Source: Lachnospiraceae bacterium (GTDB lineage: Bacteria > Bacillota > Clostridia > Lachnospirales > Lachnospiraceae). From it: a stretch of 64,000 nt of DNA. The position numbers were made by a program, and so were the translations under genes. Shown piece by piece: positions 1 to 64,000 of this stretch. The notes beneath the pieces were generated by a model that had not been told where the DNA came from, did no database searches, and saw nothing but the letters and a program-made list of their open reading frames with translations. The DNA is taken from the NCBI GenBank assembly GCA_017476665.1, contig JAFUZJ010000058.1, positions 35,589-99,588 on the forward strand, given 5' to 3'. Within the stretch, counting starts at the first letter, position 1. Every line of letters begins with the position of its first letter.

Positions 1-39
1 TACCACGCAGAATATCATCTGATAATTTGCATTTTTCAT
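1..39 (-). CDS. P-II-like regulatory protein, N-terminal fragment (runs off window)
   Basis: Only the first 13 codons are in the window, beginning MKNANYQMIFCVV. The ATG overlaps the TGA of the preceding P-II-like gene in an ATGA arrangement, and a GGAGGAG ribosome binding site lies just upstream at about 46-52. The start resembles the first beta strand of P-II-like proteins, and P-II genes occur next to DUF1538 genes, so a second P-II-like protein is inferred. The fragment is too short to prove this. Confidence 0.5.
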   Translation of the reverse strand, partial: MKNANYQMIFCVV

Positions 40-455
40 ACGTTCTCCTCCCCAAACATACCGGATACGCCCGTTTCATTGCTCAAAAATCCAAAGGCCG
101 CCGCCCCCATGATACTGGTAAAGGGGATAGAGAAAGCCACACCCTTTCCACCTTTCACCGAAGCAAATTTCTCCTCCAGCACCTGCTCGATGGCATCCAG
201 CTTATCTTCTCTGACCGCACTGAAGATCACCGCCCGGTCATTGTTCGCCAGTCCCAGATATTCCAACGTCTTTTCCTCCGCCGTCCCCTTGGCCCAGACC
301 ACCATCTGCATATTGATGTCAAAAGATTGCAGCAGATCCGCATAAAAATCCGCCTTTTTCTTGTCCACCACCGTGATCAGTAATTCCAATCGGATGGGGG
401 CTATATTCTTGTTCTGTCTGGCATTCACTGCCCTGCTTCCAATCGTGATCGCCAT
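36..455 (-). CDS. P-II family nitrogen-regulator-like protein
   Basis: A 139-residue protein. The C-terminal part (about 105-130) carries the glycine-rich stretch GKGVAFSIPFTSIMGAAA, which matches the end of P-II domains. P-II proteins are small trimeric sensors of nucleotides and metabolites that bind and control transporters or enzymes. The gene directly follows the DUF1538 membrane protein, with its ATG overlapping that gene's TGA, and GGGAGGAG precedes it. The likely target is therefore the DUF1538 protein. A TTG one codon upstream is an alternative start, but the ATG at 455 fits the ribosome binding site better. The classical T-loop sequence of GlnB is not recognisable, so nitrogen sensing should not be assumed. 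Confidence 0.8.
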   Translation of the reverse strand: MAITIGSRAVNARQNKNIAPIRLELLITVVDKKKADFYADLLQSFDINMQMVVWAKGTAEEKTLEYLGLANNDRAVIFSAVREDKLDAIEQVLEEKFASVKGGKGVAFSIPFTSIMGAAAFGFLSNETGVSGMFGEENV

Positions 456-2017
456 CAATCAAACTCCTCCCATTCAAAATAGATAACCTGCGCATCCTCC
501 GCAGAGAAAATATGCCGCATGGCCGCCTTTTCTCTGGCCTGCTTTGCCACCACCGCACGGAACCCCAACATCTGGATTGCAATCAGCGGCGTCATGGCAA
601 CCATGGCTACGATACCGAACGCCGATTCCAACACCGCGCTCTCACCCCGAAGCGCCACACAGACCCCGATCACCATAGGCAATACAAAACTGGAAGTCAG
701 CGGTCCGCTGGCCACGCCGCCGGAGTCAAACGCAATGGCCGTATACAGTCCCGGTACAAAAAAGGACAACCCCAACGAGATACAATATCCCGGAATCAGA
801 TAATATAAAATGGAAAAATCCAACAGAACTCTCAACACCGAAAGCCCTACAGAAAGTCCCACACCGATGGACAGCGCAATCAACATCTGGCGCTTGCTGA
901 CATTGCCATCCGTCACATCCTCCACCTGATGGTTCAACACATGGATCGCCGGCTCCGCCAGCACCGTGACCATGCCCAGCACAAAAGAAAACAGGATTGC
1001 AGCCAGCTTACTGTTCCTGGCCAGATCCTGCCCGATCCGATACCCCACAGGCATATAGCCTACCGCAACCGCCGTCAGGAAGATCACAAGCCCTACCAGT
1101 GTGTAGGCAATCCCGATAAAAATCTGGATCAGGCGCTTCGGACTCAGTTTTAACAGTGTAAACTGCAGCACCAGGAAAAAGAACACGATCAATAACAGCG
1201 CCACGAATACTTCCCGAAAAGTGTCCGCCACAGTGGGCAGGAAATGCGCGCCTAGATGAGCCTCCACCGAATAGTCCGGTATGGCGTATGTAAAGGTTCC
1301 CTTCGAACAAATGGACAAAATCAACATTGCCAGCACCGGTCCGATCGAACAGAGCGCAACCAAGCCGAAGCTGTTCTCCTGTACCTTCTTTCCTCCGATG
1401 GATCTGGCAATTCCGACGCCCATCGCCATCAGAAAAGGCACCGTGATCGGTCCCGTGGTCACACCGCCGGAATCGAAGGAAAGGGATAGAAAAATCCCCT
1501 TTCCCGCCAAAAACAACAAAGCCACAAAGGCAAAGATCACCATGTAGAAAAACAACAGCAAAGAAGCCTGCTCCTTTTGGAACACAATCTTCATCACGCC
1601 CAACAGGAGAAATCCTCCCACTCCTATGCCAATCGTAGGGATCAGCACACCGGAATCAATCACACCGCTGACCTGACTGGCCAGCACCGACAGATCCGGT
1701 TCCGCGATGGTGATAAATAATCCCATCAAAAATGCCACCGGCAACAAGATAAACAGCCGACTGGATTTGGTCAGACCGGTTCCGATATGTTCCCCCATGG
1801 GCGTCATGGAAAGATCCGCCCCCAGATTAAACATGGCGATACCCAGGATCAAAAATACGGTCGATAACACAAAAACCTTCAGTTCATGGCCGGTCAGCGT
1901 GACAAGCGGCGTCACATATAAAAACAGCACCAGCGCTGCAACCGGCATCACAGAAGCGAAGGACTCTTTTATTTTATCTAAAAGTACAGTACGCAGTCTT
2001 TTTCGTTTCTGATTCAA
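455..2017 (-). CDS. DUF1538 family integral membrane protein
   Basis: A 520-residue polytopic membrane protein with an internal duplication. EPDLSVLASQV (about 106) is echoed by EPAIHVLNHQV (about 356), and FDSGGVTTGP (about 181) by FDSGGVASGP (about 431). Two related halves of this kind are typical of transporters. Known family: DUF1538, found beside P-II genes; the substrate is unknown to me. The annotated start is a TTG preceded closely by GGGGAAGG, since no ATG or GTG precedes the first transmembrane helix. It is probably in one operon with the upstream cation antiporter and the P-II-like genes downstream. A solute or ion channel role under P-II control is inference. Confidence 0.82.
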   Translation of the reverse strand: MNQKRKRLRTVLLDKIKESFASVMPVAALVLFLYVTPLVTLTGHELKVFVLSTVFLILGIAMFNLGADLSMTPMGEHIGTGLTKSSRLFILLPVAFLMGLFITIAEPDLSVLASQVSGVIDSGVLIPTIGIGVGGFLLLGVMKIVFQKEQASLLLFFYMVIFAFVALLFLAGKGIFLSLSFDSGGVTTGPITVPFLMAMGVGIARSIGGKKVQENSFGLVALCSIGPVLAMLILSICSKGTFTYAIPDYSVEAHLGAHFLPTVADTFREVFVALLLIVFFFLVLQFTLLKLSPKRLIQIFIGIAYTLVGLVIFLTAVAVGYMPVGYRIGQDLARNSKLAAILFSFVLGMVTVLAEPAIHVLNHQVEDVTDGNVSKRQMLIALSIGVGLSVGLSVLRVLLDFSILYYLIPGYCISLGLSFFVPGLYTAIAFDSGGVASGPLTSSFVLPMVIGVCVALRGESAVLESAFGIVAMVAMTPLIAIQMLGFRAVVAKQAREKAAMRHIFSAEDAQVIYFEWEEFD

Positions 2018-2063
2018 CAGCCTTCCCCTTTCTATCTTTTGATCGATGTTGATGTCTCATTCC

Positions 2064-3041
2064 TCATCGCACGATCGCAAATACTACATCCGCAACATAC
2101 ACGCCCAACATGACTGCACCTTCCAGCTGTTTGATCGCCCGATCCGAAACGGAAAACAGCCAGGCCAGTATGCTCACAGCGATCAAGATGCCTAGATCAT
2201 ACACAGATGCCAGATTGACAGCCACCGGATGGATCGTCGCTGAGATTCCCAAAATAAACATCAGATTAAAAATATTGGAACCCACCACATTGCCTACAGC
2301 CAGCCCGGTCTCCCCCTTTCGGGCAGCCACAATGGAGGTGACGAGCTCCGGCAGCGAAGTTCCTACCGCCACAATGGTTAGACCGATCAATGTTTCCGTC
2401 ATTCCTGCAGCCCTTGCAATCTCCTTTGCACTATAGACGACCACCTGTCCGCCGCCGACGATCAGCGCCAATCCGATAAGGATCAACAGCAGACACGCTC
2501 CAACTGTTCGCGTTGTCGTCTCCTCCTCCGGCTCCGGGTGTTTTTTCGCATCCACTATAAGATAAATAATATAGGAAATGAAAAAGATAAGCAAGACTAT
2601 TCCCAAGATTCTGTTCACAAGTCCTGCATTCTCCTCCATGCTCAGGTTCAGGAACCGCCCGGAAACAATGCATGCTCCGCTGGTGCCAAACAGCACCAGA
2701 ACGGTGGCCAGAAGAGAGACCGGAAAGTCTCTCTTCAAAATCTTATCATCCACCGGAACCGGATGGATCATCGCGCATACCCCCAGCACGCAGAGCAGAT
2801 TGAATATATTGGATCCCACCACATTGCTGAGCGCGATCTCATTGGATCCCTGCAGCGCCGCAGACGTACTGACCGCCAGCTCCGGCGCGCTGGTGCCCAG
2901 AGCCACGATCGTCAACCCGATGATCAGCCCCGGTACTTTAAAGTTTTTGGCAAGCGCCGCACTGCCCTCCACAAAGAGATCCGCCCCCTTGATCAACGCC
3001 ACAAAACCTGCCACTAAAATCAAAATGTATAGAAAAAACAT
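2064..3041 (-). CDS. Calcium/sodium antiporter (CaCA family, YrbG-like)
   Basis: A 325-residue inner-membrane exchanger with the two alpha repeats of the CaCA superfamily. Repeat 1 has ALGTSAPEL (about 47-55) followed by NVVGSNIFNLL. Repeat 2 has AVGTSLPEL (about 225) followed by NVVGSNIFNLM. The acidic residues in the PEL motifs are the cation-binding glutamates of the family. Length and about ten hydrophobic segments fit YrbG-type proteins, which exchange Ca2+ (or possibly another cation) for Na+ or H+. A CAGGAGG site lies 5 nt before the ATG. Two very small membrane-protein genes sit immediately upstream, the nearer only about 21 nt away, and a DUF1538/P-II unit follows. Confidence 0.9.
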   Translation of the reverse strand: MFFLYILILVAGFVALIKGADLFVEGSAALAKNFKVPGLIIGLTIVALGTSAPELAVSTSAALQGSNEIALSNVVGSNIFNLLCVLGVCAMIHPVPVDDKILKRDFPVSLLATVLVLFGTSGACIVSGRFLNLSMEENAGLVNRILGIVLLIFFISYIIYLIVDAKKHPEPEEETTTRTVGACLLLILIGLALIVGGGQVVVYSAKEIARAAGMTETLIGLTIVAVGTSLPELVTSIVAARKGETGLAVGNVVGSNIFNLMFILGISATIHPVAVNLASVYDLGILIAVSILAWLFSVSDRAIKQLEGAVMLGVYVADVVFAIVR

Positions 3042-3062
3042 ATTTGCCTCCTGTATAGTATT

Positions 3063-3209
3063 TTATTTTTTGTCTGTGTCGCTTTTTTCCGCAGCCTGAT
3101 CCTCCGCATCGTCCCCTGGTCGGTTCTCCACCCACCACGCAAAGATACCGCCGGCGATACAAGCCGCCACACAGAAAATGACTGTCACATTTGCCACGAT
3201 CTGATTCAT
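3063..3209 (-). CDS. Small single-pass membrane protein B (48 aa)
   Basis: A 48-residue ORF. It begins MNQIVANVTVIF, has one hydrophobic segment (about 4-26) ending in AWWVEN, and then a highly charged tail ending SDTDKK. A GGGAAAGG site is 6 nt before the ATG. It starts with the same six residues (MNQIVA) as the neighbouring 48-aa ORF and has exactly the same length. This pairing and the good ribosome binding sites argue that it is real. It lies about 21 nt before the antiporter gene, so it may be an accessory subunit of that transporter. No family was recognised. Confidence 0.68.
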   Translation of the reverse strand: MNQIVANVTVIFCVAACIAGGIFAWWVENRPGDDAEDQAAEKSDTDKK

Positions 3210-3228
3210 TTTAACCTTTCCCCCTGTC

Positions 3229-3375
3229 TCAATCTGTCAGTTTGTAGCCATACCTGATTTTTCTGTATATTTTCCAAATGATCATTCCCGGGATTCCGAT
3301 CACCATCGCAATGGTGGAACCGCCGCCCACAACCGCCATAAATACCAACATTATCATTGCCACTATCTGATTCAT
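3229..3375 (-). CDS. Small membrane protein A (48 aa)
   Basis: A 48-residue ORF beginning MNQIVAMIMLVF. A long hydrophobic segment (about 4-36) contains GGGSTIAMVIGIPG and is followed by a basic tail (KIYRKIRYGYKLTD), so the C-terminus is predicted cytoplasmic. An AGGAGG site lies 7 nt before the ATG. The next gene, the paired 48-aa ORF, starts 19 nt downstream and then the CaCA antiporter follows. The shared MNQIVA N-terminus suggests duplication or a common targeting or interaction element. A larger ORF in another frame here (3206-3472) lacks these signals and was discarded. Confidence 0.68.
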   Translation of the reverse strand: MNQIVAMIMLVFMAVVGGGSTIAMVIGIPGMIIWKIYRKIRYGYKLTD

Positions 3376-3424
3376 CTATAAAATCCTCCTGATTATTCTT
3401 GAAATTTTTTCGTACGCAAAGAAA

Positions 3425-3459
3425 CCCGGGTATTACCGGGCACAAAAAATGTGCTTTTT
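3425..3459 (-). terminator. Tandem hairpins, possible weak terminator or attenuator
   Basis: On the minus strand GCACA-TTTTTT-GTGC is followed by CCCGG-TAATAC-CCGGG and then TTTCTTT. The region lies between the 3475-3912 gene and the paired small genes. The T tract is interrupted, so termination may be partial. The first hairpin read on the plus strand is followed by TTTTTG, but no plus-strand gene precedes it. Confidence 0.35.
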
Positions 3460-3474
3460 GTAATTCAATCATTG

Positions 3475-3912
3475 TCAGTGGATTTTCTTCTTACCGTCCT
3501 GATCATGGATAAAGGATAGGAGCAGATCCAGATTTTGATTTGTATCACTCCCAAAGAAACCGTTTTTAAAAAGAACCGCGCATCCTCCCAAAAGAAGGAG
3601 CAGCACATAAAATGCCCAAAGAAACCTTCCGAATGCATTTCTGCCCCGAAAAGTACGACCGGAAAAGATATGGGAAACCGAAATATAATTCGTATAGCTG
3701 CTTATGATCTCCGGAAGCCCTGCCTCCTGTACAACCGCAGTCTCTCCCGTGATATAAGCCTCATCCACCCGGGCATACTGCGTTCCCTGTGCCCCGAAAA
3801 GTGCAAGATCCTCTGCGACACTTGCAGGATAAAGGATAAGCTCCCAGAATAAAAGCGAAAAAACAAGGAGAAAGGCATATGTAACTTTATTCGTTTTGTA
3901 CAAATGATACAT
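3475..3912 (-). CDS. Unassigned two-helix membrane protein
   Basis: A 145-residue protein. The ORF is open further upstream, but the ATG at 3912 (MYHLYKTNKVTYAF) is chosen because GAAGGAGGAG precedes it by 3-8 nt. It overlaps the end of the BaiN-like gene by 26 nt, which suggests translational coupling. A first hydrophobic segment spans about residues 10-30. A predicted external stretch of about 65 residues follows, then a second hydrophobic segment (about 96-118) and a short polar tail ending DQDGKKKIH. I do not recognise the family. The arrangement resembles small envelope proteins with an exposed loop. It could be exported as a membrane-anchored protein, but no function is evident. Confidence 0.6.
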   Translation of the reverse strand: MYHLYKTNKVTYAFLLVFSLLFWELILYPASVAEDLALFGAQGTQYARVDEAYITGETAVVQEAGLPEIISSYTNYISVSHIFSGRTFRGRNAFGRFLWAFYVLLLLLGGCAVLFKNGFFGSDTNQNLDLLLSFIHDQDGKKKIH

Positions 3913-5197
3913 GTTCTCCTCCTTCGCCTGCGGCATTCCTGCCGGCCAGATAGCCGCTGCACCATGCCCACTGCAGATTATAGCCGCCGCATCTACCGTC
4001 CACATCCAGCAGTTCCCCGGCAAAATAAAGTCCCGGAACCACCTTCGACTGCATGTCCGTCCCCACCTGCGTCGTATCCACACCGCCCGCACAGACCTGC
4101 GCCTGATCAAAGGAGTTGCTTCCCGTCACATGCACCCGGAAATCCCTGCACAGTTTAAAAACACGCTGTAATTTGCGCATGTCTGTTTTGGCAGCTCTCT
4201 CATCGCGCTTCAATCCCGCCAGCTTGATAAACAGATACATCAGCTTTTTGTTGAGCATGCCGGTAAAAAACTCCTCCACCGTAAGCCCGGACTTGTCCAG
4301 ACATGCAATCCTGTCCTGCCACAAACGCTCTGCCTGTTCTTCGGAATGATCCGGCAGAAAATCTATGGATACTTCCACCTCCGGCGAAACATTCTTTTCC
4401 TTCGCCGCCAATATGTAATTCACCTTACGGCTGAGCTGAAACACCGGAATCCCGGAAATTCCGTAATCGGTCAACTGCAATTCACCGGATTCCCGGATCC
4501 TATTCCTTGTATTCTCCCGCTCCTGCAGGACAGTAAGCCTTGCTTCCGCCCGTACGCCCGCCACTTCTTTCAAAAAATTTTCTCTGCAGCGCAGCTGCAC
4601 CAATGCCGGAACCACAGGCACAATCCTGTGCCCCAGCTTCTTCGCCAGCTGATAACCGCTTCCGTCCGAACCGGTCTTTGGAGCCGCCTGGCTGCCGCAG
4701 GCCAGGATCACCCGATCAAAATGATAATTGCCTGCATCCGAGATGACCAGAAAGCCCTTATGATCCAACCCATTTTCGCTCTGCATCTGCAGCTTCACTT
4801 CCCGAACTTTACACTCTGTGACCACACGGACACCTGCCCTCGCCAGCCCGATCCGCAGCACATCCAATACCGCAGTGGCCTGTTCCGAATAGGGATACAG
4901 ATAGCCGTTTTTCTCCTTCCACATAAGCCCCAGTCCACCAAAGAATTCCTCCGTTGCCCGCTCGTCAAACTGACCCAGGCACTCCCGCAGCCACTCGCGC
5001 TCGGCCCCGTTGTAATCCTCCGCACTCAGGCTTTTATTTCCGAAATTACATTTTCCGTTCCCGGTGGAAAGGATTTTCTTTCCTACCCGTTCTCCGCCTT
5101 CCAAAAGCATGACGTCTGCGCCGGCTCCCGCAGCGATGATCGCCGCCGTCATGCCGGAAGCTCCGCCGCCGATCACACCGATCCTGATCTGTTCCAT
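3887..5197 (-). CDS. NAD(P)/FAD-dependent oxidoreductase, BaiN/HI0933 family
   Basis: A 436-residue flavoprotein. The N-terminus has a Rossmann FAD-binding motif (IGVIGGGASGMTAAI, about 6-20) and the family signature GKKILSTGNGKCNF (about 40-53). Near the C-terminus, GGVDTTQV and GLYFAGELLDVDGRCGGYN form the second FAD contact of the HI0933-like group. Length is normal for the family. Members are cytosolic reductases of mostly unknown substrate; BaiN from Clostridium scindens was proposed to act in bile-acid metabolism, but that activity should not be assumed here. The ATG is preceded by GTGAGGCAGG. The downstream membrane protein overlaps its 3' end. Confidence 0.87.
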   Translation of the reverse strand: MEQIRIGVIGGGASGMTAAIIAAGAGADVMLLEGGERVGKKILSTGNGKCNFGNKSLSAEDYNGAEREWLRECLGQFDERATEEFFGGLGLMWKEKNGYLYPYSEQATAVLDVLRIGLARAGVRVVTECKVREVKLQMQSENGLDHKGFLVISDAGNYHFDRVILACGSQAAPKTGSDGSGYQLAKKLGHRIVPVVPALVQLRCRENFLKEVAGVRAEARLTVLQERENTRNRIRESGELQLTDYGISGIPVFQLSRKVNYILAAKEKNVSPEVEVSIDFLPDHSEEQAERLWQDRIACLDKSGLTVEEFFTGMLNKKLMYLFIKLAGLKRDERAAKTDMRKLQRVFKLCRDFRVHVTGSNSFDQAQVCAGGVDTTQVGTDMQSKVVPGLYFAGELLDVDGRCGGYNLQWAWCSGYLAGRNAAGEGGEHVSFVQNE

Positions 5198-5228
5198 CCT
5201 GCCTCACATTCCCATCATAAAGTAAAAA

Positions 5229-5891
5229 TTAACTGGAATAACTTTCCAAAAAGCCATACAGATCCCCTTCTGACTCCACAAACATGGTCTGTATGATCTG
5301 CTTCTGGACATTCTCCGGTAGTGTCTCCAACATAATTCCGGTGTTCATATAGATCGTTTTTTTATCTTCCAGATAAACCACCACTTCATTGTCCTTTACC
5401 GCAAGATAAAATCCGTCACCGGGCATTATATACTGATAACTCTTGCGGACGACCACCCTGGCTCTCGCAAAAGAAACCACCTCTGCATTTACAAATCCCT
5501 GCTCCAGCTCCGTCAAAGGAGGGTAATCCGAATAATTCTGTACCGCGGATACAAAGCGCTCCCTGTTCATTCCGATATACTGTTTAGGGAGCTCCCAGAC
5601 GGTCTCCACCTCTGTCCCCCGCAGTACATCCGCTTCCCGCAGCACGTACTCCGTGTCCGCAGAAAGAGTTTCCTCTCCCGCCGAAACCTCCTTCACAGAC
5701 AGCTTCTCCTCCGCTTCGAATAGCTCATTCACAGCTATCTCATTCCCATCTGTATCATTCTCAACGGAAAGTCCGGTTTCCGCCGGACCCGGATAGAAAA
5801 AATGCTCCGTCTGTACTCCGATCCACACGCCCAGCGCAAATAGGAACAGCGGATATAAAAAGAATAAGCTGATACCTTTTAAAACCTTCAT
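5229..5891 (-). CDS. Membrane-anchored protein, possibly BofC-like
   Basis: A 220-residue protein. One N-terminal hydrophobic anchor (about 7-27) is followed by an acidic, low-complexity stretch (about 40-90). A folded C-terminal half contains FYLAVKDNEVVVYLEDKK and TIYMNTGI. This last part recalls the C-terminal domain of BofC-type forespore signalling proteins in Firmicutes, but I am not certain. The predicted topology is one helix with the bulk outside. GGGGAG precedes the ATG. It lies between a lipid-type flippase and a BaiN-like flavoprotein in the same orientation, 72 nt after the flippase. An alternative is an unrelated lineage-specific extracytoplasmic protein. Confidence 0.6.
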   Translation of the reverse strand: MKVLKGISLFFLYPLFLFALGVWIGVQTEHFFYPGPAETGLSVENDTDGNEIAVNELFEAEEKLSVKEVSAGEETLSADTEYVLREADVLRGTEVETVWELPKQYIGMNRERFVSAVQNYSDYPPLTELEQGFVNAEVVSFARARVVVRKSYQYIMPGDGFYLAVKDNEVVVYLEDKKTIYMNTGIMLETLPENVQKQIIQTMFVESEGDLYGFLESYSS

Positions 5892-5963
5892 CTCCCCGCA
5901 AACTCCTTGCTTTTTGGGATAAAGTATCAGCTTTTTCCTTGCATTTTATACCTGTTTCCTTCT

Positions 5964-7562
5964 CTAATAAACCCGAAGCAGCTGCCCCAATGACCGGATC
6001 AGCTTTCCTCCCGGAATATGATTTAATTCCTGCTCTTTAAAATTCCGCAAAAGGACCAGCAACAGCAGATCTGCCGCCCCGCCGATCAACAGACACAGCA
6101 AGATTGATACCATATTTCCCAGATGCGGAGCCGCTGCTCTGTGAATAAACCATAAGACCACTCCCACTCCACAGATGACTCCCACCGGAATCGCAATCTG
6201 CCGCACCGGATCAATGCCTGTCCGCAGCACTCTGCAGAGCAGAACGCAAGTCACCGCCGCATAGATAAATTCCGCCCCCAGACCCGCATATACCAGCGAA
6301 AGTACCCCAATTCCACGGTTTAACAGGATTGACACGGCAACAATATACACAATGCCTTTGATTGCCGCAATTCCCGCCACCTGGAATCTGCGGTTTAACA
6401 GCAGCATGGATTCCGAAAAATAATATCCGGCAACCGCAAACAAGATCATAGCCGAACCGCTCTGCAGCATTTTCTTTGCCAGTTCCACATCGGTTCCTCC
6501 CGCCAGTTCCGCCAGCTGCGACCCAGTGATTCCCACCAGAACAGCCAGAAAGCAACCGCATACCATGCAAAAATGGAAGCCTCCGCCGAAAAAGCTTTTG
6601 GCATTTCGCTGGTCATCCTTACGTACCGCGTCCAGTTCCCCGTAACAGTTTCCCAACAGAGCCACCAGTACGGGCAGACAGACAATGGCGATCACGGGGA
6701 TATATTTTCCGTAAAAAACGCCGTAGTGATCAAACGCATCCATTGTTTCCAGGCTGTTTTGAAACAGCAGGATTCCCGCCCAGATCGGCAGATGACTCAG
6801 GATTGCAGCCAGCACCAACGGGAAAAGATTGGTAAATATCGCCCGCATCTGGCTTGCAAACGTATCCGTCACCCGCATGCCGTCCCCGGAGTTTTTCTTG
6901 ACCCGGGTTCTGCTTCCCTGATATACAAATACCAGAAACAGAAATACCAGCAATTCGGAAATAAACACCGCAAGGGCAAATCCGATCCCGCAATACATGG
7001 CCGTAAAATTATCCTCCCGCAGAAGTGCGCTGACTTTTACGCCATAACTGCCAAGCAGTTTCACAAACAGAATTGCAAAGACAATCGTACAAACCTGCCG
7101 CATGATATACGAGATCACAGCCGGCAGTTCCGTTCCGTCTCCCTGGAAACAGCCCAGTAAGACGGATATGATCGTCCGCAGGAAAACGACCGGAGCCAAG
7201 ATCCGGATCATTGCCACACTGTAGGTGACATGAAACAGCTTTTCCCCGATCACGCCGGCCAGTACAAATAAGAGAATACTCCCCGCCAGTCCGGTCACCA
7301 GACTCACCGACAGGACGTTCCGTTTGAATTTTCTGGCGTTCTTATACTGCCCTTTGATCGTGCGATTGCGAATCAGTCTCCCCAGGGTATCTGCCAATCG
7401 ATGCGTCAGCAGCAATTGAAAGAAAAGAAAACTCTCAATCGCTACCGCAAAATATGCAATACCGTTATTCCCCAAAAGATTGCCTATCACCAACAGGCAG
7501 ATCATCTCCAAAATATAGGATCCCAATTCAACCTGGCGCTTTTTCATTTCTGTCTGATTCAT
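5964..7562 (-). CDS. MOP-superfamily polysaccharide/lipid flippase (SpoVB/MurJ-like)
   Basis: A 532-residue integral membrane protein with about 12-14 hydrophobic segments and the layout of oligosaccharide flippases. The early segment LLGCFQGDGTELPAVISYI (about 137-155) resembles the conserved GYFQG motif region of SpoVB/YtgP proteins. Such proteins flip lipid-linked intermediates for cell wall or spore cortex. The start has AGAGGATG 5 nt before the ATG. It follows ybeY, where many Firmicutes carry dgkA or era instead, so it may be a lineage-specific insertion into that operon. The exact substrate cannot be inferred. The similarity to MATE-type exporters is structural; I see no drug-efflux evidence. 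Confidence 0.75.
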   Translation of the reverse strand: MNQTEMKKRQVELGSYILEMICLLVIGNLLGNNGIAYFAVAIESFLFFQLLLTHRLADTLGRLIRNRTIKGQYKNARKFKRNVLSVSLVTGLAGSILLFVLAGVIGEKLFHVTYSVAMIRILAPVVFLRTIISVLLGCFQGDGTELPAVISYIMRQVCTIVFAILFVKLLGSYGVKVSALLREDNFTAMYCGIGFALAVFISELLVFLFLVFVYQGSRTRVKKNSGDGMRVTDTFASQMRAIFTNLFPLVLAAILSHLPIWAGILLFQNSLETMDAFDHYGVFYGKYIPVIAIVCLPVLVALLGNCYGELDAVRKDDQRNAKSFFGGGFHFCMVCGCFLAVLVGITGSQLAELAGGTDVELAKKMLQSGSAMILFAVAGYYFSESMLLLNRRFQVAGIAAIKGIVYIVAVSILLNRGIGVLSLVYAGLGAEFIYAAVTCVLLCRVLRTGIDPVRQIAIPVGVICGVGVVLWFIHRAAAPHLGNMVSILLCLLIGGAADLLLLVLLRNFKEQELNHIPGGKLIRSLGQLLRVY

Positions 7563-7609
7563 TCGTTCATCCTCTTTTTATCTGTCTTTTATCGGTATTT
7601 TGAGTCTTG

Positions 7610-8116
7610 TCAGTCCCTTGTAATCCCCAGTGCCTGCAGCGCAGCTTCCTGCTTTTTCTCCATGGAAGCGGCATCTTCCTCCGTCATATGATCATAGCCG
7701 CATAGATGGAACATGCTGTGCGCCACCAAAAACGCAAACTCTCTCTTTTCACTGTGACCATAGTTTTCCGCCTGTTCTTTGATCTTATCCGCGGAAAGAA
7801 TGATATCTCCCAGCACCAGTTCCCCGCTGTCCGGGTCAAAATAATCCGCTTCTCGGTCCTCCGGGATCTCAAAACTCCCTGCCTGTTCAAAATCCAGGTT
7901 TGGGAACGATAACACATCCGTCTCCCTGTCTATTTCCCGATACTCCCTGTTAAACTCCCTGATCCCGGCATTGTCTGTCACAAGCACGTTGATGCAGGCT
8001 TCATAGGGGCATCCTTCCGACTCCAACACCTGTTCCGCAACCTGCTTCACCAGAAGATCAATATCGAAATCAAACGGATTCTCCACATTCTCGTCAAATT
8101 CCACGTAAATCGTCAT
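7610..8116 (-). CDS. ybeY: Endoribonuclease YbeY (rRNA maturation)
   Basis: A 168-residue protein with the metal-binding signature HSMFHLCGYDH (His133, His137 and His143), diagnostic of YbeY, a zinc-dependent single-strand endoribonuclease. It acts in 16S rRNA 3'-end maturation and ribosome quality control. The N-terminal beta-strand pattern (NVLVTDNAGIREFNREYREID) also fits. Its ATG overlaps the stop of phoH by 4 nt (ATGA), the usual partner order in bacteria, so translational coupling is likely. Length is typical. Confidence 0.96.
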   Translation of the reverse strand: MTIYVEFDENVENPFDFDIDLLVKQVAEQVLESEGCPYEACINVLVTDNAGIREFNREYREIDRETDVLSFPNLDFEQAGSFEIPEDREADYFDPDSGELVLGDIILSADKIKEQAENYGHSEKREFAFLVAHSMFHLCGYDHMTEEDAASMEKKQEAALQALGITRD

Positions 8117-9132
8117 TTACTTTTTCTCCCCCTACGCTGTTCCCTGGCCTCATAATCCTCATAGGCCTTTACAATCTTCTGCACCAGAGGATGCCGCACC
8201 ACATCTTTACTGGTCAGATTGCAGAAAGCAATCCCCTCGATCTTATGTAGCACCCTTTGTGCCACATCCAGACCGGAAGTACTTCCCGAAGGCAGATCCT
8301 TTTGCGATGCATCACCGGTGACAACCACTTTGGAGCCAAACCCGATACGGGTCAAAAACATTTTCATCTGTGCAGGCGTGGTATTCTGCGCCTCGTCCAG
8401 AATAATATAGGCATTGTCCAAAGTGCGCCCTCTCATATATGCCAGAGGCGCCACCTCGATCAGCCCTTTCTCCATGTTTTTGGTAAAACCTTCCGCGCCC
8501 ATGATCTGATAAAGCGCGTCGTACAACGGACGAAGGTACGGGTCCACCTTGCTCTGCAGGTCTCCCGGAAGAAAGCCCAGCTTTTCTCCCGCCTCGATCG
8601 CCGGCCGGGTCAAAATGATGCGCTCCACTTCATTATTTTTGAAGGCAGTGATGGCCATTGCCATGGCAAGATAGGTTTTGCCAGTGCCCGCAGGCCCCAG
8701 CCCAAAAACGATCATATTCTTCCGAATGGCATCCACATAATTCTTCTGCCCCAGCGTCTTCGGTTTGATGGGCTTCCCGCTCACGGTATGGCAGATCAGA
8801 TCCGAGTCGATCTCCGTCAGGGCCTTTTCTTTGGATTCCTTTCCCATTGTGATGGCATAATCCACACTTTGTTCTTCAATCTCATTTCCCCGGTCCGACA
8901 GGATCGTGAGCTGCTGCAAAACCGATGCAGCCCGCTCCACCTGGTCCTGCTCTCCCGAAACCACCACATGACCGTTCCGGTCAACCACAGTTACATGAAA
9001 ATCCCGCTCCAGTTTCTTGATATAATTGTCCTGCATGCCGAATATCTTCCGCATATGTTCTGCCGGAATGTCTATATTCATGGAGAAAACCTTACCGGGC
9101 TCTCTCTCATTCTTCGTCATCTCCAATGTCAT
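8113..9132 (-). CDS. PhoH family ATPase
   Basis: A 339-residue cytosolic protein with an N-terminal KH-like segment (about 18-75) and a P-loop NTPase domain (Walker A GPAGTGKT at 146-153, Walker B YIILDEAQN). This fits PhoH-like/YbeZ proteins, which partner YbeY and are thought to act on RNA. The annotated start at 9132 has GGGGAGAG upstream and overlaps yqfD by 26 nt. A second ATG at 9081 (MNIDIPAEHM) has TAAGG at good spacing and matches the usual N-terminus of the family, so it may be the real start. The order yqfC-yqfD-phoH-ybeY is the classical Firmicute arrangement. Confidence 0.93.
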   Translation of the reverse strand: MTLEMTKNEREPGKVFSMNIDIPAEHMRKIFGMQDNYIKKLERDFHVTVVDRNGHVVVSGEQDQVERAASVLQQLTILSDRGNEIEEQSVDYAITMGKESKEKALTEIDSDLICHTVSGKPIKPKTLGQKNYVDAIRKNMIVFGLGPAGTGKTYLAMAMAITAFKNNEVERIILTRPAIEAGEKLGFLPGDLQSKVDPYLRPLYDALYQIMGAEGFTKNMEKGLIEVAPLAYMRGRTLDNAYIILDEAQNTTPAQMKMFLTRIGFGSKVVVTGDASQKDLPSGSTSGLDVAQRVLHKIEGIAFCNLTSKDVVRHPLVQKIVKAYEDYEAREQRRGRKSK

Positions 9133-10348
9133 GAACGTCTGTCTCTCCCCTGTCGATCTCGACCTGTCTGCCGGCTTTTTCCTGAACGGTAAAAGTCCCT
9201 CTTAAGACAAAGCCTTCTTTCTCAGTTTCTATTGTAACATCTTTTTCAATAATTTGTACCCCTTTTTGTTCTAAAGTTTGCAAAAATTGCGTTAATTCTT
9301 TTTCCAGAATTTCCCTTGCCGCCTCCCGGTCATACAAATGCTCCACATTCTGATATTCTCTGTAGGTATACGAGCCCAGAAATACCGGAATCCTGAGTTT
9401 CTCCAGGACCCCCGGCCTGCCGGACCGCATCAGACGGTCATACTGCAGAAAAGGTCGCTCTACCGGGATCTTATACTCTCCTTTTTTGCCGATCCTGATA
9501 AAATAGTGGACCTTTTCCCGGCCTGTATACAATTTCTCCATGTAATCATAGCCAAGCTCCGTTTCAAACAATTTGGTATGTTCTATCACGATATCCGCGT
9601 CCGCCTCCCGCAGGATATACTGTCTGACCGTTCCGTCTTCCTGATAGACCGGGACCTTGCCGTCCACCAGGACCGTGCCCCGCTCCACAACATCGCCGGC
9701 CTTGACCAACGGCACGCCGTTCCGCACCACGATGGAAACGATGACACCTTCGAATTCGGACACCAGATTTGTCCCGATTCGCTCCACAATCTCGTTTTCC
9801 GGAACCAGGACAGGTGCATCATTCTCTTTTACGGAGATCAGAAGCTTGGTTCCGTCCAATTTCACAGACGTCCAGATCACCATGGGAAACGTCCGACGGA
9901 TCTGTTTTTCCAGGGTCTCAATATCCAGATCCTTCTGCCACATTCCGGCCCTGACCTGATTTTCCTCCAAAAACGCCTCAATCTGATCGGACGTAACGCG
10001 ATGATTTCCGTCCAGCTCGATATCCCATACGAAATATCCGGACAGATACCAAAAAACAATGGCCAGAAAAAGCCCCAGCACAAACACACTGCGCTTCCGG
10101 ACAAAGGGCAACAAAAAAGGCAGTCCATTTCTTTCCAGAATGACTACCTTTGTCCTTGTCTTGCGCACGATTGCCTTCAGCCTGTAAAAACTTCGCAGAC
10201 TGACGCACATACAATAACCGTCTTTTTCCCGCATGATGTCCCAAAGCAGGATCTCCTTGTTTCCGCAGAGATTCATGAAACGTTCCGGTGAAAAGCCCGT
10301 CACGCGAATCCGCAGATACCCCTTGATATATCTCAAAATGTCAGGCAT
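9107..10348 (-). CDS. yqfD: Sporulation protein YqfD
   Basis: A 413-residue protein with the order typical of YqfD: a cytoplasmic N-terminal region, one transmembrane segment (about 88-106, FVLGLFLAIVFWYLSGYFV) and a large extracytoplasmic part. The start of the latter (WDIELDGNHRVTSDQI) resembles a POTRA/FtsQ-like fold. YqfD is a mother-cell sporulation protein in Bacillus subtilis required for engulfment-stage development. It lies directly after yqfC and overlaps phoH. Length fits the family. Confidence 0.92.
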   Translation of the reverse strand: MPDILRYIKGYLRIRVTGFSPERFMNLCGNKEILLWDIMREKDGYCMCVSLRSFYRLKAIVRKTRTKVVILERNGLPFLLPFVRKRSVFVLGLFLAIVFWYLSGYFVWDIELDGNHRVTSDQIEAFLEENQVRAGMWQKDLDIETLEKQIRRTFPMVIWTSVKLDGTKLLISVKENDAPVLVPENEIVERIGTNLVSEFEGVIVSIVVRNGVPLVKAGDVVERGTVLVDGKVPVYQEDGTVRQYILREADADIVIEHTKLFETELGYDYMEKLYTGREKVHYFIRIGKKGEYKIPVERPFLQYDRLMRSGRPGVLEKLRIPVFLGSYTYREYQNVEHLYDREAAREILEKELTQFLQTLEQKGVQIIEKDVTIETEKEGFVLRGTFTVQEKAGRQVEIDRGETDVHDIGDDEE

Positions 10349-10364
10349 AGGTAAGACTCCTTTT

Positions 10365-10664
10365 TCACAAATACCGGATACATTGAATACATCCGCTGAT
10401 CTTCATGTCCTCATTGGTATAGTAATCAATGGAAAGTCCTTTCCCCTCGAAACATGCCTGACAATTTTTGCCCTGCAGAAGGATCGTCTGATCTGTATAT
10501 TCCAAAAGCCCCCTGTAATTCTCCACCCATGCCTCCAGATTTCCCGTCATCGTGATCCGCATGGCCCCCATACAGACATCCTTCGGCAGCTGCAGAGATT
10601 CCAGCAATTTGGCCTTTTTTTGTATTTTTTCCTGTTTTGATTCCGATAATTTACGCGCTCTCAT
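10365..10664 (-). CDS. yqfC: Sporulation protein YqfC (YabP/YqfC family)
   Basis: A 99-residue protein. LQLPKDVCMGAMRITMTGNLEAW (written here as two joined parts, LQLPKDVCMG and AMRITMTGNLEAW, about 24-46) and the later GLSIDYYTNEDMKISGCI are the core of the YabP/YqfC beta-sheet domain. The start at 10664 (MRARKLSESKQ) gives the family's normal length; the ORF extends further upstream into the pyrimidine phosphorylase end. The ribosome binding site is weak, so translation may be coupled to upstream reading. Proteins of this family support spore coat or envelope development. The next gene is yqfD, 16 nt away. Confidence 0.88.
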   Translation of the reverse strand: MRARKLSESKQEKIQKKAKLLESLQLPKDVCMGAMRITMTGNLEAWVENYRGLLEYTDQTILLQGKNCQACFEGKGLSIDYYTNEDMKISGCIQCIRYL

Positions 10665-10686
10665 ACTAACAGGATATGGTTCGGGA

Positions 10687-11991
10687 TCAGATAATATGCT
10701 TGATGATGCCTGACCTTTTTTCCGGCTTCTCCTCACTGATCCGGTAAGCAGCCAGAAATCTCTTTTCGGCAGCCTCCAGCTTCCGACTGTCATTGCCATG
10801 CAGAAAAGCTAACGGCTCCCCTTTTTCTACGGGATCACCGACCTTTTTCTCCAAAATAAGCCCTACGGAAAGATCGATCTCGCTCTCCTTGGTCTCCCGT
10901 CCGCCGCCCAGCAGCAACGAACAGATCCCGATCTCATCGCAGGCAATCTGCTGCACAAATCCGCTCTGTGGCGCAGGAACAGGCTGAATGATGGTCGCTT
11001 TCGGCAAAAGCTCCGGATCATAGACCGCGGCGCTGTCACCGCCCTGTGCCTCCACAAACGACGCCAATTTCTTTAACGCACTGCCGTCCGCAATGACCGC
11101 CTCCAGCTTCTGCCTGGCTTCTTCGGTTGTCTGAGCCTTTCCTCCCGCGAGCAGCATCTGACTGCCCAACGTCAGACAAAGCTCCACAAAATCCTCCGGC
11201 CCCTGTCCCTGTAAAGTCGCGATTGCCTCCTTTACCTCCAACGCATTGCCGACCGCCCGTCCCAGCGGCTGATCCATATCGGAGATCACGGCGATCGTCC
11301 GCCTGCCCGCCGCATTGCCGATGTCCACCATCTCGTGTGCCAGCGCCAGCGCATCCTCCTCTTTCTTCATAAATGCGCCGCTTCCGGTCTTCACATCCAG
11401 CACAATGGCATCCGCCCCCGCCGCCAGCTTCTTGCTCATGATAGAGCTGGCAATCAGAGACATATTATCCACCGTGGCCGTCACATCCCGCAAAGCATAC
11501 AGCTTCTTGTCTGCCGGCGCCAGATCCGCCGTCTGCCCCATGATCGCAATGCCGATTCGATTCACATTCTCTATGAATTGATCCGTGGATATGGAGGTGG
11601 AAAAACCGGGAAAGCTCTCCAATTTGTCAATGGTTCCGCCGGTATGTCCCAGCCCTCTGCCGCTCATTTTCGCCACGGGAATACCGCAGGTCGCCACCAT
11701 AGGAGTCAACGCCAATGATATCTTGTCGCCCACACCGCCGGTGCTGTGCTTATCCACCTTAATGCCCTTGATCGCCGACAGATCCAGCATATCTCCGCTG
11801 TGCGCCATGGCCATGGTCAGCGCATGGGTCTCCGCCTTGGTCATCTTCTGAAAATAAATCGCCATCATCAGCGCAGAAACCTGATAGTCCGGGATCTCCC
11901 CCTTGGTATAGCCCTCGATAAAAAAGTCGATTGCTTCCTTGGAAAGCTCGCCGCCATTCCGTTTTTTCATGATGATATCATACATCCGCAT
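10687..11991 (-). CDS. pdp: Pyrimidine-nucleoside phosphorylase
   Basis: A 434-residue enzyme of the thymidine/pyrimidine phosphorylase family, which cleaves uridine or thymidine with phosphate to give the base and (deoxy)ribose-1-phosphate. The signature [17 protein letters not shown] (about 109-125) and [17 protein letters not shown] (about 80-96) form the phosphate and base site. [11 protein letters not shown] is also conserved. Length matches Firmicute Pdp. GGAGG precedes the ATG by 8 nt. The gene sits 22 nt before yqfC, so it probably leads the yqf operon. The fold-back element at 12025-12253 lies in its upstream region. Confidence 0.94.
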
Positions 11992-12012
11992 TGCATGTAC
12001 CTCCTTCCATGC

Positions 12013-12024
12013 ATTTTGCTATCC
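12013..12024. repeat. Left direct repeat flanking the fold-back element
   Basis: ATTTTGCTATCC, identical to 12254-12265 on the other side of the fold-back element. It is a candidate target-site duplication. Confidence 0.65.
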
Positions 12025-12253
12025 TGGGTAATTGCAAAACTCTACTTCTTGGCAAGTGTCACCCGGCACATTGTATATTTCAACACAGGGACGCTTCTCG
12101 CAAAGCAATCAAAAATTGCTTTTGGTTTCGGACGTAGTAGTACTAAGGTGCTAAAGTACAGCACCTTAGTACCAACGTCCTCAAACGCCCTGCTTATGAA
12201 ATATACAATATGCCGGGTTTGTTACTAAAAAAACTGAGTTTCGCAATTACCTT
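12025..12253. mobile_element. MITE-like fold-back element (about 229 bp)
   Basis: The ends are imperfect inverted repeats: GGTAATTGCAAAACTC at 12027-12042 against the reverse complement of GAGTTTCGCAATTACC at 12236-12251, one mismatch. Moving inward, CCCGGCACATTGTATATTTCA on the left (20 of 21 positions) matches the mirror of TGAAATATACAATATGCCGGG on the right. The centre is a perfect 13-bp hairpin (GTACTAAGGTGCT, 12140-12152 with 12160-12172, 7-nt loop). The left arm carries an extra hairpin (AAAGCAAT/ATTGCTTT, 12102-12122). There is no coding capacity. The element is flanked by a 12-bp direct repeat. It may also act as an RNA hairpin between the Uma2 gene and pdp. Confidence 0.7.
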
Positions 12254-12265
12254 ATTTTGCTATCC
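12254..12265. repeat. Right direct repeat flanking the fold-back element
   Basis: ATTTTGCTATCC, a perfect 12-bp match to 12013-12024. Confidence 0.65.
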
Positions 12266-12331
12266 CTCTGTAAATTATTATAACGGCAATAACGACAAAT
12301 GTCATTAACATTTCTATTTTAACGCTTATTT

Positions 12332-12979
12332 TTACTTCTCCAAAAAGCAATATTTTTCATAAATCTGTTGAAAGTCAATGCAGCATTTTCCACCCCATAT
12401 TCCGACCGGCACCTTATCCTGAAACGAATATTCCTTCGGGACAACATCTGCGCCGCTCTCGAAATCATATACCTGTATCTTCTTTTCCTTCGGAAACAGA
12501 ATCCAGTACTCGCGGACTCCAGCCTCAAAATATAGCTTCTTCTTGATATGCACGTCTGTCATCCAGTTGCTCTCCGATACAACCTCTATTGCCAGATCCG
12601 GTTGCCCTACTAGCCGTTCCCTGGTGAGCCGTTTTCTGTCACATACCACAAGCACATCCGGCTGTACCATTGTTTTATCATCCGCGAACAGCTGCACATC
12701 CGTGGGAGCATTAAGCACAATGCAGTCCCCGCCATTTTGGTCAACATAGTTTCCAAGCATTTGCCCAACCTGATGCGCGATCACCTGATGGATCACCGTC
12801 GGTGCCGCCATGTCATAAAACACTCCATTGATCAATTCTACCCGGGCTCCTTCCGGAAGACTCAGATAGTCGGCCAATGTCTTCGGTGTTGTATCTGTCT
12901 CATACGCCAGCGCAGCTTCACCGACTCCTTTCTTTTCCCCATTTTCCTGCTGAAAGTCATACGTTGTGTCCTTATTCAT
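12332..12979 (-). CDS. Uma2 family endonuclease-like protein
   Basis: A 215-residue protein of the Uma2 (DUF820) group, which has a PD-(D/E)XK nuclease fold. Visible family motifs: LSLPEGARVELINGVFYDMAAP (given as LSLPEGARVEL plus INGVFYDMAAP, about 35-56), VQPDVLVVCD (about 132-141) and PDLAIEVVSESN (about 154-165). The last two hold the acidic catalytic positions. The ATG at 12979 is chosen over an upstream ATG (13039) because AAGGAGG precedes it with ideal spacing. The biological role of Uma2 proteins is unclear; they are abundant in mobile-element-rich genomes. It has its own near-consensus promoter with repeated motifs around it. Confidence 0.83.
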   Translation of the reverse strand: MNKDTTYDFQQENGEKKGVGEAALAYETDTTPKTLADYLSLPEGARVELINGVFYDMAAPTVIHQVIAHQVGQMLGNYVDQNGGDCIVLNAPTDVQLFADDKTMVQPDVLVVCDRKRLTRERLVGQPDLAIEVVSESNWMTDVHIKKKLYFEAGVREYWILFPKEKKIQVYDFESGADVVPKEYSFQDKVPVGIWGGKCCIDFQQIYEKYCFLEK

Positions 12980-13031
12980 ACTATTATCCTCCTTGTGATT
13001 AAATTTTGATATCTTTGGAAAAATCGGCTGA

Positions 13032-13043
13032 AATGCCATTTAA
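13032..13043. repeat. Direct repeat AATGCCATTTAA, copy 1
   Basis: A 12-bp repeat identical to 13075-13086. This copy lies about 20-30 nt downstream of the predicted transcription start of the Uma2 gene, in its leader. It is a possible operator half. Confidence 0.5.
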
Positions 13044-13069
13044 ATGCTTATGCGCTTTAGATATTTTGT

Positions 13070-13098
13070 ATTATAATGCCATTTAATCATTATGTCAA
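13070..13098 (-). promoter_or_regulatory. Consensus sigma-A promoter for the Uma2 gene, with repeat in spacer
   Basis: On the minus strand: TTGACA (13093-13098), 17-nt spacer, TATAAT (13070-13075). Both hexamers are perfect. The second copy of the 12-bp repeat AATGCCATTTAA (13075-13086) lies within the spacer, so a repressor there would block RNA polymerase. Confidence 0.85.
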
Positions 13099-13130
13099 TC
13101 ATATATTCTATAATTCAAAATAATCTGATG

Positions 13131-14273
13131 TCAGAGTCTTTGAATTATAAAATTATCCGCCAGCAGCACCCAGTTCGCCCGAAACCACTGCATGATCTGC
13201 CAATAACCGCACCCTCTGAGTCCATATTCTTTGATCAGATCAAACCGCGCCTGCATGCTGCGCACATCCTCAAACCACACTTCATGCTCCACGCCGGTTC
13301 GATTGTCAAAGTACGTAAAATAAGGACTCTGTGCGATCTCGTCAAACTGAATATCCGCGCCCCGCTCCACCGCGATCCGCACAGCCTCCACATTGCCGAT
13401 GGAATCCGCCTTTGTCACACCGCGTTCAAAGGGCAGCGGCCAGTCATAGCCGTAATTGGGAATCCCTAGGTCAATTTTCGCCGCAGGAATCTCCTCCAAC
13501 GCATATTCCACCACCCGACGCACCTGATTTAACGGTGCCACCGCCATAGGCGGGCCGTAGGTATAACCCCACTCATAAGTCATCAGCAGCACATGATCCG
13601 CCACAGCGCCCAAGCCGCCGTAATCTTTGCCCTGATACAGCAAGCCCTCCTGGTCAGCGGAAACCTTGGGCGCCAGCGCCACCGAGGTCCGATACCCGTA
13701 TGCTCGCATGGTATCCGCCACCTGCCGCACAAATCCCGTAAAGGCGTCCCTGTCCTGCGCCCGGATATATTCAAAATCAATGTTGACCCCCTGATATCCT
13801 TTTTGCTCCATGACCGCCAACAGGTTTTGGATCAGATTTTGCGTGTAAATCGGATTGTTCACCACGGAACTGATGAGATTATTGTTAAATCGGCCGTCCG
13901 GTCCAAGCGGCGTCAGCGTCAGGATCGGCGCCACCTCTTTCGCCCAAGCCGCGGTGATCATCCACGTCTCATCCAGTTCCGGCGCCAACAGCTCTCCATA
14001 ACTTGTAAAACCATAGGAAAAAATCGGCAATTCCGACAGATACGGCAGTGTCTGCTCCAATACCCAGCGGCTGATAAACGGATAAGCATAGCCGCTGACA
14101 TAAATATTTCTGTCTGGTCCCCCGCTCCCATCCGAAATCAAAAGAGCTTGCCCGACAGCAAGCTCATAAGGATAGATCAACTGATTGTCCAAAGCAATCT
14201 GATAAGTGGAAACACCGGTTTTCCCTGCAATTTCATTCAATGTGTCACCGGGTTGTACCACATAAATCCGCAT
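13131..14273 (-). CDS. LysM-GH18 spore peptidoglycan hydrolase (YaaH/SleL-like)
   Basis: A 380-residue protein. An N-terminal LysM domain (about 1-47; VVQPGDTLNEIAGKTGVS) is followed by a glycosyl hydrolase 18 domain with the family's active-site strand GVNIDFEYI, where the glutamate is the catalytic acid. This architecture is that of YaaH and SleL, cortical-fragment lyases or N-acetylglucosaminidases of spores. No signal peptide is visible, as is usual for spore-assembled members. The start at ATG 14273 (MRIYVVQPG) has GGGGA upstream. Only one LysM is seen where YaaH has two. It lies alone between the Uma2 gene and the XRE regulator. Confidence 0.9.
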   Translation of the reverse strand: MRIYVVQPGDTLNEIAGKTGVSTYQIALDNQLIYPYELAVGQALLISDGSGGPDRNIYVSGYAYPFISRWVLEQTLPYLSELPIFSYGFTSYGELLAPELDETWMITAAWAKEVAPILTLTPLGPDGRFNNNLISSVVNNPIYTQNLIQNLLAVMEQKGYQGVNIDFEYIRAQDRDAFTGFVRQVADTMRAYGYRTSVALAPKVSADQEGLLYQGKDYGGLGAVADHVLLMTYEWGYTYGPPMAVAPLNQVRRVVEYALEEIPAAKIDLGIPNYGYDWPLPFERGVTKADSIGNVEAVRIAVERGADIQFDEIAQSPYFTYFDNRTGVEHEVWFEDVRSMQARFDLIKEYGLRGCGYWQIMQWFRANWVLLADNFIIQRL

Positions 14274-14359
14274 AACATTCCCCAATCTTGTTTCTTGTCA
14301 AAGACGTTGGAATATTATATGCCAAAGATGGAAAAATGATATCAGAACTTAGTCAGGCT

Positions 14360-15199
14360 TCACCACGTCCATGCCCCAATTTCACCATTATTTCCTTCAC
14401 CGGAAACCTGCATTTCCCCAATCAGGCAGGAAGCAAGATTTTCCCCATCCGAAACCTCCAGAGTAAAGCAATAATCAACATGCCAGTTTTCCACATCAAA
14501 CGAAAAACCATATCTGCCGCCCTCATAGACAGCCGGAACAGATATTTTCCGATCCTCATAACTGATATACACGGTATAAACAGCATCCGATAAATAAGAT
14601 GTGATAAAGCTCAAATAGGCAGTCTTTCCCTTGGCATAATCCATTCTGAAATCTGTTACCGCAATTGAATCTGGAAAAGAAGGGGCCTGTAAATCCGCCA
14701 ATGAGTTGGCTGATAAAGCTGTTGATGATTCCGATACTGTTTCCGACGCTTCTCCCGGTCTTGGCACATCAATGCTTGCGGCAATATTACTTGCAGAATT
14801 TGTGGGTGTCGGCAGCATCCTGCCCGCCAGAAAACCGCATAATGCAAATAATACGCAAAAAATGACTGATTGTGAGAATCGTATATTTCTAAATCTGCCT
14901 TTAGCATCTTTGGCTTCAATATATTTGCTTTCAGGGGATTTGCTTTCAGAATCTTTTCCCGAAGCCTCCTCATTTTTATTTGCCGCAACGCTTCGACCAA
15001 TATATCCCTCCCTGCCGCACAGTTCGTCCATACTCACCTCCAGCACATCCGCTAATGCTGATAACCGTACCATATCGGGCACGGTTTCCGCATTTTCCCA
15101 CTTGGATACCGCCTGTCTGGACACATTGACTTTCTCTGCCAACTGTTCCTGAGAAAATCCCCTTAGTTTTCTGAATTTTACCAGGTTCTCATGAAACAT
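14360..15199 (-). CDS. Membrane-anchored XRE-family transcriptional regulator
   Basis: A 279-residue protein. Residues about 4-60 form a Cro/CI-type helix-turn-helix (FSQEQLAEKVNVSRQAVSKWENAETVPD). One hydrophobic helix (about 106-124, SVIFCVLFALCGFLAGRML) follows a polar linker. The C-terminal part is predicted extracytoplasmic and ends with a beta-rich stretch. This suggests a one-component regulator sensing an outside signal. Among in-frame starts, the ATG at 15199 has GAGGTGA at good distance; upstream GTG and ATG codons lie inside the ribosome binding site. A TGG-TATAAT element lies upstream. Targets are unknown. Confidence 0.82.
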   Translation of the reverse strand: MFHENLVKFRKLRGFSQEQLAEKVNVSRQAVSKWENAETVPDMVRLSALADVLEVSMDELCGREGYIGRSVAANKNEEASGKDSESKSPESKYIEAKDAKGRFRNIRFSQSVIFCVLFALCGFLAGRMLPTPTNSASNIAASIDVPRPGEASETVSESSTALSANSLADLQAPSFPDSIAVTDFRMDYAKGKTAYLSFITSYLSDAVYTVYISYEDRKISVPAVYEGGRYGFSFDVENWHVDYCFTLEVSDGENLASCLIGEMQVSGEGNNGEIGAWTW

Positions 15200-15222
15200 C
15201 ACCATCACCTCTTTTCAAGGCA

Positions 15223-15231
15223 ATTATACCA
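15223..15231 (-). promoter_or_regulatory. Extended -10 promoter element for the XRE regulator
   Basis: Minus strand TGG-TATAAT (TATAAT at 15223-15228) about 24 nt before the regulator's ATG. There is no good -35 hexamer at 17 nt, which fits an extended -10 promoter. Confidence 0.5.
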
Positions 15232-15338
15232 TATATGCAGCTTACAAACCAGCAACCCAGCTTTACATTTCTGCACATTTCCGCACTTTCAGGTTGCATT
15301 CTCACATTTATATATATAGAAATATAAAAATAGCATCA

Positions 15339-16049
15339 TTATCTTTTTTTCAGTCCAATCACCATATGCTTCTGAATCTTCTCCTCGGTATAGACATACA
15401 CCAACACCACCCGCTCTCCGTCGAAATCCTTTACATACAGATCAAAATCCGCCGCCTCATCATACAATCCGGTCAGTCTGTAATTGTGCTCGTTCCAGTT
15501 GTTGTAAGTATACTTTACGATATCTGCCTTATGATTGTCCTGATGAGATATTTTTTCAAAATACAGTGCCTTCCTGCCATGTCTCAAGAGCTTGAAATAA
15601 TGATCCGCTTCGTCATGCCCGGACTCATACGCTTCATGGAATCTTTCCACAAAACTCTCAAAATCCCTGAACTCTTTTAACGCATCCCGGGTTCTCTGCG
15701 CACTCTCCTCGCATTTGACCGCCCAGGCCGCTTTATACTCGGCGATCCGCTGCTTGATAAACAGCTGTTGGGAATGATCCGCTACGCCCAAAGCCTTCGT
15801 GAGCATCACACTCTCCAGGCTGATCTCACGATACGGAGGACAGGGCTCCTGCTCCATCAGGCGCTCCATATAAAATCTGGCGTATGCCCACCATGCGCCG
15901 AACTTCTCCGGATACTCTGCCGTCAGTGAATGATAGCCTGCTTCCGCTCGTTCCAACTCTCCGTTCTTTTCATATTCCCTGGATTCTTCCAATTTCTTTT
16001 GATAATCAGACTCCATCGCAGAGTCGGTCTCTTGTATGATTTGTTCCAC
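15339..16049 (-). CDS. Unassigned soluble protein with TPR-like N-terminus
   Basis: A 236-residue protein without signal peptide or membrane segments. The first 80 residues are helical and include YEKNGELERAEAGYHSL and YPEKFGAWWAYARFY, which look like one or two tetratricopeptide-type helices. The rest mixes helices with a C-terminal beta stretch (FDLYVKDFDGERVVLVYVYT). It starts at GTG 16049, supported by AAGGAGG 8 nt upstream. It lies 18 nt after the broken YitT gene, so it may have been cotranscribed with the transporter/kinase/YitT group. I do not recognise a family. Confidence 0.65.
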   Translation of the reverse strand: MEQIIQETDSAMESDYQKKLEESREYEKNGELERAEAGYHSLTAEYPEKFGAWWAYARFYMERLMEQEPCPPYREISLESVMLTKALGVADHSQQLFIKQRIAEYKAAWAVKCEESAQRTRDALKEFRDFESFVERFHEAYESGHDEADHYFKLLRHGRKALYFEKISHQDNHKADIVKYTYNNWNEHNYRLTGLYDEAADFDLYVKDFDGERVVLVYVYTEEKIQKHMVIGLKKR

Positions 16050-16067
16050 AGTTTATTCCTCCTTGTA

Positions 16068-16913
16068 CTATCTCAATATTTCATCAATCGTGGAAACCGT
16101 ACTGAAGGTTCCCTTATTTTGGGCAATGATCTCCTTGATCTTCTGCACTTCGAAATAGTTCACATAGCAGATTAAAGTTTTATTTTCACCTGCAATCGCT
16201 CCGTAAGAATTCATGATCGTACAGGTCTTATTCAGTTCCTCCTTGATCGCCATGACCAGTTCATCCGGATCTTTTGTGATGATCGTCACCTGTTTGATCG
16301 CTTCATAATGATCCGTAAACCGGTTGATCACCGAAGTTGCCACCACATAGACCAGCAGACTCATCAACGCAGCATTCCGATTGATCAGTGCAAACACCGC
16401 CATGTAGACACAGGCATTAAAAAAGATCAATATGTACGTCATACTAAAGTTTTTTCCAGACTGATCAAACAGCTTTTTGATTCAAATATTCGCAAAAATC
16501 TCCGAACCGTCTATACAGCCTCCGTTTTTCAGGATCAAGGCAAGCCCGGCCCCCAGGATTGCTCCCCCGAATACTACCGCCAGGAAATGTTCTGTATTCA
16601 GCTCAAACGGTATCTTCTCAAAGATTTCCAGCCCCACCGTATAGACCAGGCTCCCCAGTAATGCTTTCAATCCGAATTTCTTTCCCAGCATGACTGTCCC
16701 GGCGATCAAAAAAGGGACAAAGATCACCGCCACACACAGTGACAGCTTAAAACCGGTCAACATGCTGATGACGATTGCAATACCCGCGGTACCATAGTCG
16801 ATGGCATCATTCGGGATCAGGATACAGACCACCGAAAAGCTGGCCATCAGCGCACCGATAACAATCATCAAGCAGGACAGGATTTCTTCAAATTTTTTAC
16901 TGATCGCCCACAC
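16068..16913 (-). pseudogene. YitT family membrane protein, split by an in-frame TGA
   Basis: Two ORFs in the same frame together make a full-length YitT-like protein (about 281 codons). The 5' part (GTG at 16913) encodes about five hydrophobic segments and the conserved GGCIDGSEIFANI. It then meets TGA at 16482-16484. The next codons (IKKLFDQSGKNFS) continue in frame through an ATG at 16442 into the remaining membrane segment and the C-terminal DUF2179 domain (QVTIITKDPDELVMAIKEEL). No ribosome binding site precedes 16442. A nonsense mutation such as CGA to TGA is the simplest reading; sequencing error or readthrough is possible. The gene overlaps the cytidylate-kinase-like gene by 17 nt. 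Confidence 0.85.
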
Positions 16914-17505
16914 TTTCCATTCTCCTTTTTATCAGGTCATCAATGATCCCCACAACACCTTCCACTCCAAAATTGCTGCTGTTGATGCACAGATCATAGT
17001 TTCTGGAATCTCCCCATTTACCGTCACAATAATAGTTATGGTAATTCTTTCGTGTTGCATCCTTTCGTTTCATCATCCGGTATGCTTCGTCTTCCGTCAG
17101 GTTATACTTTCTCATGATCCGCGCGCATTTTGTCTCCTTATTTCCGAGCACAAATACAGAAAGCAATGCAGGGTTTCCCTGCAAGACATATTCGGCGCAT
17201 CTGCCCACGATCACAAAGGATTTTCCCTCATCGGCCAGTTTATGGATATAGTCAAATTGAATATTCGCCACATGCTCCTCCAAGGCGCTGGAATATCCGG
17301 CAACGGTTCTGGAAAACAACTTGTTCTTGGGTTTTTCATCATATCTTTCCAGGATTTCCAGATCTATGTTTTTCTCCTCCGCAATTTTCTGCAGCAGCAC
17401 ATGATCCAAAAACGGAATGTCATATTTCTTTGCCAATATTTCACCTGCTTCATGTCCTCCGCTTCCAAATTCTCTGCCCAAAGCAATGATGATCTGCTTT
17501 TCCAT
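16897..17505 (-). CDS. Cytidylate kinase-like family protein
   Basis: A 202-residue P-loop protein. The N-terminus IIIALGREFGSGGHEAGEIL (about 4-23) carries the glycine-rich nucleotide loop seen in the cytidylate-kinase-like family, and KYDIPFLDHVLL follows as usual. The later VIVGRCAEYVL and the arginine-rich RIMRKYNLTEDEA match the lid region. It is not the canonical Cmk of pyrimidine metabolism, and the true substrate is unknown. GGAGG lies 9 nt before the ATG. Position: 18 nt after an ArsB/NhaD-type transporter and overlapping the YitT gene, so the three formed one operon. Confidence 0.82.
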   Translation of the reverse strand: MEKQIIIALGREFGSGGHEAGEILAKKYDIPFLDHVLLQKIAEEKNIDLEILERYDEKPKNKLFSRTVAGYSSALEEHVANIQFDYIHKLADEGKSFVIVGRCAEYVLQGNPALLSVFVLGNKETKCARIMRKYNLTEDEAYRMMKRKDATRKNYHNYYCDGKWGDSRNYDLCINSSNFGVEGVVGIIDDLIKRRMESVGDQ

Positions 17506-17523
17506 GAATGACCGCCTCCTGTT

Positions 17524-18876
17524 CTAAAAGTATCTGATATAGATTCCTATCATACTGATCGTTATGACAAGAATGGTTGCCGGTGCCAGGTATTTGCAAT
17601 ATTTTCCCCATCCGATCATGTGCCCGTTCTGGGAAGCAATTGAAATACCCACAACATTTGCGGAAGCGCCGATCGGTGTGGCGGAGCCTCCGATATCCGT
17701 TCCCATGGCAAGCGTCCATGCAAGGATCGACAGGTCAAGTCCTGTCGCAGCTGCAAGTGACTTGATCACCGGTATCATAGTGGCCGCAAACGGAATATTA
17801 TCCACAAAAGCGCTCGCCAGAGCTGAGATCCACAAAATGATTGCTACCATCAGTCTGGGGTCATCGCCGCTGATTTCCTCAATCACAGATGCGATCAATT
17901 CCAGGATTCCCGTTTTTTCCAACCCGCCGACTACAATGAAAAGACCGATAAAAAACAGGAGTGTCTTATAATCTATCTTTCGGATCAGCGTCCCCGCATC
18001 TTTCCCTGATGTAAGCAACGTGATCAGCGCGATCCCTGTGCCAATGGTCGCCACTGTCAGCCCGGTCATGGCATGGGTTACCAGCAGCAGAACAGCAAGT
18101 CCAAAAATAATGCAGCTGGTACCAAACTCTCTCTTGCTCTTGATCGCGCTGCCCGGCTCCGGATAGGATGTCGCATCGGCTTCACACGTATTCTGTACCA
18201 ATTTCTTTCTGAAACACAGATAAAAATAGCATACCACTACCATAAGCGAAATCAATGCGATCAAACCCGTGTTTGTGATAAAATCGCCAAAAGAATATCC
18301 CAGTGAGGTGCCAATAATAATGTTCGGCGGATCACCGCACATGGTCGCCGAACCGCCCAGATTCGCACAGAACACCTCCGCAAGGATCACCGGGATCGGT
18401 GAAAATTTCAAAAGTTCCGCCAGTTCTACCGTAACTGCAGCCAAAAACAGGATTACGGTGATACTGTCTATAAACATTGCCAATACAAAAGATATGATCA
18501 TAAAAGAGATCAGAATGGGAACCGCTTTATATTTCACGGCTTTGGCGATCCGCAGGCAGAGCCACCTGAAAAATCCTGATTTTCCCATTCCCTCCACCAT
18601 GATCATCATTCCCGCAATAAACAGGATCGTTGCCCAATTGACTCCCGTTGAAACGCTTTCTGACATACCTCCTGCATACCAAAATTGAACGGTCGCAAAT
18701 TCCCTGAAATTAAGGGTTTCCCATATCGCGGTCCCGCTCCGCATGCAGATTCCGAAGACGACAACTATCATCAGTGCGCCGCAGCCAAGCGAAGCCCACT
18801 GTCTCTCTATTTTTTCAGAAACTATAAGTGCAAACATGACCACAAATATAGTTACTGCCATTATTTGTGCAATCAA
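17524..18876 (-). CDS. ArsB/NhaD family (SLC13-like) membrane transporter
   Basis: A 450-residue polytopic protein with the ion-transporter superfamily pattern. GGSATMCGDPPNIIIGTSLGY (two joined pieces, GGSATMCGDPPN and IIIGTSLGY, about 174-194) and the mirrored GTDIGGSATPIGASANVVG near the C-terminus are the two helical-hairpin substrate sites. Members move Na+/H+, arsenite or dicarboxylates; the substrate here is not determinable. The start is TTG 18876 with AGAGG 7 nt upstream; ATG 18861 is the alternative. It leads a probable operon with a cytidylate-kinase-like gene and the broken YitT gene. Confidence 0.85.
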   Translation of the reverse strand: MIAQIMAVTIFVVMFALIVSEKIERQWASLGCGALMIVVVFGICMRSGTAIWETLNFREFATVQFWYAGGMSESVSTGVNWATILFIAGMMIMVEGMGKSGFFRWLCLRIAKAVKYKAVPILISFMIISFVLAMFIDSITVILFLAAVTVELAELLKFSPIPVILAEVFCANLGGSATMCGDPPNIIIGTSLGYSFGDFITNTGLIALISLMVVVCYFYLCFRKKLVQNTCEADATSYPEPGSAIKSKREFGTSCIIFGLAVLLLVTHAMTGLTVATIGTGIALITLLTSGKDAGTLIRKIDYKTLLFFIGLFIVVGGLEKTGILELIASVIEEISGDDPRLMVAIILWISALASAFVDNIPFAATMIPVIKSLAAATGLDLSILAWTLAMGTDIGGSATPIGASANVVGISIASQNGHMIGWGKYCKYLAPATILVITISMIGIYIRYF

Positions 18877-18969
18877 AATATTTCCTCTCTTTCCTTGTAA
18901 AATAATCCACGAAAAATAGACCCTCCTTCCGAGAGCATTCCGTGTAAAATTTAAGATCAGAGAGATTCT

Positions 18970-19395
18970 TTATTTTTGACCGTCCTGCAAATGAATAAAC
19001 CGAACAATAGATACTTTTCCATGACTATGTAAATGATAACATTTCACAGAAACCTGTTTGAGTGTCAACAGAACAAACCCTGTCAACAGTAAGAATACAA
19101 AGACCAGTGTACGCAGATTTTCCTCACGGATCTGTCTTCCGGAAGGAATGATTCCAGAAAGTCGGGCCTGTTGTCCGCTGATTTCTCTTGTATCAGCCTG
19201 CACCCTGCTGTTTCTGGACTGAAGAGACGTATACTCCATCTGACGAGTATTTGCATCAGAAGCATGCACAACATCACGAGGTATTTCCAATGCAAAAATA
19301 CCCCAGATCAATATCATACTCAGGATCGCACATTCCATGCGTATCATATTATGTATGAAATTCTTTTTTAGTCGATCGATATCATGCAGTTTCAT
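18970..19395 (-). CDS. Small two-helix membrane protein, possibly leaderless mRNA
   Basis: A 141-residue protein with hydrophobic segments at about 21-37 and 95-112, separated by a polar region of about 57 residues rich in Q, S and R, and a His-rich C-terminal tail (KCYHLHSHGKVSIVRFIHLQDGQK given as KCYHLHSHGKV plus SIVRFIHLQDGQK). No family was recognised. A good promoter ends only 9 nt before the ATG and no Shine-Dalgarno is visible, so the mRNA may start at or next to the AUG. An internal ATG at 19347 also lacks a ribosome binding site. It lies alone between nth and the transporter operon. Confidence 0.6.
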   Translation of the reverse strand: MKLHDIDRLKKNFIHNMIRMECAILSMILIWGIFALEIPRDVVHASDANTRQMEYTSLQSRNSRVQADTREISGQQARLSGIIPSGRQIREENLRTLVFVFLLLTGFVLLTLKQVSVKCYHLHSHGKVSIVRFIHLQDGQK

Positions 19396-19404
19396 AATAT
19401 CATT

Positions 19405-19433
19405 ATTGTATTATGAACCCTTTCTTGTGTCAA
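19405..19433 (-). promoter_or_regulatory. Sigma-A promoter abutting the start codon of the 18970 gene
   Basis: Minus strand TTGACA (19428-19433), 17-nt spacer, TACAAT (19405-19410). The ATG begins at 19395, so the expected transcription start falls within about 0-3 nt of the AUG. An inverted repeat CATAATA (19393-19399)/TATTATG (19409-19415) spans the -10 region and could be an operator. Confidence 0.75.
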
Positions 19434-19441
19434 ACAAAAAT

Positions 19442-20101
19442 TTATTTTGATTCCGTTTTTGATTTCGTTTCCAACACCTGCTTGCAGATATCCCGCACGC
19501 AGCATTTGTCACAATAGGGCTTTGTTCTGGCGGTACAAACCGCGCGTCCGTGATCCACCAGGCGATGGCAGAAATCATTTCCCTCCTCGGGCGGAATGAT
19601 CTTCCACAATTCTTTCTCTACCTTTCCCGGCTCTTTCACGCCGTCCACCAGCCCCATGCGGTTCACCAGGCGGATGCAATGAGTATCCGTCACGATCGCA
19701 GGCTTTCCGAACACATCCCCCATAATGAGATTGGCGCTTTTTCTGCCCACGCCGGGCAGCGCCAATAGCGCCTCCATGGTATCGGGCACCCTGCCGCTGT
19801 ACGTATCCCGCAGCACCTTCATGCAGGCGCTGATATCCCGCGCCTTACTGTTGCCCAGACCGCAGGGCCGCACGATTTTCTCAATCTCCTCCACCGGTGC
19901 TTCTGCCAGAGCGTTCACATCCGGATATTTCGCATATAAATCTTCCACTACCACATTGACACGGGCATCCGTACACTGTGCCGCCAGACGCACACTGACG
20001 AGCAATTTCCATGCCTCGTCATAGTCCAATGTGCACACGGTTTCCGGATATTCCTGTTTCAGGCGCTCAATAATCGCCAGTGCACGCTGTTTCTTTGTCA
20101 T
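19442..20101 (-). CDS. nth: Endonuclease III (base-excision repair glycosylase/AP lyase)
   Basis: A 219-residue protein. The helix-hairpin-helix LPGVGRKSANL (about 115-125) carries the catalytic lysine, and VTDTHCIRL holds the catalytic aspartate. The C-terminal iron-sulfur motif is C-x7-C-x2-C-x5-C (VCTARTKPYCDKCCVRDIC), one residue longer in the first gap than in E. coli Nth. It removes oxidised pyrimidines from DNA. The ORF is open upstream into rlmH, but the ATG at 20101 has AAGGAGG 8 nt before it and gives the normal family length. It follows rlmH by 25 nt in a long operon. Confidence 0.95.
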   Translation of the reverse strand: MTKKQRALAIIERLKQEYPETVCTLDYDEAWKLLVSVRLAAQCTDARVNVVVEDLYAKYPDVNALAEAPVEEIEKIVRPCGLGNSKARDISACMKVLRDTYSGRVPDTMEALLALPGVGRKSANLIMGDVFGKPAIVTDTHCIRLVNRMGLVDGVKEPGKVEKELWKIIPPEEGNDFCHRLVDHGRAVCTARTKPYCDKCCVRDICKQVLETKSKTESK

Positions 20102-20126
20102 CCTTTGTACCTCCTTATATAAGGCC

Positions 20127-20606
20127 TCATTTGTGGTAGGGTTCTCCGTGATTGATCCGGAATGCCCGATAAATCTGCTCACACAAGATCACCCGCATCA
20201 GCTGATGCGGAAAAGTCATATCAGAGAAGCTCAGATGAAAATCTGCCCTCTTCGTCACGGAAGCATGCAGCCCCAGGGAGCCTCCAATCACAAAGCAAAG
20301 ACTGCCGCGCCCTTCCACCACAGCCTTGTCCATCCATGCGGCAAACCCTTCGGAATCAAATTTTTTCCCGCCGATCTCCAACGTACAGAGAAAGGTATCC
20401 TCCTTTATCCTGGACAGAATCCGTTCCGCCTCCTTCGCCTTGATCTGTTCCTCTAAAGCAACAGACGCCTTGTCGGGCGTCTGTTCATCCATCACTTCGA
20501 TCACTTCCAGCTTACAATATCTGGTCAGTCTTTTGGCGTATTCCTCTATGGCGTCCCGATAAAATTTTTCTTTGATCTTACCGACACACAGAATAGTTAT
20601 TTTCAT
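20127..20606 (-). CDS. rlmH: 23S rRNA pseudouridine-1915 N3-methyltransferase RlmH
   Basis: A 159-residue SPOUT-class methyltransferase. The N-terminus MKITILCVGKIKEKFYRDAI and the later CFVIGGSLGLHASV (SAM-binding trefoil knot) with the C-terminal HQLMRVILCEQIYRAFRI are hallmarks of RlmH. It uses SAM to methylate pseudouridine 1915 in helix 69 of the ribosome. Length equals the standard 159 residues. The ATG overlaps the stop of the upstream membrane-protein gene by 4 nt. Confidence 0.97.
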   Translation of the reverse strand: MKITILCVGKIKEKFYRDAIEEYAKRLTRYCKLEVIEVMDEQTPDKASVALEEQIKAKEAERILSRIKEDTFLCTLEIGGKKFDSEGFAAWMDKAVVEGRGSLCFVIGGSLGLHASVTKRADFHLSFSDMTFPHQLMRVILCEQIYRAFRINHGEPYHK

Positions 20607-21118
20607 ACATCCACATCCGTTTCCGCTTGCTCGCCAAAGATCCGATCATAGAGCTTTTCATCCAGAAAACGCTCCAGTTGTGTTTGATTCAGATTGATAA
20701 ACTGATCATTGATCCTTTGCTTTATGTATGCGCTTCGAATAAAGTACAGGACCTGCTCGTCCTCTCCGTCCGAATCAATCACGGCATTCGTCAGTTTTGC
20801 CGCGTTGGTATCAATTTCTTCCGCTGTAAGGTTATCCATACACCAGGCTTCTACCGCTTCCATCAATGTATTATCCGCCTTGGTCTTTTCGGCAGCTCCT
20901 TTGGCACTCTTAAAAGACAAAGCCCCCATGACCAGGAACAATACAAACACCGCCATCATTACGCCATAGAACATATAAGGGTTAGCCACCGTTGCGGGAA
21001 ACACCCCCATTGCTCCTAATATGGCAAGGATCAGACCGACTCCTCCGACCAGCAAAAGTGCCCAGCCGGAAGAGCGATAATCATTTTCATTGATCGGATT
21101 CGGAGAAAACATAGCCAT
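20603..21118 (-). CDS. Unassigned two-helix membrane protein
   Basis: A 171-residue protein. Two hydrophobic segments (about 17-37 and 46-66) form a hairpin near the N-terminus. The soluble remainder (about 75-171) is acidic and helical, includes KADNTLMEAVEAWCMDNL and ends LYDRIFGEQAETDVDV. The start at 21118 is preferred over 21124 because GGGAGG is then 8 nt upstream; the true start remains uncertain. It is sandwiched between nfnB and rlmH with a 4-nt overlap at its 3' end, so it is cotranscribed. No family was recognised. Confidence 0.72.
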   Translation of the reverse strand: MAMFSPNPINENDYRSSGWALLLVGGVGLILAILGAMGVFPATVANPYMFYGVMMAVFVLFLVMGALSFKSAKGAAEKTKADNTLMEAVEAWCMDNLTAEEIDTNAAKLTNAVIDSDGEDEQVLYFIRSAYIKQRINDQFINLNQTQLERFLDEKLYDRIFGEQAETDVDV

Positions 21119-21123
21119 GGTCA

Positions 21124-22509
21124 TTACCTCCCGCTCAAATACTCGTCAATACCCTTGGCGGCAGCTTTTCCTGCTCCCATGGCAAGAATGACCGTTGCAG
21201 CCCCTGTCACAGCATCACCACCGGCATATACGCCTTCCTTGGTGGTCTTGCCGTTCGCCTCATCTGCCACAATACATTTCCATTTATTGGTCTCCAGACC
21301 GTCTGTCGTGGAAGAAATCAGCGGATTCGGCGATGTCCCCAGTGCCATGATGACTGTGTCCACATCCATGGTAAAGGCAGAATCCGGAATTTCCACCGGT
21401 CTCCTTCTGCCGGAGTCATCAGGTTCACCCAGCTCCATACGGATACAGGTCATACCGGTTACCCAGCCTTTCTCATCGGAAAGGATCTCTGTAGGATTGG
21501 TGAGCAGGTCGAAGATAATGCCCTCCTCCTTTGCGTGATGCACCTCCTCCACTCTGGCCGGTAATTCTTCCTCGCTTCTGCGGTATACGATATGCACTTC
21601 CGCACCCAGACGCAGTGCTGTTCTTGCGGCATCCATAGCCACGTTTCCGCCGCCCACGACAGCCACTTTTTTGCCGCGCATAATGGGCGTATTGGACTTC
21701 TCATCAAACGCTTTCATCAGATTACTTCTGGTCAGATATTCATTCGCGGAGAATACGCCGTTTGCATTCTCTCCGGGAATTCCCATAAACTTGGGCAGAC
21801 CTGCGCCGGAACCGATAAACACCGCATCAAAGCCTTCCTCATCCATCAGCTCATCGATTGTTGTCGATTTACCGATGACTACATTGGTCTCTATCTTTAC
21901 ACCAAGCGCTTTTACATTCTCAATCTCCTTCGCCACAACTTCTTCCTTGGGCAATCTGAACTCCGGTATACCGTAAACGAGCACACCACCTGCCTCATGC
22001 AGCGCCTCAAAGATCGTCACATCGTATCCCATCTTTGCAAGGTCTCCCGCACAGGTCAGACCCGCCGGCCCGGAACCGATCACAGCCACTTTCTTGCCCT
22101 TTTTCTCCTTGGCACCTTCCGGCTTGATTCCGTTCTCTCTTGCCCAGTCCGCCACAAAGCGCTCCAGCTTACCGATGGAAATGGGTTCTCCCTTGATACC
22201 TCTGATACATTTGCCTTCGCACTGGCTCTCCTGCGGGCAGACACGTCCGCAGACGGCAGGAAGCGCACTGGACTCACTGATCACCTGATAAGCCTTCTCA
22301 ATGTCCCCGTTTTTCACCTGCTCAATAAACCCGGGAATATTGATGGCTACGGGGCAGCCTTTGATACACTGAGCATTCTTACAGTTGATGCAGCGGGTTG
22401 CCTCCTCCATCGCTTCTTCTTTGTTATATCCCAGACAAACCTCTGCAAAGTTTGTTGCTCTCTCTTTTGCATCCTGCTCTCTGACAGGAACTTTCTTCAA
22501 TACATCCAT
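21124..22509 (-). CDS. nfnB: NfnB-type large subunit / glutamate synthase small-subunit homolog
   Basis: A 461-residue flavoprotein. The N-terminus carries two [4Fe-4S] motif clusters (CINCKNAQCIKGCPV, about 40-54, and CGRVCPQESQCEGKC, about 91-105). It is followed by an FAD Rossmann motif (VIGSGPAGLTCAGDLA) and an NADPH-binding GGGNVAMDAARTALRLGA. Length and layout match GltD/NfnB proteins. Because an NfnA-like gene lies directly upstream (28 nt), the pair is probably the electron-bifurcating NADH-dependent reduced ferredoxin:NADP+ oxidoreductase rather than the glutamate synthase subunit. The role would be to balance NADPH, NADH and ferredoxin in an anaerobe. AAAGGAG precedes the ATG. Confidence 0.9.
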   Translation of the reverse strand: MDVLKKVPVREQDAKERATNFAEVCLGYNKEEAMEEATRCINCKNAQCIKGCPVAINIPGFIEQVKNGDIEKAYQVISESSALPAVCGRVCPQESQCEGKCIRGIKGEPISIGKLERFVADWARENGIKPEGAKEKKGKKVAVIGSGPAGLTCAGDLAKMGYDVTIFEALHEAGGVLVYGIPEFRLPKEEVVAKEIENVKALGVKIETNVVIGKSTTIDELMDEEGFDAVFIGSGAGLPKFMGIPGENANGVFSANEYLTRSNLMKAFDEKSNTPIMRGKKVAVVGGGNVAMDAARTALRLGAEVHIVYRRSEEELPARVEEVHHAKEEGIIFDLLTNPTEILSDEKGWVTGMTCIRMELGEPDDSGRRRPVEIPDSAFTMDVDTVIMALGTSPNPLISSTTDGLETNKWKCIVADEANGKTTKEGVYAGGDAVTGAATVILAMGAGKAAAKGIDEYLSGR

Positions 22510-22537
22510 CGTCTATCTCCTTTCTGATCAAGCGTCT

Positions 22538-23413
22538 CTAACAGTTACCGCATCCGCCGTGGTGGGTGTCGCCTTCCTCAAGTGCGAGGATTGCCTTCCC
22601 CTCCTGTGTCTTATACAGTGATTGTCTTCTCATCGCCTCATCAAAATTGACTGCATGTCCGTCAAACTCCGGTCCGTCAACGCAGGCAAACTTTACTTTG
22701 CCGCCTACGGTAACACGGCAGGCACCGCACATGCCGGTTCCGTCCACCATGATCGGATTCAGGCTGACAATGGTCGGAAGCTCATATTCTTTGGTCAGCA
22801 GGCAGACAAACTTCATCATGATCATAGGGCCGATGGCAACGCAGACGTCATATTTTTTACCCTCTGCGATCAGATCCTTGATGACCTGGGTCACCATGCC
22901 GCTCCTGCCATAGGAACCGTCATCTGTGGTCACATAGAGATTGCCCGCAACCGCTTCCATCTCTTTTTCCAGGATCAGGAGATCCTTCGTCTTGCTGCCC
23001 ACGATCACATCTGCCTGGATTCCGTGCTCATGCAGCCATTTCACCTGGGGATATACAGGCGCAGCACCCACACCACCGGCCACAAACAGCATCTTTTTCT
23101 GCTTGAGGCTCTCCAGGTCCTCTTTTACAAATTCGGAAGCACAGCCCAGAGGACCCACAAAATCGTGAAAATAATCTCCCTCTTTCAGGTCAGCCATCAT
23201 TTTGGTAGCCGCACCGACTGTCTGAAACACGATGGTCACCGCACCGGTTTCTCTGTTGTAATCACAGATGGTCAAAGGGATCCTCTCACCGTCCGCATCC
23301 ATTCTCACAATGACAAACTGTCCCGGCTGGCAGGACTTTGCCACGCGTTTTGCCTCCACATCCATCAGATAGATGTTTGCAGCCAGTTCCTGTTTCTTCA
23401 GAATTTTGTACAT
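22538..23413 (-). CDS. nfnA: NfnA-type FAD/NAD-binding subunit with [2Fe-2S] site
   Basis: A 291-residue protein of the dihydroorotate dehydrogenase electron-transfer (PyrK-like) family. An FAD-binding barrel (about 1-100; QPGQFVIVRMDADGERIPLT) precedes an NAD-binding domain (FVAGGVGAAPVYPQVKWLHE). A cysteine cluster GMCGACRV with a later FACVDGPEFDGH binds the [2Fe-2S] centre. It ends in an extra cysteine-rich tail, HHGGCGNC. With the downstream NfnB it should form NfnAB. AGAGGTGG lies before the ATG. It could also be annotated as a sulfide dehydrogenase subunit, but the pairing favours Nfn. Confidence 0.9.
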   Translation of the reverse strand: MYKILKKQELAANIYLMDVEAKRVAKSCQPGQFVIVRMDADGERIPLTICDYNRETGAVTIVFQTVGAATKMMADLKEGDYFHDFVGPLGCASEFVKEDLESLKQKKMLFVAGGVGAAPVYPQVKWLHEHGIQADVIVGSKTKDLLILEKEMEAVAGNLYVTTDDGSYGRSGMVTQVIKDLIAEGKKYDVCVAIGPMIMMKFVCLLTKEYELPTIVSLNPIMVDGTGMCGACRVTVGGKVKFACVDGPEFDGHAVNFDEAMRRQSLYKTQEGKAILALEEGDTHHGGCGNC

Positions 23414-23473
23414 AAATCCACCTCTCTGTTTTATTGCTTTTCTATCTCTTTACAACATTACATCCGAATCCGA

Positions 23474-24865
23474 TCACATCACGGTCATCTGAATCTCCCC
23501 TGTGTAGACATCCACAACATAATAATTTCCCGTCCGAGCAATTCCACCGGCTTCGTCTACCAATACTTCCGCAAACAGATAGACAGCCTCTTTTCCCTTC
23601 CAGTCCGTGACATATAAATACTCAAACAGATAATGCTCACTGGTATCATCAAAATGCCCTGCTTCATCCAGAATCCTTCCGTTCTTCAGCGCATATTCCC
23701 GCACCAGTTTTTCCGCTCCGTTCGGCGTGATATCTGTGCGCAGAGACAAGATGAAGGTTCTTTCCACAACAGCACTGCTGTTTGACGATTCCAGACGGGC
23801 AAAACTAAAATGACTCTCTCCCAAAGGCAGCGGAATGGGACCTGTATACTTTGCAGAATTTTTTGTCGGTGTCGTCCCATTTGTCGTATAATAAATATTT
23901 TCGGAGTTATTGGTCACCGTGATCTTATAGGGCAGATCATATTCTCCTCCGTCCAGATTTATCTCCGGAGCCTCCAATTCCGTAACCGTAATATGATACC
24001 ACGCGCTGGCGACCTGGCTTTGTACGCCGTTTTCATTGATATACACAGCTTTTACAGTGAAATCTCCATCTTCCATCAAAATGGGAGAAACATACTGTGT
24101 CTTGGACGCATCGGGCGTCTCTCCGTCTAATGTATAGTAAATCTTTCCGCCTCCGGAAGCTGTCATCTTCAGCGCTTTCACTTCTTCATATTCCCCTGAT
24201 GGCACACTGAATTGCGGTCTCTCAGCAATATAATTCTGATAGGTTGTCCGAATGGATGCCAGCGGGCAATTGATCAGCATATCATGGATTGCCTGATATT
24301 CTTCTCTGGCACAATAAATTGCAATGAGTTTTCCGTAAATGCTCTCCAACTGCTCCTGTTCCGTTCTGGGATCCTCGATGATCGCTCTCAGCCAATATTC
24401 ATAATTTTCTTTATCATTTTTTAAAAAATAAACCTGTGCAATGCTTAATTTCAGATCGGTATTTGTCGGTTCCAACTCCATGGCCCGTTCATAATAATGA
24501 ATCGCATCCTCGTACCGGGCTGAATTTGTCGACTTAACAGCCTGCTCAATTTGATACTCCGCCGAATAATACTGAACGATCTTCACTCCGATCCAGATCA
24601 CTGCTGCAACAAAAAATACCAACATTGCCCAACCGGCAATGATCTTCCTGCGGCCGGCCTGTATCTTGTCACTTTTGGGAGCCTTTGAACCCTTTGACAA
24701 TTGCCTGGATGGCGGAGAAACTTCTTTTACAATATCCTTCAGATTCTGCTCAATATTTTGCTCAAACTCCGGTTCAAAATCGGGCACTATATGGATATCC
24801 TCACCGCATTGCTCGCAATAGAGGAGACCTTCCTGCATCTCCGCTCCGCAATTTGGACATTTCAT
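23474..24865 (-). CDS. Zinc-ribbon, TPR and paired chitobiase-type C-terminal domain membrane protein
   Basis: A 463-residue protein. It begins with a zinc ribbon, CPNCGAEMQEGLLYCEQCG (residues 3-21, CX2C...CX2C). After a linker there is one transmembrane helix (about 73-95) and TPR-like helices (about 110-205). Two beta domains of the chitobiase/beta-hexosaminidase C-terminal type follow (IYYTLDGETPDASKTQY at about 245 and IYYTTNGTTPTKNSAKY at about 325). The final domain (about 375-463) is unassigned. The domain order suggests a cytoplasmic zinc ribbon and a wall-facing exterior. The function is unknown. It is in the folD/nfn operon, 23 nt after folD. Confidence 0.82.
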   Translation of the reverse strand: MKCPNCGAEMQEGLLYCEQCGEDIHIVPDFEPEFEQNIEQNLKDIVKEVSPPSRQLSKGSKAPKSDKIQAGRRKIIAGWAMLVFFVAAVIWIGVKIVQYYSAEYQIEQAVKSTNSARYEDAIHYYERAMELEPTNTDLKLSIAQVYFLKNDKENYEYWLRAIIEDPRTEQEQLESIYGKLIAIYCAREEYQAIHDMLINCPLASIRTTYQNYIAERPQFSVPSGEYEEVKALKMTASGGGKIYYTLDGETPDASKTQYVSPILMEDGDFTVKAVYINENGVQSQVASAWYHITVTELEAPEINLDGGEYDLPYKITVTNNSENIYYTTNGTTPTKNSAKYTGPIPLPLGESHFSFARLESSNSSAVVERTFILSLRTDITPNGAEKLVREYALKNGRILDEAGHFDDTSEHYLFEYLYVTDWKGKEAVYLFAEVLVDEAGGIARTGNYYVVDVYTGEIQMTVM

Positions 24866-24888
24866 AGCCTATCCTCTTTCCTTACAGA

Positions 24889-25734
24889 TTATTTCTGCAG
24901 TGCAACCGACTCCACGCAATTGTTCATCAACATAGCGATTGTCATAGGACCCACACCGCCCGGCACAGGAGTAATGGCGCTGCAATGAGGCTCTACGCTT
25001 TCAAAATCCACATCCCCGCAAAGTTTATTGTTTTCATTCCGATGGATACCCACATCAATAACTACGGCACCTTCTTTTACATAATCTGCCGTGATCATCT
25101 TCGGTTTTCCGATCGCAACAACCAAAATATCAGCGCGTCTGGTCACTTCCTTTAAGTCTTTCGTACGGCTGTGGGTCACGGTCACGGTTCCGTTCTCCCG
25201 CAAAAGCAGCAATGCCATCGGCTTACCTACGATATTGCTTCGGCCGATCACAACGCATTCCTTTCCTGCGATCTCTATACCGGAACGCTTTAACAGCTGG
25301 ATAATCCCTGCCGGCGTACAGGAAACAAATCCCGGCTTGCCGATACAGAGCGCACCCACATTCTGCGGGTGAAAACCGTCCACATCTTTGCTGGGATGAA
25401 TCGCATCCAGTACCTTTTCCTCATTAATATGTTTCGGAAGCGGCAATTGTACCAGGATACCGTTTACATCTTTTCTGGCATTCAATTCCCCGATCAGCTC
25501 CAACAGTTTCTCCTCGGTTGTATCCTCCGGCAGCTCATATGCCAGAGAACGGATCCCGATATACTCACATGCCTTCTTCTTATTTCCCACATAAACCGTG
25601 GAAGCAGGATCATTTCCCACCTGGATCACCGCCAGTGTGACTTCCACGCCTTCCGCTTTCATCTGTGCAACCTTTTCCCTGCACTCATCCTTGATCTGCA
25701 CCGAAATTGCCTTGCCGTCAATCAACTTTGCCAT
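24889..25734 (-). CDS. folD: Bifunctional methylenetetrahydrofolate dehydrogenase/cyclohydrolase FolD
   Basis: A 281-residue cytosolic enzyme that interconverts 5,10-methylene-, methenyl- and 10-formyl-tetrahydrofolate. The catalytic lysine lies in YVGNKKKACEYIGI (about 48-61). NGILVQLPLPKHI, VIGRSNIVGKPMALLLL (NADP site) and the C-terminal PVPGGVGPMTIAMLM are the family signatures. Length is typical. It follows fhs, 34 nt away, so formate activation and one-carbon reduction are encoded together. Confidence 0.97.
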   Translation of the reverse strand: MAKLIDGKAISVQIKDECREKVAQMKAEGVEVTLAVIQVGNDPASTVYVGNKKKACEYIGIRSLAYELPEDTTEEKLLELIGELNARKDVNGILVQLPLPKHINEEKVLDAIHPSKDVDGFHPQNVGALCIGKPGFVSCTPAGIIQLLKRSGIEIAGKECVVIGRSNIVGKPMALLLLRENGTVTVTHSRTKDLKEVTRRADILVVAIGKPKMITADYVKEGAVVIDVGIHRNENNKLCGDVDFESVEPHCSAITPVPGGVGPMTIAMLMNNCVESVALQK

Positions 25735-25768
25735 AACACACTCTCCATTCTTTCAACTGTACTGAAAC

Positions 25769-27439
25769 TTAAAATAAACCGACAATCCTGCCGTCATCAT
25801 CCACATCGATCCGATAGGCCGCAGGCTCCTTGGGCAGCCCGGGCATCGTCATGATCGCACCGGTAAGCACTACCACAAACCCGGCACCTGCCGAAACGTA
25901 AACTTCTCTTACATTGATTTCAAATCCCTCCGGACGCCCCAATAATTTCGGATCATCCGAAAGAGAATACTGATTTTTGGCCATGCAGACCGGAAAGCTC
26001 CCATATCCCAGCTTTTCCAGCTTGTTTAACTGCGTCAACGCAGCGGCAGTAAAGGTTACATCCGCCGCACCATAGATCTCTGTCGCAACTATTCTGATCT
26101 TTTCTTTTAAATTCAGTTCATCTTCGTAAAGGACCTGAAAATGACCGGTTTTCTGCTCTAACGTCTGCAGAACTTTCTCTGCCAGTTCTATACCGCCTTC
26201 TCCGCCTTTTTCCCAGACCTGTGAGATCGCGAAATCACACCCCTTGGCCTCACACATCTCCTTCACCATGGCGGTTTCCGCTTCTGTATCGGACACAAAT
26301 GCATTCAGTGTGACCACAACCGGTACACCGTATTTCTGGAGATTTTCGATATGTTTTTCCAAGTTGACCATGCCGCCCCGCAGCGCATCCAGATTCTCCC
26401 GATTCAGATCTGCTTTCTCCACACCGCCATTGTATTTGAGCGCACGCACCGTAGCCACCAGGACAACTGCATCCGGTTTTAAACCTGCCATACGGCACTT
26501 GATATCAAAAAATTTCTCAGCACCCAGATCCGCACCGAATCCAGCCTCCGTAATACAATAGTCAGCCATCTTCAGAGCTGCCTTGGTAGCCCGCACGGAA
26601 TTACAACCATGGGCAATATTGGCAAACGGACCGCCATGCACCAAAGCCGGCGTATGTTCCAGCGTCTGGATCAGATTCGGTTTCATGGCATCTTTCAGCA
26701 GCGCTGCCATTGCACCCACTGCATTCAGATCCTTTGCAGTCACAGGTTCCCCCGCATAATTGTACGCAACTACGATCTTGGCCAGGCGCTCTTTCAGATC
26801 CTTCAGATCCTCCGCCAGGCAAAGGATCGCCATGATCTCACTGGCCACAGTAATAATAAAGTGATCTTCCCTGGCAAAACCATCTGTCTTGCCGCCCAGA
26901 CCGATCACAATATTCCGCAGAGCGCGGTCATTCATATCTTCACAGCGCTTCCACACAATCTGTCTGGTATCGATTCCCAGCGCATTGCCCTGCTGGATAT
27001 GATTGTCCAGCATTGCCGCAAGCAGATTGTTCGCGGAAGTAATCGCATGAAAATCCCCTGTAAAATGAAGATTTAATTCTTCCATCGGCACCACCTGTGC
27101 ATAACCGCCTCCTGCGGCGCCGCCTTTCATGCCAAAACAGGGACCCAGCGACGGTTCACGCAATGCGATCACCGCTTTTTTCCCCAATTTACCGAACGCT
27201 TCCCCCAATCCAACCGTCGTGGTCGTCTTGCCTTCTCCGGCAGGAGTCGGATTGATTGCTGTCACAAGGATCAACTTACCGTTAGGATTTTGCTCAATTT
27301 TTTTGAGATAATCGTCAGAAAGCTTTGCCTTATACCGGCCGTAAAGTTCCAAATCTTCCTCAGTGATCCCCAGATCATTAGCGATCTGCATGATTGGCAA
27401 TAGTCTTGCCTCCTGTGCGATCTCAATATCTGTCTTCAT
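25769..27439 (-). CDS. fhs: Formate-tetrahydrofolate ligase
   Basis: A 556-residue ATP-dependent ligase producing 10-formyl-tetrahydrofolate from formate. Its P-loop region [19 protein letters not shown] (about 66-84) and the conserved [20 protein letters not shown] region (about 94-113) match the family, as does the length. It starts one base after the ftsK stop, with its ribosome binding site (GGAG) inside ftsK, so it is coupled. With FolD it supplies one-carbon units and can serve the methyl branch of acetogenesis, although no acetyl-CoA synthase is in the window. Confidence 0.97.
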
Positions 27440-30313
27440 TTAAATCTCCTCCAAAAGCTGCTCAAATTGCTCCATCGTCATCAGTACCTTACGCGGCTTG
27501 GTGCCTTCTTCTTCACCCACGACGCCATACTCACAGAGCTGATCCATGATGCGGGCCGCCCTGTTAAATCCGATCTTCAGTACACGCTGCAGCATACCGA
27601 TGGATGCCTTGTCCTTATCAATAATAAAGCGGGCCGCTTCCTCGAAATATTCATCCCGGCCATTGTCCCCGCCGCCTGCTGACGCGCCGCCGGCTCCGGC
27701 AGTGCCGCTGGATGCAGTGCCGAGATTTTTGATCTTTTCTTCAATATCATCCGCATAGGTATTTCCGATCATCTGGTTTTTCAGGAAATCGACCACATCG
27801 GAAACCTCTTTATCCGACACAAACGCCCCTTGGATACGCGCCGGTTTTGAGTAACCCTGGGGATAAAACAGCATATCACCTTTACCCAGCAACTTCTCTG
27901 CGCCAACCATATCCAAAATAGTGCGGGAATCCACGCCGCTGGACACTGCAAATGCCACACGGCTGGGCATATTGGCCTTGATCAGACCTGTGATGACATC
28001 CACGCTGGGTCTCTGGGTTGCAATGATCAGGTGGATACCGCAGGCTCTCGCCAACTGTGCCAGACGACAGATAGATTCCTCCACCTCTCCCGGGCATACC
28101 ATCATCAGATCTGCCAGCTCGTCCACAATGATCACAATCTGCGGCAGCCTGTTCGGTACGTCCTCTTCCCCATTCTCCCGCATGGTCTCCAGCTTTTGAT
28201 TATATCCCTTCAGGTCACGGACATTATAGTCCGCAAATTTCCGGTACCGATCCTCCATTTCAGACACTGCCCAATGCAGCGCTGCCGATGCTTTCTTCGG
28301 GTCCGTCACCACCGGGATTAACAGATGGGGAATTCCGTTATACACGGATAATTCCACAACCTTCGGATCCACCATGATCAATTTCACATCGTCCGGATGC
28401 GCTTTATATAAAATGCTCATGATCAAAGTGTTGATACACACGGATTTACCAGAACCGGTGGAACCTGCGATCAACATATGCGGCATTTTGGCAATATCTG
28501 CCACCACGGTCTTTCCCGCGATATCCTTTCCTACCGCAAAAGCAATATTGGAAGGAAACTCCTTGAATTCCTTGCTCTCCAGCAGATCCCGCAGGGAAAC
28601 CATCATATTCTCTTTATTTGGCACCTCGATACCGATGGCTGCCTTGCCCGGGATGGGTGCCTCAATACGGATATCCGTGGCTGCAAGATTCAATTTAATA
28701 TCATCCGACAGACCAACGATCTTTGACACTTTCACGCCCTGCTCCGGCTGCAGCTCATATCTGGTCACGCTGGGGCCCTGACTGATCTCAGTGATCGTCA
28801 CCTTTACGCCGAACGTATTCAGCGTCTGCTGCAGACGCATTGCGGTCTCTTTTAATTCCTCCGCAGAATCCCCTTTTCCGCTCTCACCTTTCTGCAGTCT
28901 GGAAAGCGGGGGAAACATGTATTTCTTGGGTGCTTTTTTCTCTGTATTTTGCAGTTCTTTCTGCATCTGCTTTTCCGCAGGAGACATGGTATCCGGCGCA
29001 GGTACCACCGCTTCGGGCTTTGCGTATCCGGCGGCTCCCGCAGGACTGTCTGCGCGTCTGTCTGTCACACCGTCCTTATGAACCCGTATATTCTCCGCCT
29101 CATGCGTCAGCATAGAGTGGGACGGCTCATGCGTCGACTGTTCCTGCACTGCCTGCTCACGCACCGGCTGTACCCGTACCGGCTGTGCGTGTACAGCTTC
29201 CCCGGTCAGTCCCGCATCTGCTGTTTCCGCCATTTCGCCTGAATCCGCATTTTCGTTCAGGTTTACAGCGTGTGCCGTGCGGATCTGGATCCGGTCTCTC
29301 TCCGCCGGATCTTCCTGATAAGTGATTTCATGGATATCACCCTTATGTACAGGATCACTCTGCTTTAAAGCGGTATCCACGGTCACGCCGGAAACCTTCT
29401 TTTCCATGCGGAGAATTTTCTCATTCTCTCGTTCTTCCTCTTTCAGGCGACGCTCTTCCTCACGTTCCGCCCGGATTCTCTCTTGTTCCTCTCTGCGCTG
29501 TTTCGCAGCCTCTCTTTTGCTCTCTGCGGCCTCTCTGCGGCTTTCCGCTTCTTCTCTGCGTCGCTCCGCCGCTTCTTCCCGCCGCCTTGCAGCTTCCTCT
29601 CTGGCTTCCTCTCTGCGTCTTGCCGCCTCTTCCCTGGCTTCCTCTCTGCGATCCATATCCTCCAACTGTCTCTCTGGATCGCCCACCGCCAGTTCATGCA
29701 GACGCTCTCTGCCGTCTTTCACACTGCCGATAAAAGACCGCTCCGTCAAAAGGATCAGACTGATCACCGAACAGAGCAAAACGATCAGGATCGTTCCTAC
29801 CATCTCCAGATTTGCATACAGCAGATACCCAAGGCTGCCCGCCAACACGCCGCCGCCGCATTTTCCACTTTGGCAGCTATTATAAATCTCCTGAATGTCA
29901 TAAGCGTCCAGTTTCCGCACCGGTCCGCCGATCAGTTCACAGATCACGCCGACATTCAGATACAGCACGATTCCGGCGATCAGTTTTCGCAAAGCCGTGG
30001 GGCTTCCCTCATTGGCGAACCAGAAAGAAACCGCCAGGAAGATCAAAACCGGCGTCACATACGCCATGAATCCAAACAGACCAAACATCACTTTGCAGAT
30101 TTCTTCCCCCACCGTACCGCGGATAACCCCTAAATTACATAAAAATAAAAACAGCATTGCGACGCAGAAAACAATCAGACCGATTTCACGGAAAAGCTCT
30201 CTGTCCTGCTCCAATTGTACCTGACTCATCTTCTGGGCAGATGACGTTTTTCTGCTCCTGCTGTTAGCCTTTGTACTTCCTCTCCGGGAAGATTTATTTG
30301 TTGAAGAAGCCAT
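27440..30313 (-). CDS. ftsK: DNA translocase FtsK/SpoIIIE
   Basis: A 957-residue membrane-anchored ATPase that pumps chromosomal DNA at division or sporulation. The basic N-terminus precedes four hydrophobic segments (about 43-190). A strongly charged linker (about 215-310) is built of repeated R/E/A units such as [15 protein letters not shown]. After an alpha domain comes the motor with Walker A ([10 protein letters not shown], about 617) and Walker B ([11 protein letters not shown]). The C-terminal winged-helix gamma domain (about 885-957; [20 protein letters not shown]) reads orienting sequences. The long charged coiled-coil linker is unusual and its DNA is repetitive. The gene runs into fhs without a gap. 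Confidence 0.96.
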
Positions 30314-30366
30314 CTCGCTTCATACCTCTCTGTTCTTTCATCCGTTTTATCTATATAGTATACCAT

Positions 30367-31086
30367 TTATTTCCCCTGCATGTCAATCAACTGATGCAGT
30401 TTGCGGATCGCCTTGTCGATCCCGCCCACTTCGTCGATAATTCCCTGTTTTACAGCCTCTTCTCCCACCAGAATGGTTCCCACATCCTTGGTCAATACAC
30501 CGGTCTCCATCATAAGCGCCTCCAGGCGTTCTCTCTGTATTTTGCAATGCCTGCACACAAACCCCGTGATCCGGTCCTGGATCAGCTTAAAATAGTCAAA
30601 CGTCTGCGGTACGCCGATCACCATACCGTTCATTCTGACGGGATGGATCACCATGGTACCGGTGGGGACAATGTAGGAGTAATCTGTGCTGACCGCGATC
30701 GGAACGCCGATGGAGTGGCTTCCTCCAAGCACCAGTGATACGGTAGGTTTGCTGAGCGACGAAAGCATTTCCGCAATGGCAAGCCCCGCCTCTACATCCC
30801 CTCCCATGGTGTTGAGAATGACCAGCACGCCCTGAATCTCCTTGCTATCCTCAATTGCCGCCAGCCTCGGCAGCACATGTTCATATTTTGTAGTTTTCGA
30901 ATCCCCTGAAAGGTTGTCATGCCCTTCAATCTCGCCGATAATGGAAAGCAGATGAATATCCTGCTGTTTTTCATTATCCTGCAGCGTAAGCTGCCCTAAT
31001 TTTTCAATCCGCTCGTCCTGATGCTCTTCCTTTTTGATCTCCTTTTCTTCTTTCGTGTCCTCTCTTTTTTCAGGCATAATAGGCAA
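30367..31086 (-). CDS. ClpP-like serine protease, TepA/YmfB family
   Basis: A 239-residue protein. After a charged N-terminal tail of about 40 residues comes a crotonase/ClpP fold with the nucleophile motif [11 protein letters not shown] (about 140-150) and the histidine in [11 protein letters not shown] (about 165-175). [17 protein letters not shown] is the oxyanion strand. In Bacillus subtilis the homolog lies before spoIIIE (TepA/YmfB), as here before ftsK. Known members are cytoplasmic, and a role in protein translocation was proposed. GGGAGG precedes the ATG. A terminator upstream separates it from the glycosyltransferase unit. Confidence 0.88.
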
Positions 31087-31111
31087 CCTCCCGTCTCAGA
31101 ATTTCCCTGAA

Positions 31112-31149
31112 ATAAAAAACTGTGTCTGTTCAGCCGACACAGTTTTTAT
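31112..31149 (-). terminator. Rho-independent terminator of the 31188 gene
   Basis: Minus strand: AAAACTGTGTC, 9-nt loop, GACACAGTTTT followed by TTATTT. The 11-bp stem (31116-31146) begins 41 nt after the stop codon of the membrane-protein gene. The plus-strand version also ends in a short T run. Confidence 0.85.
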
Positions 31150-31187
31150 ACCCGTTACCATTATGCCCCGAAGTCAAAAGCTTATAC

Positions 31188-32690
31188 TCAGGGAATATCG
31201 AAATCATCATCGTCCGATACTTCATAGTCATAATCCATCGCCTTACGTTCCCGCTTTTTCGGTACAGGAAGCGGATTTTCAATATACTGGAAATCTTTCT
31301 TTTTGTCGGATCCATTCTCATTCTGATCCATAATTTCTACCTCCAGTTCCTCAGTCTTCTCAATCTGCTGCATCGCGAAATCCATTCCGTCTGCATCGCC
31401 TTCCTTGCTTTCTGCGCTGTGCGAATGCGTTTTGTGCAGCCATAACCTCAGATACTCGATCCCGATACCGGCCATTGCCGCGCCCATCAGATACAAAAGC
31501 GCATATGCATTAAAATATTCCGTTTTCCCCATCCGGAAGCCCTGCATCAGGGTTAAAAGTGCTGCCGCAAACAGCCAGATCCCCTTTGTCCGGATCCTGT
31601 GATCAATCCAAAAACTGAATATTCCAAGCGCCATCAAAACAGCGAGAACAATCATATCCCAGGAAGCAATTCTTCCTGTCCCGGCAGCCAGAGAAAATCT
31701 CTGCGGCAGATACAGCCCCAACTGGGCATAAACGGAAGATCCCATTGTTCCGCTGATACTTCCCCGGATGCCATGGTACAGAAAATACCCCACGACAGCA
31801 GAGATCAGGCAGATCAAAAATGCAAAGAGCGGATTGGAATCCGCATCACTCCTTCCCTCTCTGGAAAAGCATAATTCCCCTGTCAGAAAGATCAGCAGCG
31901 TAATCCCTGCCATATCCAAGTAACAGCAAAATCCGATCACCAGTCCGGTCACCACATAATAGATCCCCGCCCGGATCCAATTTTCCTTTCTTTGTTCTGT
32001 CAGTTCCGCAATCAACCTCAGCCCGATCCCATAAAAGATCAAGATCAGCAAAAACGGCGACGGCCTACTGGTTTCTGCGATCATATACGGACTAAAACCC
32101 AGAAAAGCAAGGACGATCATAGCGGCAATTTCACCGGCACCTCTTCTGATGCCAAAATAAACACATGCCGCAGCAACCACCAGAAGGATCAGCTGAAAGG
32201 CCACCACCGTCTGTGGACGATTGCCAAGCAGGAAACAAAAATCCCGCAAAAGCCAGACATACAATTCTCTGCCTTTATGAGCCATATCAGGTATCTCTGT
32301 TCCCGTACCAATCTGTGCCAGCGCATATTCTTTACTTGACGTGATGTACCATGGATAAGCATCTGCCGGATATCCCTTCCGCACCAGAATCATAAATATG
32401 GTCAGCGCCACCCCAACGATCCCCTCGATCACCAAAGAAACCCGATAAGTCAGTTTGCCGCGCCGATATTTCGGCCCCCCACCGATCCCTCTGCTTTTTT
32501 GCACAAAAAAATTCAAAAGGAACACGAGCGTACCCAATAGTGCCAACGCACCCGCACCGACAACCAGACCTGTCCCCGGACCAATCCCCGCTTCCCCGCA
32601 GATATTCAGCATCGTCAAAAACAGGAAACAGCCGGACGCCAACGCATAGAAAGCCCATATTACAATTGCAGGTAAACTATTCTTCTTCAT
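31188..32690 (-). CDS. Polytopic membrane protein paired with a GT2 enzyme (GT-C-like)
   Basis: A 500-residue protein with about eleven hydrophobic segments over residues 8-425 and a long acidic/charged cytoplasmic tail (about 430-500, ending in DYDYEVSDDDDFDIP). An extracytoplasmic segment near residues 105-135 includes YPADAYPWYITSSKEYA. The layout resembles membrane glycosyltransferases of the GT-C type, but no clear catalytic signature was identified. The start at ATG 32690 has AAAAGG 9 nt upstream and overlaps the end of the polyprenyl-phosphate sugar synthase gene by 14 nt. This coupling suggests it uses the sugar donor made by that enzyme. Terminator follows. Confidence 0.7.
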   Translation of the reverse strand: MKKNSLPAIVIWAFYALASGCFLFLTMLNICGEAGIGPGTGLVVGAGALALLGTLVFLLNFFVQKSRGIGGGPKYRRGKLTYRVSLVIEGIVGVALTIFMILVRKGYPADAYPWYITSSKEYALAQIGTGTEIPDMAHKGRELYVWLLRDFCFLLGNRPQTVVAFQLILLVVAAACVYFGIRRGAGEIAAMIVLAFLGFSPYMIAETSRPSPFLLILIFYGIGLRLIAELTEQRKENWIRAGIYYVVTGLVIGFCCYLDMAGITLLIFLTGELCFSREGRSDADSNPLFAFLICLISAVVGYFLYHGIRGSISGTMGSSVYAQLGLYLPQRFSLAAGTGRIASWDMIVLAVLMALGIFSFWIDHRIRTKGIWLFAAALLTLMQGFRMGKTEYFNAYALLYLMGAAMAGIGIEYLRLWLHKTHSHSAESKEGDADGMDFAMQQIEKTEELEVEIMDQNENGSDKKKDFQYIENPLPVPKKRERKAMDYDYEVSDDDDFDIP

Positions 32691-33633
32691 CTGCCAAAAC
32701 CTTTTCAATATTATATCTGGTTCTCTGTTTTACCTCAATATAGATCTTACCAATATACTGTCCTACCAGTCCGATCGCCAACAGCTGAATGCCGCCCAAA
32801 AACCAGATGGACAGGATCAGGGAGGTCCACCCCGGCACCACACGTCCGGTAAAATAAGAGATCAGCGCATACACCGCGGCAAGCACGGAGGCAAATACAA
32901 TAAATAAGCCCAATCCCATGATCATGCTGATCGGCTTTACACTGAAGGACGAAATTCCGTTAAACGCAAGCGCCAGCATCTTCTTCAAAGGATACTTGGA
33001 TTCTCCGGCTACACGTTCTTTTCTGTCATAGTAAACGCAGTCCGTCTGGTAACCGATCAACGGCATCATACCGCGCAGGAAAAGATTGGTCTCCTTATAC
33101 TTCGAAAACTGTTCTACGGCCCGCTTGCTCATCAGGCGAAAATCCGCATGGTTGTAGATTGTCTTCACGCCCATCATCTCCATAACCCGGTAAAATCCCT
33201 GGGCTGTGGTACGCTTAAAGAACGTATCCGTCTTTCTCTCTTTTCGAACACCGTAAACAATGTCATTGCCCGCATGGAATTTATCGATCATCTCCTCGAT
33301 CACTGCCACGTCATCCTGCAAATCCGCATCAATAGAGATCGTCACATCACTCATATCTTTCGCAGTGATCAGGCCGGCAGTCAACGCAAACTGATGTCCT
33401 ACATTTCCGGCAAGCTTTACGCCGAACACCTGCACCGGATGCGCGGCATGCTCTTCCTCAATCAGTTCCCATGTGCGATCCTTGCTGCCGTCATTGACAA
33501 ACAAAATAAAACTGTCCGCCCCGATCTTTTTCTTGCCGATCAGATCATCCAATACGCCCCGGAGCGCCTCGGAAGCAATATGGAGCACTTCCTCCTCGTT
33601 ATAACACGGTACCACGATTGCCAATCTGTCCAT
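32677..33633 (-). CDS. Polyprenyl-phosphate glycosyltransferase, family 2 (GtrB/DPM1-like)
   Basis: A 318-residue protein. The N-terminal GT-A domain has VVPCYNEEEVL (about 7-17), the nucleotide-sugar aspartates in FVNDGSKDRT and TISIDADLQDD (DXD). The C-terminus carries two transmembrane helices (about 232-258 and 268-292). This is the GtrB/DPM1 plan: transfer of a hexose from a nucleotide sugar to undecaprenyl phosphate at the membrane. GGAGG precedes the ATG. The following gene encodes a polytopic membrane protein likely to be the acceptor glycosyltransferase. Confidence 0.9.
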   Translation of the reverse strand: MDRLAIVVPCYNEEEVLHIASEALRGVLDDLIGKKKIGADSFILFVNDGSKDRTWELIEEEHAAHPVQVFGVKLAGNVGHQFALTAGLITAKDMSDVTISIDADLQDDVAVIEEMIDKFHAGNDIVYGVRKERKTDTFFKRTTAQGFYRVMEMMGVKTIYNHADFRLMSKRAVEQFSKYKETNLFLRGMMPLIGYQTDCVYYDRKERVAGESKYPLKKMLALAFNGISSFSVKPISMIMGLGLFIVFASVLAAVYALISYFTGRVVPGWTSLILSIWFLGGIQLLAIGLVGQYIGKIYIEVKQRTRYNIEKVLADEEE

Positions 33634-33704
33634 TTCTCTTTCCTCCGAAATTGTGCTTGTGCTGTGCTTTATTTATCGTTTTGACTTTTGCGGCCAACCA
33701 GTTA

Positions 33705-35006
33705 TCAACCCTCAATCGCCTGCTTCAGATCCGCGATGATATCATCCACATGCTCGATTCCCACGGAAAGCCGGATCAGATCCGGCGCAACACCGGCCTC
33801 TCTCAGCTGCTCGTCATTCATCTGTCTGTGGGTATGGCTGGCCGGATGCAAAACGCATGTCCGGGCATCGGCCACATGGGTCACGATTGCTGCCAGTTTC
33901 AGCTTATCCATCATTTCCTCAGCAGCCTTCCTGCCGCCCTTTAATCCGAATGAGATCACGCCGCAGCTTCCCTTGGGCATATATTTTTGTGCCAATTCAT
34001 AATACCGATTACTCTTTAATCCGGGATAATTCACCCAGGAAACCTGCTCATGCTGCTCCAGGAACTCAGCCACAGCCTGCGCGTTGGAACAGTGTCTCTC
34101 CATCCGCAGCGGTAATGTCTCCAGACCTACATTCAGCAGGAAAGCATTCTGCGGTGCCTGAATCGAACCCAGATCCCGCATCAGCTGTGCCGTCGCTTTG
34201 GTAATGTAAGCAGCTTTTCCGAATTTTTTCGTATAAGTCACGCCGTGATAAGATTCATCCGGTGTGGTCAGCCCCGGGAACTTATCTGCATATTTTTCCC
34301 AGTCAAAATTGCCGGAATCCACGATGGCTCCGCCTACGCACATTGCATGTCCGTCCATATATTTTGTGGTGGAATGTGTGATAATATCCGCTCCCCACAC
34401 AAAAGGATTGCAATTGACGGGCGTCGCAAAGGTATTGTCAACAATTAACGGCACTCCATGGCTGTGCGCCAGACGGGCAAACTTCTCGATATCCAGCACG
34501 ACAAGCGCAGGATTGGCAATCGTCTCCGCAACAACACATTTGGTATTCCCGCGAAATGCTTTCGCCAGTTCTTCTTCCGACGCATCCGGGTCCACCACGG
34601 TTGTCTCAATCCCCATCTTCTTCATGGTAACAGTCAGCAGATTAAAGGTTCCGCCATAAACAGTGGATGACATCACCACGTGATCCCCCGCCTCACAGAT
34701 ATTGAATACCGCGTAATAATTAGCCGCCTGACCGGAACTGGTCAGCATAGCCGCCACGCCGCCCTCCAGTTCACAGATTTTCTGGGCCACATAGTCATTG
34801 GTAGGGTTTTGCAGTCTGGTGTAAAAATATCCATTCTCCTCCAGGTCAAACAATCTTCCCATCTGCTCGGAAGTGTCGTATTTAAAGGTTGTGCTCTGCA
34901 CGATCGGCAGCACTCTGGGCTGCCCGTTTGTGGGCTGCCAACCTGATTGTACACATATGGTTTCTTTCTTAAATTTCGGATTCTGTGCCAAATTTTTATC
35001 CCCCAT
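33705..35006 (-). CDS. metY: O-acetylhomoserine sulfhydrylase (MetY)
   Basis: A 433-residue PLP enzyme of the Cys/Met metabolism family. The early SGWQPTNGQPRVLPIVQSTTF is typical of MetY (given in parts: SGWQPTNGQP, RVLPIVQSTTF). The PLP lysine lies in HSTTKYMDGHA (about 207-217) and the preceding VDNTFATPVNC is conserved. It makes homocysteine (or methionine precursors) from O-acetylhomoserine and sulfide. Length near 430 separates MetY from the shorter MetB/MetC. The upstream ribosome binding site is weak. No SAM riboswitch or T-box is visible in the 95 nt upstream, only a short hairpin. Confidence 0.93.
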   Translation of the reverse strand: MGDKNLAQNPKFKKETICVQSGWQPTNGQPRVLPIVQSTTFKYDTSEQMGRLFDLEENGYFYTRLQNPTNDYVAQKICELEGGVAAMLTSSGQAANYYAVFNICEAGDHVVMSSTVYGGTFNLLTVTMKKMGIETTVVDPDASEEELAKAFRGNTKCVVAETIANPALVVLDIEKFARLAHSHGVPLIVDNTFATPVNCNPFVWGADIITHSTTKYMDGHAMCVGGAIVDSGNFDWEKYADKFPGLTTPDESYHGVTYTKKFGKAAYITKATAQLMRDLGSIQAPQNAFLLNVGLETLPLRMERHCSNAQAVAEFLEQHEQVSWVNYPGLKSNRYYELAQKYMPKGSCGVISFGLKGGRKAAEEMMDKLKLAAIVTHVADARTCVLHPASHTHRQMNDEQLREAGVAPDLIRLSVGIEHVDDIIADLKQAIEG

Positions 35007-35050
35007 TTCTGCCCAGAGTATTCTGCGCTTTGCAAAATATAGCTAAGCAT

Positions 35051-35081
35051 GGCAAACACCACCCTGCTCAGGTGGTGCCTG
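35051..35081 (-). terminator. Hairpin between yebC and metY, possible weak terminator
   Basis: Minus strand GGCACCACC, 7-nt loop, GGTGGTG then TTTGCC. Only three T residues follow, so it may be a weak terminator or an RNA structure in the metY leader. Confidence 0.4.
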
Positions 35082-35101
35082 TTTTCTAAATTCGGATCGG
35101 A

Positions 35102-35830
35102 TTACTCATCCCAATTGTGATATACCGCCTGGACATCATCGTCCTCGTCCAGCATATCCAGGGTTCTCTGCAGATTCTTGATGGCGGTCTCATCCGTCAG
35201 CTCCACATAATTTTGCGGGATCATAGTAACTTCTGCACTCAGCATGGGAATCTTCGCATCCTCCAAGGCCTTACGCACTTCCTCAAAAGCATCCGGATCC
35301 GTCAGAATCTCATAACTGTCCTCTTCCTCCGCAAAATCTTCGGCTCCTGCATCCAAAGCCTGCATCATCAGATCATCCGCCTCCAGATCACATTCCTCCT
35401 TATCGATGATGATCTGTCCTTTTTTGTCAAACATAAAGGACACGCAGCCCGGAGTGCCGATATTTCCCTGTCCCTTGGTGAAAGCACTGCGCACATTCGC
35501 CGCGGTCCGGTTTTTATTGTCCGTCAAAGCATCCACAATGATCGCAATTCCGCTGGGTCCATACCCTTCATAGGTTACATATTCATAATTCACATTGCCC
35601 ACATCTCCCGCAGCCTTTTTGATCCCGCGTTCGATCGTATCGTTGGGCATGTTGTTCGCCTTTGCCTTTGCGATGACGGTGGCAAGTTTAAAATTATTGT
35701 TGGGGTCGGGACCGCCTTCTTTTACCGCAACGGCAATCTCACGTCCGATAATGGTAAATATCTTGCCCTTTGCGGCATCGTTTTTCTCTTTCTTATGCTT
35801 AATATTCGCAAATTTTGAATGTCCTGACAT
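35102..35830 (-). CDS. yebC: YebC/PmpR family transcriptional or translational regulator
   Basis: A 242-residue protein beginning [16 protein letters not shown], the classical YebC start, with [19 protein letters not shown] and [19 protein letters not shown]. Family members bind DNA or act on ribosomes at difficult sequences; which applies here is unknown. Length is typical. Its own promoter overlaps the end of the CNNM-type gene. Confidence 0.95.
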
Positions 35831-35901
35831 CTTTAATCTCCTTTGTCTTTTCTGTCTGATCCGTTATGCAGACCCGTTTCTTGTCCGCATACCCGTGTCA
35901 T

Positions 35902-35930
35902 AGTATACCATTTTTTTCCTGTCACAGCAA
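35902..35930 (-). promoter_or_regulatory. Sigma-A promoter for yebC
   Basis: Minus strand TTGCTG (35925-35930), 17-nt spacer, TATACT (35902-35907), about 72 nt before the yebC ATG. It overlaps the last codons of the upstream gene. Confidence 0.65.
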
Positions 35931-37247
35931 GACATTTTCATTCTCAGCTGCACCGTTTTCCTCCGAAGAAGCCTGTTCCGGGAGTTTCGTCACCAGCACG
36001 CTTTGCACCATCTTATTTTCCACGGAAAGGACTTTGAAATTATACCCCTTATAATCCACGTCAAACCGCTCGTTTTCTTCCGGGATGTGATCCATCCGTC
36101 GGATCATGAAACCGTTCAGCGTCTCCACTTCTTCCTCCTCACACACGATTCCGAAGCGCTCTGCCAGCTCCTCCAACGGGGTCTTGCCTTCTATGATATA
36201 TTCGTCATTGCCTTTTTCCTCGATGTAATCCGTATCCTCATCATACTCGTCCATAATATTGCCGACAATCTCTTCCAGGATGTCCTCCATGGCGACAAGA
36301 CCGTCCATCTGTCCGTATTCATCCACCACAATGGCCATCTGCAGTTTCTTGGACTGCATCTCTTCAAAAAGCTCGTCGATATTCTTGGTCTGCGGAACAA
36401 AGTACGCCTCTCGCAGCAGTCCGTCCAGATCCTTGACACAGCCGTCCGCCGAGGTATCTCTGCGGTGATACCGCATGGCGTCTTTCAAATGCAGAATGCC
36501 GATCACATGATCGATATTCTCCTCATACACCGGATATCTGCTGTTGGTACCTGCCAGCATGAAATCAATCGCGTCTTTCAGATGCATTTCACCGTCGATC
36601 GCCACCACATTATTCCGGTGTGTCATGATATCCTGTGCCTGCTTGTCACCGTACGCAAAGATGTTGTTGATCATCTCGGCTTCGTTGTCTTCGATCACGC
36701 CCTGCTCAAAGCCCTCCTGCACCATATTGATGATCTCTTTTTCGGTGACATCGCTCTCCTCACTTTTGTCGCGCACCCCAAACAGAAACAGGATCCCGCT
36801 CACCGTCGCACCCACAAGCGCCGTCATGGGGCGAAATAATTTACGGACCAGTTCTGCCGCCGCCAATCCCAGATAAGCCAGCCGTTCCGCATGTCTCGCG
36901 GCAATCTTTTTCGGCAGGAGCACCCCAAAGGTCAAAAATAAGTATAAAAGCACCACAGCCGCAGCCACCGCAATTTCCGCTCCCGGATGCGTCTGAATGA
37001 ATATCAGATAAAGCACACCGACAGCCATATCAGCAAAAGTTGTGATCAGCTGTACGGTACCTACATACGTTTCCTGTCTGTCCACAAGTTTCAGCAATCG
37101 AATGCTCTTTGGATCTTTTTTCTCCTCCGCCCGGTTCTCCAACTCAATCCTGTCCAGATTCTGCAATGCGGAGCTGTATCCGTAAACCAGCGCATCCAAT
37201 AATAAAAGCCCTAAGATCATACCGGCTATCGGTCCGGCGTCTTCCAT
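35922..37247 (-). CDS. CNNM/CorC-type hemolysin family membrane protein
   Basis: A 441-residue protein in the order DUF21 transmembrane domain (about 1-180), CBS pair (about 205-330; MTHRNNVVAIDGEMHLKDAI) and CorC/HlyC C-terminal domain (about 345-425; YIIEGKTPLEELAERFGI). Members transport or control Mg2+/Co2+ and bind nucleotides through the CBS domains. The historic hemolysin label should not be read as toxin activity. AAGGAG precedes the ATG. A promoter for yebC is embedded at its 3' end. Confidence 0.9.
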   Translation of the reverse strand: MEDAGPIAGMILGLLLLDALVYGYSSALQNLDRIELENRAEEKKDPKSIRLLKLVDRQETYVGTVQLITTFADMAVGVLYLIFIQTHPGAEIAVAAAVVLLYLFLTFGVLLPKKIAARHAERLAYLGLAAAELVRKLFRPMTALVGATVSGILFLFGVRDKSEESDVTEKEIINMVQEGFEQGVIEDNEAEMINNIFAYGDKQAQDIMTHRNNVVAIDGEMHLKDAIDFMLAGTNSRYPVYEENIDHVIGILHLKDAMRYHRRDTSADGCVKDLDGLLREAYFVPQTKNIDELFEEMQSKKLQMAIVVDEYGQMDGLVAMEDILEEIVGNIMDEYDEDTDYIEEKGNDEYIIEGKTPLEELAERFGIVCEEEEVETLNGFMIRRMDHIPEENERFDVDYKGYNFKVLSVENKMVQSVLVTKLPEQASSEENGAAENENVLL

Positions 37248-37331
37248 TTGTACCCAATCTCCTTTTCTTTCAGATTGTTATCATCATATACCAATCTGCG
37301 TACTTTCGTCAATAACCGTTCGCTGCTTCTC

Positions 37332-37673
37332 TTATGTATCCAGTTCCAGGCTGATCATCAACGCGTGATTCACCCGCAACATCACTTCTCCGTCCAGATG
37401 ACAGACCTTATCCTTCAGTCTCTTTTTATCGATCGTCCTGAGCTGTTCCAGCAAAACGACCGAATCCTTATCCATGTCATATCGGTCGGCACGCAGTTCG
37501 ATATGTGTAGGCAGCTTCGCCTTATTCATCTTTGAAGTGATGGCTGCACAGATCACGGTCGGGCTGTGCCGGTTTCCCACATCGTTCTGGATGATAAGTA
37601 CCGGCCGGATCCCTCCCTGCTCCGATCCCACTACGGGACGCAGATCTGCATAATACACGTCGCCTCTCTTCAT
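37332..37673 (-). CDS. mazF: MazF/EndoA-type mRNA interferase without adjacent antitoxin
   Basis: A 113-residue toxin-type endoribonuclease. [34 protein letters not shown] (seen in pieces [24 protein letters not shown] and [13 protein letters not shown]) is nearly the signature of Bacillus EndoA. It cleaves mRNA at short specific sequences. The start at 37673 is preferred over 37688 because GGAGG is close upstream and matches the family N-terminus. In Bacillus the order is alr-antitoxin-toxin; here only 80 nt separate alr from mazF and no antitoxin ORF fits. Confidence 0.92.
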
Positions 37674-37753
37674 AACACTTTCCTCCACTTTTTGCCTGTT
37701 GGCTTTGAAAATAGTATTGCCTTATTTTCGGGAGGTATTCTATTTTTTCTTTT

Positions 37754-38974
37754 CTATTGCATTTTGCAGCCCTGCAGATCCTGCACGCCTGCCAGCGCGC
37801 CGTCCCTCACAAAAACTCTGGGAATTCTCCTGGACAGATCACAGACCAGTTCATAGTTGAATCTTCCGGACAACGTTCCCAGCTGCTCCACTGTGATCTC
37901 CCGCTCCCCGTCTCTGCCGATCAGCGTAACCGGATCCCCCGCAGTCACCTCCGGAATATCCGTCACATCCACCATAAACTGATCCATGCATACCCTGCCG
38001 AGAATCGGCGCCTTTTTTCCGCGGATCAGTACATAGCCTTTCCCGCCAGAAAGAGACCTGGGATACCCGTCTCCATACCCGACGGGAATCGTTGCAACGC
38101 GCACGTCGCTCTTTGCTGTAAACGTACCTCCGTAACTGACGCTCTGCCCTGCATGGATCGTCTTCACATAAACCACATGACTGTGCAGGGAAAGAACCGG
38201 TCTCAGATAGGTCTCTCCGCCCGGAACCTCCTCGGATGGGTGCAGACCGTAAAGCGTGATCCCTGCTCTCACCGCATCTAGATTGCTCTCCGGCAATTCC
38301 AAGATGCCTGCACTGTTTGCACAATGCTTCACCGGGATCTGAATGCCCAGTTCCGACCGGATCCGCCGGATAAAATCCGTGAACAAGGCAAACTGCTTTC
38401 TGGCGGGCTGCTTCTCTCTCTCGTCAGCCCTGGCAAAATGGGTAAAAATGCCTTCCATCTCCAAGCTGCCTTCCTCTGTATACCGCTGCAGCTCTCTGAC
38501 AAACGCAAGTCCGGTGTCATCCGGCATAATGCCGATGCGTCCCATCCCCGTATCCACTTTGATATGTACTTTTATCGCTTTCCCTGTCTTTCGCGCCGCT
38601 TTCGCAAGTTTCGCTGCCATTTCGCGTTCGAACACAGCCGGGCGAATCTGCTCCAGAGCCATTCTTTCATAGGCATACGGGAAAGTATAACCCAGGATCA
38701 GGATCGGCTTTCGGATGCCATGTTCCCGTAGCAAAAAAGCCTCCTCGGGCGCAGCCACAGCATATCCCCAGACATATTCTTCCGCCTCCAGGACATCTGC
38801 GATGGGAATACTTCCATGCCCGTACCCGTCGGTCTTGATCACTGCGATCATCTTTGTTTTGTCGTCAATCCCCGACTTCATATGCCGCATGTTATGCAAT
38901 ACCGCATCCAGATCGATCCTTGCATATCCCCGCGCATATTTTTGCTCCACCAATTCTTTTTCTTCCTGTGTCAT
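37754..38974 (-). CDS. alr: Alanine racemase
   Basis: A 406-residue PLP enzyme making D-alanine for peptidoglycan. The N-terminal barrel has AVIKTDGYGHGS (PLP lysine, about 44-55), VKVDTGMGRIG follows, and the C-terminal domain has the catalytic tyrosine in VSYGGTF plus GRVCMDQFMVDV. The N-terminal ten to fifteen residues extend slightly beyond many Alr proteins. It is followed by mazF at 80 nt and preceded by the NAD(P)HX repair gene at 4 nt, so these are cotranscribed. Confidence 0.96.
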   Translation of the reverse strand: MTQEEKELVEQKYARGYARIDLDAVLHNMRHMKSGIDDKTKMIAVIKTDGYGHGSIPIADVLEAEEYVWGYAVAAPEEAFLLREHGIRKPILILGYTFPYAYERMALEQIRPAVFEREMAAKLAKAARKTGKAIKVHIKVDTGMGRIGIMPDDTGLAFVRELQRYTEEGSLEMEGIFTHFARADEREKQPARKQFALFTDFIRRIRSELGIQIPVKHCANSAGILELPESNLDAVRAGITLYGLHPSEEVPGGETYLRPVLSLHSHVVYVKTIHAGQSVSYGGTFTAKSDVRVATIPVGYGDGYPRSLSGGKGYVLIRGKKAPILGRVCMDQFMVDVTDIPEVTAGDPVTLIGRDGEREITVEQLGTLSGRFNYELVCDLSRRIPRVFVRDGALAGVQDLQGCKMQ

Positions 38975-38978
38975 CCTC

Positions 38979-40523
38979 TTATTCCTCTTTCCACGCGTCC
39001 TTCATAACCGGCGAAACCGCATCCGCAATGTCTCCAGCCATACAGCCAAACGTGCCTCTCTGGGCAGCCACCAGATCTCCCGCGGCCGCATGCAGATATA
39101 CGCCAAGACACGCCGTATAAAAAGCATCTTCCGATTCCTTATTCTGCGCCATCAGACCGCCCAGTATCCCCGCCAGGACATCCCCGCTCCCGGCCGTTGC
39201 CATTCCGTCATTTCCGTAAATATTCATACAGACCGTCTTGTTTTCCGCGCACACAAAAGATCTGGCGTCCTTCGCCACCACAACGCACTGCATCTGTCTG
39301 GCCAGCATCAGCCCATAGTCCCAGGTCCGTATCTTTAACTTCTCCACAGGCGTATCCACCAGTCTGGCCAGTTCTCCCATGTGGGGAGTCAGGATGCATA
39401 AGCCTTCCCGTTTTGCCAGCTGCTTCTTCAGATTGTCGTACCGCACCAGCAGATTCAAGCCGTCCGCATCCACGACCAAAGGTTTCTCCGCTGCCCGAAT
39501 GATCTTCTGCATACAGTCCGCCGCTGCGTCGGACTGCGAGATACCGGGTCCGATGACAAAGGCATCTGCCCAATAAATCCCCGCGCTCAGATCCTCGTAA
39601 TTGCCAAAGAGCGCCTCCGGCAGAGCACTTTGTATGATATTGCGATTTCCTTCATCCGTGATCACGCGGACCATACCTGCGCCCGCTCTGTATGCCGCTT
39701 TCGCCGCCAGTATTGCGGCTCCCGCCATTCCTTTGGATCCGGCTACCACCAATACCTTTCCGAAGGTTCCCTTATTGCCGCCGGCATCCCGTTTTGGCAT
39801 GAGATTCTTTAAGTCTTCCGGGTCCAGGCAGAACATTCCCGGCGTCTGTCCCAGAAAGGCTCTGTCGTTAATGCCCACATCCGCCAACGTGGTCCTGCCG
39901 GCATAATTGCTGCCGGGAAACAGATACAACCCCCGCTTCTCATATCCGAAGGTGATGGTCTCATCCGCTTTTACCGCGCACCCCAGGACGGCTCCGGTGT
40001 CACTGCTGATCCCGCTGGGCAGATCCAATGCGATCTTATGTCCCTCAAGCATATCAAAGCTATCTACTGCGTCCGCATATTCCCCGGTCAATTCTCTGGA
40101 CAGCCCCACACCAAACAAGGCATCCACCAAAACCGTATACGCCTCCTTCTGCGGACCGTCGCAAAAATCAATCTGGTAATGTTCCAATATATGCATCTGT
40201 GCCGTCCATTGTGCAGATGCTTTCTCACGATTTCCCACGCACCATACACTGACTGCCACATCCCGCTCCGTCAGAAGTCTGGCCAGAGCCAGACCGTCTC
40301 CGCCGTTATTCCCTATGCCGACCATGATTAATACATCCGGCACCTGATTGCCATGCCGCCTCGTTGAACTGCCATATAAGCCCTTCTTGCGCAGATACTC
40401 CAAAATAAGCTCTCTCGCGGCAAGTGCCGCACGTTCCATCAGCACCATTCCCGGTACTCCCAGACGCTCCGAGGTATTTTTATCCATCCGCTGCATTTCT
40501 TCCGCACTTACAAGATATCTCAA
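38979..40523 (-). CDS. nnrD: Bifunctional NAD(P)HX epimerase/ADP-dependent dehydratase
   Basis: A 514-residue fusion. An N-terminal YjeF/NnrE domain (about 1-215; VGIGNNGGDGLALARLL binds the nucleotide) epimerises damaged NAD(P)HX. A C-terminal ribokinase-like NnrD domain (about 225-505; VVAGSKGMAGAAILAA, TPHMGELARL, NDGMATAGSGDVLAG) dehydrates it with ADP. The TTG at 40523 is chosen as start because GGAGGAG precedes it and the product MRYLVSAEEMQRMD matches the family N-terminus. Upstream in-frame ATG codons lack ribosome binding sites. The order nnr-alr is common in Firmicutes. Confidence 0.93.
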   Translation of the reverse strand: MRYLVSAEEMQRMDKNTSERLGVPGMVLMERAALAARELILEYLRKKGLYGSSTRRHGNQVPDVLIMVGIGNNGGDGLALARLLTERDVAVSVWCVGNREKASAQWTAQMHILEHYQIDFCDGPQKEAYTVLVDALFGVGLSRELTGEYADAVDSFDMLEGHKIALDLPSGISSDTGAVLGCAVKADETITFGYEKRGLYLFPGSNYAGRTTLADVGINDRAFLGQTPGMFCLDPEDLKNLMPKRDAGGNKGTFGKVLVVAGSKGMAGAAILAAKAAYRAGAGMVRVITDEGNRNIIQSALPEALFGNYEDLSAGIYWADAFVIGPGISQSDAAADCMQKIIRAAEKPLVVDADGLNLLVRYDNLKKQLAKREGLCILTPHMGELARLVDTPVEKLKIRTWDYGLMLARQMQCVVVAKDARSFVCAENKTVCMNIYGNDGMATAGSGDVLAGILGGLMAQNKESEDAFYTACLGVYLHAAAGDLVAAQRGTFGCMAGDIADAVSPVMKDAWKEE

Positions 40524-40615
40524 TGTTCTCTCCTCCGCCCTGTCATACATTCCGTTGCATATACCGCAAAATGTCGGACAATCCGGCAAATTCCGTTTTG
40601 TCCGACACTCAAAAA

Positions 40616-41287
40616 TTATGTTTCACTTTCTGCCGAATCCGTCTTCGGTTTTATCTCGGATGACGCTCTCGGATGATGCTGCTCCGGATCATAAGTCAGG
40701 TCAAACAGATTCATGACATCCGCTCCGAAAATATCATTCATATAAGCATAAATCTCATGATTTTTCTGCTCCATCTCCTGCTTCCGGATCAGATTCTTCT
40801 TTAATTCGATGCGCACATTAGTGACCCAGTCTCCGATCTCATTGATCTGCTGCGTATTCTCCTGCAGCGTGTCATAGCAATACTCCATGGTGAGCAGCAT
40901 CAGTTTCTGATTGACCTGCTCAATCTCCCTGGGAAGGTCCATCAGTTCTTCCTGATAGCTGTCCAGCTTCTGATTACATTCCTCGATCAGCCGCTTGTGA
41001 TCATCGATCTCCTTGAGCAGTTTCTTGTCCTTCGTCTGCTCCACTTCATCCACCATTGGCACAATCTCATTCATCAGCTTCTTTTTCAGCTTCTTGATAT
41101 CCTTGGCCTCTGTGGTCAGCTTCCCCTGACGTTTCAGCAGTTCATTCAGCTGATTTTCCAGATCTTTCGCCGCTTCCCTGCCCAATTCATTCAACAGCCG
41201 GTACCACTTGTTGTCCAAGGTAAGAACTGGTACCTTTTTCCCCGTTAATGCGCTTGCAAAAAGCTGCTGCTTGTTTTTCCCCGCCAT
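40616..41287 (-). CDS. Unassigned coiled-coil protein next to Rex
   Basis: A 223-residue soluble protein without signal or membrane segments. It is mostly helical with long coiled-coil stretches (about 30-170, for example KDIKKLKKKLMNEIVPMVDE) and ends in a polar low-complexity tail (HHPRASSEIKPKTDSAESET). The segment LTLDNKWYRLL near residue 20 may be a short docking motif. AAAGGGG precedes the ATG. It lies 16 nt after rex and 92 nt before the NAD(P)HX repair gene. I do not recognise a named family. Confidence 0.68.
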   Translation of the reverse strand: MAGKNKQQLFASALTGKKVPVLTLDNKWYRLLNELGREAAKDLENQLNELLKRQGKLTTEAKDIKKLKKKLMNEIVPMVDEVEQTKDKKLLKEIDDHKRLIEECNQKLDSYQEELMDLPREIEQVNQKLMLLTMEYCYDTLQENTQQINEIGDWVTNVRIELKKNLIRKQEMEQKNHEIYAYMNDIFGADVMNLFDLTYDPEQHHPRASSEIKPKTDSAESET

Positions 41288-41303
41288 AATGCCGTAGACC
41301 CCT

Positions 41304-41948
41304 TTAAGATTCTTTCTCCGCTTTCCGTCTGTTGATATTATACGAAAGCTTCATCAGGCTGTCGGAAAGATGTACGTTTTCCACCAGTATCCCTTCCGGC
41401 ACATCCAGATCCACATGGGCAAAATTCCAAATTGCCTGAATCCCGTTGTCAACCAGAACATTCACCAGATCCACCGCGCTGGTCTTCGGAATCGTCAGCA
41501 CGGCGATCTCCACGGGATTCTCTTTCAGAAAATGCTCCAGTTCTTCAATCGCCATAACCTTGACCCCGCGGACATCCTGACCGACAAGATCCGGGTTCTT
41601 GTCAAAAATCCCTTCGAAAATAAAACCTCTGCGCTCAAAATTCAGGTAATTTCCCAGCGCTTTCCCCAGATTGCCCGCTCCGATGATCACAAAATGATAT
41701 TTGTGATCCAGTCCCAGGATCTTGCTGATTTCATCATACAGATAAGCTACATTGTAGCCGTACCCCTGCTGTCCGAAACCGCCGAAATTATTGAAATCCT
41801 GACGGATCTGGGACGCTGTCACATTCATGCGTTCACTGAGTTCCTGAGAGGAAATACGCTCCACACCCTCATCCTTTAAGTCACCTAAATATCTCAAATA
41901 TCTGGGAAGCCGTCCTATCACTGCCTGCGAAATTTCTTTAGTCTCCAC
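41304..41948 (-). CDS. rex: Redox-sensing transcriptional repressor Rex
   Basis: A 214-residue repressor that senses the NADH/NAD+ ratio. An N-terminal winged helix (about 1-80; LPRYLRYLGDL, VTASQIRQDFNNFGGFGQQGYGYNV in parts VTASQIRQDF and NNFGGFGQQGYGYNV) precedes a Rossmann domain with GAGNLGKAL (about 92-100). It starts at GTG 41948 with GGAGGAG 6 nt upstream. An 18-bp Rex-box candidate overlaps its own promoter, so autoregulation is likely. It should control fermentation genes in an anaerobe; targets elsewhere are unseen. Confidence 0.96.
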   Translation of the reverse strand: METKEISQAVIGRLPRYLRYLGDLKDEGVERISSQELSERMNVTASQIRQDFNNFGGFGQQGYGYNVAYLYDEISKILGLDHKYHFVIIGAGNLGKALGNYLNFERRGFIFEGIFDKNPDLVGQDVRGVKVMAIEELEHFLKENPVEIAVLTIPKTSAVDLVNVLVDNGIQAIWNFAHVDLDVPEGILVENVHLSDSLMKLSYNINRRKAEKES

Positions 41949-41980
41949 CGGTTTCTCCTCCTACTTCAATACTCTACTTT

Positions 41981-42009
41981 ATCGTATCACTTTGTTAAAG
42001 GTTTGTCAA
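41981..42009 (-). promoter_or_regulatory. rex promoter
   Basis: Minus strand TTGACA (42004-42009), 17-nt spacer, TACGAT (41981-41986). The predicted transcription start is about 25 nt before the rex GTG. Confidence 0.75.
41992..42009. promoter_or_regulatory. Candidate Rex operator
   Basis: Plus strand TTGTTAA-AGGT-TTGTCAA. The consensus Rex box is TTGTTAA-N4-TTAACAA; the left half is exact and the right half has two mismatches. It spans the -35 region of rex and lies between rex and the divergent ABC-F promoter. Confidence 0.65.
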
Positions 42010-42023
42010 GTCATACGCACAGG

Positions 42024-42052
42024 TTGACAGCAATATTTGAAAAAGATAAAAT
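42024..42052 (+). promoter_or_regulatory. Sigma-A promoter for the ABC-F gene
   Basis: TTGACA (42024-42029), 17-nt spacer, TAAAAT (42047-42052), about 31 nt before the ATG at 42084. It supports that start over the more upstream GTG at 42003. Confidence 0.8.
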
Positions 42053-42083
42053 AAGGACAAATAAAACGGAGTTGAAAAATTTT

Positions 42084-44009
42084 ATGATACTTTCCTGTCA
42101 GAACATCAGCAAAAGCTTTATAGAACACACGGTTTTAAATCAAGTCAGTTTTCATATAGAGGATCATGAGAAGGCTGCCATTGTCGGCATCAACGGCGCC
42201 GGCAAGACCACTCTTCTGCGCATTCTGATCGGCGAGTCCTCTCCCGACGAGGGAACCGTGACCATTGCCAAAGATAAGACCATCGGCTATCTGGCCCAGA
42301 ACGGTACGGTGGATAACGACCGGACCATTTACGAGGAACTGCTTTCCGTGAAACAGGAGCTGGTGGACTTGGAACACAAGCTGCGCGAGACGGAACACGC
42401 CATGAAAAACGTATCCGAAGCTGCTTTGGAACCTCTTTTAAAGCGCTACAGTGACCTTACTCACGCCTTTGAAACCGGCGACGGGTATACCTATCGCAGT
42501 GAACTCATCGGCGTCTTAAAAGGACTGGGCTTTGCAGAGGATGACTTTCAGAAATCCATCGCTGCCCTCTCAGGCGGCCAGAAAACCCGTGTGGCGTTAG
42601 GTAGATTATTGCTCCAGAAGCCGGATCTGATCATTCTGGATGAGCCCACCAACCACCTGGATCTGAATTCCATCGCCTGGCTGGAAACCTACCTGATGAA
42701 TTACAAGGGTGCCGTGCTGATCGTATCCCACGACCGCTTCTTCCTGGATCGGATCGCCACCAGGATCATAGAGCTGGATCAGGGCAGATCCACAGTTTTC
42801 CAGGGCAATTACTCCGCTTATGCGGTGAAAAAGGAGCAGTTGCGCACAGCCGCCTGGAACGCCTATCTGAACCAACAGCGTGAGATCAGACATCAGGAGG
42901 AAGTGATCGATAAACTCCGCTCCTTCAACCGGGAAAAATCCATCAAGCGTGCGGAGAGCCGCGAAAAAATGCTGGACAGGATTGAGGTGCTGGACAAGCC
43001 TTCCGAGCAGCGCAGCGACATGCGTCTGACCCTGACCCCTTACCGCACCAGCGGCAATGACGTGCTCACCGTGGAGGGACTTTCCAAATCTTTCGGAGAA
43101 CAGCTTTTATTCGAAAATGTCAGTTTTGAGATCAAGCGCGGGGAACATGTGGCGATCATCGGCGATAACGGAACCGGCAAGACAACTCTGCTGAAAATCC
43201 TGAACAATCTCCTTCCCGCCGACCACGGCACTTTCCGGCTGGGCACCAATGTGGAGATTGGTTACTATGATCAGGAACATCATGTACTCCACAGCGAAAA
43301 AACCTTGTTCGATGAAATATCCGATGATTATCCCTACCTCACCAACACAGAGATCCGCAATACCCTCGCCGCCTTTCTCTTTACCGGCGAGGAGGTCTTC
43401 AAACGGATCGGCGACTTAAGCGGCGGGGAAAGAGGCCGTGTCTCTCTTGCAAAGCTGATGCTCTCCGAAGCGAATTTCCTGATCCTGGATGAGCCTACCA
43501 ATCATCTGGACATTGTCTCCAAGGAAATATTGGAGGATGCCTTAAACGGATATGAGGGGACCGTGCTCTACGTCTCCCACGACCGCTATTTTATCAACCG
43601 CACTGCGCACCGCATTTTAGACCTGACTGCGCATCAATTTATAAATTACATTGGAAATTATGACTATTATCTGGAGAAGCGGGAAGTGCAGATGGCTGCA
43701 CTTGAAACAGGAGTCGGTCAGTCCGCAAAAGGCCCGGCAGCGACTTCCGCTCCGCTCTCAGAAAATAAGGTGGACTGGAAAGCCCAGAAAGAAGAACAGG
43801 CCCGCCTGCGCAAAAAAGAAAACGATCTGAAAAAGTGCGAAGCCAAAATTGAGGAACTGGAAAATCGCCTGGCCGAAATCGATGCCAAGATGTCCGATCC
43901 TGCCATCGGTACCCAGGTGCTGAAATTGCAGGAATTGTCCGGCGAACAGGAAGGGATCAGCAAGACTTTGGAAGTTCTCTATCAGGAATGGGAAATCCTT
44001 GCACAATAA
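42084..44009 (+). CDS. ABC-F family ATPase (translation factor type)
   Basis: A 641-residue soluble protein with two ABC domains and no membrane segment. Domain 1 has Walker A GINGAGKTT (about 36-44), LSGGQKTRVALG and DEPTNHLDL. A linker of about 80 residues (about 235-315) contains the arginine-rich region. Domain 2 has GDNGTGKTTLL, LSGGERGRVSL and DEPTNHLDI. A C-terminal coiled coil (about 560-635) resembles that of Uup/YdiF-type proteins. ABC-F proteins bind the ribosomal E site and relieve stalls; some give antibiotic resistance, but nothing here shows that. The ORF extends upstream, but the promoter position favours ATG 42084. Confidence 0.92.
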   Translation: MILSCQNISKSFIEHTVLNQVSFHIEDHEKAAIVGINGAGKTTLLRILIGESSPDEGTVTIAKDKTIGYLAQNGTVDNDRTIYEELLSVKQELVDLEHKLRETEHAMKNVSEAALEPLLKRYSDLTHAFETGDGYTYRSELIGVLKGLGFAEDDFQKSIAALSGGQKTRVALGRLLLQKPDLIILDEPTNHLDLNSIAWLETYLMNYKGAVLIVSHDRFFLDRIATRIIELDQGRSTVFQGNYSAYAVKKEQLRTAAWNAYLNQQREIRHQEEVIDKLRSFNREKSIKRAESREKMLDRIEVLDKPSEQRSDMRLTLTPYRTSGNDVLTVEGLSKSFGEQLLFENVSFEIKRGEHVAIIGDNGTGKTTLLKILNNLLPADHGTFRLGTNVEIGYYDQEHHVLHSEKTLFDEISDDYPYLTNTEIRNTLAAFLFTGEEVFKRIGDLSGGERGRVSLAKLMLSEANFLILDEPTNHLDIVSKEILEDALNGYEGTVLYVSHDRYFINRTAHRILDLTAHQFINYIGNYDYYLEKREVQMAALETGVGQSAKGPAATSAPLSENKVDWKAQKEEQARLRKKENDLKKCEAKIEELENRLAEIDAKMSDPAIGTQVLKLQELSGEQEGISKTLEVLYQEWEILAQ

Positions 44010-44078
44010 TCTTGTATCCTTGTTCCAAAAATGATATGATTAGCTTTGTATTTTCAAAAGAAAGCGAGGTAGTATCTC

Positions 44079-45044
44079 ATGAATCCACAAAACAAACCTT
44101 CAGGCAGCGCAATCCTGACGGGAATCAAAATCGGTGTCATCCTGTTTGTGATCATTGTGCTGATCAACGGCAGCTATTATAGCGTATCGGAGCAGCAAAA
44201 CGCGGTGGTCACCATGTTCGGCGAGCTGGTCCGCACCGATACTGCCGGTCCCCATTTTAAGATTCCCATTATTCAGCGGGTGCGCAAGGTGGATATGACC
44301 ACCCACGGCATCGGAATCGGCTATGCGGTTACCGGAAACGGTCAGAACATCACTGTTCCCGAGGACGGCATCATGATCACTTCCGATTTCAACCTGTTGA
44401 ATATTGACTTCTATCTGGAGTACAAGGTAAGCGATCCGGTTGCCTACCTGTTCAACACCATGGAACCGGAGGAGATCCTGACCAATATCACACTGGCCAG
44501 CATCCGTACGGTCGTGGTAAATTACACGGTGGACGAGGCCATGACCACCGGCAAGAGCCAGATTCAATCCGAGATCAAAACCCTGATCGCCCAGGAACTG
44601 GAGGATCACAATATCGGCATGCAGATCGTCAATATCACGATCCAGGATTCCGAGCCTCCCACTGAAGAGATCATTGCAGCATTCAAGTCCGTGGAAACCG
44701 CAAAACAGAGCGCGGACACCGCCAAGAACAATGCGCTGCAGTATCAGAACGAACGCATCCCCGAGGCCGAGGCAGCAGCCGACAAGATCGTACAGGATGC
44801 CGAAGCCGCAAAGAGCGCGCGTATTGCAGAGGCAGAGGGACAGGTGGCGCGATTCAATGCCATGTATGAGCAATATGAACTGAATCCCCTGATCACCAAA
44901 CAGCGTATGTTTTATGAGACCATTGAGGAAGTCCTTCCCGATCTGAAGGTGATCATCACGGACGGGAATACCCAGACCTTATATCCCATTGAGAGCTTCT
45001 CTTCTTTTGCTGCCAATGGGTCCCAGAGTCAGGAGGTGCAGTAA
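44079..45044 (+). CDS. hflK: HflK-like SPFH membrane protein
   Basis: A 321-residue protein. An N-terminal transmembrane helix (about 15-33) is followed by an SPFH/band-7 domain (about 37-215; VSEQQNAVVTMFGELVRT) and a helical Ala/Glu-rich region (about 215-275). The order and its HflC partner, which starts 1 nt after its stop, identify HflK. HflK/HflC form a cage around FtsH and modulate membrane protein quality control. An AGCGAGG site precedes the ATG. The proline/glycine-rich N-terminus of the E. coli protein is missing. Confidence 0.82.
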   Translation: MNPQNKPSGSAILTGIKIGVILFVIIVLINGSYYSVSEQQNAVVTMFGELVRTDTAGPHFKIPIIQRVRKVDMTTHGIGIGYAVTGNGQNITVPEDGIMITSDFNLLNIDFYLEYKVSDPVAYLFNTMEPEEILTNITLASIRTVVVNYTVDEAMTTGKSQIQSEIKTLIAQELEDHNIGMQIVNITIQDSEPPTEEIIAAFKSVETAKQSADTAKNNALQYQNERIPEAEAAADKIVQDAEAAKSARIAEAEGQVARFNAMYEQYELNPLITKQRMFYETIEEVLPDLKVIITDGNTQTLYPIESFSSFAANGSQSQEVQ

Positions 45045-45045
45045 T

Positions 45046-45915
45046 ATGAAAAGTTTTTTACGCGGTATCGGAATCGTATTGATCGTTGCAGTACTGGTTG
45101 TTTTACTGAATTCTTTCTATACGGTCAATCAAAAAGAATATGTTGTCATCAAACAGTTTAATAAGATCGTCAGCATCACGGACACACCCGGTCTGCACTT
45201 CAAGATCCCCGTGATCCAGAGCACGCAGACCATCTCCCGGGCGGAGCATCTGTATGACATTCCTTCTTCGGATGTCATCACCAAGGATAAAAAGAGCATG
45301 ATCACAGACAACTATGTACTCTGGCATGTGACAGATCCCACCAAGTATCTGCAGACCCTGAACGGCATTGATGCCAGAGCCGGGGAGCGTGTGGAAGCGG
45401 CTGTTTACAACGCGACCAAAAACGTGATCTCCTCTCTCTCCCAGGATGAGGTGATCGCATTCCGCGGCGAGCAGCTGTCCGCGTGGATCACCGAAGAATC
45501 CAACTCTGACATCGGACAATACGGCATTGAGATCACATCCACTCAGATCAAATCTCTGGACCTGCCCAACGACAACAAAGAGGCTGTGTACCAGCGAATG
45601 ATCTCCGAGCGAAGCAATATTGCCGCCGGCTACACCGCACAGGGCAAGGCGGATGCGCAAAAGATCCGCAACGAAACCGACAAGCAGGTAGCCATCAAAA
45701 AGGCAAACGCCGAGAAGCAGGCTTCCATTCTGGAGGCAGAAGGCGAAGCCGAATACATGAAGATTCTGTCGGAAGCCTACAACGATCCGGACAAGGCTGA
45801 GTTCTACAGCTACATCCGCGGACTGGACGCTTTGAAAGTTTCTCTGCAGAAAGGCGACAAGACCATTATGTTAGACAAGGATTCCGAACTGGTGAGGATC
45901 CTGTACGGTCGATAA
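45046..45915 (+). CDS. hflC: HflC-like SPFH membrane protein
   Basis: A 289-residue protein with one N-terminal transmembrane helix (about 6-24), an SPFH domain (about 25-190; TVNQKEYVVIKQFNKIV) and the C-terminal helices typical of HflC (ADAQKIRNETDKQVAIKKA). The ATG at 45046 has AGGAGG in the last codons of hflK. The upstream ORF extension is spurious. It is the last gene of the plus-strand block, followed by a terminator. Confidence 0.85.
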   Translation: MKSFLRGIGIVLIVAVLVVLLNSFYTVNQKEYVVIKQFNKIVSITDTPGLHFKIPVIQSTQTISRAEHLYDIPSSDVITKDKKSMITDNYVLWHVTDPTKYLQTLNGIDARAGERVEAAVYNATKNVISSLSQDEVIAFRGEQLSAWITEESNSDIGQYGIEITSTQIKSLDLPNDNKEAVYQRMISERSNIAAGYTAQGKADAQKIRNETDKQVAIKKANAEKQASILEAEGEAEYMKILSEAYNDPDKAEFYSYIRGLDALKVSLQKGDKTIMLDKDSELVRILYGR

Positions 45916-45942
45916 CTTTTAGGTGTATATATCAAAAATTAC

Positions 45943-45995
45943 AAAAGACTCCACCGAAAACGTTTGATTATCCTGTTTTCAGTGGAGTCTTTTAT
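45943..45995. terminator. Bidirectional Rho-independent terminator
   Basis: AAAAGACTCCAC (45943-45954) pairs with GTGGAGTCTTTT (45982-45993), a perfect 12-bp stem, with further inner pairing (AAAAC/GTTTT). A-rich and T-rich ends serve both strands. It separates the hflKC end from the converging HEAT-like gene end. Confidence 0.9.
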
Positions 45996-46007
45996 TTTCT
46001 CTACAAT

Positions 46008-47663
46008 CTATCTCACCGCGAATTTCAGATCCAACAGTATCTCCTCCGCAAGATTACGTGGCAGCACTTCCATCTTGCGTTGCAAAACCGCCCTGATGCG
46101 GTCTGCTGAAAATTGATCCATGCGGGCATACATGTTCCGTTGTCCGCAGGCACGCAGGATTTCACACTTAAGCTGCTTTGACAATTTAGGGTCATCTATC
46201 AACTCTAATAAATATTCCAACCGTCGCCAGGAATCTCCCTGTAACAGCAATGTCAAAAATACCAATTCTTTTTCTGTATCCCTGTGTTGTATAAAAGCCT
46301 CATATATGTCTTTTTCTGGATAATGCACATTGTATTCCCGTATGATCTTGTAAGCGGCATGGGAAAGAAGCATCTCCTCTCCCGTCAGGAAATCCCAGTA
46401 GAGATCCGTCCCTTCCTCTTTTCGAATCATGGCATATGCCAAAAGCGCCGCTTTCACAAGCCGAATATCCGAATCAAAGAGAAAGGGTTCAATCAATGCA
46501 ATCTCCTCCTCGCTTCCCATCTCACCGATGCAGAGCAGGCAGATGGGTGATGCTTTCTTTTGCAGCTCCTTTTTATAGAACGCAAGAATATCCTTCTTTT
46601 CATGCCGGATCAAAATATAACGAGTCCAAAAGCGGATTTTCGCCGCACGATCCAACAACAGACTCTCCAAACCCGACCATGACTCCTGCAATCGGTCATA
46701 TTTCTCCTGCAAGGCCAACAAACGCAGTTCCGAATTTTTACTCTGTAAATATTTTTCCAACTCTGTATCCGTAAATCCAAACTGTTTCTGTACCCCGGCA
46801 AAAATCAAGCGCACACCGTAAGCGGTGCGTTCCCTCTCAAGCAAAAACATCATCTGCTCTTTTAATAAAAACTTTTTTCTCAGGCAAAGTCTGTAAACAG
46901 AATTCCTAACCTGTATCTCCATTTTAGAGATTCCTGCAAATTCTGCCTGCGTCAGCTTTGTTTTCAGCCCTTCTGTAAACAGATCCTCCAACGCCTCTGC
47001 CTGCGTCTTTTTACGTCGTTCTCCTATATTCAGCTTTTCCAGCACCGGCAATAAAAGTAACAGGTTGATCCCATCAGCATGTTCTATCTCAATAAGGGTT
47101 GCCGCAAACGCTGTCTCCCGGACTTCCTCCACCCAGTCATTGACCCGCAGCAGATAAAATATAAGCAGTGACAACCCGATGCCATACCGTTCCGAATACA
47201 ATCTCCTTCCTGATCCGCAATCCCGCAGCGCCTCAATGCACATCTGCCTGTAATAACCATTGCTGTGAAGCGTACCCATGCAGAGCATTGCCAGATATTC
47301 CTGATCTGACAGAAAAGGAAAGTCCTCCCGCTTATGCCGGACATTGCGAAGCGCATCGCGCCATGCCTGCCAGTTCGAAGCATAATTATATTCTTCCGCA
47401 TAAAAGCATCTCGTCGCCTCTGCAAACCGGAGCAATTCCCGTACGGTAAATGCCTGTATTTTATCCAAAAAGCAGGCCGCTATTTCCTTCTGATCATGCT
47501 CCGCATGCGCAAACAGAAAAATTTTCTGCAGTTCATCCGCAAAGCCATATCGTCCGCCGCGGAATTCCGGCAGTGCAGTTGTGTGGATATATTGCACAAA
47601 ACCTTTTTTCTCCGCCTGAATGGAAATCGCCTGTACAAGCGATGATTTCTTTTGGAACCACAT
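46008..47663 (-). CDS. HEAT-like repeat protein, unassigned
   Basis: A 551-residue protein without signal peptide or membrane segments. It is nearly all helical, with repeated paired-helix units through about residues 150-545, for example IALIEPFLFDSDIRLVKAALLAYAM (given as IALIEPFLFDSD and IRLVKAALLAYAM) and YLLELIDDPKLSKQLKCEIL. These look like HEAT or ARM-type repeats, which build protein-binding solenoids. The first 150 residues are less regular. GGAAGGAGG lies upstream of the ATG. It is alone between a terminator and the AAA ATPase, and no function can be assigned. Confidence 0.68.
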   Translation of the reverse strand: MWFQKKSSLVQAISIQAEKKGFVQYIHTTALPEFRGGRYGFADELQKIFLFAHAEHDQKEIAACFLDKIQAFTVRELLRFAEATRCFYAEEYNYASNWQAWRDALRNVRHKREDFPFLSDQEYLAMLCMGTLHSNGYYRQMCIEALRDCGSGRRLYSERYGIGLSLLIFYLLRVNDWVEEVRETAFAATLIEIEHADGINLLLLLPVLEKLNIGERRKKTQAEALEDLFTEGLKTKLTQAEFAGISKMEIQVRNSVYRLCLRKKFLLKEQMMFLLERERTAYGVRLIFAGVQKQFGFTDTELEKYLQSKNSELRLLALQEKYDRLQESWSGLESLLLDRAAKIRFWTRYILIRHEKKDILAFYKKELQKKASPICLLCIGEMGSEEEIALIEPFLFDSDIRLVKAALLAYAMIRKEEGTDLYWDFLTGEEMLLSHAAYKIIREYNVHYPEKDIYEAFIQHRDTEKELVFLTLLLQGDSWRRLEYLLELIDDPKLSKQLKCEILRACGQRNMYARMDQFSADRIRAVLQRKMEVLPRNLAEEILLDLKFAVR

Positions 47664-47707
47664 CCTGCCCCCTGCCTCCTTCCTCTCTGCATCTCGTAAT
47701 ATTTATC

Positions 47708-49012
47708 TCAGCCATTCATCTTACTGATCTGATCAATCGCATACAGAGGCAGATTAACAAGCCATTCTTCTTTTTTGTAATCTGCCATCGAAGTACGAAC
47801 TGATATTTCAGGTGAAAATTTTTCCTTATAGGTTTTCAGGCTCTTCGCTCTGAGATTGATCTCTGCCTTTACTTCCACCGGAATGATAGCTTCGCCTGTG
47901 TCAACCACAAAGTCAACCTCGCAGGAGCCTCTGTCATTGGTGTAGTAGTAAACGCCCAGATCCTCAATTGTTTTTAACTGCTGACAAACATACTGCTCGG
48001 TAAGCGCACCTTTAAATTCAGCAAAAAGATCATTGCCCTCGAGCAAAGTACGCTGACTGAGCCCGGTCATACAGCCCAGAAGTCCCACATCTACCAAAAA
48101 TAACTTAAATGCTTTCAAATCTTCATATGCACGCAATGGGATACCTGTGGAATTTACACGGCTGACCTTGTGAATAAGGCCACAGTCACTAAGCCACATA
48201 ATAGCCGTTTCATACTCTTTCGCTCTGGCGCCTTCCCGAACAAGCCCATAGATAAATTTTTTATTTTCTTTTGCCAACTGAGACGGAATACTATTCCACA
48301 ACATACGCAGTCTCGGAACCATCTCATTTGGAGCGTGCTTGGAAAAATCCTGCTCGTAAGCCGCAAGGATTCTCTTCTGTATTTTGCGGACCTCGTTAAA
48401 GTCTTTGTTCTCCGCAAAATTTTGTACAGCCTCCGGCATACCGCCGACATAATAATACTGTTTCAGCGCATCAATGTATGTTTGTTTAAAGCAATTGATC
48501 ATAGGGTATTCCTGCCAGTCAAGCAGACTTACAAAACGTTCCAAACCAATTGCCAGCAAAAACTCTCTGAATGAAAGCGGATAAAGCTTCAAAAAATCCA
48601 CCTTACCCACAGGGAAAGAAGTACCTTGATGCAAGGCAATACCGAGCAGGGAACCTGCACATACAATGTGATATTGCGGTGCATTTTCATAAAAATATTT
48701 TAAAGACGCCAACGCTCTTGGGACTTCCTGAACCTCGTCGAAAATAAGCAAAGAATTGTCAGGATCAATTTTTCGCCCTGCATATAACTCTAATCCCATG
48801 ATCAGGCGATCTGTATTCAGATCCATATCAAATAACTCTGCCATTCTGGAATGAGAATCAAAATTAATATATACAGTATCTGCATATGCCTGCCTGCCAA
48901 ATTCCTGCATCAACCATGTTTTGCCGACCTGCCGTGCACCTTCAATGACCAAAGGCTTTCGGACTTTGCTATTTTTCCATTTCAGAAGTTTTTCCATAGC
49001 AATTCGATACAT
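47708..49012 (-). CDS. AAA ATPase with DUF4143 domain
   Basis: A 434-residue protein. Walker A is GARQVGKTWL (about 24-33) and Walker B LLIFDEVQE (about 86-94), followed by the sensor region CAGSLLGIAL. The C-terminal part (about 200-400) has the DUF4143 pattern, with VDFVVDTGEAIIPVEVKAE resembling a PD-(D/E)XK nuclease core. Such ATPases are common in accessory regions and have no settled function. The start at ATG 49012 has GGAGG 7 nt upstream; the ORF is open further up through a noncoding-like AT-rich region with repeats. It follows a HEAT-like gene. Confidence 0.88.
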   Translation of the reverse strand: MYRIAMEKLLKWKNSKVRKPLVIEGARQVGKTWLMQEFGRQAYADTVYINFDSHSRMAELFDMDLNTDRLIMGLELYAGRKIDPDNSLLIFDEVQEVPRALASLKYFYENAPQYHIVCAGSLLGIALHQGTSFPVGKVDFLKLYPLSFREFLLAIGLERFVSLLDWQEYPMINCFKQTYIDALKQYYYVGGMPEAVQNFAENKDFNEVRKIQKRILAAYEQDFSKHAPNEMVPRLRMLWNSIPSQLAKENKKFIYGLVREGARAKEYETAIMWLSDCGLIHKVSRVNSTGIPLRAYEDLKAFKLFLVDVGLLGCMTGLSQRTLLEGNDLFAEFKGALTEQYVCQQLKTIEDLGVYYYTNDRGSCEVDFVVDTGEAIIPVEVKAEINLRAKSLKTYKEKFSPEISVRTSMADYKKEEWLVNLPLYAIDQISKMNG

Positions 49013-49080
49013 GCAATTACCTCCGCTATTGACATTCGCAACAATAATACATGTATAGTATGCCACATAAACGCAAAAAT

Positions 49081-49130
49081 TACAACGAACTTTTGTAATA
49101 ATATTACATTTTTTACAACGAACTTTGTCA
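49081..49130. repeat. Direct and inverted repeats upstream of the AAA/DUF4143 gene
   Basis: TACAACGAACTTTTGT (49081-49096) and TACAACGAACTTTGT (49114-49128) are near-identical direct repeats 33 bp apart. Between them is TGTAATA-a-TATTACA (49094-49108), a perfect inverted repeat. The 33-bp period (about three helical turns) fits a cooperative operator. Confidence 0.6.
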
Positions 49131-49178
49131 TCACAAACTCGATTCCTGCATTTCACAGCAACGGCACAGGTGAAATTT

Positions 49179-50282
49179 TTAGGGGTTACAAAAACAGATT
49201 CGCTGCTCTCTCCGGTCATAATCCCAGCTGTGATAAGAGCCGCCCTCACAGTATCTCCGTTCAGGGCAGGCAGAGCATTTTTCACTCTGTTCCGCTAACG
49301 ATGTCCTGAAAATTTGGAACCGCTCCGTCCACACCTGCTTAAAATCATCCCGAAAAATATTGCCCTGTATCGTCTCCGGTCTGCGCTCAATGTCCAGACA
49401 GGCGCCGATATCGCCGTTCGCCATAATGCTGGCGGTGTAGATCCCCGCATTGCACAGGAAATACCAGTCCCGTACCTCCCGCTCATAGTCAAGTCCCAGG
49501 AAATGGGAACAGCCGTAGGTCACCGGATACCCCTCCTGCCGTTTTGCCCGGATATAGTTAAGCATCTGCCGCTGTTCGGCATCGCTCAGCGCATAGCCCT
49601 CCAGCTCCAGCGCCCTGCCGATAGGCTCAATGCCAATGACCCGCCAGGAATCCACATCCAGGTCTAACATCAATTGAAACAATTCATCCAGACACCCCAG
49701 ACTCTTCTTCGTCACCACAGTGGTAACCTGAACCGCCTCAAAGCCTTGTTTCATGAGATTGCGCACGCCCTCCACTGTCCACGCAAATCCGTCCTTGCTG
49801 CGGCGGAATGCATTATGGATGGCTTCCGTCCCGTCAATACTCACGGAGATTGTACTCATTCCCGCAGTCTTCAGCCTTTTGGCCACCTCTTCTGTGATCA
49901 GAGTGCCGTTGCTGGTCATCCCCCAGGTAAACCCCAGCCTGTGAGCATACTCCATAATCTCAAAAAAATCCTGCCGCAGCAGGGGTTCTCCGCCGGTGAT
50001 ACACAACATGGGAAGCGCCTCTGCAAAGTCTGCTTTCACTTTGTCCAGGAAAGCATGATAGTCCTCCGTGGACAGTTCTGTCTTTGCTGTATCAGCATTG
50101 ATTTGACCGGACTGCCAGAAAGCCCGGTTCCCTGCCTCGCCGCAGCGGCTGCCGCAATGCAGGCAATTCTCATTACACCGCAGCGTCAACTCCAGAAAAA
50201 GTCTGCGCAGTCTTGGAGACCTGCGCAGCTGTTGCCTGTAATCATGTAATTGTTCCAAATGTTTTACTTTAATGCTTTCCAT
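49179..50282 (-). CDS. Radical SAM/SPASM peptide-modifying enzyme
   Basis: A 367-residue enzyme. The radical SAM cluster motif is C36-x3-C40-x2-C43, in TLRCNENCLHCGSRCG, followed by the GGEP motif (97-100) of the SAM site. The C-terminal SPASM region has C277, C295, C336, C339, C345, C363 and C365 for one or two auxiliary Fe-S clusters. SPASM enzymes modify peptides, sugars or proteins. The start at ATG 50282 (MESIKVKH) has GGGTGA close upstream. The gene follows the YGPP lipoprotein-like gene by 42 nt, making that product the obvious substrate. This fits the rSAM/lipoprotein pairing described in NCBI families; I could not check the match. Confidence 0.88.
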   Translation of the reverse strand: MESIKVKHLEQLHDYRQQLRRSPRLRRLFLELTLRCNENCLHCGSRCGEAGNRAFWQSGQINADTAKTELSTEDYHAFLDKVKADFAEALPMLCITGGEPLLRQDFFEIMEYAHRLGFTWGMTSNGTLITEEVAKRLKTAGMSTISVSIDGTEAIHNAFRRSKDGFAWTVEGVRNLMKQGFEAVQVTTVVTKKSLGCLDELFQLMLDLDVDSWRVIGIEPIGRALELEGYALSDAEQRQMLNYIRAKRQEGYPVTYGCSHFLGLDYEREVRDWYFLCNAGIYTASIMANGDIGACLDIERRPETIQGNIFRDDFKQVWTERFQIFRTSLAEQSEKCSACPERRYCEGGSYHSWDYDRREQRICFCNP

Positions 50283-50324
50283 AAAATCACCCAATATAGA
50301 TCAACCAATATAATATACTGCAAA

Positions 50325-50639
50325 TTACCGGAATACCTCCGGAGGGCCGTAGACCGTCGCTTCAAAATTACGCGAAGGATCGAAATCCGAGTCCTGCAAG
50401 AAGCTGCTTTCTATGCTCTCGCCGCTCTCTTCGTTTTCTTCGTTTTCTTCCTTTTCACCGCTATCTGCGGACGTCATCTCAGAACTTTCCACCTCTTCGG
50501 AAAGGTTCGTATGCTCCGACGTGGTATCCTCCGGCATATACATTCCTCCAGGCGGTCCGTAAGCACAGGCATTAAAATTCAACGCCGCCGTAAAAATCGT
50601 TCCAGCCAAAACTCCCTTTTTTAACAATCTCTTTTTCAT
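50325..50639 (-). CDS. YGPP-motif lipoprotein-like peptide, likely radical SAM substrate
   Basis: A 104-residue product starting MKKRLLKKGVLAG. A basic N-terminus and hydrophobic stretch (about 9-20) lead to Cys25 in NFNACAYGPPGGMYMP; the lipobox is imperfect (Phe at -3). An acidic low-complexity spacer (about 37-88) ends in the C-terminal TVYGPPEVFR, so YGPP occurs at 27-30 and 97-100. This two-motif layout with a Cys near the start is the pattern of a modified surface peptide or lipoprotein. The ATG at 50639 has GGGGAGGG 7 nt upstream. It sits directly before the SPASM enzyme. Confidence 0.82.
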   Translation of the reverse strand: MKKRLLKKGVLAGTIFTAALNFNACAYGPPGGMYMPEDTTSEHTNLSEEVESSEMTSADSGEKEENEENEESGESIESSFLQDSDFDPSRNFEATVYGPPEVFR

Positions 50640-50657
50640 CCGCAAGCCCTCCCCAGA

Positions 50658-51524
50658 TCATCCCTGTTCCAATTCCTCAAACGCCTGCCTGAAACATTCC
50701 TCCGGCACCTTCGGCCACACACATTTTCCGTATTTTCCCTTACAGAGTTCCATCGCCCTGTTCAGGACACTCCCATGGGTATGCTTCCCATTCCCGTTTC
50801 TAACCATATATTCTGTAAGTCTTGTCCAATAAGGCGCAATTTCAAATAACCCCTCCTGCCTCATTTCCTGAAAGATCCGTTCCGTATCCGCTTTCAGAAA
50901 TACAAATTCCGGTATCCATTTACCGTCATCGCCATGCAGGATCAGAAACCGAAATCCGTACGGCATATCGCTAGGCATCCCGACCGAACCCGGATTCCAG
51001 ATATGCTTTGTTCCTCTGGTGACTTCCGCTGTCCTGTGGGTATGTCCGCAGATAATATAATCCGCCTCAACCTCTGCCAACACTTCCTCAATCAGCTTAT
51101 CACTTTCCAAAAACTTCTCGTTTACCTTTCTCGGAGAACCATGGCAGATTACAATTTCCGGCATTCCCTCCAATTTTATTGTCAATGTGATCGGCAGATT
51201 TTTAAAAAATTCCAAGTCCCTTTGGGTGAGATGCGCCTCGGCATATCGAAGCATGCCAATTGTGCTGGGATACGCATCCCATTCCGGATGTCCCTGTCCC
51301 AACCCCATAAGCTGATAGTCTTCTTTGTTTCCCCTCAGGAAATAGCATCGTTTCTCTGCCTGCAGCTTATATATCATCTGCATTGTCTGCTCTATTCCGG
51401 GAAACTCCCCTGTATAATCCCCCAAAAAGAAAAAAGCATCAATATTTTTGTCTTCCAAATAATCTATACATGCCTCAAGCGCAAGGTGATTCCCATGAAT
51501 ATCGGATAAAACAGCTACATTCAT
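50658..51524 (-). CDS. Metallophosphoesterase (YfcE/MJ0936-like)
   Basis: A 288-residue protein of the calcineurin-like phosphoesterase family. Metal ligands appear in VLSDIHGN (about 5-12), LGDYTGE (about 32-38), RGNKED (about 65-70), ICHGSPRKV (about 122-130) and IICGHTHRT (about 155-163). It is cytosolic and likely hydrolyses a phosphodiester. The start at ATG 51524 (MNVAVLSDIHG) has AAAGGAGG about 11 nt upstream. It leads the operon with the lipoprotein-like gene 18 nt downstream and has its own strong promoter. A link to the radical SAM system is by position only. Confidence 0.85.
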   Translation of the reverse strand: MNVAVLSDIHGNHLALEACIDYLEDKNIDAFFFLGDYTGEFPGIEQTMQMIYKLQAEKRCYFLRGNKEDYQLMGLGQGHPEWDAYPSTIGMLRYAEAHLTQRDLEFFKNLPITLTIKLEGMPEIVICHGSPRKVNEKFLESDKLIEEVLAEVEADYIICGHTHRTAEVTRGTKHIWNPGSVGMPSDMPYGFRFLILHGDDGKWIPEFVFLKADTERIFQEMRQEGLFEIAPYWTRLTEYMVRNGNGKHTHGSVLNRAMELCKGKYGKCVWPKVPEECFRQAFEELEQG

Positions 51525-51566
51525 ATCAGAAGCCGCCTCCTTTGTTTCTTCTGACAAGTTTTTTCC

Positions 51567-51595
51567 ATTGTACCATATTTATGTAGTGCCCGCAA
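51567..51595 (-). promoter_or_regulatory. Sigma-A promoter of the metallophosphoesterase/YGPP/radical SAM operon
   Basis: Minus strand TTGCGG (51590-51595), 17-nt spacer, TACAAT (51567-51572), preceded by TGG that gives an extended -10 motif. It lies about 43 nt before the ATG. Confidence 0.7.
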
Positions 51596-51635
51596 TTGCC
51601 ACTGACTATCAAATGCATTAAACTGTCTCGGAGAA

Positions 51636-51677
51636 TAAAAATGCACCGCGCAACAGGCTTAGCCTTATGCGTGGTGC
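51636..51677 (-). terminator. Rho-independent terminator after icd
   Basis: Minus strand GCACCACGCA pairs with TGCGCGGTGC (10-bp stem, one G-U), with a nested AGGCTAAGCCT-type hairpin in the loop, followed by ATTTTTATT. It lies about 70 nt after the icd stop. Confidence 0.85.
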
Positions 51678-51747
51678 GTCCTATTTCGTTTTAAATTACT
51701 TTACGGCAGAATATTATATGCAACTGGCTATCTTACGCCTAGTTATC

Positions 51748-52956
51748 TTATAGCAGACTGTCAAGCGTCTCCCGGATCGCCTGAATAAACTCCAGACTGT
51801 TCAGGATCACGGGATTCTCACAGGTGGAGATTGTGGACAAACTTCTCGTCATCTTGCCGTCCTCCACGGTCTTGATGCAGGCCTGCTCCAGCTTATCCGC
51901 AAAGGTCATCAGCTCCGGGATATTATCCAGCTCACCGCGCTTTCTCAGCGCACCGCTCCACGCAAAGATCGTCGCGATAGAGTTGGTGGAGGTCTCCTCG
52001 CCCTTCAGGTGCTTGTAATAATGGCGCTGCACAGTCCCATGGGCAGCCTCATACTCATACACACCGTTCGGGGAAACCAGCACGGACGTCATCATAGACA
52101 GATCGCCGTAAGCCGTAGCCACCATGTCGGACATCACATCACCGTCATAGTTCTTGCACGCCCAGATGAAACCGCCCTCAGAACGGATCACGCGGGCCAC
52201 CGCGTCATCAATCAGCGTATAGAAATATTCGATGCCCAGCTCCTCAAATTTTGCCTTGTACTCGTTGTCGTAAATCTCCTGGAAGATATCCTTAAAGGTG
52301 TGGTCATACTTCTTGGAAATCGTATCCTTGGTGGCAAACCACAGATCCTGCTTGGTGTCAATGGCATAGCCGAAGCATGCTCTCGCGAAACTGGAAATAG
52401 ACTTCTCCGTATTATGGATTCCCTGAATGATACCTGCACCGGTGAAATTGTGGATCAGCTCTCTGGTCTCAGTGCCGTCCTCTGCGGTAAATACCAGCTC
52501 TGCCTTGCCGGGACCGGGCACCTTGATCTCTGTGTTTTTATAAACATCGCCGTAAGCGTGACGTGCGATCGTAATGGGTTTCGTCCATCTGCTCACATAA
52601 GGAGTGATTCCCTTCACCAGGATCGGCGCACGGAACACGGTGCCGTCCAAGATGGCACGGATCGTCCCGTTAGGGCTCTTCCACATCTCTTTCAGATTAT
52701 ATTCGGTCATTCTCGCCGCATTGGGAGTGATGGTCGCACACTTTACTGCCACACCGTACTTCAGGGTAGCATTGGCGGAATCCACGGTCACCTGATCGTT
52801 GGTCTCATTTCTATGCTCTAAGCCCAAATCATAATACTCTGTCTTCAGATCAATATAGGGGAGCAACAGCTCGTCCTTGATCATCTTCCAGAGGATTCTG
52901 GTCATCTCGTCTCCATCCATCTCCACAAGAGGGGTTGTCATCTGAATCTTTGCCAT
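51748..52956 (-). CDS. icd: NADP-dependent isocitrate dehydrogenase
   Basis: A 402-residue enzyme that converts isocitrate to 2-oxoglutarate with NADP+. The start [23 protein letters not shown] and the segments [24 protein letters not shown] (as [24 protein letters not shown]) and [19 protein letters not shown] belong to the eukaryotic-like/subtype II branch rather than the E. coli type. Metal-binding aspartates are in the latter segment. ATG 52956 has GAAAGGAAA upstream; an in-frame start 27 nt earlier is less likely. It follows the GntR gene and the citrate-synthase-like gene, so citrate to 2-oxoglutarate synthesis is encoded together, minus aconitase. Confidence 0.93.
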
Positions 52957-53001
52957 GTTTTTGTTTCCTTTCCGTTTATCCATTTTTAAGCTATTGTCAT
53001 T

Positions 53002-53688
53002 TTACTTTTGATACGCCTCATATAACCCATTCTTCACCATATTCTCGTAGGCGTTGCTGATATGCTCATTGGCCAGCTTTTCCGCCAGATCCGCGTCCCC
53101 TGCTTTAATCGCCAGCATGATCTTCTCGTGCTCCTCATTGGACTTTGATCCGCGGTTTGCGTTGTTGAGCGTCTTCTTGCGCACCCGCAGCACATATTGG
53201 TGAAAATCCTTCAGCTGATGCTCCAGCATCTTGCTGTCGCAAGCTTCATACATGATATCGTGGAAGCGGTTATCCAACTCTGCCAGCTGTTCCCAATGTC
53301 CCTTATCCGCATGGAACTTGGCGAGATAGACATTTTCTTCCATTTCCTCCATCTGCTCTTTGGTAATATGTTCCGTCGCCCAACGGGCACATAAACCCTC
53401 CAACAGCGACCGGATCATATAGATATCACGCACATCCTTTTCCGTAATTCCGGTGACATACGCACCTTTGTTGGGAATGATCTGGATCAGCCCCTCCAGC
53501 TCCAGCTGCCGGAAGGCCTCACGCACCGGCGTGCGGCTGACCCCCAGTTCCTCGCCGATGGCAACTTCCTTTAACTCCTCATGCTCCGCGTATTTTCCGC
53601 TTAAAATATCGTCCCGCAGTTTATGGAACACTCTTCCGCGCAGGGAGAATTTATCGGTCACTTCCTGTTTCACATCATACTTTGCCAC
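53002..53688 (-). CDS. GntR/FadR-type transcriptional regulator
   Basis: A 228-residue repressor. The N-terminal winged helix (about 12-80) includes EVAIGEELGVSRTPVREAFR and QLELEGLIQIIPNKGAYV. The C-terminal FCD domain (about 88-215) has the metal/ligand histidine region ELDNRFHDIMYEACDSKML. FCD-type GntR proteins sense organic acids. It lies between the citrate-synthase-like gene and icd, and a perfect 24-bp palindrome in the operon promoter is the likely binding site. A citrate-cycle acid may be the inducer (inference). Confidence 0.9.
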   Translation of the reverse strand: MAKYDVKQEVTDKFSLRGRVFHKLRDDILSGKYAEHEELKEVAIGEELGVSRTPVREAFRQLELEGLIQIIPNKGAYVTGITEKDVRDIYMIRSLLEGLCARWATEHITKEQMEEMEENVYLAKFHADKGHWEQLAELDNRFHDIMYEACDSKMLEHQLKDFHQYVLRVRKKTLNNANRGSKSNEEHEKIMLAIKAGDADLAEKLANEHISNAYENMVKNGLYEAYQK

Positions 53689-53781
53689 TTCTGTTTCCTA
53701 TCGGGATATCCGTTTTGATATCTCCCTTTCCTGTCTTTTCAAGCAATCGTATAATTGTCCTATCATACCCTTTGGCATCTG

Positions 53782-55203
53782 TCACGCGTTCGGCAGCGCA
53801 ATCCCCTTCTCCTCGCACACTCTGTTCAGGCATGCCAGAATCTCCTCATCCGTGAGCACGGTCACACGTCCGCCTGCATATTCCGCATCCACCCATTCCT
53901 TGATACTATGTACCAACTCAGAGGTCTTGTCCACTTGACTTTCGCCTTTCAGCTTGAAATAGGTATTGATCCAGTGAGCGATGCCCGCCAGTCCGGAGGT
54001 GTTGGAAATCGCACACAGCACCGGTCTGTTCAGAAATTTCTCTGTATCAAAAATATTGTAGATCTCCTCGTTTTTCAGCAATCCGTCCGCATGGATCCCA
54101 GCTCTGGTCACATTGAAATTCTTGCCCACAAAAGGTGTTCTGGGCGGGATCTCATAACCGATTTCTTTCTCATAGTACTCGGCGAGCTCTGTGATCACTG
54201 TGGTGTCCATACCATTCAATGTACCCTTCAACTGGGCATATTCAAATACCATCGCTTCCAACGGCGTGTTGCCGGTTCTCTCTCCGATACCGAACAGGGA
54301 AGTATTTACGCTGGAACAGCCGTACAGCCATGCTGTGGTGGAATTGACCACCGCTTTATAGAAATCGTTGTGTCCGTGCCACTCAATGAGTTCGTGGGGC
54401 ACACCTGCATGGGTGTGGATCGCATAGATGATGCCCTGTACGCTTCTGGGGATCACGGCGCCGGGATAGTTCACGCCGTAGCCCATAGTATCGCAGGCAC
54501 GGATCTTGATGGGAATCTTATACTGATCCATCAGTTTCATCAGTTCCAGGCAGAAAGGCACCACATAGCCGTAGATGTCCGCTCTGGTAATGTCCTCCAG
54601 ATGACATCTGGGACTGATTCCCTCCTCCAGACAATCCTTGATCACGCTGAGGTAGTGATCCATAGCCTGACGTCTGGTCATCTTTAACTTCAGGAAAATA
54701 TGATAATCGGAGCAGCTGACCAGAATACCGGTCTCTTTCATTCCGATCTCTTTTACAAGCTTAAAATCCTCTTTGTTTGCCCGGATCCAGCTGGTCACCT
54801 CGGGGAACTCATAGCCCCGCTCCATACATTTGTATACGGCATCTCTGTCCTTCTTGCTGTACAGGAAAAACTCGCTGGCGCGGATCATTCCGTTGGGGCC
54901 GCCCAGCTTGTGCAAATAATCATAGATAGTCACAATCTGTTCCGTCGTATAGGGTGCACGGGACTGCTGTCCGTCACGGAAAGTGGTATCCGTGATCCAG
55001 ATGTCCTTCGGCATGTTATGAGGCACAATCCTGTCATTAAAAGGAATCTTCGGGATTTCCGAATAAGGAAACATATTGCGGAAAACATTCGGTTTTTCCA
55101 CGTCGTCCAGAATATACATATGCTCCTCGATCTCGAGGAGATTATTCTTGTGATTCATTGTTACAGGGCGATTCTGAAACTGCAGATCTTCGTCTTCTCT
55201 CAT
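53782..55203 (-). CDS. Re-citrate synthase-like DRE-TIM enzyme (2-isopropylmalate synthase family)
   Basis: A 473-residue aldol-type enzyme. The signature DTTFRDGQQSRAPYT (about 90 residues in) is the DRE-TIM metal site, and HGHNDF holds metal-binding histidines. Databases often label such proteins 2-isopropylmalate synthase, but no LeuA C-terminal regulatory domain is seen. The operon with icd and a GntR regulator points to the anaerobe Re-type citrate synthase (as known in Clostridium kluyveri). Homocitrate synthase is a weaker alternative. The ATG at 55203 is chosen because AAGGATGG is 8 nt upstream and the more upstream candidates lie in or too near the promoter/palindrome. Confidence 0.75.
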   Translation of the reverse strand: MREDEDLQFQNRPVTMNHKNNLLEIEEHMYILDDVEKPNVFRNMFPYSEIPKIPFNDRIVPHNMPKDIWITDTTFRDGQQSRAPYTTEQIVTIYDYLHKLGGPNGMIRASEFFLYSKKDRDAVYKCMERGYEFPEVTSWIRANKEDFKLVKEIGMKETGILVSCSDYHIFLKLKMTRRQAMDHYLSVIKDCLEEGISPRCHLEDITRADIYGYVVPFCLELMKLMDQYKIPIKIRACDTMGYGVNYPGAVIPRSVQGIIYAIHTHAGVPHELIEWHGHNDFYKAVVNSTTAWLYGCSSVNTSLFGIGERTGNTPLEAMVFEYAQLKGTLNGMDTTVITELAEYYEKEIGYEIPPRTPFVGKNFNVTRAGIHADGLLKNEEIYNIFDTEKFLNRPVLCAISNTSGLAGIAHWINTYFKLKGESQVDKTSELVHSIKEWVDAEYAGGRVTVLTDEEILACLNRVCEEKGIALPNA

Positions 55204-55240
55204 GTGAAGTACCATCCTTCCAGGGTATATTCCTATCGTC

Positions 55241-55264
55241 TGCATAATTGTATACAATTATGCA
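55241..55264. promoter_or_regulatory. Perfect 24-bp palindrome, likely GntR operator
   Basis: TGCATAATTGTA followed by its exact reverse complement, TACAATTATGCA. It overlaps the -10 element of the citrate-synthase-like promoter, the ideal place for repression. The core ATTGTATACAAT resembles sites of FCD-type GntR regulators. Confidence 0.82.
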
Positions 55265-55275
55265 ATCATTGTCAA
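55247..55275 (-). promoter_or_regulatory. Sigma-A promoter of the citrate-synthase/GntR/icd operon
   Basis: Minus strand TTGACA (55270-55275), 17-nt spacer, TACAAT (55247-55252). It explains why upstream TTG/ATG starts for the ORF are not used. Confidence 0.85.
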
Positions 55276-55290
55276 TACCTTTGGATAAAA

Positions 55291-56856
55291 TCATACTTTT
55301 CCTTTAAAAACACAGAATACCCCGCCCAAAAAGCAAAATGCGGAAATGCACCACACAAAAACAGCAGGCACACCGCGCCCGTCCGTAAGCCCTGTCGTCT
55401 CCGTTCCGGCAGAATTTGCAGTCAATGACTGCAGCTGAACGCTCTCTTCCAGCGCGTCTTCCGAAAATACATCACCCTCATACTGAATATCCATAATATG
55501 GCAGCCTGCAAATGCTCTGTCGTTGATCGTCTCCAAAGATGCAGGCAGCTCTATCCTGCTGATCTCCTTATGATCCGCAAACGCCTCTCCTGCGATCACC
55601 CGCACCCCATCCGGCACCTGAACCTCCTGTGCCGAACCGCGATAAGCGATCAAAACACCGCCGCTGATCAGGAAATCAGGTTCCAACGGATCCTGACCCG
55701 CCAGGAAGCGATCCACCCACGCAGTGTGCGCAAACGCCTTGGCCTCTACGCTGGTTACCGTTTCCGGGAGCACAACTTCTGTCAGTCCGTCGCAATGATA
55801 AAACGCTGCGTAATCAATCTGTTCCAAACCATCCGAAAAACGAGCCTCCTGCAGCCCGCTTCTGGCATAAGCAAACTGTTCGATCTCTTTCACATTCTCA
55901 GCAAACGACACACTGGTACAAGTCTCATCCCGATAATGCGTTCTCTCAGGGATCAGCCCCTGATGCACTTCTGATTCCGCCATATTAGCCACATCCCCTG
56001 CTGTATATGAAGCACTATCCTCTTTTCCGTCGTTGCCGTTCCGTACAGACATATCAGAATTCTGCATAAACACAAAGGCCTGATTCGCCACAATATGACT
56101 GCTTCCCACCACCGTTCCGGGAACATCCTGCACAGAACCCGAGCCTGTCTGACCGCTGTTATCTCCCGTCTGCGGCTGCACGTCCGCCCCTGAATAAACA
56201 CCGTCTGCCGGGATCGTAGACGGAAGTTTTATGATCTGATCTCCGGTTCCTGTGCCTGAACTTCCGATTCCGCTCGTATTCCCGTACACAGACATTTTCT
56301 TCTGGCGCTCATAAAACAGCTTTGCATATTTATCCGCATAACTGCCTTCTTCACAATGGATATTCAAAAGGTAATCTCCGTCGAAGGAATCCTCTCTGAT
56401 CTCCACAACCTGCGACGGAATGGTAATATCCTCAAAACATTTACATTCCGAAAAAGCCTGTATTCCGATACTGTGTACTGTTTCAGGAAGGGTCATCGTC
56501 TCCAGGCCGGTGCAGTTTGTAAACGCGAAGTCCCCGATGGAAGCCAGACCTTTCCCCAGCGTTACCGTGCGCAGATTATCACATCCCCAGAAAGCGTAGG
56601 CTTTGATCTGTTCCACAGAATCCGGCAATATGATCTTTTCCACATATGTATTATTTTCAAACGCACTTTTACCGATCACGGTAACCGTATCGGGAACCGT
56701 GACTACCGCATCTTTTCCTGTGTACTTTACCAATTCGCCACGCTTGATACTAAAAGCGGAGGCTGACGTCTCTGCATCTGCCTCCGCCGCAGGAATCAGC
56801 ATAACAAGCAGTGCGACTATGATCAAGAAAGCACCTAAGACCCGACTTTTGCCCAT
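55291..56856 (-). CDS. BspA-like leucine-rich repeat surface protein
   Basis: A 521-residue protein. An N-terminal signal (about 7-27) precedes two blocks of BspA-type repeats: about 60-160 (SAFENNTYVEKIILPDSVEQI, AFWGCDNLRTVTLGKGL) and about 310-470 (AFYHCDGLTEVVLPETV). A Gly/Ser-rich segment (about 195-260) lies between. One C-terminal hydrophobic segment (about 498-516) with a basic end may anchor it; no LPXTG-like motif is visible. Such repeats bind ligands or host surfaces. The ATG has GGAAGGG upstream, and the large LRR gene ends 30 nt before it, so both may be cotranscribed. Confidence 0.82.
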   Translation of the reverse strand: MGKSRVLGAFLIIVALLVMLIPAAEADAETSASAFSIKRGELVKYTGKDAVVTVPDTVTVIGKSAFENNTYVEKIILPDSVEQIKAYAFWGCDNLRTVTLGKGLASIGDFAFTNCTGLETMTLPETVHSIGIQAFSECKCFEDITIPSQVVEIREDSFDGDYLLNIHCEEGSYADKYAKLFYERQKKMSVYGNTSGIGSSGTGTGDQIIKLPSTIPADGVYSGADVQPQTGDNSGQTGSGSVQDVPGTVVGSSHIVANQAFVFMQNSDMSVRNGNDGKEDSASYTAGDVANMAESEVHQGLIPERTHYRDETCTSVSFAENVKEIEQFAYARSGLQEARFSDGLEQIDYAAFYHCDGLTEVVLPETVTSVEAKAFAHTAWVDRFLAGQDPLEPDFLISGGVLIAYRGSAQEVQVPDGVRVIAGEAFADHKEISRIELPASLETINDRAFAGCHIMDIQYEGDVFSEDALEESVQLQSLTANSAGTETTGLTDGRGVPAVFVWCISAFCFLGGVFCVFKGKV

Positions 56857-56886
56857 GCTTTTCCCTTCCTTTGCTACTTATGTCGT

Positions 56887-59800
56887 CTACGCTGTTGTCA
56901 CTCTCTGTGTTGTTTTTTTGTCGCGTTTTAAGAACAATACCGCCGAGATACAAGCAAGCCCCAGAGACAGGAACCACTTCGGATGGATTCCGTCACCTGT
57001 CTTAGGCGTATTATCCGTGATCACCCTGGCCTCGGATGCATTGTTTGTATCCACATAGATCACATACGGTGAAAAATGTTCCGCCGTAAATGTCACACAA
57101 GCCACACCGTCAATTGTGGTAAACTTCGGTGTCAGCTTATCCAACCGGTTGTTTACAACACCTGCCACCTTATTATTTCCCGCATACGGAATCAGAGAAT
57201 CCGGCAAAGGCAGCGTGATATTGATAGAAAGTCCTGTCGTATCCGTGATCAGCTTGGTTCCGGTCGCATCGTACAGACTGATATCCATCGGGAAATACTT
57301 AATGCCGCTGATATCGCCGTATTCCGCCTGCAACGCCTTTACAATGGCCGTCGACGCATCGGTACTCTCCCTCACCTTTATGGTAAAGTTATCGGAAGAG
57401 CCTCTTACGGTTGCAGAAACCACACCCGTATTGGACAATCCGTTCTTATCGATCACCACCGTCGTTCCACTGCTCACTGTTCCGGTATTCGTGGTACGTC
57501 CCGAATTGTTCGAAGTGGAACCTCCGCTTCCGGTGGAAGTACTTGTCTTTGTCTTGTAGTGCGCCGTCACGGAAACATTGCTGTCCGGCATGGTGATCGT
57601 CGTTGCAGACATCACATTGCTTGCAATCTTGGCTTCGGATGGATCGATGGTCCAGTTGCTGAATTCCTGCCCACTGGCCGGATCATTGGCCACAATGATG
57701 ACCGTACTTCCGGAACTGTAGCTTCCCGAACCTGAACCGTTCACTACTGTCAATGTATAGAAGGTACCTGTATTGCTTGAGCTTCCGCCTGACGAGGAGG
57801 ACGGCGTATACGGCACCAGATTGAAGAACGCAACATCGTTTACCGTTGTCTCCGCCGGAGTGGGCGACCATGCATATCCGCTGGTGTATCCTTCCGGTTT
57901 TGCAATGTCCGGAGCCTTGCTTCCGATATTGATCAGACGATAGCTGTAAGGATCGCCCGCTGCATTATAATACAACGCAACTGCAAAAATATTTGTGTCG
58001 TATGCTGGGATCGTAAAGCCATTAATCTCCACAGTATCATTGCTGCCGCCGCTGGGCTTTACAGTGGATGAGCTACTGGAATCACTGGAATCACCGGAAT
58101 CCCCTGAGCTGCTTCCCTGCTTTGTGAAGGTGCCCATCAGTTCAAACGAACAGGTCACATTTGTGATATCACCTTCCGACGGTGTCGCTGTCGCATTTTC
58201 CCACCCGTCAAACGTATAGCCGGATATGGTGGGCGATGATACATTCTTGCTGACATTGGTACCGCTTGCCACATCCGTCAGCTGCCACCAGATCTCAACC
58301 TTTCCGCTGACCGGATCATAATACCGGAATGTAACCGTATAAGTGTCCGAAACCTTCGGCGTGTAGATCGGAGTAAACGTCACATTTGCAGTGATCGGAT
58401 CTGTCACACTGGTATCTCCGGAGAGATTCCATCCGCCAAACGCAAGGGTTACGCCGTTGTCTGTCACATCGGAAAGTACCGGTACATCCTTCTCTTCATC
58501 TGCCAGTGTATCGCCCTCTTTCACCGTGTAAGTCTTATTCGTATTCCGATAATAGTCCAGGAACGTAACGGTGTATGTCTCTCTCTCCACCGGTACATAA
58601 TGAGCATAAAAATTAACATTTTTCGTCACAACATAATTCTGTAGATCCTCAGCTGAGTAGGTCTTTCTGTTTTCATCCTCCCAGCCGTCAAACTTATAGG
58701 AGATGCCCAGCGTGTCCTCATAATACTGACTCACCTTTTTCTCTGCTGTGGTAACATCCGCTTCGGAGATTGTAGAATCCTCCACATACCGTACCGTGCG
58801 AACCGGAGTTTCTGCGGAACCGCTCTCATAAAAGCTTACGGTATAATATCTGATGGGTGTATACTTTTCCTTTTTGTAGTCGTAGTCAACCGCATACCGA
58901 TACAATCCGGTTTCTTCCGGCGCACGCACCGTCACCTTATAGTTGTTTGCCGTATTCTCGTGATCTGTCACCGTACTGCCGGAAATGATGATGCCGTCCA
59001 ATGCGGTAGGCACAGCGCTGTCTACACTGCCTGCCTGGATCTCATTTGTGGTGCACTTTTCGAATGCATATCCCTCAATCTTTGTACAGCTATCCGGCAA
59101 AAAGACACGGCTCAAAGCCTCTGCCTGATAGAAAGCATGCTGCGGCACGGTCTTAATGTTGGTGTTCGTCAGGTCGACCGGTCCCACCTGTGTGGTGACA
59201 AACGCCTCTTCCCGAAGTTCCGTAATGTCAAAATCCATATCCGTCTCTCCGATGGAGTCACTGCGGCTGGGAAGAACCTCCACCACACCATATTTGGTAC
59301 CATCGGATGTTGTCGCATAGATAATGGAATTGGAGCACGTAAAATTGGGATTTCCGGTCAAAGAAACGGTCTCAAGGGACGTACAGCCTTTGAACGGTGC
59401 AATTCCCATTTCCTCGATATTCTGCGACAACGCAACAGTCTGCAGTCTCGTATCTCCCTGGAATGCATGATCCCCTATCTTATTGACCGAATCCGTAATC
59501 GTAACGGTTGTAAGCCCCTTTGCATTCTGGAACGCATAGGCATCAATCTCCGTCGTGTCGCCGTCGATGGTGATGGAAGTCAATGCAGAAGCCCCTGCGA
59601 AATCACTTCTCGCCGGATCCGCTTCCGGGAAGGAGTTTCTGTCCTGGGTTGTACTGGATGCTCCGGTGTCCACATTATAATACAGAATATTTCCGTCGGA
59701 CGTTCCGCTGTCTGTTTTATAATTTGTCTCAATCTTGGCCAGGCCATGGCAGATCACAGGGAAGGATGTGATCCCATTCTCTGTCGTCTTTTTATAATAT

Positions 59801-62451
59801 AGGCCGTCCTCAATTGCATTGACCGCGTAAGGAATGGTCAATGCCTTAGTGGATTCCTCAAAAATCTGTGCCGCCGTGGATTTTCCGTTTGACGCATCCG
59901 CTCTCTGCTCATCCGTCAGATAAGGTGCGTTAATATACGAACTTCTCTCTGCATAAGTCGGGAAATCCGCCAGTTCACTGTAGCCGGTTCCGTTCAGTAC
60001 ATCCGTGCAGTGATACTGGATCTTCAACATGGTCGGCCATCCGGTATAGAAATCCGCAAAGCTGGTAGCCTGACCGTCATTGCTGTATCGCCCCGCGAAG
60101 CTCATGGCATATTTGTACAGTGTTGCGTTCGGGATCACATCATCCACCTTATTGAATCCCATCGCCACAAACCCGAGTTTTGCGGCAGGTTCATTGGTGG
60201 CTGCATCGGTCATGCCTATAGAATCATATAGCTGAATACTCTTACCTCTGGTATCCGTACCGCTCTTGGCGCCGCAGTTTGCGTGAGAAGAGACCTTCTG
60301 TGTCAGGAAAGCATTCTCCCCAATGGCTACGTCCGTCGCCTCAAAAAATACATACTGCAGGTTATGACATCCCTGAAAAGCCGACGCACCGATCTCCTTG
60401 ATCTTACTGTCGATCGTTACCTCTGTCAGCGTACACCAGTCTCTGAAAGCCCCCTCTCCGATCTTCGCAATGGTATGGGGACCGATGTACTCCGGAAATT
60501 CCACGGCCGTGATCTTGGCGTCGTTGTTGCGCACAGCAGAGATCAATGTATCGTTGCTGTCCACCGTATATGTGACCGTCGCCTTCCGCTTCTCTGCATC
60601 TGACAGATCACTGTAAGTTGTTTCCTCCTTGGTCAGCTCATAGGAATCCTGATCCAGATATTTGAAGGAAAGCTCATTCTCCCTGCAGATCTTATGCAGA
60701 GGGCTGGAATTGCTGGCTTCGATATAAAACTGCTTTCTTGTCAGGATATCTGCAGCTTCTTTGTCATTAAACTCCACATGGAACGCATCCCAGTCATAAT
60801 CGCAGGTGGAGGAAGCTACGATCTTAAAATCTCCGCTCTCCGCCCTGATATACTGCAAGGCCTTACAACCTTCAAATTCCGACAACTCGATGGTATCCGT
60901 AAATCCTCTGGGGAATGTAAGACTTTCCAGTGATTCACAGTTTTGGAACACATAGGCACCGATATGATTGACCCCTTCCATCGTGACAGACTTCAGGTTC
61001 CAACAATTCTTGAACGCACCGTCTCCAATGGTCTTTACTGTAGCCGGAATCGGGAAGGTAGAAAGCGCCGCACAGTTCTTAAATGCGTATGCACCGATCG
61101 TGGAAATATTACTCTTATCTTCCATCTCCACCCGGTTCAAAAATGCACAGTTATCAAACGCATGGTTTCCGATGGTGGTAAGACCGTTCTCGAATGCGAT
61201 CTCAGACATACTGCACCCGTAAAATGCATAGTCTCCGATTCCGACAAGCTTGGGACTGATCTTCAGCGTCGTAATATTACCCTGCCCATAGAAGACGCCC
61301 TGTTCCGCCTTGCTGATGGTATCCTTCACATAGGTTCCGGAATCATCCAGATACTGATTTCCGATGTAATACACCGGCACGTTCCGGATCCGTTCATATT
61401 GTTGTGTATTTGCAGGAAGAGGCGCAACCCTCTTCACTCCGTTTTCATCCGCATCATCATAGGGATTTGTCACCGTAGGGTTGCCGGTCGCCCGGAAGTC
61501 ATCGGTGGGATAATAATACAGTGTCACCTCATTCTGCCACTTGGAATAATCCGTGTTGGTACACGGTGCATAATAAGTTCTGTCATATTGGATGACATCC
61601 TTCTCCGCCGCTTTGGTCAGAATGACTCTGCGCTCGTCCTCCGGCTTTGCCTCCTCCGCTGCAATAAACGCATTGATCTGTGCCTGCGTATAAGTATTGC
61701 TCTCATAACTCACACCGTTGTTAAAACTGATATAAAAAAGAGCGTTTCCCAGAGAATCTTTTTCCTGTTCCTTTACCACATTCTGCTTTACTGTATAATA
61801 CTCCGTCACATTGTCCGTGACATAAAACAGATAGTTTCCTGCTTTTCCCACCGCAGTCAGACCGGTTCCTCGGCCGGCATTATCATTTAGGTTCAGAAAA
61901 GCATCCAAGGTCTCCGGAATTTCCAACACACCGCCGGCCAAAGTACCCACATTGGTATACTGCAGGATCACCGCCGATTTGGTGCTGCTTCCGTTCTGAT
62001 CGCCGGAATCATCCACATAGGCAAACCGATAGTACTCGTTGACATCCGTATAGATCGTAGTACGGGGCGTACCGTCAGCATCCACACCCTCCAGACACAG
62101 CGGTATCTTGGTGGGCTCCGCGATCACTTCGCTGGAATAATCCGACTTTTTCGCTGAGTTGACAAAGATACTGCGGATCGTATATCCGCTTTCTCCCTCT
62201 GCCGTACTGCTCACAATTGGATAATCCTCTGTATGTTGGCTCGTATCCCCGGACAACGCCCAGCTGCTCTTTACCTCATGCTGATATATCTCAACGCCAT
62301 CCACATCCGTTGTAATTCCCGCATTTGCCATACCACCGTCATAACTGCCGGTCGGGATCGCAGCAACTGCCACTGCGGACGCAAGAAAGAGCGCACCTAA
62401 CGTCTTGCGCACCTGCTTTTTCATTCTACGTTTTACTTTTTTCTTTGCCAT
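56887..62451 (-). CDS. Giant BspA-like LRR protein with TPKTG sorting signal
   Basis: A 1854-residue secreted wall protein. A basic start and hydrophobic signal (about 12-35) lead to a unique region (about 45-375), then LRR repeats at about 385-550, 640-710 and 985-1150 (AFYGCSMSEIAFENGLTTIG, AFQGDTRLQTVALSQNIEEM). Listeria/Bacteroides-type beta repeats with FDGWE and FGGWN (about 1235-1470) and a Gly/Ser/Thr-rich C-terminal part follow. The end has NTPKTGDG, a hydrophobic helix and RDKK, a sortase anchor. A class B sortase gene lies directly upstream. It likely acts as an adhesin; the ligand is unknown. It is by far the largest gene here. Confidence 0.88.
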   Translation of the reverse strand: MAKKKVKRRMKKQVRKTLGALFLASAVAVAAIPTGSYDGGMANAGITTDVDGVEIYQHEVKSSWALSGDTSQHTEDYPIVSSTAEGESGYTIRSIFVNSAKKSDYSSEVIAEPTKIPLCLEGVDADGTPRTTIYTDVNEYYRFAYVDDSGDQNGSSTKSAVILQYTNVGTLAGGVLEIPETLDAFLNLNDNAGRGTGLTAVGKAGNYLFYVTDNVTEYYTVKQNVVKEQEKDSLGNALFYISFNNGVSYESNTYTQAQINAFIAAEEAKPEDERRVILTKAAEKDVIQYDRTYYAPCTNTDYSKWQNEVTLYYYPTDDFRATGNPTVTNPYDDADENGVKRVAPLPANTQQYERIRNVPVYYIGNQYLDDSGTYVKDTISKAEQGVFYGQGNITTLKISPKLVGIGDYAFYGCSMSEIAFENGLTTIGNHAFDNCAFLNRVEMEDKSNISTIGAYAFKNCAALSTFPIPATVKTIGDGAFKNCWNLKSVTMEGVNHIGAYVFQNCESLESLTFPRGFTDTIELSEFEGCKALQYIRAESGDFKIVASSTCDYDWDAFHVEFNDKEAADILTRKQFYIEASNSSPLHKICRENELSFKYLDQDSYELTKEETTYSDLSDAEKRKATVTYTVDSNDTLISAVRNNDAKITAVEFPEYIGPHTIAKIGEGAFRDWCTLTEVTIDSKIKEIGASAFQGCHNLQYVFFEATDVAIGENAFLTQKVSSHANCGAKSGTDTRGKSIQLYDSIGMTDAATNEPAAKLGFVAMGFNKVDDVIPNATLYKYAMSFAGRYSNDGQATSFADFYTGWPTMLKIQYHCTDVLNGTGYSELADFPTYAERSSYINAPYLTDEQRADASNGKSTAAQIFEESTKALTIPYAVNAIEDGLYYKKTTENGITSFPVICHGLAKIETNYKTDSGTSDGNILYYNVDTGASSTTQDRNSFPEADPARSDFAGASALTSITIDGDTTEIDAYAFQNAKGLTTVTITDSVNKIGDHAFQGDTRLQTVALSQNIEEMGIAPFKGCTSLETVSLTGNPNFTCSNSIIYATTSDGTKYGVVEVLPSRSDSIGETDMDFDITELREEAFVTTQVGPVDLTNTNIKTVPQHAFYQAEALSRVFLPDSCTKIEGYAFEKCTTNEIQAGSVDSAVPTALDGIIISGSTVTDHENTANNYKVTVRAPEETGLYRYAVDYDYKKEKYTPIRYYTVSFYESGSAETPVRTVRYVEDSTISEADVTTAEKKVSQYYEDTLGISYKFDGWEDENRKTYSAEDLQNYVVTKNVNFYAHYVPVERETYTVTFLDYYRNTNKTYTVKEGDTLADEEKDVPVLSDVTDNGVTLAFGGWNLSGDTSVTDPITANVTFTPIYTPKVSDTYTVTFRYYDPVSGKVEIWWQLTDVASGTNVSKNVSSPTISGYTFDGWENATATPSEGDITNVTCSFELMGTFTKQGSSSGDSGDSSDSSSSSTVKPSGGSNDTVEINGFTIPAYDTNIFAVALYYNAAGDPYSYRLINIGSKAPDIAKPEGYTSGYAWSPTPAETTVNDVAFFNLVPYTPSSSSGGSSSNTGTFYTLTVVNGSGSGSYSSGSTVIIVANDPASGQEFSNWTIDPSEAKIASNVMSATTITMPDSNVSVTAHYKTKTSTSTGSGGSTSNNSGRTTNTGTVSSGTTVVIDKNGLSNTGVVSATVRGSSDNFTIKVRESTDASTAIVKALQAEYGDISGIKYFPMDISLYDATGTKLITDTTGLSINITLPLPDSLIPYAGNNKVAGVVNNRLDKLTPKFTTIDGVACVTFTAEHFSPYVIYVDTNNASEARVITDNTPKTGDGIHPKWFLSLGLACISAVLFLKRDKKTTQRVTTA

Positions 62452-62529
62452 TTTGTATCCTCTCTATGTAACACGGATTCGTAATACAGATCTTCTTACT
62501 CCGGATTATCTGCACAAAAACACTGCATC

Positions 62530-62557
62530 GTATTATTTATCGGATTTTCCGGGTCAA
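62530..62557 (-). promoter_or_regulatory. Sigma-A promoter for the giant LRR gene
   Basis: Minus strand TTGACC (62552-62557), 16-nt spacer, TAATAC (62530-62535), about 79 nt before the ATG, so the long leader could hold control elements. Confidence 0.6.
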
Positions 62558-62589
62558 TAATTTAGCTTTTCCCGGGCTTTCCTGCTCTT

Positions 62590-63687
62590 TTATTGGATCT
62601 TTTTCGCCACGACCACAAACCTGCCGTTCTTTTCCTGATAGTCACAGGTAGAAAGCGTCAGCAGACGGTCGCCATAGCTGGCCGTAACACCGGTGTCATA
62701 CAACGAGTCCTTGGCCATCTCCCGCATATTGGAATCAAACTCCAATTCACTGACCGCATCAATAAACTGATAGTACTTAAAGACAACATCCTGCTCACTA
62801 TAAACTCTGGAGCGAAACACATACATGACCTCATAGACCCCTTTTTCATAGATCGTGTCAAAATAAATGTATTTGTGTTTTTCATAATAGTCCTTGCTGC
62901 TGTACTTGGGCAGACCGCCAAACATCTTGCCACTCTGCATATGATGTCCGTACAGGATCAGATTGGTGCTGGGTTTCAGCACATCACAGTCCTTATCCAT
63001 AAAAATGGAACCGTTTTTATCGTATTCCTGACTCAGATTATGATCCAGATAGTATTCATTATCCGATGTCTGCATGACCGGATAATCGATCACCGTATCG
63101 TCGATTTTCAGCCAGCCGATCAGTTTCCGGTTTTTGTTGAGCAATTCCTTGTACTCGTTCAGCACATCCGGGATCACGCCTTCCGACTCATCCGTATAAT
63201 GGATCACCACCGTCTCATTCCCGGCCGCTTCGGATTCCCCGTCGGCCGCCGACTTTTCCTTCAGCGCGATCAATTTGTCATAATTAGTCTCCGTACGCCG
63301 TATGTAATATGTGTAGATCACAAAGTACCCCAGACACGCCGTTGCAACCAGTGCGCAAATGCCAATCATCCATTTCCTTCGCTTCTCCCGCGCCTTCAAT
63401 TCCGCACGGACAGCTTCGTCAGAAACCCTGGGCGCGGTCTTCTTTTCCTTTTTGCCGTACTGTCTGATCCGTTCCGCAACTTCATCCGCAAAATCCTGTC
63501 CCAACAAGGTATAAAAACGGTACTTTCCCGCCGTAAGCTCCTGCTGCAGCTTTTCCAGCTGCTCTTTATCATAGCCCGCAGATCTCGCACGAAGCTTCTC
63601 TATGGTCTCCTGATCCCGCAATGCCAGTTTATAGTCGCTCTCCGTACGAAAGCTCCTGCTTCCTACGCGATATTCCTTCTGCGCCAT
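62590..63687 (-). CDS. srtB: Class B sortase
   Basis: A 365-residue transpeptidase. A charged cytoplasmic N-terminus (about 1-110, with coiled coil) precedes one transmembrane helix (about 114-135). The SrtB domain follows, with the catalytic histidine in LYGHHMQSG and cysteine 348 in LTLSTCDY; the late arginine lies in GRFVVVAKK. The N-terminal extension is longer than in most SrtB proteins. ATG 63687 (MAQKEYRVG) has AAGGATG upstream. It lies before the LRR protein bearing TPKTG, which resembles the (S/P)PXTG motif of clostridial SrtB. Confidence 0.93.
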   Translation of the reverse strand: MAQKEYRVGSRSFRTESDYKLALRDQETIEKLRARSAGYDKEQLEKLQQELTAGKYRFYTLLGQDFADEVAERIRQYGKKEKKTAPRVSDEAVRAELKAREKRRKWMIGICALVATACLGYFVIYTYYIRRTETNYDKLIALKEKSAADGESEAAGNETVVIHYTDESEGVIPDVLNEYKELLNKNRKLIGWLKIDDTVIDYPVMQTSDNEYYLDHNLSQEYDKNGSIFMDKDCDVLKPSTNLILYGHHMQSGKMFGGLPKYSSKDYYEKHKYIYFDTIYEKGVYEVMYVFRSRVYSEQDVVFKYYQFIDAVSELEFDSNMREMAKDSLYDTGVTASYGDRLLTLSTCDYQEKNGRFVVVAKKIQ

Positions 63688-63733
63688 AACAACATCCTTT
63701 TTCCCATTCCAAGTCACAAACACCCATGATTTT

Positions 63734-63761
63734 ATTTTACTATATCTTGAAATTTATGCAA
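63734..63761 (-). promoter_or_regulatory. Sigma-A promoter for the sortase gene
   Basis: Minus strand TTGCAT (63756-63761), 16-nt spacer, TAAAAT (63734-63739), about 47 nt before the ATG. Confidence 0.55.
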
Positions 63762-63893
63762 GCTTTTTTCCATATCTTGTACATGCCGTCCGCGCTTTTT
63801 TCCGAAAAACATGAAACATAGACATGCAGCGCCGCATACAATACAGCATAATCAAAATACGGTTGTTTGACAACCTAATCTCTCCAAATTTCT

Positions 63894-63908
63894 TGTAAAG
63901 CCTTTACA
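63894..63908. promoter_or_regulatory. Short palindrome upstream of the right-edge promoter
   Basis: TGTAAA-GCC-TTTACA, a perfect inverted repeat about 35 bp before the -35 hexamer; AAGCCT/AGGCTT overlaps it as a second small hairpin. GGTTGT/ACAACC (63862-63876) lies further left. The 63762-63942 intergenic region shows no other feature. Confidence 0.4.
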
Positions 63909-63942
63909 GGCTTATATTTTTTGTCAATTCGAATATTTATGC

Positions 63943-63971
63943 TTGCACGGTATGTATGGATATGTTATAAT
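63943..63971 (+). promoter_or_regulatory. Sigma-A promoter with extended -10 for a gene leaving the window
   Basis: TTGCAC (63943-63948), 17-nt spacer, TATAAT (63966-63971), with TG at 63963-63964 giving TGT-TATAAT. It reads out of the window to the right. Confidence 0.85.
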
Positions 63972-63988
63972 AAAACAGGGTGATTCTA

Positions 63989-64000
63989 TTGAGACTTGGA
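63989..64000 (+). CDS. Start of an unidentified plus-strand gene (4 codons)
   Basis: TTG at 63989 with AGGGTGA 6 nt upstream, then AGA CTT GGA (MRLG). It is 18 nt after a strong promoter -10. No function can be read from four codons, and a start further right is possible. Confidence 0.35.

Follow-up and report, generated by a model that had tools for sequence, protein, structure and literature searches.

A radical SAM/SPASM enzyme encoded beside a YGPP-bearing lipoprotein-like peptide in a Lachnospiraceae genome, and its possible kinship with tyramine-splicing enzymes

A radical SAM/SPASM enzyme encoded directly after a 104-residue peptide that carries the sequence Tyr-Gly-Pro-Pro twice raises the question of whether the peptide is the substrate of the enzyme and, if so, which change is made to it. 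We addressed this question for one such pair in the window, the stretch of 64,000 nucleotides of Lachnospiraceae DNA that was analyzed, by comparing the locus with those of related enzymes; its features are collected in Table 1.

Table 1. Features of the enzyme–peptide locus (positions in the window)
Feature	Position	Strand	Basis
Radical SAM/SPASM enzyme, 367 aa, TIGR04133-like	49179..50282	-	PF04055, PF13186, TIGR04133, alignment
CX3CX2C motif (CNENCLHC) within longer signature CNENCLHCGSRC	50154..50177	-	sequence, alignment
SPASM-region C-terminal cysteines C258, C277, C295, C336, C339, C345, C363, C365	49188..49511	-	Pfam, alignment
104-aa lipoprotein-like partner, proposed substrate	50325..50639	-	sequence; grouped with partners of 14 other loci
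Cys25 codon, lipobox-like FNAC, weak	50565..50567	-	sequence
Site 1, AYGPP	50550..50564	-	sequence
Site 2, VYGPPE near the C-terminus	50337..50354	-	sequence; commonest residues of the family motif

The enzyme, the peptide and their neighbors

Three genes lie on the minus strand in the order metallophosphoesterase, peptide, enzyme, with narrow gaps between the phosphoesterase stop (50658) and the peptide ATG (50639) and between the peptide stop (50325) and the enzyme ATG (50282). The first-pass annotation had all three driven by one promoter and the phosphoesterase as a possible accessory, and neither claim found support. Six promoter-like sites were called in a scan of positions 49000-51750, where shuffles gave 4.0 (sd 1.9); of the two minus-strand sites, one is within the phosphoesterase (51080-51052) and the other within the enzyme, and none lies upstream of the phosphoesterase. 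With tblastn (E 1e-5), the phosphoesterase matched none of the 36 flanking regions of relatives and was rejected as part of the module, while the enzyme as query matched 34 of the same 36, a set that includes two regions (L097 and L098) fetched for the partner pattern and not for an enzyme. The phosphoesterase is retained in the near-identical MAG UBA3821. The AAA_14/DUF4143 gene of the window had no match in the relatives' flanking regions at E 1e-5 and one at 0.002 (L144).

Clustering of ORFs of at least 90 aa from 30 flanking regions left three clusters that spanned more than three regions, namely the enzyme (in 30), partners (in 6) and a set resembling short-chain dehydrogenases (in 5), and no protease and exporter genes were kept beside the precursor as in a classical secreted RiPP cluster. 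Because this clustering would miss a small PlpY-like gene, a comparison of 40-140 aa ORFs was added; the only small ORFs shared beside 34 enzymes were the YG partners and the small membrane proteins of L146 and L147. The chances are about even that the locus is a minimal two-gene module for protein editing, made up of the SPASM radical SAM enzyme and its YGPP partner.

The enzyme scores above the Pfam cut-offs for both Radical_SAM (PF04055, 75.8 bits) and SPASM (PF13186, 32.5 bits), which together with its CX3CX2C motif makes it a SPASM radical SAM protein. The earlier reading of this motif and of at least seven C-terminal cysteines was borne out: CNENCLHC is present, and eight cysteines follow from residue 258 onward. 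Its predicted structure, computed from a three-row alignment, had a mean pLDDT of 49.5 and was too poor to use.

The peptide matches no NCBIfam family and exceeds no Pfam cut-off. AYGPPGG directly after Cys25 and TVYGPPEVFR at the C-terminus are both read in the sequence, as first described. The -3 position of a lipobox is usually L, V or I; of the lipobox-like site noted earlier, Cys25 is present but the lipobox is loose, FNAC having F at -3. The N-terminus runs from MKKRLLKK through a hydrophobic stretch to FNAC, and a loose self-made lipobox regex accepts it together with 18 others of 34 loci. By manual reading, a YG follows a lipobox-like Cys at a distance of up to three residues in 12 of the 34 loci (three internal-Cys cases excluded, G475 added). 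A second genus (L142, L143) shows the same two-ended layout, in which one site is at the lipobox-like Cys and the other is C-terminal.

Pairing of the enzyme with xYGxP

A homology search of genome contigs with the 104-aa peptide returned one relative, identical, and 49 of 299 family genomes gave matches at E <=0.1, all weak except in the peptide's own genome. Because peptide homology alone does not reach far, partners were sought through the enzyme, at 34 loci, a set that excludes the divergent G266 (L096) and six weaker hits of the class (L130-L135). Small ORFs flanking these 34 enzymes contain 68 YG.P sites versus two of the reversed P.GY, and the flanks of 20 other radical SAM genes in the window's genome contain one of each; a composition shuffle (68 versus a mean of 1.1) drew only on ORFs preselected for the motif and is set aside as evidence. 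At 27 of the 34 loci the regex matches YG.P in a small flanking ORF on the enzyme's strand, 26 of them with real partners and one through an unrelated ORF. With YGPxP included, a real partner is adjacent at 29 of the 34, confirming that the enzyme and a YGPP-bearing protein co-occur; in G120 the motif-bearing partner is on another contig, and for G266 no YG.P partner lies within the 15 kb fetched. Neither of two signs that might speak against the pairing, peptide homologs standing mostly without a radical SAM neighbor and a poorly conserved YGPP, was seen when checked, YGPP being the conserved part of the partners.

The genomes of the family point the same way. The VYGPPE DNA pattern occurs in 8/18 enzyme-bearing versus 5/281 other family genomes (p = 3e-8) and clustered repeats in 7/18 versus 0/281; the six VYGPPE hits in the five enzyme-less genomes comprise one in a 613-aa ORF and others, chance-like, in frames of 47-117 aa. 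At one locus (L094) the enzyme is degenerate, without CX3CX2C, and the neighboring protein ends NINQPRSGPPEMAG, with RSGPP replacing VYGPP, which is one case of co-decay of enzyme and partner motif.

Conservation within the motif was read from 80 curated sites (82 regex matches, from which six spurious ones were removed and to which four were added by hand). The invariance of Y and of G/A is fixed by construction, and that at +2 and +3 partly so, because the regex demanded Y[GA][PVSTMIA][PDMKA]. Gly follows Tyr at 78 of the sites (the regex permitting only G or A), Val precedes it at 57, and E, P or S stands at +4 in 63. Nine sites have S, V, T, M or I for the proline at +2, and the proline at +3 gives way to A in four, K in one and M in one; two sites read YAPP and one YGID. 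The motif is mostly kept across differing scaffolds: lipoproteins with one to seven sites, the latter being the most repeats seen at any locus, DUF805 membrane proteins, zinc-ribbon proteins and, in Bacteroidota and Treponema, TIGR04134 lipoproteins, these or similar cross-phylum proteins carrying EYGSP, CYGMP and EYGTP. The description of partners as small lipoproteins is incomplete, as they also include the DUF805 and zinc-ribbon proteins.

In the window's genome the YGPP DNA pattern occurs in 14 places, fewer than a backward-read control (42). Outside the peptide, these codings are three AAA+ Walker-A motifs, one other long ORF (388 aa) or frames no longer than 139 aa, and no further substrates were seen among the 14. 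As the count does not exceed the control, YGPP as such is common, and the unusual part is its conservation beside TIGR04133-like enzymes.

Relation to known SPASM systems

The top NCBIfam match of the enzyme is TIGR04133 (rSAM_w_lipo) at 275.4 bits, 150 below the curated cut-off of 425. TIGR04103, which we take to be PlpX's subclass IPR026482, comes eleventh in the list at 94.9 bits (cut-off 725, not reached), and heme b synthase AhbD (141.8), NirJ2 (134.1) and MftC (116.7) are among those above it; TIGR04103 does not stand out by HMM score. In the tree, 32 TIGR04133-group enzymes, including above-cut-off members from Parabacteroides (607.9 bits), Phocaeicola (617.5 bits) and Treponema (451.4 bits), lie on one side of a branch with support 100/99. 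A second tree, with three long-branch rows removed, groups them with TIGR04103/TIGR03913 against seven others (support 97/91, or 85/58 with those rows kept). The few outgroups came mainly from plasmid hits, and L087 (frameshifted) and L094 were left out throughout; the grouping with TIGR04103 holds in this limited sample. The signature residues HCGS are present in 32/32 enzymes of the TIGR04133 group, 10/10 of the TIGR04103/TIGR03913 group and 0/10 others. Viral contigs gave no relative for the L148 enzyme and one for alignment A1.

The first-pass link to described NCBI families, here the pair TIGR04133/TIGR04134, thus fits the enzyme in part, below cut-off yet within a supported group that holds bona fide members, and does not extend to the peptide. 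Lipoproteins beside above-cut-off enzymes likewise carry xYGxP at or soon after a lipobox-like Cys, and the L148 relative matches TIGR04134 (lipo_with_rSAM) at 52.3 bits (cut-off 39.8), whereas the window peptide has no such match and two YG sites. A TIGR04134 profile search of the window's own genome and 14 control genomes gave zero matches anywhere and is hence uninformative.

Among the closest known systems is the splicease PlpXY, which excises tyramine at XYG and needs no leader, acting on short tags such as GPIRPLYGLPI (PMC10533398, PMC11002830). PMC11002830 describes PlpX as elucidated through coexpression with PlpY and terms the modification widespread in nature, and PMC11117315 gives spliceotide products as protease inhibitors. 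The window enzyme shares with TIGR04103 (nif11-class peptide radical SAM maturase 3) the SPASM radical SAM architecture and the CxxxCxHCGS signature, and its partner has XYG sites (AYG and VYG); a Nostoc TIGR04103 precursor ends IALYGLPPELF, comparable to VYGPPEVF in the order XYG then Pro. Unlike those systems, the window system has a lipoprotein-like partner and one SPASM Cys fewer (the last of CX2CX5CX3C, present in TIGR04103 enzymes), and neither a PlpY-like gene nor a Nif11/NHLP or other known leader was found. Beside the Nostoc enzyme a 71-aa neighbor stands in place of PlpY. As a tblastn query, this neighbor had no match at E <=1 within 3 kb of the 34 enzymes, a search that could miss a very divergent copy. 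TIGR03913 (the 'GDL motif peptide' maturase of DUF1843 peptides) also lies on the TIGR04103 side of the tree, next to the TIGR04133 group, and several of its partners have YG near the start (RPYGPAM, KPYGVAI, LYGGAM), but the scaffold is DUF1843, other partners have YA or YM for YG, and there is no proline rule.

Candidate chemistry and its alternatives

The co-occurrence of enzyme and partner and the conservation of YGPP favor, over the other readings, the proposal that the enzyme modifies YGPP, perhaps at both ends. Tyr-Gly is very probably the unit modified. Analogy with PlpXY suggests as the most likely candidate reaction, with a likelihood near one half, a splicease-type excision of tyramine that leaves a ketoamide. 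The enzyme would recognize a short local x-Tyr-Gly-x-Pro (AYGPP and VYGPPE here, x before Tyr being mostly Val) in an export-bound, probably lipid-anchored partner; no leader is conserved, and neither is a nearby gene for a recognition protein, protease or transporter. The enzyme would act before export, cutting out tyramine at Tyr-Gly with a loss of C8H9NO. The ketoamides so formed, which are electrophilic, would be displayed on the cell surface by the acidic spacer and could capture proteases or amines there; such a surface role is speculative.

Crosslinking is common among SPASM enzymes, and the Tyr could instead be joined by a C-C or C-O bond to a nearby residue (a three-residue cyclophane, a PqqE-like Glu-Tyr or an MftC-like Val-Tyr link) with a loss of 2 Da per site. 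The frequent Val before Tyr and E, P or S at +4 would suit such a bond, as would the MftC score above that of TIGR04103, and MftC, a SPASM enzyme, acts on and joins a Val-Tyr pair (PMC8326336). The MftC target, however, is a C-terminal Tyr (PMC9062424), and the tree places the present family with TIGR04103, not with MftC or PqqE. MftC also differs in having MftB encoded alongside and in lacking the HCGS signature. No partner residue is conserved beyond Y, G and the prolines, and the +2 proline, besides being replaceable, would be an unusual cyclophane partner, so that a crosslink appears rather unlikely.

The absence of an evident partner residue and the near-constant Gly next to Tyr, within the limits of the regex, would also suit another single-residue change at Tyr or Gly, namely epimerization, beta-hydroxylation, Calpha-Cbeta cleavage or backbone scission. 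No link between the family and an epimerase or hydroxylase was seen here, and the nearest sampled relatives have splicease-like XYG precursors, which makes such a change improbable. The Walker-A occurrences of YGPP in unrelated proteins could mean that it is a docking or assembly motif, with the enzyme modifying something else or making a small molecule; its repetition on unrelated scaffolds and its loss beside the degenerate L094 enzyme argue that this is very improbable.

With tyramine excision retained as the preferred chemistry, TIGR04133-type enzymes may, at somewhat less than even likelihood, form a leaderless, PlpY-independent splicease branch that edits membrane-anchored and cytosolic proteins (lipoproteins, DUF805 and zinc-ribbon proteins) of Bacillota, Bacteroidota and spirochaetes, leaving one ketoamide per xYGxP and up to seven per protein. 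In the open-licence literature we found no paper naming TIGR04133 or TIGR04134 and none on a 'YGPP motif' or 'SAM-associated putative lipoprotein'. Published splicing work, including Scott et al. 2022, may already cover a family of this type, and the newness of the finding is limited accordingly. For the functionally blank NCBI pair TIGR04133/TIGR04134, a target site can now be proposed, together with a candidate chemistry and a mass change open to testing. Were the splicing reading correct, membrane proteins of common anaerobes, gut Bacteroidales among them, would carry electrophilic ketoamides that are genetically encoded, and protein labeling would gain in the short motif a new tag that needs no leader.

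Genes at the window locus and relatives of the enzyme

The window enzyme scores above the cut-off for both Radical_SAM and SPASM, and its top NCBIfam family is TIGR04133 ('rSAM_w_lipo'; 275.4 bits, cut-off 425). Nothing in NCBIfam matches the 104-aa peptide, which starts with MKKRLLKK, continues through hydrophobic residues to FNAC and AYGPPGG, and after an acidic spacer ends in TVYGPPEVFR. The first-pass annotation likened the two to described NCBI families of radical SAM enzymes with lipoproteins, and NCBIfam does hold this pair type, without a function. In the MAG Lachnospiraceae bacterium UBA3821 the peptide is identical, the enzyme 99% identical and the gene order equal, phosphoesterase included. 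Two earlier suggestions were not borne out: the metallophosphoesterase, thought to be accessory, was detected in 0 of 36 flanking regions of relatives (enzyme, 34 of 36), and a promoter scan shows no minus-strand promoter-like site upstream of it that could drive the three genes. Searches for the neighboring ATPase beside enzyme relatives gave no clear match.

Coordinates of features in the window and in fetched locus regions (L numbers)
Feature	Region	Position	Strand	Remark
Metallophosphoesterase	window	51524-50658	minus	
104-aa peptide	window	50639-50325	minus	
Radical SAM/SPASM enzyme	window	50282-49179	minus	
AAA_14/DUF4143 ATPase	window	47708-49015	minus	just 3' of the enzyme
521-aa ORF	window	55291-56856	minus	by eye leucine-rich-repeat surface protein-like; C-terminal hydrophobic anchor
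Divergent radical SAM enzyme, 525 aa	L096 (genome G266)	6701-8275		C-terminal extension JAB-type metalloprotease-like, by eye
Zinc-ribbon variant	L092	1652-8080		amid WXG100-type and FHA/kinase-like genes, by eye
Short-chain dehydrogenase-like	L082	6653-7423		directly downstream of enzyme
Short-chain dehydrogenase-like	L139	6250-7047		directly downstream of enzyme
Short-chain dehydrogenase-like	L140	8494-9300		directly downstream of enzyme
Short-chain dehydrogenase-like	L141	8740-9546		directly downstream of enzyme
Several to many YG sites	L131	269-1279		
Several to many YG sites	L132	2578-2823		
Several to many YG sites	L133	2635-2946		
Several to many YG sites	L135	404-1411		= L149 5282-6289

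The enzyme matched 18 of 299 family genomes at E ≤ 1e-40, and an alignment of it with relatives matched 21 of 391 class genomes at E ≤ 1e-50, three being repeats. A small adjoining protein with YG.P or YGPxP was found in 14 of the 18 family genomes; in G120 this partner sits on another contig, in G189 LYAPP adjoins a frameshifted enzyme, in G041 the partner motif is lost, and in G266 no YG.P partner was seen within the 15 kb fetched. New class matches below 1e-100 have YG.P in the adjoining gene in 11 of 13 cases; G659 has EYAPP there and MYGSP one gene further, and G676 has AYGID. Together with three plasmid-borne TIGR04133 loci (Parabacteroides, Treponema, Phocaeicola) and one viral-collection contig, and leaving out G266, these form a set of 34 loci.

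Pairing of motif and enzyme

The pairing of YG.P with the enzyme is not due to chance: in same-strand ORFs of ≤350 aa that lie ≤400 bases from the enzyme or slightly overlap it, the tally is 68 for YG.P and 2 for the reversed P.GY. YG.P is present in 27 of the 34 loci, including G092 solely via an unrelated ORF (its real partner carries IYGPMP), and beside 20 of 21 other listed radical SAM genes of the window's genome each pattern occurs once. At the DNA level, the VYGPPE pattern has 31 matches in 13 of 299 family genomes, namely 8 of 18 enzyme-bearing genomes versus 5 of 281 others (p = 3e-8), and repeats of it in clusters are confined to enzyme-bearing genomes (7 of 18, versus 0 of 281); read backward, the pattern gave 20 matches in 19 genomes by our own tally.

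The L094 enzyme (G041) lacks the CX3CX2C stretch and has GAEP for GGEP, and its neighbor protein, ending NINQPRSGPPEMAG, is missing Val-Tyr relative to its relative in L097, NMEVTVYGPPEMMNG (aligned by eye). This co-decay, though a single case, links the tyrosine to a working enzyme. In L087 a frameshifted enzyme adjoins a protein with YAPP, which is ambiguous as decay because the intact L146 enzyme has a YAPP neighbor as well.

Partner scaffolds and motif shape

Lipoprotein-like partners carry one to seven YG sites each (seven in L088; seven over two genes in L081). The L148 partner is a TIGR04134-type lipoprotein (52.3 bits, cut-off 39.8), as those of L151 and L152 are annotated and that of L153 is by likeness. 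Other partners are DUF805 membrane proteins with the motif in their tails (L086, 59.7 bits; L097, 68.2 bits), small membrane proteins (L146, L147) and proteins with the motif between two zinc ribbons (L093 and L095 by Pfam; L092 and L156 by eye). As zinc-ribbon partners map to two separate places in the enzyme tree, it seems that the xYGxP motif persisted through exchanges of scaffold. Among small ORFs of 40-140 aa within 600 bases, the partners of 15 loci, the window's included, cluster together by sequence, and every one of them has YG; beyond these, the small ORFs shared between loci are just the L092/L095 zinc-ribbon and L146/L147 membrane proteins. The L092 variant may belong to a type VII secretion context.

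Across 80 curated sites (33 loci), Val precedes Tyr in 57 and Pro occupies +2 in 71 and +3 in 73, in a profile whose regular expression fixes Y and G/A and partly +2 and +3. Cys lies at -2 of Tyr in 18 of the 80, also outside lipoboxes. By our own reading, YG follows a lipobox-like Cys within three residues in 12 of 34 loci, an arrangement like that of the window.

Relation to spliceases and proposed chemistry

Among the best 60 of 271 plasmid records matched by the L148 enzyme, TIGR04133 is followed by TIGR03913-type and Nostoc TIGR04103 enzymes ('nif11-class peptide radical SAM maturase 3'), which rank above MftC and PqqE. CxxxCxHCGS is found in 32/32 enzymes of the TIGR04133 group, in 10/10 of the TIGR04103/TIGR03913 group (one, from Agathobacter, assigned by tree) and in 0/10 others. 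In a tree of 49 enzymes, the 42 of both groups share one branch side with support of 97/91, or 85/58 with three long rows kept; outgroups are few. A Nostoc TIGR04103 precursor ends in GGRGSIALYGLPPELF, near VYGPPEVF and VYGPPEWF, and PlpX, the radical SAM enzyme of the PlpXY splicease, is presumably a TIGR04103 member.

Of six weaker class matches, five sit on the same side of the tree as TIGR04103; four of the six have partners with repeated YG sites, and none was seen in the short flanks of two. The multi-YG proteins of L131, L132, L133 and L135 (KYGVP/YGIP, PLYGIEP, KYGYPCG), beside TIGR04103-like enzymes in Clostridia, are multi-site splicease candidates. In L154, L159 and L167, TIGR03913 enzymes adjoin tandem DUF1843 peptides, several with YG near the start and others with YA or YM; this is a possible related system.

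The published splicease PlpXY cuts out tyramine at XYG, needs no leader, and has GPIRPLYGLPI among its tags (PMC10533398; PMC11002830). Tyramine excision at Tyr-Gly, which would leave ketoamides behind, is the likeliest chemistry for the window enzyme, at about an even chance. Against it, TIGR04103 ranks only eleventh for this enzyme (94.9 bits, versus 141.8 for AhbD), its SPASM cysteine pattern differs from that of TIGR04103 enzymes, and a PlpY-like gene was sought beside the enzymes and not found. The enzyme may instead crosslink Tyr or make another change there. The enzyme structure model (mean pLDDT 49.5) contributes nothing to this question. When the larger ORFs of 30 regions are clustered, enzyme and partner are followed by a short-chain dehydrogenase-like set, seen in five regions; the four genes tabulated (one genome of one family, three of another) could conceivably encode a ketoreductase for a keto product.

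As far as the literature was searched, the shared xYGxP target, its occurrence on scaffolds unrelated to one another, the decay of motif and enzyme together and the connection to spliceases are new, and a 2022 paper on widespread splicing may cover part. For the window peptide, the Tyr-Gly of both sites would most likely be the target of the enzyme ahead of export.
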